From: a virus | Length of the DNA: 24,273 nt | IMG/VR virus record: IMGVR_UViG_3300046785_000220 | Location: 1-24,273 of that record | Direction: 5' to 3' (one strand) | Shown here: in pieces, positions 1-24,273 of the stretch | How positions within the stretch are numbered: the stretch's first letter is position 1 | How the letters are laid out: the number at the start of each line of letters is the position of its first letter | Program-made: the position numbers and the translations under genes | Notes under the pieces: generated by a model | Seen by the model: the letters and a program-made list of their open reading frames with translations, nothing else | The model's database searches: none | Told to the model about the DNA's origin: nothing

Positions 1-891
1 GGAAATACAATTGATTTTACAGGTGGAACAAATATAAATACAGAGAATGCTGGAGGCGAAACTAGGTTTCATCTAGACGATAGTATTACTTTAGCTGGTA
101 CGCTCACTGTAAACGGTACAGGACAATCAAGTTTTGCAGGTCAAGTAACAGTACCAACAACACCAAGCGCTGCAACTGATGCTGCTTCTAAATCTTATGT
201 ATTATCTCAAGTAGGTGGAGTTGGAGGTTTCCAAGGAGGATATAACGCAACTACAAATACACCAGCTTTAACAGGCGCGAGTAACGTCGCTTTAAATCAA
301 GGCGATTTTTATGTGGTAACTACAGCGGGTACATTTTTTACCGAAAACGTAGAAGTTGGTGATTTTATATTTGCCAATTCTAATATTGCTGCTAATTCTA
401 GTCCTTCGCTTTCTGACTACACTGTTGTTATAGCAGATCAAAACGTAGCAGGTGAAGGAGCTACAGATGGTGCAACTCAAAAAGGTGTTGCTGGTTTTAA
501 CTCCGCGCACTTTAATGTTACAGCAAACGGTTTTGTTTCTTCTGATATATATGCAGGAGGTTCTACACTGGGTATTGTACCAGCAGGAGGTGCTGGCACT
601 ACATTCCTTCGAGGTGATGGTACTTGGGCGGTTCCAGTGGATACAGGTGCTTTAGGTGATAGAGTCTCACTAACAGGTGGTAGTCAAGCTGGTGGTTTAA
701 CAACATTTACTTATAATGTTACTAACTCTTTCGCAGGTGCTAGCGCTATAGATGTTAAGTGCGAAGTTATAAGTTCTGCGGGTGAAACAGTATACGCAGG
801 CGTAACAAGATCAGGCGCGAATTTAAGTGTTGAATTTGTAGGTTCAATATCTGACGGTGCTTACGAAGTATTACTTACATACGTAGGATAG
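1..891 (+). CDS. Tail fibre-like structural protein (5' truncated)
   Basis: The reading frame is open from the first base and ends with TAG at 891, giving 296 residues of a protein whose start lies outside the window. The visible part is rich in Gly, Thr, Ala, Ser and Asn with almost no charged stretches, as expected of beta-rich fibre or appendage proteins. It has short beta-repeat phrases such as LAGTLTVNGTGQSSFAG near the truncated start, and the motif FLRGDGTWAVP (about 605-640), a phrase that recurs in phage tail-fibre and collar proteins. The C-terminal 80 residues look like a compact beta domain ending in DGAYEVLLTYVG. It sits 20 bases before the large S74 fibre, so the two probably belong to one host-attachment module. 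It could be a second fibre, a fibre adaptor or a structural appendage. The structural role is fairly secure; the exact role is not. An internal ATG at 310-315 is not a credible start because the same repetitive protein continues upstream. Confidence 0.75.
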   Translation, partial: GNTIDFTGGTNINTENAGGETRFHLDDSITLAGTLTVNGTGQSSFAGQVTVPTTPSAATDAASKSYVLSQVGGVGGFQGGYNATTNTPALTGASNVALNQGDFYVVTTAGTFFTENVEVGDFIFANSNIAANSSPSLSDYTVVIADQNVAGEGATDGATQKGVAGFNSAHFNVTANGFVSSDIYAGGSTLGIVPAGGAGTTFLRGDGTWAVPVDTGALGDRVSLTGGSQAGGLTTFTYNVTNSFAGASAIDVKCEVISSAGETVYAGVTRSGANLSVEFVGSISDGAYEVLLTYVG

Positions 892-911
892 TAATAAAAT
901 AATCAAATAAT

Positions 912-3900
912 ATGCCAATTAAATTTCTTAATGATGTCGCTGTAGACACTAGTGTTTTATATGTAGATACAATAAATGATAGGGTTGGTATCGGGACTAC
1001 AGAACCACGAGTGCCCCTGCAAGTATCGTCTTCGGAAGTTGATACAGATTTTTTAATAGAATGCAGCAGTACGCAGGCTAGGATGTCGATAAACAATACT
1101 TCGACGGGTGACTCGCAAATTAATTTTCAGCTAAGTAATTCTAGCAAATTTACTATAGGTGTGGACAATTCCGATAATGATAAGTTTAAAATATCAGGAA
1201 GTTCGGCCTTAGGATCCAACGATAGATTAGTTGTAGATTCTACAGGAAACGTCGGGATCGGGACGACTAGTCCATCTCAAAAACTGCACGTAGTAGGCAA
1301 TACCAAAATAGAAGGAGTAGTTATAGTTAATAGCGCAAATTCAAGTATTTATATCGGTGACTCCAACACTGGCCAAAGTTCAACATCAACAGGTGATAGA
1401 AATGTAGTTATTGGGCCATCTGCATTTAGAAGCAATACAAGTGCTAAATATAACACCGCTGTTGGGCATGCTGCAATGCAAGATACTACAACAGGTAATT
1501 ATAATTCTGTTTTAGGCAACCAAGCTTTGCGCGACAACATTGACGGGGATTTTAATGTTGCGGTTGGTAACCAAACTATGGCTTTTACTACAAATTCTAG
1601 CAACAATACAGCTGTCGGTTACCGCGCTTTATATCAAGCTCAGTCAGGTTCCAATACAGCAATAGGCCAAGGTGCTTTTAACAGTCTTCAATCTTCAACA
1701 AGTTCTGGCGGTAATACAGGAATAGGCCAAGAAGTATTAAACAAAATAACGAGCGGGCGAAGAAACGTAGGCGTGGGGCATGCTGCTGGGCAAAAATATG
1801 GAGGCGGTAATAATAATGTTGTAACAGCTAATGATTCTGTTTTTATAGGAGCTGATTCTGATGCAGGCGGTGATAACCAAACAAACCAAATAGTAATAGG
1901 TTATAACGCTATTGGCCTTGGTAGCAACACAGCGGTGCTTGGGAACAACAGTATAGTTACAACACAGCTAAAGGGCAACGTTGGAATCGGGACGACTAGT
2001 CCTGGGAATAAATTAGATATTGTAAGCGGATATAACAACGGGGTTAGAATATCTGGGCAAGGCACTGTAAACAATTGGATGGATATTAAAATCTTAAATT
2101 ATGTTACTGAAGCCCAGGCAGCATCTTTTACTGATTCCAACCATATTTATACAACGAACCCAACAAGCGGAACGGCTTTTCCTTTTACAGAATATGGTGC
2201 TTTAGTTATTGAAGGAAGAGATGATGCGAGCAATACCGGAATTGCATTAAGAACAGGTAACGGTAGCGGCCAAGAAACAAGATTAGCAATTTTAGGCAAC
2301 GGCAACGTAGGTATCGGGACGACTAGTCCAGCGGTTAAGCTTCATGTTGGCAGAACATCTACTTCTGGTACGACTACTGAAGAGTTTAGATTGCAATCTG
2401 GGACATCATCTGGGTTTGGTGGTACAGCGATTGCTAATTTAGTAACAGGTAGCTTTGGGACTTCAGGTATTTATTTTGGAAATTCAAGTACATATACTAG
2501 CCAAGATGCTTATTTAAAATATGCAGACAGCAATAATGCCACTACACTTCACTTTAGTTCTTCATTAAACTTAGAACAAGGCACTAGTGGCTCTAAAATG
2601 TATATTAATTCTTCGGGCAATGTAGGTATAGGAACTACTAGTCCTAGTAGAAAACTACAAGTTATAGGTACAGATGGTGTAGCTAAGTTTTATTATAATA
2701 GTAGCTTTACAAATGCTCAATATTCTGTAGTAGATATTGGTATGATGACTAGTGGTACTGCTGCAAACGGGTTTGGTCCTAAGATTACTTTTAGGATGGG
2801 TGGTAATGGTTATGACGGTTATACTGCTGGATCTATAGGAACAATAAGAAATGGTGCTGATAACACTCATAATCTTAATTTTGCAACTAGCAACGGTGGT
2901 TCTATGACTACTAAAATGACTATAACCAATACAGGCAATGTAGGTATCGGTACGAATAGCCCTGCTCACAAACTGCACGTTGTAGGAACCAACAATGACC
3001 CAATTATAAGAGCTGTAAGAGGTAACAACACTTCGCAGTATTTAGATATTAGGGGTTATCAAGTATTAAGCCAAGGTAATCATTTATTACTAACAGCAGA
3101 TGATACTAAAGAAATTTGGTTAGGGCAAGAATCTAATACGCAAAGAATGGTTATTAATTCCAGCGGCAAAGTTGGGATAGGCACGACTAGTCCTGCGGAC
3201 TTTCTGCACATTGGTAGTGTTGGTGGTGGCTCTATAAGAATTGAAACCTATGAAACTAATGCATATGCTCAAATAGCAAGCGCTGATGGTAATTTATCAC
3301 TAAGATCAGATCCATCAAACTCGTATTCGTTGTCAATTATTGATTTTACAATTGATAATAATGAAAAAATGCGCATAACCTCAGCAGGCAACGTCGGGAT
3401 TGGTACGACTAGTCCTGCATATTTACTTGATGTAAACGAAGATGATAACGTCTTGGCGTTTCGTGTTACAGGCGGAGGCGGCGGAGCACCAATAGCTAGT
3501 TTTGTAAGAGACGTAGGGGCTACTGGTTCTTCAGTAAATATAAATGCTCAAAGTAATTTTCCTCAAATACAATTTGCTAATACAGGTAATACTTTTTCAA
3601 TAGGCGGAGATACTTCTGGTAATTTTAAAATATCAGATAATACGGCTATTGGAACAAATGATAGAATTACAATTAATAATACTGGCAACGTCGGGATTGG
3701 AACGACGAGTCCATCAAATAAGCTTGATGTTAACGGGATAATAGAAGCTGATAAATTAATATTACCCACTGCGGGTACTGCCGGGGCTGGTACAGTTACG
3801 ACACCGGCTGGTAAACTTGATGTTAGAAGCGACAGCACCTGGTCTAATTCTGCTATTGTAGCACGCGGAACAACAAACCAAAACCCCGTGTTAGCCTTTT

Positions 3901-4925
3901 ATAGGCCAAGCGGTGGCGCTGCCACTTCATATCCTTGGTGGCTTGAAGCTAACGGAAGTACTTTTCAAATTAAAACAGGAAGCGCCGCTAATATAGGTTC
4001 TGAATCTGTTTCAACAAAAGTAACTATTAATAATTCTGGTGACGTTGGGATTGGAACGACGAGTCCAGCAGCTAAGCTTGAAGTAAACGGAACTTCTTTG
4101 CTTAGAGGTTTAGTTAATATAACTACAAGCGGCGAAATGTTAAGGTTAAATGACACAAATTCGTCAGGCAACCCTTATATGAGTTTTTACCAAAGTGGTG
4201 CTAGAAGATCTTTTATACAACATAATGACAGTGGTGATTACCTTAAGCTAGCGAGTGAGTATGGCGGTATTAGTTTCTTTACAGGAACAGGAGGTACATC
4301 AACTCAAAAAATGACAATACTGTCTGGGGGCGACGTTGGGATTGGGACTACTAGTCCAGGTTCTAGATTAAGTGTTATAGATGCAAGTACTGGAAGAACT
4401 TGGTCAGATTATTTTGCAACAGTGGCTACGTTTGAAAGAAACTCAGATTCAAATATAAATATAGTTTCTAGCAACACTGGTAATGGGGCAATTTGGTTTG
4501 GTGACACTAGCAGTATGGTTCGTGGTCGTATTAGATATGCACATAATGGCGATGAAATGTCGTTTTGGGTATCTGCAGCACCAAGAGCGACCCTTGATAG
4601 TTCTGGTAATTTAGCAATTACAGGCACACTATCTCAAAATTCAGATATTGTTTTAAAAGAAAACGTAGAAGATATTGACGGAGCTCTTGAAAAAGTAAAA
4701 CAATTACGGGGCGTTGAGTTTAATATGATTGGCGACGACAAAAAGCAGCTCGGGGTTATTGCTCAAGAAGTCGAAAAAGTACTGCCGGAACTCGTAACTG
4801 AAAAAGATGATATTAGAAGTGTAGCTTACGGAAATATTGCGGCTGTACTTATAGAAGCAATTAAAGAGCAGCAAAATCAAATAGAAAATTTAGAATCTAG
4901 AATACAAACTTTAGAAAACCAATAA
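912..4925 (+). CDS. Large tail fibre with YadA-like head, VGIGTTSP repeats and C-terminal S74 autoprotease chaperone
   Basis: This 1337-residue protein is a trimeric fibre candidate for host binding. Residues 1-160 hold the N-terminal beta region and the first two VGIGTT units. Residues about 164-345 contain some eleven copies of an N-x-A/V-V/I-G phrase (NTAVGHAAM, NTAVGYRAL, NTAIGQGAF), the signature of YadA-type left-handed beta-roll heads. The rest of the shaft is units of roughly 75-120 residues, each opening with a turn such as GNVGIGTTSP followed by KLHV or KLDV. The C-terminus is an intramolecular chaperone of the endosialidase type (peptidase S74): S1244-D-I-V-L-K1249, then LGVIAQEVEKVLPELV and a terminal coiled coil. 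In that family the Ser and the Lys five residues later drive self-cleavage after trimerisation. The start is the first ATG after the preceding stop; its leader AATCAAATAAT has no Shine-Dalgarno. The fibre role is secure; the receptor is unknown. Confidence 0.92.
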   Translation: MPIKFLNDVAVDTSVLYVDTINDRVGIGTTEPRVPLQVSSSEVDTDFLIECSSTQARMSINNTSTGDSQINFQLSNSSKFTIGVDNSDNDKFKISGSSALGSNDRLVVDSTGNVGIGTTSPSQKLHVVGNTKIEGVVIVNSANSSIYIGDSNTGQSSTSTGDRNVVIGPSAFRSNTSAKYNTAVGHAAMQDTTTGNYNSVLGNQALRDNIDGDFNVAVGNQTMAFTTNSSNNTAVGYRALYQAQSGSNTAIGQGAFNSLQSSTSSGGNTGIGQEVLNKITSGRRNVGVGHAAGQKYGGGNNNVVTANDSVFIGADSDAGGDNQTNQIVIGYNAIGLGSNTAVLGNNSIVTTQLKGNVGIGTTSPGNKLDIVSGYNNGVRISGQGTVNNWMDIKILNYVTEAQAASFTDSNHIYTTNPTSGTAFPFTEYGALVIEGRDDASNTGIALRTGNGSGQETRLAILGNGNVGIGTTSPAVKLHVGRTSTSGTTTEEFRLQSGTSSGFGGTAIANLVTGSFGTSGIYFGNSSTYTSQDAYLKYADSNNATTLHFSSSLNLEQGTSGSKMYINSSGNVGIGTTSPSRKLQVIGTDGVAKFYYNSSFTNAQYSVVDIGMMTSGTAANGFGPKITFRMGGNGYDGYTAGSIGTIRNGADNTHNLNFATSNGGSMTTKMTITNTGNVGIGTNSPAHKLHVVGTNNDPIIRAVRGNNTSQYLDIRGYQVLSQGNHLLLTADDTKEIWLGQESNTQRMVINSSGKVGIGTTSPADFLHIGSVGGGSIRIETYETNAYAQIASADGNLSLRSDPSNSYSLSIIDFTIDNNEKMRITSAGNVGIGTTSPAYLLDVNEDDNVLAFRVTGGGGGAPIASFVRDVGATGSSVNINAQSNFPQIQFANTGNTFSIGGDTSGNFKISDNTAIGTNDRITINNTGNVGIGTTSPSNKLDVNGIIEADKLILPTAGTAGAGTVTTPAGKLDVRSDSTWSNSAIVARGTTNQNPVLAFYRPSGGAATSYPWWLEANGSTFQIKTGSAANIGSESVSTKVTINNSGDVGIGTTSPAAKLEVNGTSLLRGLVNITTSGEMLRLNDTNSSGNPYMSFYQSGARRSFIQHNDSGDYLKLASEYGGISFFTGTGGTSTQKMTILSGGDVGIGTTSPGSRLSVIDASTGRTWSDYFATVATFERNSDSNINIVSSNTGNGAIWFGDTSSMVRGRIRYAHNGDEMSFWVSAAPRATLDSSGNLAITGTLSQNSDIVLKENVEDIDGALEKVKQLRGVEFNMIGDDKKQLGVIAQEVEKVLPELVTEKDDIRSVAYGNIAAVLIEAIKEQQNQIENLESRIQTLENQ
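981..4358 (+). repeat. Eleven dispersed VGIGTTSP-coding repeats within the fibre gene
   Basis: Eleven units encode VGIGT(T/N)(S/E)P. The first, at 981-1007, is degenerate (GTTEP) and the last is at 4332-4358. Spacing is mostly 220-360 bases, with one 730-base gap occupied by the YadA-like region. The DNA itself is conserved: the 17-mer atcgggacgactagtcc occurs identically at 1257-1273, 1986-2002 and 2313-2329, and gggattggaacgacgagtcc occurs at 3693-3712 and 4047-4066. Synonymous positions are kept, so the units look recently duplicated or homogenised by recombination. Confidence 0.9.
4641..4922 (+). other. S74 chaperone domain and predicted self-cleavage site
   Basis: Predicted cleavage lies between Asn1243 and Ser1244 of the fibre, at base 4641. 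Ser1244 and Lys1249 have the Ser-(x4)-Lys spacing of the endosialidase-type intramolecular chaperone. The released C-terminal fragment would be 94 residues, ending in a coiled coil (IKEQQNQIENLESRIQTLE). Its AQEVEKVLPELV segment is the family hallmark. Cleavage is inferred from family knowledge. Confidence 0.85.
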
Positions 4926-4958
4926 AATAAGTAATTAATAAATATAAACTAAACAAAA

Positions 4959-5300
4959 ATGGCAAATACATATTCTTGGCAAATAAATGCTTTAGATACA
5001 TATCCTTCGCAAGAAGATTTAGCGGATGTTGTTTACAACGTTCACTGGGGAATGACAGCTACGTCTGATCAAACAGATGCCGAGGGCGTTGCCTATACAG
5101 TAAATTCTATCGGAACACAAACTGTAACGGCGCCTGATGCAGACGATTATACAGCTTTTGAAGATCTTACGCGAGAAATTGTTGAAGCATGGCTAGAAGC
5201 AAGTGATTTAGACGTTGAGGCAATCAAAGAAGGTCTTGACGCGCAAATTGAAGAAAAAATTACACCTACCAGTGTAACCAAGCAGTTACCAACTGCATAA
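4959..5300 (+). CDS. Conserved small phage protein of unknown function (113 aa)
   Basis: The product begins MANTYSWQINALDTYPS and contains LADVVYNVHWGMTAT, a central Val/Thr-rich beta stretch, and a helical C-terminal half (FEDLTREIVEAWLEASDLDVEAIKEGLDAQIEEK) ending SVTKQLPTA. I recognise this N-terminus and this ending from small proteins common in marine phage genomes, where they lie near tail-fibre or structural genes. I know of no established biochemical function. It is acidic and has no signal peptide or membrane segment. It lies 33 bases after the fibre gene and 30 before the coiled-coil gene, with an A-rich leader (actaaacaaaa) directly before the ATG. A structural or fibre-accessory role is guessed from position only. 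Confidence 0.85.
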   Translation: MANTYSWQINALDTYPSQEDLADVVYNVHWGMTATSDQTDAEGVAYTVNSIGTQTVTAPDADDYTAFEDLTREIVEAWLEASDLDVEAIKEGLDAQIEEKITPTSVTKQLPTA

Positions 5301-5330
5301 TTATTATTAACAATTAAATTAAATTAAATT

Positions 5331-5591
5331 ATGTCTAACGACGCAAAAATAACCGAAGAGCAATTAAAACAATTGCAAGGGTTTGTACAAACCTTAAACC
5401 AAGCACAAATGCAATTAGGCCAGCTAGAAGTTGAAAAGCACGGGCTATTGCACCAAACCGCTGATGTCCAATCACAATTACAAACGTTCCAAAAAGAACT
5501 TGAAGAAGAATACGGAAAAGTATCTGTAAACATTCAAGATGGAACTTATACAGCAATCCCGGACGAAGATGAATCTGATAAGAAAGATTAG
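5331..5591 (+). CDS. Small coiled-coil protein (86 aa), function unknown
   Basis: An acidic 86-residue protein, mostly helical. Residues 7-62 are rich in Gln, Glu and Leu with heptad-like spacing (EEQLKQLQGFVQTLNQAQ, LQTFQKELEEEYG), predicting a coiled coil. It is followed by a short beta-like segment (KVSVNIQDGTYTAI) and a charged tail (DEDESDKKD). Proteins of this design recur in the same place in marine phages; no function is established. The leader contains a short tandem AAATT repeat just before ATG and no Shine-Dalgarno. Its last 23 bases overlap the next gene, suggesting coupled translation. There is no sign of secretion or membrane insertion. Confidence 0.8.
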   Translation: MSNDAKITEEQLKQLQGFVQTLNQAQMQLGQLEVEKHGLLHQTADVQSQLQTFQKELEEEYGKVSVNIQDGTYTAIPDEDESDKKD

Positions 5592-5787
5592 TATCGGGAG
5601 AGACTATAAAAATGAAGCTATGCATTACTCCGTAGGCCAAGAGGTTTACGGAGGGCATACTATTTGTGATATAGTTGAAGAAGAAAAAAAATACAGTATT
5701 TATATTAAAAAAAACAACGAAGTATTGCCCTGGAAAGACTTCAATAAAAACATGGCAGTAGCAGTTGAATATAATCTAGAATATTAA
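5569..5787 (+). CDS. Conserved small phage protein of unknown function (72 aa)
   Basis: A 72-residue product beginning MNLIRKISIGRDYKNEAMHY, followed by SVGQEVYGGHTICDIVEEE, a KYSIYIKKN strand, and VLPWKDFNKNMAVAVEYNLEY. The RKISIG-DYK-AMHY-VGQEV opening resembles small proteins I know from phages of Bacteroidetes, which is why I start at 5569 rather than at the upstream ATG (5539) or at the internal ATG (5620). This start makes it overlap the preceding gene by 23 bases. Its stop overlaps the next start by one base (TAATG), so translation is probably coupled through three genes. It looks like a small all-beta domain. Function unknown; I do not assign one. Confidence 0.75.
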   Translation: MNLIRKISIGRDYKNEAMHYSVGQEVYGGHTICDIVEEEKKYSIYIKKNNEVLPWKDFNKNMAVAVEYNLEY

Positions 5788-6392
5788 TGCGAAGCATTTT
5801 TAGTTTTATAGTTGAGCCAAAAGAAGAGCGTTACAATAACAAAAAACAAATTGGCAATAACGAATTAATATTAAATACAGAAATATCTGATCACAGGTAT
5901 ATTAGCAGAAATGCTATTGTACTTGAAACGCCGATTGCAGAAAAAACTGATATTAAAAAAGGTGACGAAGTAATCGTCCACCATAATGTTTTTCGCCGGT
6001 GGTACGACGTTCGCGGTAAAGAAAAAAATTCTAGAAGCTTTTTTGAAGATAATAAATATTTTATTGAAACAGATCAAATATTTTTATATAAACGTAAAAA
6101 TAAATGGTGTGCACCAAAAGGATTTTGTTTTGTAAAACCTTTAAAGTCTAAAAATAAATTTGATACAAATAACGAAAGACCTTTAATAGGCTTTATAAAA
6201 TATGCCGATAAAGTATTAGAAAAAAATGGTATTAAGCCCGGGACTTTAGTAGGCTTCAAGCCTTCAAGCGAATACGAATTCGTTATTGACGGCGAACGAT
6301 TTTATAGAGTGCAAACAGATTTTATTACAATTAAATATGAATACCAAGGAGACGAAACGGAATATAATCCGAGCTGGGGAAAAAGCGGTTAA
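5787..6392 (+). CDS. Protein with two GroES-like (Hsp10) barrels
   Basis: This 201-residue protein shows two successive stretches resembling the GroES/Cpn10 beta-barrel. Copy one (about residues 8-104) has FIVEPKEE, then IGNNELILNT, AIVLETPI and DIKKGDEVIVHHNVFRRWYD; copy two (about 114-185) has CFVKPLKS, GFIKYADKV, GIKPGTLVGFKP and YEFVIDGERFYRVQTDFITIKY. In GroES the order is a V-K-P-L strand, a mobile loop, a G-x-V strand, a K-x-G-D-x-V strand and a final D-G-E-x-Y strand, matching both copies. Known phage co-chaperonins (T4 gp31) act with host GroEL to fold capsid protein. Position just before the packaging genes fits such a role, but this is inference, and the large loop between the halves is unusual. 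Alternatively the fold serves a structural role. TAATG junction upstream; the final 56 bases overlap the next gene. Confidence 0.7.
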   Translation: MRSIFSFIVEPKEERYNNKKQIGNNELILNTEISDHRYISRNAIVLETPIAEKTDIKKGDEVIVHHNVFRRWYDVRGKEKNSRSFFEDNKYFIETDQIFLYKRKNKWCAPKGFCFVKPLKSKNKFDTNNERPLIGFIKYADKVLEKNGIKPGTLVGFKPSSEYEFVIDGERFYRVQTDFITIKYEYQGDETEYNPSWGKSG

Positions 6393-6612
6393 AGAGCTTA
6401 TAAAGGTAGCTGAAGAAAAAATCATTACTAATACAGAAGATGATGTGTCTGCCGACAGACTTAAAAATGCAGCCGCTACTAAAAAACTAGCAATATTCGA
6501 CGCGTTTGAAATTCTTACTAGGATTGAAGTAGAAAAAGCATTATTAGAAAACAAGCCTTTAGTAGAAGAAAAAAAAGCTTTTAAAGGCTTTGCTGAAAAA
6601 AGAAGTAAGTAA
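6337..6612 (+). CDS. Small helical protein upstream of terL; candidate small terminase subunit
   Basis: A 91-residue, mostly helical, lysine- and glutamate-rich protein: AGEKAVKELIKVAEEKII, then a DDVSADRLKNAAATKKLAIFDAFEILTRIEVEKALLE core and a basic ending GFAEKRSK. The SADRLKNAAATKKLAI-DAFEIL phrase is one I recall from small marine phage proteins encoded directly before the large terminase. Its position, its size and the basic helical segments make a DNA-recognising small terminase subunit plausible, but no helix-turn-helix is certain. I place the start at ATG 6337 (MNTKETKRNIIRAG), not at the alternative 6286 start 17 codons upstream, because the family begins near here. Even so, it overlaps the preceding gene by 56 bases. 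The stop overlaps the terL start by one base (TAATG). Confidence 0.75.
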   Translation: MNTKETKRNIIRAGEKAVKELIKVAEEKIITNTEDDVSADRLKNAAATKKLAIFDAFEILTRIEVEKALLENKPLVEEKKAFKGFAEKRSK

Positions 6613-8831
6613 TGTACCAGCAGACATTATATAAGGTTATAGAGCCTATTAAAATAAATAAGTTAAAACGCTTTAATAAAGCGAAACGCTGGAAGTACGG
6701 TTATGACAAAGAAGAAGATATTGTTATTATAAGTAAAACTGGGCAAATAGGTGAAGTATACGAAATACAAAACCTTAAAATAGCATTACCGCCGGCTCCT
6801 ACAAAACTAACTAAAGGGCAAAATAAATGGGTTAAAAAAGATTACCCTAAAGAGCTTAATAAAATAAAAACCATATTTGATTGGAAAGGCTATCCGCAAG
6901 AATTTCAAGAAATGTGGGAACCATACATAGATGAAGAATTCAAACGACGCGAAGAAGGCCATTGGTTCTATAATAGAGATGTGGCTACTTACATTACTGG
7001 TACTAATTACATGTACCTGCAGTGGACCAAGATTGATATTGGGGCACCAGAGTTTAGAGAAGCAAACAGATTATTCTTTATATTCTGGGAAGCTTGCAAA
7101 GCAGATCAGAGATGCTACGGGATGTGTTACCTCAAAAACAGACGATCAGGATTTAGCTTTATGGCCTCTGGCGAAACAGTTAACCAAGCAACAATATCAA
7201 GCGACGCAAGATTTGGTATCTTATCAAAATCAGGGGGTGATGCTAAAAAAATGTTTACCGACAAAGTTGTACCAATATCAATTAACTATCCCTTCTTTTT
7301 TAAACCAATACAGGACGGGATGGATCGTCCTAAAACAGAATTAGCGTATAGAGTACCGGCTTCAAAACTTACAAGAAAGTCTATTGAATCAGGCCAGCAA
7401 CGCGAAGAACTTGAAGGACTAGATACAACTATTGACTGGAAAAACACAGGTGATAACAGCTATGATGGTGAAAAGCTAAAGCTATTAGTACACGATGAAA
7501 GCGGTAAATGGGAAAGACCTGATAACATATTAAATAACTGGAGAGTTACAAAAACAACATTAAGGTTAGGTAGCAGGGTTATCGGTAAATGCATGATGGG
7601 ATCAACCTCAAACGCATTAGACAAAGGCGGTGAAAACTTTAAAAAACTATATAATGATTCCAACGTTATTAAAAGAAACCGCAATGGACAGACTCGCAGC
7701 GGATTATATAGCTTGTTCATACCTATGGAGTGGAACTACGAAGGATTCATTGATACTTATGGAATACCTGTATTTGATACGCCAAAAAAACCAACTGAAG
7801 GGCCGTACGGAGACGTTATAGATGTCGGTGTTATTGAGCACTGGGATAATGAGGTTGATGGATTAAAAGGTGACCAGGACGGCTTAAACGAATATTATAG
7901 ACAGTTTCCGCGTACAGAGGAGCATGCGTTCCGCGATGAAACAAAAAATAGCATATTTAATCTAGCTAAAATATACGAGCAAATAGATTACAATGACGAT
8001 ATTGAATCTTTGGCCGGTGTTACAACTGGTAGTTTCCAATGGGAAAACGGCATAAAAGATAGTAAAGTAGAATTTATACCAAATCCAAGCGGAAGGTTTA
8101 AAGTAAGTTGGGTGCCACCTGCAAATTTACAAAATCGTGTAATAGTAAAGAATGGGGTAAATTATCCAGGAAACGAGCATATGGGTGCATTTGGCTGTGA
8201 TAGTTACGATATATCAGGCACTACAGACGGTCAAGGATCTAAAGGTGCATTGCACGGATTAACAAAATTTAGTATGGAAGATGCTCCAGCTAATATGTTT
8301 TTTTTAGAATATGTAGCGCGGCCGCAAACGGCTGAAATGTTTTTTGAAGATGTGCTTATGTCATTGGTATTTTACGGAATGCCGTTACTTGCAGAAAATA
8401 ACAAACCTAGATTATTATATTATTTAAGAAGAAGAGGCTATCGTGGATTTTCAATGAACCGCCCTGATAAAGCTAGAAATAAATTATCTGTCACAGAAAA
8501 AGAAATTGGAGGTATACCAAACTCCTCAGAAGATATTAGGCAAGCGCATGCTGCCGCTATTGAATCTTATATTCAAAATTATGTTGGAATTATAAACGAG
8601 GGCGAATATGGTAATATGTATTTTAATAATACATTAAACGATTGGTCTAAATTCAACATTAATAAAAGAACAAAATATGATGCCGCGATAAGTTCGGGCC
8701 TCGCTATTATGGCTTGTAATAAAAATCTTTATAAGCCCAATCAAGAAAAGCAAAAATTAAAAGTTAACTTTAATATCGGAAGATATACAAACGATGGTAG
8801 TACCTCGAAACTTATAAAAAACAATGGCTGA
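6612..8831 (+). CDS. terL: Terminase large subunit (packaging ATPase and nuclease)
   Basis: This 739-residue protein is the motor that pumps phage DNA into the procapsid and cuts it. The N-terminal ATPase domain shows a divergent Walker A region, L174-KNRRSGFS, where the usual P-loop Lys is absent and basic residues precede the Gly, as in a number of terminases. The Walker B motif LKLLVHDE (residues 289-296) provides Asp295 and the catalytic Glu296. The C-terminal RNase H-like nuclease is marked by FGCDSYDISG with Asp530, and by a late Asp690 in KYDAAISSGLA. It is at the large end for the family, mainly because of about 100 extra N-terminal residues. It starts in a TAATG overlap with the small helical gene and its last 8 bases overlap the portal gene. 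It is the only gene here ending in TGA. Confidence 0.93.
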   Translation: MYQQTLYKVIEPIKINKLKRFNKAKRWKYGYDKEEDIVIISKTGQIGEVYEIQNLKIALPPAPTKLTKGQNKWVKKDYPKELNKIKTIFDWKGYPQEFQEMWEPYIDEEFKRREEGHWFYNRDVATYITGTNYMYLQWTKIDIGAPEFREANRLFFIFWEACKADQRCYGMCYLKNRRSGFSFMASGETVNQATISSDARFGILSKSGGDAKKMFTDKVVPISINYPFFFKPIQDGMDRPKTELAYRVPASKLTRKSIESGQQREELEGLDTTIDWKNTGDNSYDGEKLKLLVHDESGKWERPDNILNNWRVTKTTLRLGSRVIGKCMMGSTSNALDKGGENFKKLYNDSNVIKRNRNGQTRSGLYSLFIPMEWNYEGFIDTYGIPVFDTPKKPTEGPYGDVIDVGVIEHWDNEVDGLKGDQDGLNEYYRQFPRTEEHAFRDETKNSIFNLAKIYEQIDYNDDIESLAGVTTGSFQWENGIKDSKVEFIPNPSGRFKVSWVPPANLQNRVIVKNGVNYPGNEHMGAFGCDSYDISGTTDGQGSKGALHGLTKFSMEDAPANMFFLEYVARPQTAEMFFEDVLMSLVFYGMPLLAENNKPRLLYYLRRRGYRGFSMNRPDKARNKLSVTEKEIGGIPNSSEDIRQAHAAAIESYIQNYVGIINEGEYGNMYFNNTLNDWSKFNINKRTKYDAAISSGLAIMACNKNLYKPNQEKQKLKVNFNIGRYTNDGSTSKLIKNNG

Positions 8832-11247
8832 AGCAGTTAGTAAAAGTTATTTTCCTAGTCAAGTAGCTAGCGATGAAGAAAAAATGAGCCTCGGCTATGG
8901 TGATAAAATAGCCAGAGCTATTGAACACGAATGGTTTAAAAGAGATTCTGGAACAAACAGGTATCATTTAAATCAACAAAATTTTCATAAGCTAAGATTA
9001 TATGCAAGAGGAGAGCAATCTTCGCAAAAATATAAAGATGAGCTGTCTATTAACGGGGACATGTCTTATCTTAATCTTGATTGGAAGCCTGTGCCGATTA
9101 TACCTAAGTTTGTAGATATTGTGGTTAATGGTATAGCTGAAAGAGGCTACGATATAAAAGCATATTCGCAAGACCCATATGGTGTTTCTAAACGCACACA
9201 ATATATGGAAGGCTTGATGATAGATATGAAAACTAAAGATTTGGCTGATTTTTCAGAACAAAACTTTGGAATTAAAATAGCTCAAACAAAAAAAGACAAG
9301 CTGCCACAAGATGAGGAAGAGCTACAGCTCCACATGCAGTTAAATTACAAACAAGCGGTTGAACTTGCCGAAGAGCAAGCTTTAGCTGTTGTATTTGAAC
9401 AAAATAAATACGAATTAACTAAAAAGCGTTTTTATTATGATTTAGCCGTATTAGGCATAGGTGCTACTAAAACAACATTTTCAACAGCAGAGGGTATTAA
9501 AATAGAATATGTAGACCCTGCTAATTTAGTTTATTCTTATACGGATTCCCCGTATTTTGATGACATATATTATGTTGGGGAAATGAAATCAGTCCCAATA
9601 AACGAACTTAAAAAAGAATTCCCTAATCTTACGCAAGAAGATTTAGAAGAAATTACTAAAACTGGAAATACCTCTTACAAAACGTATAATAAGTATAATA
9701 CAGATAATAATAGATATGACGTAAATACGGTTGATGTACTATATTTTAATTATAAAACCTATGTAAATGAGGTTTATAAAATTAAACAAACCGGTAGCGG
9801 CGCTGAAAAAGTAATACCTAAAAACGATTTATTCAACCCTCCTAATGACCCTAGAGCTAAGTTTTCAAAAATATCTAGATCAGTTGAAGTGCTATTTGAG
9901 GGGGTATATATTTTAGGTTCTCGTAAATTATTAAAATGGGAGCTAGCACCCAATATGCTAAGAATGAAAAGCGATATGAATAAGGTTCGCATGAACTATT
10001 CTATTGTAGCACCTAGAATGTACAACGGGCGTATTGAGTCGCTTGTTAGCAGAGTAACGGGGTTTGCCGACATGATACAGCTAACGCATTTAAAAATACA
10101 ACAAGTTATGGCGCGAATGGTGCCGGACGGTGTGTATCTTGATGCTGATGGTTTAGCTGAAATTGACTTAGGCAACGGAACAAATTATAATCCGCAAGAA
10201 GCACTTAATATGTTTTTTCAAACGGGCTCTGTTATTGGTAGATCATTTACATCAGATGGCGATTTAAATCCTGGTAAAATACCGATTCAACAAATTGCAT
10301 CAAATCCAGGCAGTAATAAAATTGCGTCGTTAATCAGTACATACAATTATTACTTACAAATGATGCGTGATGCTACAGGTCTGAATGAGGCAAGAGACGG
10401 TAGTAGCCCAGATAAAAATGCTTTAGTAGGTGTTCAAAAGCTAGCTGCTATGAATTCAAATACCGCAACAAGGCACATATTGCAAAGTGGATTGTTTTTA
10501 ACTGCTGAAACTGCAGAAAAAATATCTTTAAGAATATCTGATATTATTGAATACTCGCCTACTAAAGATGCTTTTATACAACAAATAGGAGTACATAATG
10601 TGGCGACATTAGCCGAGCTAGATGAATTGCACTTATATGATTTTGGTATATTCATTGATTTAATGCCGGATGAAGAGCAAAAACAAATGCTTGAAAATAA
10701 TATTCAAGTTGCTTTATCGGCTGGATTAATAGATTTAGATGATGCTATAGATTTAAGAGAAATAAAAAATATAAGATTAGCAAATCAATTGTTAAAAATA
10801 CGTAAAGGCAAAAAACAATTAAAAGACCAACAAATTCAGCAGCAAAATATACAGGCTCAATCGCAAGCTAATGCTCAAGCGCAACAAGTAGCAGCTCAGG
10901 CCGAGGTGCAAAAACAACAAGCACTCACAGCTAGTAAGATACAACTTGAACAAGCTAAAGCGGGTATAGATTCCAATAAGCTAGTGCAAGAAGCGCAACT
11001 AAAAAAAGAACTTATGCAGTTAGAATTTTCAATGAATATGCAGCTGCGTGACAATGATTTAAATTTAAAGAAAAAGGAATTAACTGAAAAAGAAGATCGA
11101 AAAGATGATAGAACGAGGCTGGTTGCTTCGCAGCAATCAGAATTGATTGATCAAAGAAAAAACAATTTACCACCAAAAAACTTCGAATCCTCTGGAAACG
11201 ATATAATTAGTGGTAATTTTAACTTAGGTTCTTTTGAACCCAAGTAA
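8824..11247 (+). CDS. Portal protein
   Basis: An 807-residue protein placed directly after terL, where the portal ring normally lies. Twelve copies would form the channel for DNA entry and exit and the docking site for terminase and the tail. Residues 1-330 form a mixed N-terminal part. The core holds ELAPNMLRMKSDMNKVRMNY (about 376-396) and SLISTYNYYLQMMRDATGLNEARDG (about 500-525), phrases I associate with portals of marine podoviruses, followed by long helices. From about 645 to 780 the chain is Gln/Ala/Lys-rich (QQQNIQAQSQANAQAQQVAAQAE) and should form a long helical barrel or coiled coil pointing into the head. The last 25 residues are disordered-looking. Its start overlaps terL by 8 bases. 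The portal call rests on position, length and motif memory rather than on catalytic residues. Confidence 0.85.
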   Translation: MAEAVSKSYFPSQVASDEEKMSLGYGDKIARAIEHEWFKRDSGTNRYHLNQQNFHKLRLYARGEQSSQKYKDELSINGDMSYLNLDWKPVPIIPKFVDIVVNGIAERGYDIKAYSQDPYGVSKRTQYMEGLMIDMKTKDLADFSEQNFGIKIAQTKKDKLPQDEEELQLHMQLNYKQAVELAEEQALAVVFEQNKYELTKKRFYYDLAVLGIGATKTTFSTAEGIKIEYVDPANLVYSYTDSPYFDDIYYVGEMKSVPINELKKEFPNLTQEDLEEITKTGNTSYKTYNKYNTDNNRYDVNTVDVLYFNYKTYVNEVYKIKQTGSGAEKVIPKNDLFNPPNDPRAKFSKISRSVEVLFEGVYILGSRKLLKWELAPNMLRMKSDMNKVRMNYSIVAPRMYNGRIESLVSRVTGFADMIQLTHLKIQQVMARMVPDGVYLDADGLAEIDLGNGTNYNPQEALNMFFQTGSVIGRSFTSDGDLNPGKIPIQQIASNPGSNKIASLISTYNYYLQMMRDATGLNEARDGSSPDKNALVGVQKLAAMNSNTATRHILQSGLFLTAETAEKISLRISDIIEYSPTKDAFIQQIGVHNVATLAELDELHLYDFGIFIDLMPDEEQKQMLENNIQVALSAGLIDLDDAIDLREIKNIRLANQLLKIRKGKKQLKDQQIQQQNIQAQSQANAQAQQVAAQAEVQKQQALTASKIQLEQAKAGIDSNKLVQEAQLKKELMQLEFSMNMQLRDNDLNLKKKELTEKEDRKDDRTRLVASQQSELIDQRKNNLPPKNFESSGNDIISGNFNLGSFEPK

Positions 11248-11279
11248 TTTTATAGTGTATAATTATATAATATTTTATC

Positions 11280-12509
11280 ATGGCTGAAAACATAGAAGCA
11301 AAATTAATTGATAGCGAAGAGCCTTCAATTCAAGAAAAAGAACAAGCAGTTCTGGAAAATGCCGGAATTGACATTAACAAAGACGACGGTGTATTTAAAG
11401 TTGACCTTAGTAAACCGCCTGTTGAAAAAGAAGAACCAACCGATGCCATTCAAGAGCAAAGCGCAGATGAGGTTCCTGTTCGCGACGAACCCGAAGCTAG
11501 CCAAGAAGTGGCAGAAGAAGTACGGAGTACAGAAGAACCTTCCCAAGAAAGTGAAGAACAAGAAGAAGAAGAAGTAGTTTTACAAGAAATTACTGAAGAA
11601 GAAATTACAGAAGAGGCAGAAGCCTCCCCTACTGCAGAAGAAGTTATAGAAGCAGTAGAAGAATCACAAGAAACAGGGATTGAACTTCCTGAAAATATTC
11701 AAAAAGTTGTTGACTTTATAAACGACACAGGCGGAACACTCGAAGATTACGTAAGTTTAAATAAAGATTATTCTAATGTAGATGATCAAAACTTACTTAA
11801 AGAGTATTACCAAAAAACTAAACCTCATCTTTCAATAGATGAAATTGATTTTTTAATTGAAGATAAATTTTCATTTGACGAAGAGATTGATGAGGAAAGA
11901 GACATAAAGCGTAAAAAGCTTGCATTTAAAGAAGAATTAGCTGGCGCTAAAAATCATTTAGATGGTCTTAAAACAAAATACTATGAAGAAATTAAAGGCG
12001 GTTCTAAGTTAACTCAGGACCAACAAAAAGCCGTTGATTTTTTCAATAGGTATAACAAAGAAACTGAAGAAGTAACAAAAGTAGCTGAAAAACAAAAATC
12101 ATTATTTCAACAAAAAACTAATCAAGTTTTTTCCGATCAATTCAAAGGTTTTGAATATAACGTCGGCGAAAAGAAATATAGATTTAATGTTAAAAATACA
12201 GATGAAGTAAAGACAACCCAAAGTGATATTAATAATTTTGTCAAAAAGTTTTTGAACGAAAATAATGAAATGTCAGATGCTAAAGGTTATCATAAATCTT
12301 TATTTACAGCTATGAATGCGGATACAATTGCAAATCATTTCTATCAGCAGGGTAAAACCGACGCGCTGAGGGAAAGCATGGGTAAAGCTAAAAATATCAA
12401 AATGGACCCGAGAGGGGTGCATAATCAACCTGGTAATAATAGCGGAATCAAAGCACGAGTTGTAGGTGAATCAACCTCTTCACTAAAAATGAAACTTAAA
12501 AATTATTAA
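11280..12509 (+). CDS. Probable capsid scaffolding protein
   Basis: A 409-residue protein between portal and major capsid genes, the usual position of a scaffold. Residues 33-125 are extremely acidic (for example QESEEQEEEEVVLQEITEEE), low in complexity and probably disordered. Residues 135-290 are charged helices with possible coiled coil (RKKLAFKEELAGAKNHLDGL). The C-terminal part contains GYHKSLFTAMNADTIANHFYQ and a basic end (IKARVVGESTSSLKMKLKNY) that could bind the inner capsid shell. No protease motif is apparent. The acidic region at residues 55-99 is read in a second frame by a small gene (11443-11577), and there the main frame uses unusual C- or G-ending codons such as CGG, CCC and TCC. 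The leader is AT-only apart from a few bases. Confidence 0.78.
   Translation: MAENIEAKLIDSEEPSIQEKEQAVLENAGIDINKDDGVFKVDLSKPPVEKEEPTDAIQEQSADEVPVRDEPEASQEVAEEVRSTEEPSQESEEQEEEEVVLQEITEEEITEEAEASPTAEEVIEAVEESQETGIELPENIQKVVDFINDTGGTLEDYVSLNKDYSNVDDQNLLKEYYQKTKPHLSIDEIDFLIEDKFSFDEEIDEERDIKRKKLAFKEELAGAKNHLDGLKTKYYEEIKGGSKLTQDQQKAVDFFNRYNKETEEVTKVAEKQKSLFQQKTNQVFSDQFKGFEYNVGEKKYRFNVKNTDEVKTTQSDINNFVKKFLNENNEMSDAKGYHKSLFTAMNADTIANHFYQQGKTDALRESMGKAKNIKMDPRGVHNQPGNNSGIKARVVGESTSSLKMKLKNY
11443..11577 (+). CDS. Overprinted small basic phage protein (MPFKSKAQ family), nested in the scaffold gene
   Basis: A 44-residue protein is encoded wholly inside the scaffold gene in the +1 frame. It starts at ATG 11443 with MPFKSKAQMRFLFATNPK, continues LAKKWQKKYGVQKNLPKK and ends in a lysine run at TAG 11575-11577. 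The pattern MPFKS-x-AQ-x-x-F-x-x-A-x-x-P-x-x-A-K-x-W is that of a small protein I recognise from many phage genomes, usually as a stand-alone gene; its function is not known to me. Chance agreement across start, motif and basic tail is unlikely. The open frame extends upstream to 11308, but those 45 residues do not belong to the family pattern, so I start at 11443. The leader gttgaaaaagaagaaccaac is A-rich, like other starts here. It would be strongly basic, while its host frame is strongly acidic. Expression is not shown. Confidence 0.78.
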   Translation: MPFKSKAQMRFLFATNPKLAKKWQKKYGVQKNLPKKVKNKKKKK

Positions 12510-12520
12510 AAAATAAAAAA

Positions 12521-13927
12521 ATGGCAATATTAAAAGGAGCTGGAAACGTTGATGCTTTTCCAACAAAAAGAGCATTAGCTTCCAACTATTTAAACTTTAC
12601 CGACGCTTCAAGCGATTGGTCACAACAATACTTACCTGAGCTTTACGAACAAGAAGTAGAGCGTTACGGTAACCGTTCAGTATCATCTTTCCTACGTATG
12701 GTAGGTGCAGAAATGCCTATGGCTTCTGACCAAGTTGTTTGGTCTGAACAAGGACGTCTACACTTGTCTTACGGTACTGCAGGTGATAATACAGCTATAG
12801 TACAAGACGCTGACCTAGGTGTAATAAGAATTGCAGCCGGTCACGCAATACGTCTTGGGCAATTAGTTGTAATTTCTGATGGAACTACAACTACTAAAGG
12901 ATACGTTTCTGCTGTAAATGCAAACGGAACAGATATTACTGTTCTTCCTTATGACGCTGCAAACCTAGACACTGCTTATAATGATGCAACACAAATCAAA
13001 CTTTTTGTATTTGGTTCTGAATTTAAGAAAGGTGATGTTGGAATGCAAGGCGATACGCTTTCTCCAACTTTTACAACTTTTACAAACAAGCCTGTTATTA
13101 TCAAGGATAAATTTGAAATCTCTGGTTCTGACGCTTCACAAATTGGTTGGGTTGAAGTTTCTGGGGAAGCAGGTGAATCTGGGTACCTATGGTATATCAA
13201 AGCTGAAGGGGAAACTCGCACACGTTTTGAAGACTATCTTGAAATGACATTAGTAGAAGCTGAAAAAGGAGCTGCTACAAACACTGTAGACACCGCTCTT
13301 GGAAGTACAGCTGATGTTGGTACAGAAGGTTTATTTGCGGCTATTGAGTCAAGAGGACATACTGCAACAATGTTTGATGGCGATGCTGCGGCAACCGGAG
13401 TAGACATTAAAGACCTTATCACTAAGCTTGATGCTCAAGGCGCAATTGAAGAAAATATGTTCTTCTTAAACCGCGACCGTAATCTAGCTCTTGATGATTA
13501 TTTAGCTGCTCAGAATTCTTATGGAGCCAGCGGTACATCTTACGGTGTATTTGAAAACAGTGAAGACATGGCGCTAAACCTTGGCTTTTCTGGATTCCGC
13601 AGAGGTTCTTACGATTTCTATAAGTCTGACTGGAAATATCTAAATGACGGACAAACTCGTGGATTTATCGATGACATCAAAGGTGTTATGGTTCCTGCTG
13701 GTACTTCGTCTGTATATGACCAAGCTTTAGGCAAGAACATTCGTCGCCCATTCCTTCACGTACGTTATCGTGCTTCTGAAGCTGATGATCGAAGAATGAA
13801 ATCTTGGATTACTGGTTCAGTAGGTGGTGCATCTACAAGCAGCCTAGACGCAATGGAAGTACACTATTTATCTGAAAGATGTTTAGTTGTACAAGCTGCA
13901 AACAACTTCGTATTGTTTAACGCATAG
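12521..13927 (+). CDS. Major capsid protein (probable HK97 fold)
   Basis: A 468-residue protein forming the head shell. It is identified from position (portal, scaffold, this gene), length, and phrases I know from capsid proteins of uncultured marine phages: YGNRSVSSFLRMVGAEMPM, SDQVVWSEQGRLHLSYG, ALNLGFSGFRRGSYDFYKSDW, RRPFLHVRYRASEADDRRMK, and the ending HYLSERCLVVQAANNFVLFNA. There is no evident N-terminal prohead-protease or delta domain. Codon use differs from that of its neighbours: 16 of its 22 Arg codons are CGN, mostly CGT, whereas the surrounding genes lean on AGA. This fits selection for very high expression. The gene begins after an A-rich leader (aaaaaataaaaaa) and is followed 11 bases later by a strong terminator. 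Confidence 0.9.
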   Translation: MAILKGAGNVDAFPTKRALASNYLNFTDASSDWSQQYLPELYEQEVERYGNRSVSSFLRMVGAEMPMASDQVVWSEQGRLHLSYGTAGDNTAIVQDADLGVIRIAAGHAIRLGQLVVISDGTTTTKGYVSAVNANGTDITVLPYDAANLDTAYNDATQIKLFVFGSEFKKGDVGMQGDTLSPTFTTFTNKPVIIKDKFEISGSDASQIGWVEVSGEAGESGYLWYIKAEGETRTRFEDYLEMTLVEAEKGAATNTVDTALGSTADVGTEGLFAAIESRGHTATMFDGDAAATGVDIKDLITKLDAQGAIEENMFFLNRDRNLALDDYLAAQNSYGASGTSYGVFENSEDMALNLGFSGFRRGSYDFYKSDWKYLNDGQTRGFIDDIKGVMVPAGTSSVYDQALGKNIRRPFLHVRYRASEADDRRMKSWITGSVGGASTSSLDAMEVHYLSERCLVVQAANNFVLFNA

Positions 13928-13937
13928 TATATAACAT

Positions 13938-13980
13938 TAAATCTGGAGGTCATTAGTTTGGCCTCTAGATTTATTTTTTT
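13938..13980 (+). terminator. Intrinsic terminator after the major capsid gene
   Basis: The arms TAAATCTGGAGGTCA (13938-13952) and TGGCCTCTAGATTTA (13959-13973) form a 15-bp stem with two G-U wobbles and a 6-base loop (ttagtt), followed at once by seven T residues (13974-13980) and a further T-rich tract to about 14000. It lies 11 bases past the capsid stop. Stem, loop and U-tract are all as expected for rho-independent termination on the + strand. Confidence 0.88.
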
Positions 13981-14002
13981 AATTTTTTTATTTTATTTTA
14001 TT

Positions 14003-14758
14003 ATGGCTAAAAAAGCAACCGCAGCACTAGCTGCACCAAAATGGGAAATAAAAGACCGCATGTATAAATTAAAAAGCGGTAAAACCCCAATAACAGCAAC
14101 AATACAATCCAGAAATATGTTTTGGTTTGACGAAGAAAAAGGTTATGAGCGCGAAGTAAAATACGCTGTAAATCAAAGATCTCCATTTGTTGATGAATTT
14201 AAAGGCGAGGCAAGGCTTGCCCATATTATATTTTCTGATGGTGTCTTAGCGGTACCTAAAGAAAAGCAAACTTTACAAAAATTACTTTCATTATATCATC
14301 CGCTTAAAAACAAAAAATACATTGAGATTGACGACGTTAAAAACGCAGAAGATGATCTTGATATTTTAGAGCTTGAGATTGAAGCATTAAGTATTGCAAA
14401 AGATATGAACGTAGATCAAGCTGAGGCAATTATGAGAGGCCAATTAGGAAGCAAAGTAACTAAACTAACCTCCAAAGAATTAAAAAGAGATTTATTATTA
14501 TTTGCTAGAAATGAACCATTCTTATTTTTAGAATTAGCAAATGATGAAAATATAAATATTCGTAACATTGGCATTAAATCAGTAGAGCAAAATATAATTG
14601 CTTTATCAAATGACCAGCGCACATTTAAGTGGGCCGCGACTGGAAGAAAGTTAATGACGGTTCCATTTAATGAAAACCCGTACTCAGCTCTTGCGGCATA
14701 TTTCAAAACCGACGATGGAATTGAAGTATACCAAACAGTTGAAAAACAATTAAAATAA
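14003..14758 (+). CDS. Conserved structural-region protein of unknown function (251 aa)
   Basis: The product starts MAKKATAALAAPKWEIKDR and contains LSLYHPLKNKKYIEIDD, LDILELEIEALSIAKDMNVD, SSKELKRD-like TSKELKRDLLLFARNEP and RTFKWAATGRKLMTVPF, ending in NPYSALAAYFKTDDGIEVYQTVEK. I recognise this combination from genes that directly follow the major capsid gene in marine phages, but know no function. The N-terminal third looks beta-rich, the remainder helical. I start at ATG 14003: the frame is open from TTG 13958, but that codon lies in the terminator hairpin and would add an odd hydrophobic stretch made from the T-tract. The gene is bracketed by two hairpins, the terminator before it and another at 14762-14808, so its transcription is probably set apart from that of the capsid gene. 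A head-completion or scaffold-related role is possible from position. Confidence 0.85.
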   Translation: MAKKATAALAAPKWEIKDRMYKLKSGKTPITATIQSRNMFWFDEEKGYEREVKYAVNQRSPFVDEFKGEARLAHIIFSDGVLAVPKEKQTLQKLLSLYHPLKNKKYIEIDDVKNAEDDLDILELEIEALSIAKDMNVDQAEAIMRGQLGSKVTKLTSKELKRDLLLFARNEPFLFLELANDENINIRNIGIKSVEQNIIALSNDQRTFKWAATGRKLMTVPFNENPYSALAAYFKTDDGIEVYQTVEKQLK

Positions 14759-14761
14759 GTG

Positions 14762-14808
14762 ATATTTAGGTATAGGCCTACAATATCCGTGGGCCTAACC
14801 TAAAATAT
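14762..14808 (+). promoter_or_regulatory. Strong intergenic hairpin before the first neck gene
   Basis: TTTAGGT (14765-14771) pairs with ACCTAAA (14798-14804). After one bulged A, TAGGCCTAC (14773-14781) pairs with GTGGGCCTA (14789-14797), with one G-U wobble, leaving a 7-base loop (aatatcc). Three further A/T pairs can extend the base. No T-run follows, so it is not a classic terminator on this strand. It ends 6 bases before the next ATG and could act in RNA processing, transcript stability or translation control. Structure is seen; role is inferred. Confidence 0.65.
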
Positions 14809-14814
14809 TAAAAT

Positions 14815-15504
14815 ATGAGTGTAAATGTAAACACTGTATACCAAAGGGTATTAGCAATTACAAATAAAGAACAACGGGGTTATATTACACCTCAGGAATT
14901 TAATACAATGGCGAATCAAGCTCAATTAGATATATTTGAGCAATACTTCTATGACTTAAACCAGTTCGCTAGACTACCAGGCAATAGTACGGAATATTCA
15001 GACATGCTAGATATTTTAGAAGAAAAAATTAGCTTGTTTGAAAAACAATCCAGCCTTGGCGCGTATGATACTTCACATTATAATTTACCAACTGATCTTT
15101 ATAGAATAGGTTCTGTAATATACAATAATATAGAGGCAGAGCAAATAAATCAAAAAGAATGGTTATACATTCAAAAATCGCCTCTTTCAAAACCAACAGA
15201 TAGTTTTCCTATATATATTAAAAACCAAGATGGTTTAAAAGTATACGGAGCTGCAGAAATTACAGCTGATAATGCAATTAATTGCAATTATATTAAACAG
15301 CCAACTCCGGTAACTTGGGCAGCTAACGCAACGGTTGGAACTTTTAATCAAAGCGCTTCTACAAATTTTGAGCTTCACGAAAGCGAAGAAACTGAGCTAG
15401 TTGTTAAAATATTAGCACTTGGGGGACTAGTACTTAAAGACCCTCAATTATATCAAATTGGATCGGCCGAAGATGTAAAGAACGTACAACAAGAAAAAGC
15501 TTAA
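14815..15504 (+). CDS. Probable neck/ring (head-to-tail connector) protein, 229 aa
   Basis: A 229-residue protein starting MSVNVNTVYQRVLAITNKEQRGYITPQEFN, then ANQAQLDIFEQYFYDLNQFAR, a charged helix (LDILEEKISLFEKQSSL), a beta-rich centre (YNLPTDLYRIGSVIYNN) and a helical end (ESEETELVVKILALGGLVLKDPQL). The VYQRVLAI-NKEQRGYITPQEFN opening is one I know from marine phage structural proteins encoded between the capsid and the large tail-nozzle gene, the place held in T7-like phages by the gatekeeper (gp11). Helical N- and C-terminal parts with a central beta domain suit such an adaptor. Four codons past its stop the next neck gene begins. Role inferred from position and shape; the exact ring position is unknown. 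Confidence 0.75.
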   Translation: MSVNVNTVYQRVLAITNKEQRGYITPQEFNTMANQAQLDIFEQYFYDLNQFARLPGNSTEYSDMLDILEEKISLFEKQSSLGAYDTSHYNLPTDLYRIGSVIYNNIEAEQINQKEWLYIQKSPLSKPTDSFPIYIKNQDGLKVYGAAEITADNAINCNYIKQPTPVTWAANATVGTFNQSASTNFELHESEETELVVKILALGGLVLKDPQLYQIGSAEDVKNVQQEKA

Positions 15505-15507
15505 TAA

Positions 15508-16638
15508 ATGTCACTATTCACAATATCACAAGAGCGTTATTATAATAACAGTGCTAATTTTACTGGAACAGGTTCACAGACGGTGTTTACGCTTACAACA
15601 TCTATGTTTAGCCCTTTACCTTCGGTAATCGGTGAGTTTGAAATATTTGTTGATGGAAAAGAAATTAGTCAAGGCAATTATAGCTACTCTTCTCCTACTA
15701 TAACATTTTCAAGCAACACAAATAATACTGATGTATTAGAATCTGACGGAGCACCTAAAACCGGTTTAAGCATTACAATTGTGCAGGTTAACGCTATTGA
15801 AAAATTAGGTAGTTATCAGCATATTACTTTAGCTGACGTTGTAAATAACTTTATGGTTTCATATGTAGGCGAAGACAAAATTATAGCTAAGATAAAAAGA
15901 AGTAACGTACTTTTCTTTGCACAAAGAGCTATTCAAGAATTAACATATGATACGTTAGAAAGTGAAAAATCGCAGGAAATTGAAATTCCTGATAGTTTAC
16001 AAATGAAGTTACCCCATGACTACGTTAACTACATAAAAATGACGTGGGTAGACAATAGCGGCGTTGAGCATACAATTTTACCTGCTCAAAAAACTAGTAA
16101 TCCAACTGCGCTGTTACAAGATAATAATTTTGATTATGTATTTGATAATAACGGTAATTTACTTACAGCAGAGGAGTCAGAAACATGGAAAAAATTTAAA
16201 GACAATACGGTAGCTGAAGATGCTCGGGATAGTTTTTATCTAGATAATAATAGCACCTTTAGAGCGCTTCACGGTCAACGTTACGGTATAGACTCTAGAT
16301 TTATGAACGCTAATGGTTCATTTTTTATAGACAAAGTAAAAGGTAAAATATTCTTTTCAAGCGATTTAACAGGCAAGGTTATTACTTTAAAATATATAAG
16401 CGACGGTGTTGCAACTGCAGAAGAAAAGATTATTCACAAATTTGCGGAAGAAGCTATGTATAAAAGCATCGCACACGCCATTTTAGCGACCCGTAACAAC
16501 GTTCCAGAATACTTGGTTAATAGATTTAAGAAAGAAAAATTTGCAGCCGTTAGAACAGCTAAATTAAGAATATCAAATCTAAAGTTAGAAAACATTACTC
16601 AAGCGCTTAGAGGCCAATCTAAGTGGATTAAACACTAA
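15508..16638 (+). CDS. Probable neck/ring protein with an N-terminal beta domain (376 aa)
   Basis: Two parts are visible. Residues about 18-100 are a beta-rich domain (NFTGTGSQTVFTLTTSMFSP, EIFVDGKEISQGNYSYSSP) resembling small domains found at the front of phage fibre and appendage proteins. From about 102 onward comes a core I know from marine phages: ITLADVVNNFMVSYVGEDKI, VLFFAQRAIQELTYDTLESE, IEIPDSLQMKLPHDYVNYIKMTWVD, and later SDLTGKVITLKYISDGVAT plus a helical end (IHKFAEEAMYKSIAHAILA). The core probably forms a ring between portal and nozzle, and the added domain could project outward to bind fibres or sugars. It starts 3 bases after the preceding stop (TAATAAATG) and ends 3 bases before the nozzle gene. 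Confidence is good for a virion neck protein, modest for the exact part. Confidence 0.72.
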   Translation: MSLFTISQERYYNNSANFTGTGSQTVFTLTTSMFSPLPSVIGEFEIFVDGKEISQGNYSYSSPTITFSSNTNNTDVLESDGAPKTGLSITIVQVNAIEKLGSYQHITLADVVNNFMVSYVGEDKIIAKIKRSNVLFFAQRAIQELTYDTLESEKSQEIEIPDSLQMKLPHDYVNYIKMTWVDNSGVEHTILPAQKTSNPTALLQDNNFDYVFDNNGNLLTAEESETWKKFKDNTVAEDARDSFYLDNNSTFRALHGQRYGIDSRFMNANGSFFIDKVKGKIFFSSDLTGKVITLKYISDGVATAEEKIIHKFAEEAMYKSIAHAILATRNNVPEYLVNRFKKEKFAAVRTAKLRISNLKLENITQALRGQSKWIKH

Positions 16639-16641
16639 AAT

Positions 16642-19600
16642 ATGCCAGAAATTAAAAACTTATTTCTTCAAGGTAAAATGAATAAAGACCTTGACGAGCG
16701 GCTAATTCCGCGCGGTCAGTATAGGCACGGTAACAATATAAGCGTTTCCTATTCTGAAGGTGCAGACGTAGGCGTGGTGCAAAATATTTTGGGTAATACA
16801 GAAATAAGTGGCATGACAATTTCTGGGGCTACTTGTGTTGGATCTGTTCGAGACACTGAAAACGACAAAATATACTGGCTTATAACAAGCGCTACCAAAG
16901 ATGCAATTGCTGAATATGATGGAACAACTGTTTCACCTGTTATTGTAGATACGCATAATAACATACTAAAATTTGATGCCGCTAGATATATTACAGGTAT
17001 AAATATATTAGATGGCATATTATACTATACTGATAATTTTACAGAGCCAAAGCAAATTGATATTGATTATTGGAAAACGCAAACTACAAATTTCTCTAAT
17101 AATACAACTAATCTTTCCGAAGACAGAATTACTGTTATTAAAAAATCTCCATTAAATGCGCCCACGTTTGAAACTTTATCAGCTTCAATAAGAGGCGGTG
17201 TTGGGACGCTAGGAAATCCAACTGAAATTATATCAACAAGCATACCTAATTTAGATACTACAAATATTGGTGTTTCAATTACTATTGTTTTTTCAACAGC
17301 CCCTAATTACTTAGCTAATGATATAATTATTTTAGAAAAAAATATTATTGTTGGCCAATCAACGGAGTCTAGTTCTGCTAGAGTAAAAATTACCTCAGTA
17401 ACAAATACAACCACTTTTGTTTGCACTCTTTTAGCAAAAACAGATAATATAAAAAGCGAAACTAATGTTTCTTATATACCTGTTTTGGAAGAAGAAGAGC
17501 CTTTGTTTGAATTAAAATTTCCAAGATTTTCATATAGATATAAATATAAAAATGGCCAGTATTCAACGTTTGCGCCATTTTCATTGCCTGCGTTTTTGGC
17601 TGGGGATTTTGAGTACAACGCTAAAAAAGCTTATAATTTAGGCATGGAAAATCAAATCCGTGTTTTAAAATTAAAAGGTTGGGGTAGCGAAGAAAATATT
17701 GGCACAATAAGCAATGATGAGCTTACACCATCTATAAATAACTATGCTGCAGATATTGAAGAAATTGATGTACTTTACAAAGATAGCGTTAGCGCTAATA
17801 TATACGTTGTAGATACAATTAAAAAAGAAAATGGAAAATTTACAACAATATTTGAAATAAAAGACGAACAAATATTTAAAACGATAGCGTCTAATCAATT
17901 ATTAAGAACTTTTGATAGTGTACCAAAAAAAGCTTTAGGCCAAGAAATTGTTGGAAATAGATTAATTTATTCAAACATAACAGAAAATTTTAATTATAAT
18001 AGTAAGCCTAATTTTACTTTAAATACGGTAGAAAGAAACGATACTACTGAAATAGCTCAAAAACTTTCCTTAAAAACTTTAAGAACTTACCAGCTGGGGA
18101 TTTCTTTCAAAGATAAATATGGAAGAGAAACCCCCGTATTCTCAGATAATACAGGCGTTTTAAAATTACCTAGAGATAACGCTGAATTTAATTTGCAATT
18201 TGAAGCTTCAACGTCTACAACCGCACCTACCGAGGCTACTCACTATAAATATTATATAAAAGAAACGTCAAATGAATACTATAATGTTTGTATAAGCAAT
18301 ATATATGATGATGAAGAAGGGTTTTTATATTTATCTTTACCAAGCGCCGAAATAAATAAAATATCTGAAGATGATTTTTTAATATTAAAAAAAGAAAGCG
18401 GTAATGTGGCCTATAAAAGCGCCGAAAAAAAATTTAAAGTAATTGATAAGTTAAATAATCCTCCAAATTTTTTAGCTAAAAAGGAAGCGGTTTCTTATTC
18501 CGCAAACGTATTTGAATTTGATAGAGAATTTGCTGAAGACGATGGCATGGACCGTAAAGTGCCAGGAATTACACCAGTAGAAGGATATAATACTATATTT
18601 ATTCGTGACGCGGGTGCTTCTGGAGACGGCGCCGAGAACGATAGAATTTCAGATCAATTTAGAAGTCAAATAACAATAGGAACGAAGGTTAGATTTAGAA
18701 GATCGGGAACGGGTACAAATAGCAATATATATACAGTAAAAAGTTTTCAAAATACCGCCGCTCCAACTAGTAACAACGGCGGGGCAGAATTAACTTTTGA
18801 AGAAGCTTTTGGTTCGGATGTAAATGTGTTGTATGGAACTAATCAGTCCGCAGCAGTTATTTCTAGAAATGAAATAATTTTAGAAAAAATATCTATTGAA
18901 GATGATTTAGGTAATCCTGAATATGAAGGAAAATTTTTTATAAAGCTAAATAACAGTGTACAATTAAAAGAAGCCTTAACGGAGGCTTTTGATGAAACTT
19001 TATTAAATACTATATCAACAAAAGCTGTTAATACCACAACATTTGCAAATGACGATAGAGGTTATTGGATTTCTTACTTCGCGGGGGTAGGAGCTACAAT
19101 GACTTCTAAATCATCAAATGGGGTCACAATACCAGCAGGATTTCATCTTGCTTTAAGAACCCAAGAAGATTATCTTGATGGGCAATCTTTTTATTCATCT
19201 GATCCTTTTAATAAAGCTTTTGTAGAGGGTAATTATATTAGAATTTCTGGGGGAAACCAAAGAAGAAACGATGGTACCGACGACTTTACAGCTATGTATG
19301 AAAATAGCACTACTGCAAATGGCGCTGTAAGTAATTCTAAAACATTAGTGGTAGCTAGCGCTACCGGCATAGAAGTTGGAGATAATATTACAGCAGCAGG
19401 CGGTTTTACCCAAACGGAATTTGTTAAAGTGGAAGCTATTAACGGCACAACAATTACAATGTCTTCCCCTCAAACAATAAATAATGGCACAACCATCAGG
19501 TTTATGCGCGCTATTGAAAACCACCCTAATTATAAAATATTAGAAGTTATACAAACAGGAACAGGAAGTAGCCAAAAAGGCGAATGGTTTTTAAAGTTTG

Positions 19601-21186
19601 ACAAAAATTTTGACGTAGCATTACCTGATAATAACGAGCAATATGTTAATATAGAATCTAGAACATTCAATGCAAGCACCGCGGAAAGGCCTGTTAATCC
19701 CCCTATATTTGAAGTTGAGCCAAAAGAAGGTGTTTTAGAAATATATTATGAAACCCAAGAAACATATCCTATAGCTGATTTAACTTCACTAAAAAGAATA
19801 CCATGGGCTAACTGCATATCATTTGGAAATGGTGTGGAATCAGACCGTATTAGGGATGATTATAATGCGCCAAGAATAACTAATGGCGTGCGCGTTTCGG
19901 CTGTAATTGAAGAAAGTTACCAAGAAGATCATCTAAAAAGCAGACTAATATTTTCTGGTATATATAATAGTAAAACAAATTTAAATAGATTAAATGAATT
20001 TATTATTGCGGAGCCAATTACAAAAGATCTAAACCCGGAGTACGGTAGTATACAGAAGTTGCATGCAAGAGATACAGATTTAATTGCACTATGTGAGGAC
20101 CGTATTGTTAAAATATTAGCTAACAAAGACGCTTTATTTAATGCAGACGGTAATCCACAGCTTACAGCTACTAATAGAGTATTAGGGCAGGCAATCATAC
20201 CAGCAACGTTTGGTGCGTATGGAATAAGTAAAAATCCCGAAAGCTTTGTTGACTTCACGTATAGAGCATACTTTACTGATAAAAGCAGAGGCAAAGTGCT
20301 AAGGCTTTCAATGGACGGCTTAACCGAAATATCGGAGTACGGCATGAAAGATTATTTTAAAGACACCTTAGCTTTAGAAACAGGGCTTATATTAGGGACA
20401 TACGATGAAAACACCGGCCAATACAATATAACATTTGAAAATGAGGGAGAAACAGTTTCTTTTTCAGAAGGTGTAAAAGGCTGGCCAAGCTTTAAATCAT
20501 TCTTACCAGAATCAGGGATTAGCCTAAATAATGTGTATTATACATTTAAAAACGGTAAATTATACAGCCATACAAATTCCAGTAGAAATAGTTTTTACGG
20601 CGCAGGTACAGCTTCTTCTTTAATTAGATTTGTTTTAAACGCCAGCCCAGCGAATATTAAAAACTTTAGAACATTAAATTATCATGGCAGTGAAGGTTGG
20701 ATTGTTAATTCAATTTTAACAGATCAACAAGACGGTTTTATTTTAAGCTTTGTAGAAAAAGAAAACGTATATTATAACTATATATCAGCATTAACAGAAA
20801 ACGCTAATTCTATAGATACAAAAGCTTTAAACGTACAGGGATTAGGCGATTTAGGATCAACCTCCCTGAGTGGTTCGGTAAGAACATTTGGGTTTAACTT
20901 TGAATTGCCGAATGGCATTGCGGTTCCTGATGATTTATATTACTTGAATGGTTCTAATAAAGTTAAATTAGGAACAATAACAGAAGTAAATAGAGTGGCT
21001 AAGACGGTCAAGGTTGACCCTTCCGCAGCAATACCCGCAGCGGGTAACTATATGTTCTATGCTAAAGATGCTAAATTTAATACATCTGGTATACTGGGGT
21101 ACTATGCAGAGGTAACTATGTCCGTTGCTAATGCTGGGGCAAAAGAACTATATACCGTAGGAAGCGAAATATCGTTAAGTAGTTAA
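16642..21186 (+). CDS. Large tail nozzle/muzzle-type protein (tail tubular B or stabilisation protein analogue), 1514 aa
   Basis: At 1514 residues this is the largest gene in the window. It begins MPEIKNLFLQGKMNKDLDER-LIPRGQYRHGNNI and soon VGVVQNILGNTEISG, an opening I know from large tail proteins of marine podovirus-like phages. The first 350 residues alternate short strands in beta-propeller style and include FELKFPRFSYRYKYKNGQYS. The middle (about 400-1050) is a chain of beta domains, among them a small one near 895-955 (SKTLVVASATGIEVGDNITA). Residues about 1053-1240 are a second conserved block: ANCISFGNGVESDRIRDDYN, LIALCEDRIVKILANKDALF and AYFTDKSRGKVLRLSMDGLT. In T7 the equivalent place is gp12, the nozzle; in crAss-like phages a large muzzle protein. 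Nearly twice T7 gp12 in length, so several domains are extra. Arg codons are mainly AGA, unlike the capsid gene. Confidence 0.8.
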   Translation: MPEIKNLFLQGKMNKDLDERLIPRGQYRHGNNISVSYSEGADVGVVQNILGNTEISGMTISGATCVGSVRDTENDKIYWLITSATKDAIAEYDGTTVSPVIVDTHNNILKFDAARYITGINILDGILYYTDNFTEPKQIDIDYWKTQTTNFSNNTTNLSEDRITVIKKSPLNAPTFETLSASIRGGVGTLGNPTEIISTSIPNLDTTNIGVSITIVFSTAPNYLANDIIILEKNIIVGQSTESSSARVKITSVTNTTTFVCTLLAKTDNIKSETNVSYIPVLEEEEPLFELKFPRFSYRYKYKNGQYSTFAPFSLPAFLAGDFEYNAKKAYNLGMENQIRVLKLKGWGSEENIGTISNDELTPSINNYAADIEEIDVLYKDSVSANIYVVDTIKKENGKFTTIFEIKDEQIFKTIASNQLLRTFDSVPKKALGQEIVGNRLIYSNITENFNYNSKPNFTLNTVERNDTTEIAQKLSLKTLRTYQLGISFKDKYGRETPVFSDNTGVLKLPRDNAEFNLQFEASTSTTAPTEATHYKYYIKETSNEYYNVCISNIYDDEEGFLYLSLPSAEINKISEDDFLILKKESGNVAYKSAEKKFKVIDKLNNPPNFLAKKEAVSYSANVFEFDREFAEDDGMDRKVPGITPVEGYNTIFIRDAGASGDGAENDRISDQFRSQITIGTKVRFRRSGTGTNSNIYTVKSFQNTAAPTSNNGGAELTFEEAFGSDVNVLYGTNQSAAVISRNEIILEKISIEDDLGNPEYEGKFFIKLNNSVQLKEALTEAFDETLLNTISTKAVNTTTFANDDRGYWISYFAGVGATMTSKSSNGVTIPAGFHLALRTQEDYLDGQSFYSSDPFNKAFVEGNYIRISGGNQRRNDGTDDFTAMYENSTTANGAVSNSKTLVVASATGIEVGDNITAAGGFTQTEFVKVEAINGTTITMSSPQTINNGTTIRFMRAIENHPNYKILEVIQTGTGSSQKGEWFLKFDKNFDVALPDNNEQYVNIESRTFNASTAERPVNPPIFEVEPKEGVLEIYYETQETYPIADLTSLKRIPWANCISFGNGVESDRIRDDYNAPRITNGVRVSAVIEESYQEDHLKSRLIFSGIYNSKTNLNRLNEFIIAEPITKDLNPEYGSIQKLHARDTDLIALCEDRIVKILANKDALFNADGNPQLTATNRVLGQAIIPATFGAYGISKNPESFVDFTYRAYFTDKSRGKVLRLSMDGLTEISEYGMKDYFKDTLALETGLILGTYDENTGQYNITFENEGETVSFSEGVKGWPSFKSFLPESGISLNNVYYTFKNGKLYSHTNSSRNSFYGAGTASSLIRFVLNASPANIKNFRTLNYHGSEGWIVNSILTDQQDGFILSFVEKENVYYNYISALTENANSIDTKALNVQGLGDLGSTSLSGSVRTFGFNFELPNGIAVPDDLYYLNGSNKVKLGTITEVNRVAKTVKVDPSAAIPAAGNYMFYAKDAKFNTSGILGYYAEVTMSVANAGAKELYTVGSEISLSS

Positions 21187-21225
21187 TTAACACGTAATTA
21201 AAATAACATAATAATAAATTAAAAT

Positions 21226-21879
21226 ATGGCACTACAACTTGGAGCAGCGGCCGTTGGGGGCGCGCTAAAAGGTATCGCAGGAATTGCAGGGGGGCTTATA
21301 GGCGGACGTAGGAGACGTCGTGAGCAAGCTGCAGCACAAAGAGAACTTGATGCAGCAAAAAGTTCTTTTGCGGCTATAGATACGTCAAACCCATATAAAA
21401 ACGTAACAAACACATTTGAAGATCTTACTGTAAATACACAAGCTGCAGACTTCGCAGCCCAACAACAGAATCAAGGCTTAGCCAATATTATGGGAGGACT
21501 CGCGAGTTCTGCAGGCGGTGGCGGTGTCGCGGCATTAGCGCAGAGTTTAGCTAATCAGCAATCAGCATCAGCGCAGCAAGCAGCAGCTTCAATTGGCGCG
21601 CAAGAATCACAAAATCAAAAATTAGCGGCTCAGGGCGAACAGCAAGCGCAAATGCAAAGAGCTCAAGGTGAAGCGTTATCACGCCAAATGCAATTTAAGA
21701 AAAGTGAAAAACAAATGGATATGGCACAGACGCGGCTGGAAAGCGCAAAAGCGGCAAGAGCCGCTGCAACTTCTTCTATAATGGGAGGTATTGGTAGTAT
21801 TGCCGGAGCAGGCATAGCTGCTGGAAAAGAAGGTGGCTTAGGTCTAGGCATTCAAGATCTTTTAGGAGGAGAAGGATAA
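21226..21879 (+). CDS. Probable internal virion (ejection) protein, 217 aa
   Basis: A 217-residue, Ala/Gly/Gln-rich protein. The N-terminus is a glycine-zipper-like hydrophobic stretch (ALQLGAAAVGGALKGIAGIA, residues 2-21) followed by five arginines (28-32). The middle is a long Gln/Ala helix region (LANQQSASAQQAAASIGAQE) with coiled-coil character. The C-terminus has a second small-residue hydrophobic segment (SSIMGGIGSIAGAGIAAG, about 182-200). This plan, amphipathic membrane-seeking ends around a helical core, and the position after the nozzle gene match T7 gp14 and similar proteins that are ejected to form a channel in the envelope. I infer that role; there is no sequence proof. It follows a 39-base AT-rich gap and uses the common AAAATATG start context. 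Confidence 0.7.
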   Translation: MALQLGAAAVGGALKGIAGIAGGLIGGRRRRREQAAAQRELDAAKSSFAAIDTSNPYKNVTNTFEDLTVNTQAADFAAQQQNQGLANIMGGLASSAGGGGVAALAQSLANQQSASAQQAAASIGAQESQNQKLAAQGEQQAQMQRAQGEALSRQMQFKKSEKQMDMAQTRLESAKAARAAATSSIMGGIGSIAGAGIAAGKEGGLGLGIQDLLGGEG

Positions 21880-21895
21880 AAAATAATATTTTAAT

Positions 21896-23137
21896 ATGGC
21901 AACACAAAGAGATTTAAACGCAGCATTTGCTAGAGGATTTAGAAACCAAGCCGCTCCAATGGCTGCATTTACAGCAGGTTTTGATAAGGTCGTAGATCCT
22001 GTTCTTAAAAGAGAAGAAAGAGAAAGAGAAATAGCACGAAGACAAAAACTACAAGAAGAAGCTGAAGCTAAGCAAGAAAAAAAGCGTTTAGATGTTTTAG
22101 CGGCTAATTCTATTGGTAGGGTTGGTGCTAATTATAATCCAGAAAAAGTGCCTAATGCAATGCGCCCAAGCCTTGAAAACTTATTGTTTACTACAAAACA
22201 AAACGCAGGCAATATCGCTTTACAGGCGGATGCGGCACGCCAACAATTTGGCATAAACTCTTCGGAGTACATAGATTTACAAACACAGCTTAGCTCTCAA
22301 CAAAATGTTTTCCAAGCAGCAAACCAAATTGCTATAGATCAGCAAGAGCTTACAAACGAATATGTAAAAACAAGACAAAATGTTTCAAACGGCGTGGCTA
22401 TTTCAAAACCAGGCTTGCTTAATAAAATGCAGTATGTGCTAGATCCTAACTTAAGGAACTATGATATGGATTGGACAAACGCTTCAGATCCCACATACAT
22501 CACTCCAGAGGGGCCAATAAAACATTCTGAGCTTGATGACTATTACTCAAAAGATAGTATTTTTGGGGGTGAGTTTTTAAAAGACGCAACAAGCATATAT
22601 AATAGAGCGGCCGCAGGAAAACCTATGTCTGCTCCTGAGCGTGATGCATATAGAGCTAGTATTATAAGCTCTTTAGAGGCCGGAGGCGAAGCAAGAATGC
22701 AGTCGGTATTGCATGATAATCTTTTTGAAAGCTTTTCGCTTTCAGAAGGAATTGAAGCCGCAGATTACGATCAGGGTATTTATGACCCACAACTGCGGGA
22801 AGATATAGCTGATTCAATGCTTAGCCATTATGACAAAATGTCTAGTACTGGTACGGGTAAATATAATGAAAAAAGTAACCCAAATACATTTAAGCCAGAG
22901 GTAATAGCTGAAGCTAAAAATATATTAGGATTGTTTAGGAATCCAACCGAAGGCTCTTTAGTTAAAGGTATGGTGGGTAATTCTAATATTGTATATATTA
23001 ACGAGAATTGGTACCCCGCTACGGAAAGTGGCTACCGGGTAACAGGTGCAGCCCCTATTTCCGGCCCTGACCCTGCGGCTGCGCTGAATAGGTTGCAGAT
23101 ACCTATAACATTGTATAATCAAATAAAAGATCAATAA
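21896..23137 (+). CDS. Probable internal virion protein, 413 aa
   Basis: A 413-residue soluble-looking protein starting MATQRDLNAAFARGFRNQAA. Residues 38-68 are a highly charged helix (REEREREIARRQKLQEEAEA-KQEKKR), followed by a Gln/Asn-rich helical stretch (to about 160) and a mixed C-terminal domain with PEGPIKHSELDDYYSKDSIF, APERDAYRASIISSLEAGGE and VYINENWYPATE. I do not recognise a catalytic motif; Glu residues are plentiful but no lysozyme-type arrangement is convincing. It sits between the gp14-like gene and a large truncated gene, the place of T7 gp15-type core proteins, so an internal/ejection role is the best guess. The start uses the AATATG context 16 bases after the previous stop. 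Confidence 0.68.
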   Translation: MATQRDLNAAFARGFRNQAAPMAAFTAGFDKVVDPVLKREEREREIARRQKLQEEAEAKQEKKRLDVLAANSIGRVGANYNPEKVPNAMRPSLENLLFTTKQNAGNIALQADAARQQFGINSSEYIDLQTQLSSQQNVFQAANQIAIDQQELTNEYVKTRQNVSNGVAISKPGLLNKMQYVLDPNLRNYDMDWTNASDPTYITPEGPIKHSELDDYYSKDSIFGGEFLKDATSIYNRAAAGKPMSAPERDAYRASIISSLEAGGEARMQSVLHDNLFESFSLSEGIEAADYDQGIYDPQLREDIADSMLSHYDKMSSTGTGKYNEKSNPNTFKPEVIAEAKNILGLFRNPTEGSLVKGMVGNSNIVYINENWYPATESGYRVTGAAPISGPDPAAALNRLQIPITLYNQIKDQ

Positions 23138-23138
23138 T

Positions 23139-24273
23139 ATGAGCAACCAATTTTTAGTTGGTGATCAAATGTTTACAGAAGAGCAAATGATTGCCGATGC
23201 ACAACTAATGGGTATATCTTTAGAAGAATATAAAAAATATTATAATGTTCAATCAGATAAAAACGGAATTGAGCAAACAGATCCATTTTTGAAAAATGCA
23301 AAGACACCCGGCCCTGCGGAGGAAGCTGCACTTGTGGGGCCAATAAACCAGACGCAGCAAAGTGGGGAATCAGCATTGGAAGATTCTTCATTGGAATCAG
23401 CGCAAACAGCTGATGATTTAATACCTGAAGTTTTTGTTGGGGAAGATTACAGTATTGATAATGCCCCTAAATTTATTCCAGATGGGTTGGGTGGCGTGGA
23501 GCAAGTTGACGCGGAAAAATATAAGCAATATTATGATACTCTTTCTGAAGATAGAAAGCAATTTAAGTATGATCAAAATATTGCATACCCAGAACTTGTT
23601 TCAAATTATACAGATTTTTTAAATCAAAATTTTATTGATAACCCTAATGCTTTAAAAGAAATTACAGGGACTACCAGCCCTTTTTATGTGTTACAAGACA
23701 ATAAAAAAGCTGTGCCAAATAATTTAAAAAAAGAAGTTAATAGGGCAACAGAAAAATATAATGATCTTCGCAGGTCTCAAAATTTACCTGTTATAGAAGA
23801 TAATGCGTTTTATCAACAAACTTTTGAAGATTTATTTTATGCAAAATCTAAAATTGAAGGTGATAAATTCAAAATAAATCGAGATAATGAATATGTTGCA
23901 AATACCCCAGAAAAAGAACAAAAAACTGTAATTGATTCTTTAGATAATAATATTAAACAATCTTTAGACCCCAGGATAATAGCTTGGCGGGATGCGCAGG
24001 TAAAAGCTTCAAAAGATCCTAATTATAAAAATACGCCTGAGTATAGGACTGCTCAAAGTAAAGGGCTGTTTTTAAGGAAGGAAGGTTTGTTTTTTGATGC
24101 GGAAGGAATGAATATATCTACAAAAGGCCAAGCAAAAACCGCTGTAGATATTACTACTATTTATGAAGCAAACTTAGATATGCTAGCCGGTCTTGCAACC
24201 GATGAAGAAAAATTAAAAAATAGTTATGATGATTTTCTTCTTTCTAAAGCGGCATATATAGAAAAAGGCAATG
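23139..24273 (+). CDS. Probable large internal virion protein (3' truncated by window end)
   Basis: The frame opens at ATG 23139, one base after the preceding stop, and stays open to the end of the window: 378 complete codons without a stop. It begins MSNQFLVGDQMFTEEQMIAD-AQLMGISLEEYKKYY. A disordered, Pro/Glu/Gln/Ser-rich region follows (about residues 50-90), then DLIPEVFVGEDYSID and a long charged helical segment (YKQYYDTLSEDRKQFKYDQN). The opening resembles N-termini of very large proteins that follow the nozzle and small internal genes in marine podovirus-like phages. These probably travel inside the head and enter the cell with the DNA, sometimes carrying lysozyme or polymerase domains further downstream. 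No enzymatic motif is visible in the part present. Role inferred from position. Confidence 0.72.
   Translation, partial: MSNQFLVGDQMFTEEQMIADAQLMGISLEEYKKYYNVQSDKNGIEQTDPFLKNAKTPGPAEEAALVGPINQTQQSGESALEDSSLESAQTADDLIPEVFVGEDYSIDNAPKFIPDGLGGVEQVDAEKYKQYYDTLSEDRKQFKYDQNIAYPELVSNYTDFLNQNFIDNPNALKEITGTTSPFYVLQDNKKAVPNNLKKEVNRATEKYNDLRRSQNLPVIEDNAFYQQTFEDLFYAKSKIEGDKFKINRDNEYVANTPEKEQKTVIDSLDNNIKQSLDPRIIAWRDAQVKASKDPNYKNTPEYRTAQSKGLFLRKEGLFFDAEGMNISTKGQAKTAVDITTIYEANLDMLAGLATDEEKLKNSYDDFLLSKAAYIEKGN

Follow-up and report, generated by a model that had tools for sequence, protein, structure and literature searches.

The 24,273-nucleotide stretch of viral DNA analysed here (the window; IMG/VR record IMGVR_UViG_3300046785_000220) raises the question of whether 135 bases within a putative head scaffolding gene encode two proteins at once. 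We consider it very probable that they do, and that this is a real and functional gene within a gene, whose product, a protein of the phrog_1375 family, starts at an internal ATG, and which occupies a slot where one nested gene can be swapped for another; function and expression are inferred. The host gene (positions 11280-12509, + strand; 409 aa) was delineated from the ORF list, its position between portal and capsid genes and the similarity of its core. Upstream lies the gene of a portal protein, phrog_6547 (8824-11247, + strand; E = 4.1e-142), and downstream that of a virion structural protein, the probable major capsid protein, phrog_13704 (12521-13927, + strand; E = 1.1e-96), whose product is 45-50% identical to structural proteins of Flavobacterium, Maribacter and Manatee Spring phages. 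Proteins encoded at the equivalent position in elemovirus, Panino and Manatee Spring phages share 31-32% identity with the core of the host protein, the elemo counterpart being annotated as 'structural protein'. The host protein is acidic, helical and partly disordered, with the acidic disordered region in its N-terminal third, and AlphaFold2 assigns residues 45-114 a pLDDT below 50, which predicts disorder. Profile searches of the host protein matched no scaffolding family, and the assignment as a head scaffolding protein, based on position and these properties, remains putative.

Read in the +1 frame of the same strand, positions 11443-11577 (+ strand) give MPFKSKAQMRFLFATNPKLAKKWQKKYGVQKNLPKKVKNKKKKK, a product of 44 aa followed by a TAG stop; in frame 0 the same 135 bases encode residues 55-99 of the 409-aa acidic ORF, and both the start and the stop of the nested frame lie inside the host ORF. 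The assignment as a small gene of type A, phrog_1375-like, rests on translation, profile match, relatives and codon-position constraint. A preliminary description of this DNA had proposed a basic 44-residue protein in the +1 frame of the scaffold gene, and translation, homology and comparative conservation confirm it. The HMM search it recommended matched phrog_1375, weakly for the window copy (E = 0.0032); 27 of 35 family members match this profile (26 of the 34 aligned members other than the window product), with a best E of 1.4e-6. In the 35-member alignment, M1, P2, Q8, P17 and A20 are invariant. The nested product has the features of the type A family, which opens with MPFKSxxQ and combines two helices and an LPxK motif with a basic tail; the MPFKSxxQ start, a helix, the LP-K motif and the basic tail are what it has in common with phrog_1375. 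With 17 Lys/Arg and no Asp/Glu it appears, by inspection, basic and soluble. Searches of Pfam and NCBIfam gave no match for the small protein, and PHROGs, Pfam and NCBIfam record no function for phrog_1375-like proteins. So far phrog_1375 is known only as a protein family, and we found neither a record of its nested state nor a paper naming it in the open-access literature. A PDB sequence search with the family profile returned mainly designed 'Cake'/'Scone' repeat proteins; no stretch passed alone, and these hits were judged spurious.

The length of the ORF carries no weight here. When synonymous codons of the host gene in the window were permuted, the probability that the stretch remains open was 0.35, and that of any equally long +1 ORF was 0.62; a single-sequence test of this kind has no power given the E/K-rich composition. 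The evidence for a nested gene is homology and comparative conservation, not ORF length. It could be argued that the +1 ORF is a mere by-product, held open by a conserved host peptide and its E-rich purine runs without any second protein being made, since GAA-rich host sequence yields AAG-rich +1 sequence with few stops and the ORF is of unremarkable length in the window alone. The codon positions contradict this argument. Each base that is third in a host codon is second in a +1 codon, whereas the wobble base of the +1 frame falls on host position 1. Inside the overlap, host third positions hardly vary and host first positions change fastest, the opposite of what conservation driven by the host protein would produce. 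Among the genes grouping with the window's copy, pairwise differences at position 3 amount to 0.041 inside the overlap versus 0.301 outside, and codons for the same residue differ synonymously in 3% of cases inside versus 25% outside. By Fitch parsimony, the ratio of changes at position 3 to those at position 1 (pos3/pos1) is 0.59 inside versus 1.87 outside for type A (Fisher p = 9e-52), 0.39 versus 1.83 for type B (p = 2e-32) and 0.42 versus 2.09 for type C (p = 1e-102), the three types being described below; these p values are optimistic in that codon changes were treated as independent. Sliding windows locate the dip on the nested codons, with the host pattern resuming upstream of the ATG, and the suppression of host-frame synonymous change that the preliminary description had named as a check is found exactly over the nested gene. 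The reversal recurs in seven groups, namely the three scaffold types and four groups of giant ORFs. The by-product argument also leaves unexplained why the +1 translation resembles a protein family that has stand-alone members. Nor is openness of the +1 frame automatic, because the 15 scaffolds that have no nested ORF are also acidic and contain 3-12 stops in that frame at this place. We find this explanation scarcely credible. The substitution patterns thus demonstrate a coding constraint and show purifying selection on the +1 frame. The host frame is open in all full-length relatives and its core is conserved, so that selection acts on both frames.

The rare host codons CGG, CCC, CGC and TCC noted earlier are indeed present in the overlap, and in type A genes the host-frame third-position GC is 0.33 within the overlap versus 0.23 elsewhere. 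It is noted that a second, weaker and unexplained drop in pos3/pos1 (to about 0.8-1.3) is seen in types A and B at scaffold codons about 261-290 (window positions 12060-12150); it may reflect misalignment or some other constraint.

The nested frame is widespread among relatives of the host gene. Of the 80 loci obtained when IMG/VR was searched with the host protein, only L058 has no +1 ORF at the nested site, the form in L066 being a derived one that has lost the family start. Pooled scans yielded 299 unique full-length host genes, and 277 of them carry an ORF at the site, in +1 without exception. Three types were distinguished: type A, MPFKSKAQ-like (99 genes); type B, with the pattern MPFKNKKQ..C....GKKPKWNC (69 genes); and type C, with the pattern MKLKKITLTTxEWLxS..MPxPQKNKKKYNRKxKHKK (109 genes). 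The remaining 22 genes belong to none of these. Types A and B have a common start (hhalign E = 7.5e-5 over 18 residues), and a comparison of type C with type A gave no similarity. It should be kept in mind that types B and C are over-sampled, having been collected largely by direct searches for the nested ORF, in which 160 of 160 loci proved to be nested in the scaffold gene. Scans using the host gene alone found the ORF in 70 of 72 and in 45 of 63 unique genes. Absence of the +1 frame in relatives, which would have undermined the preliminary description had it been usual, is confined to about 20 of some 135 host genes that were found without using the nested gene. The classification demands an ATG, so conservation of the start codon is partly by construction; no listed gene retains the family motif without an ATG.

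Five of the 22 genes outside the three types keep the tail of a type A relative, two are the distant Panino and elemo genes, and 15 are truly without the ORF. In the five (L066, L338, L337, L341 and L350), a derived +1 ORF in the N-terminal region of the scaffold gene retains the tail KNKFPRMSKxAFSRR of the type A relative L053, and the MPFKS start is gone, apparently replaced by another sequence. About 15 host genes are devoid of any such ORF and no type A copy was found elsewhere in the ten contigs tested, so the nested protein is either dispensable or has been replaced by something unrecognised. A separate full copy of the family elsewhere in the genome, which would also have spoken against the nested gene, was not found in the large records tested, although these may be incomplete.

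A tree built from 190 host cores shows the three types and the ORF-less state scattered among one another, and requires the type to have changed at least 35 times. The host cores of L145 (type A) and L292 (type B) are 94% identical and their downstream flanks 91-97%, compared with about 64% over the nested ORF. Likewise, L070 (type C) and L105 (type A) have cores 94% identical and are 92-97% identical on both sides of the nested ORF, but only 51-65% inside it. Because the abrupt divergence in such close pairs is confined to the nested ORF, the nested gene behaves as an exchangeable cassette, and these comparisons demonstrate swapping; each exchange leaves both frames intact. We propose that the site serves as a docking slot in this group of Bacteroidota podovirus-like phages, with homologous recombination in the flanking host-gene sequence replacing the cassette (A, B, C or none) while both frames stay open. 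The nested gene of the preliminary description is real, but its exchange with two other nested genes, and its occurrence in a second, unrelated host gene, had not been seen. Three nested types at one position, with flanks more than 90% identical, amount to natural replicates for measuring two-protein coding.

Type A proteins are also encoded by stand-alone genes in several phages. One of these, L092, has a portal gene (phrog_156, E = 1e-19) on one side and a head scaffolding gene (phrog_3927, E = 2.5e-8) on the other, and another is gp48 of Streptomyces phage FlowerPower. In still other phages, type A sequences occur inside giant ORFs (eight loci in one search and about two dozen in another), always in +1. 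Among the records listed, cultured Flavobacterium elemoviruses have a family match under a long 'structural protein' CDS; for MT497078 this CDS spans 3-11006 and is the only one annotated there in the record, the nested ORF lying at 3583-3711, around host residue 1194. The Manatee Spring phage has a family match in +1 inside its own giant CDS, and the scaffolds of elemo, Panino and Manatee Spring phages examined contain no family ORF. Four giant-ORF groups show pos3/pos1 of 0.20-0.53 inside the nested frame versus 1.5-2.3 in the flanks, and the host sequence surrounding the cassette varies from locus to locus; one giant ORF contains a large-polyvalent-protein domain and a ParB domain. Host genes of no fewer than two unrelated kinds thus harbour the nested family, in each case in +1. 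Outside the scaffold group the family is either stand-alone or nested, with its relative frame unchanged, in giant structural or polyvalent ORFs. It was also observed that in the giant ORFs L424-L439 the nested protein alternates between ...YLYSQKPELAKKW... and ...ACYSQDNPKWDCKKW..., which suggests swapping in giant ORFs too. At the end of the window, a long ORF begins at position 23139 and runs off the contig at 24273; it may be the counterpart of the elemo/Manatee Spring giant structural ORF that hosts a nested copy.

These distributions bear on the origin of the nested gene. Overlapping genes of viruses are said to arise mostly by overprinting, with phiX174 cited (PMC8227390), and the nested form is very common in the present phages; the small protein might therefore have been born de novo inside the scaffold gene and have escaped later to stand-alone positions. 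Stand-alone members in unrelated phages such as FlowerPower, the presence of the family in a second unrelated host gene and its absence from the distant scaffold relatives (elemo, Panino, Manatee Spring) weigh against such a birth, and we regard it as improbable but worth keeping in mind, the direction being unproven without a rooted family tree.

How the nested protein would be made has been inferred from the sequence around its ATG. An A-rich, weakly structured leader (positions 11413-11442, + strand), recognised from the composition at -20 to -1 and the minimum free energy (MFE), is the probable region of internal initiation. Positions -20 to -1 of the nested ATG are 61% A in type A genes. 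The mean MFE at the nested ATG is -2.6, -1.7 and -0.5 kcal/mol for types A, B and C, compared with about -5.3 kcal/mol at other out-of-frame ATGs; at the host's own start the values are -1.4, -1.5 and -0.5 kcal/mol. The A-rich leader is partly a by-product of the Glu/Lys/Gln-rich linker. The remaining gene starts of the window are likewise rich in A/T and show no clear Shine-Dalgarno site, which fits expectation for phages of Bacteroidota, to which the hosts of the nearest cultured relatives belong. One could instead envisage that a +1 frameshift joins the nested product to the N-terminus of the scaffold, without use of its own ATG, as the nested frame is often open upstream of the ATG (89 codons in the window). 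We consider this route very unlikely, given that the stand-alone homologues begin at the same Met-Pro, that Met1 and Pro2 are invariant in the alignment, and that the codon-position signal is back to the host pattern upstream of the ATG. Internal initiation on the late scaffold mRNA without a Shine-Dalgarno sequence is, by inference and in the absence of expression data, the likeliest route, and the model would place a small basic phrog_1375-family protein, translated from its own ATG in +1, within the disordered acidic linker of the scaffold.

The two products differ in charge: the mean net charge of the nested proteins is +12.6 to +14.3, and that of the host segments is -10.7 to -13.7. The preliminary description took these opposite charges as a hint that the two products might bind each other, and one could go on to infer that the overlap is kept for the sake of the complex. 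The genetic code offers a simpler account: Lys is encoded by AAG in 65-74% of cases in nested genes versus 24% in the host core (51% in stand-alone copies), and shifting the reading of an AAG run back by one base gives GAA, or Glu, which places an acidic linker opposite a basic tail. The charges consequently give the binding idea no support, and mutual binding was rejected as an unnecessary cause of them. Host first positions also change quickly inside the overlap, and the family exists without any scaffold overlap, so that retention of the overlap for a complex seems unlikely to us. What the code does show is that a basic protein and an acidic linker are compatible in one stretch of DNA.

AlphaFold2 predicts the nested protein to be a confident helical hairpin (helices 6-15 and 17-27; pLDDT 84) with a basic tail, and a Foldseek search of the PDB with it found no significant match. 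The host segment, being predicted to be disordered, would tolerate dictation by another frame. We infer that the protein is made late, together with the scaffold, and that this two-helix product acts in head morphogenesis by binding nucleic acid or assembly components; charge and gene neighbourhoods are all that suggests such a late function in assembling the head or handling DNA, which is a guess. A spanin identity was rejected by inspection, as the protein has no lipobox or transmembrane segment.

The usual view of nested genes is that they are frozen, having arisen where they lie and being bound to one host gene. Out-of-frame genes inside structural or other genes, as at the present locus, are familiar from Microviridae and leviviruses (phiX174 E in D; single-gene lysis genes); to our knowledge these arose in place in one host gene, and we know of no exchange of nested genes at one slot. 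Unlike this usual view, the present case has a recognisable family that is nested in some phages and free in others, and that changes host genes. We found no report in the open-access literature of a family moving in this way, nor of a single site at which distinct nested genes take each other's place. The classic parallel is lambda Rz/Rz1, in which a small gene also lies wholly inside another, in +1, over a flexible part of the host, and is often missed by gene callers (PMC6139136). Spanins, however, are membrane/lipoprotein lysis partners working together, and the spanin survey found no family mixing embedded with overlapped or separated members (PMC6139136), whereas the present family is stand-alone, scaffold-nested and giant-ORF-nested, and is swapped for others. 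We think it likely that phages carry out-of-frame passenger genes in disordered linkers of large structural genes, exchanged as cassettes, with unrelated passengers sharing a slot, both frames intact and the gene missed by gene callers. The implication is that many viral genomes hold uncounted conserved proteins within long structural ORFs. Elsewhere in the window, the 1337-aa ORF at positions 912-4925 contains the repeat GNVGIGTTSP many times over and ends in what looks like an intramolecular chaperone; it is likely a tail fibre gene.
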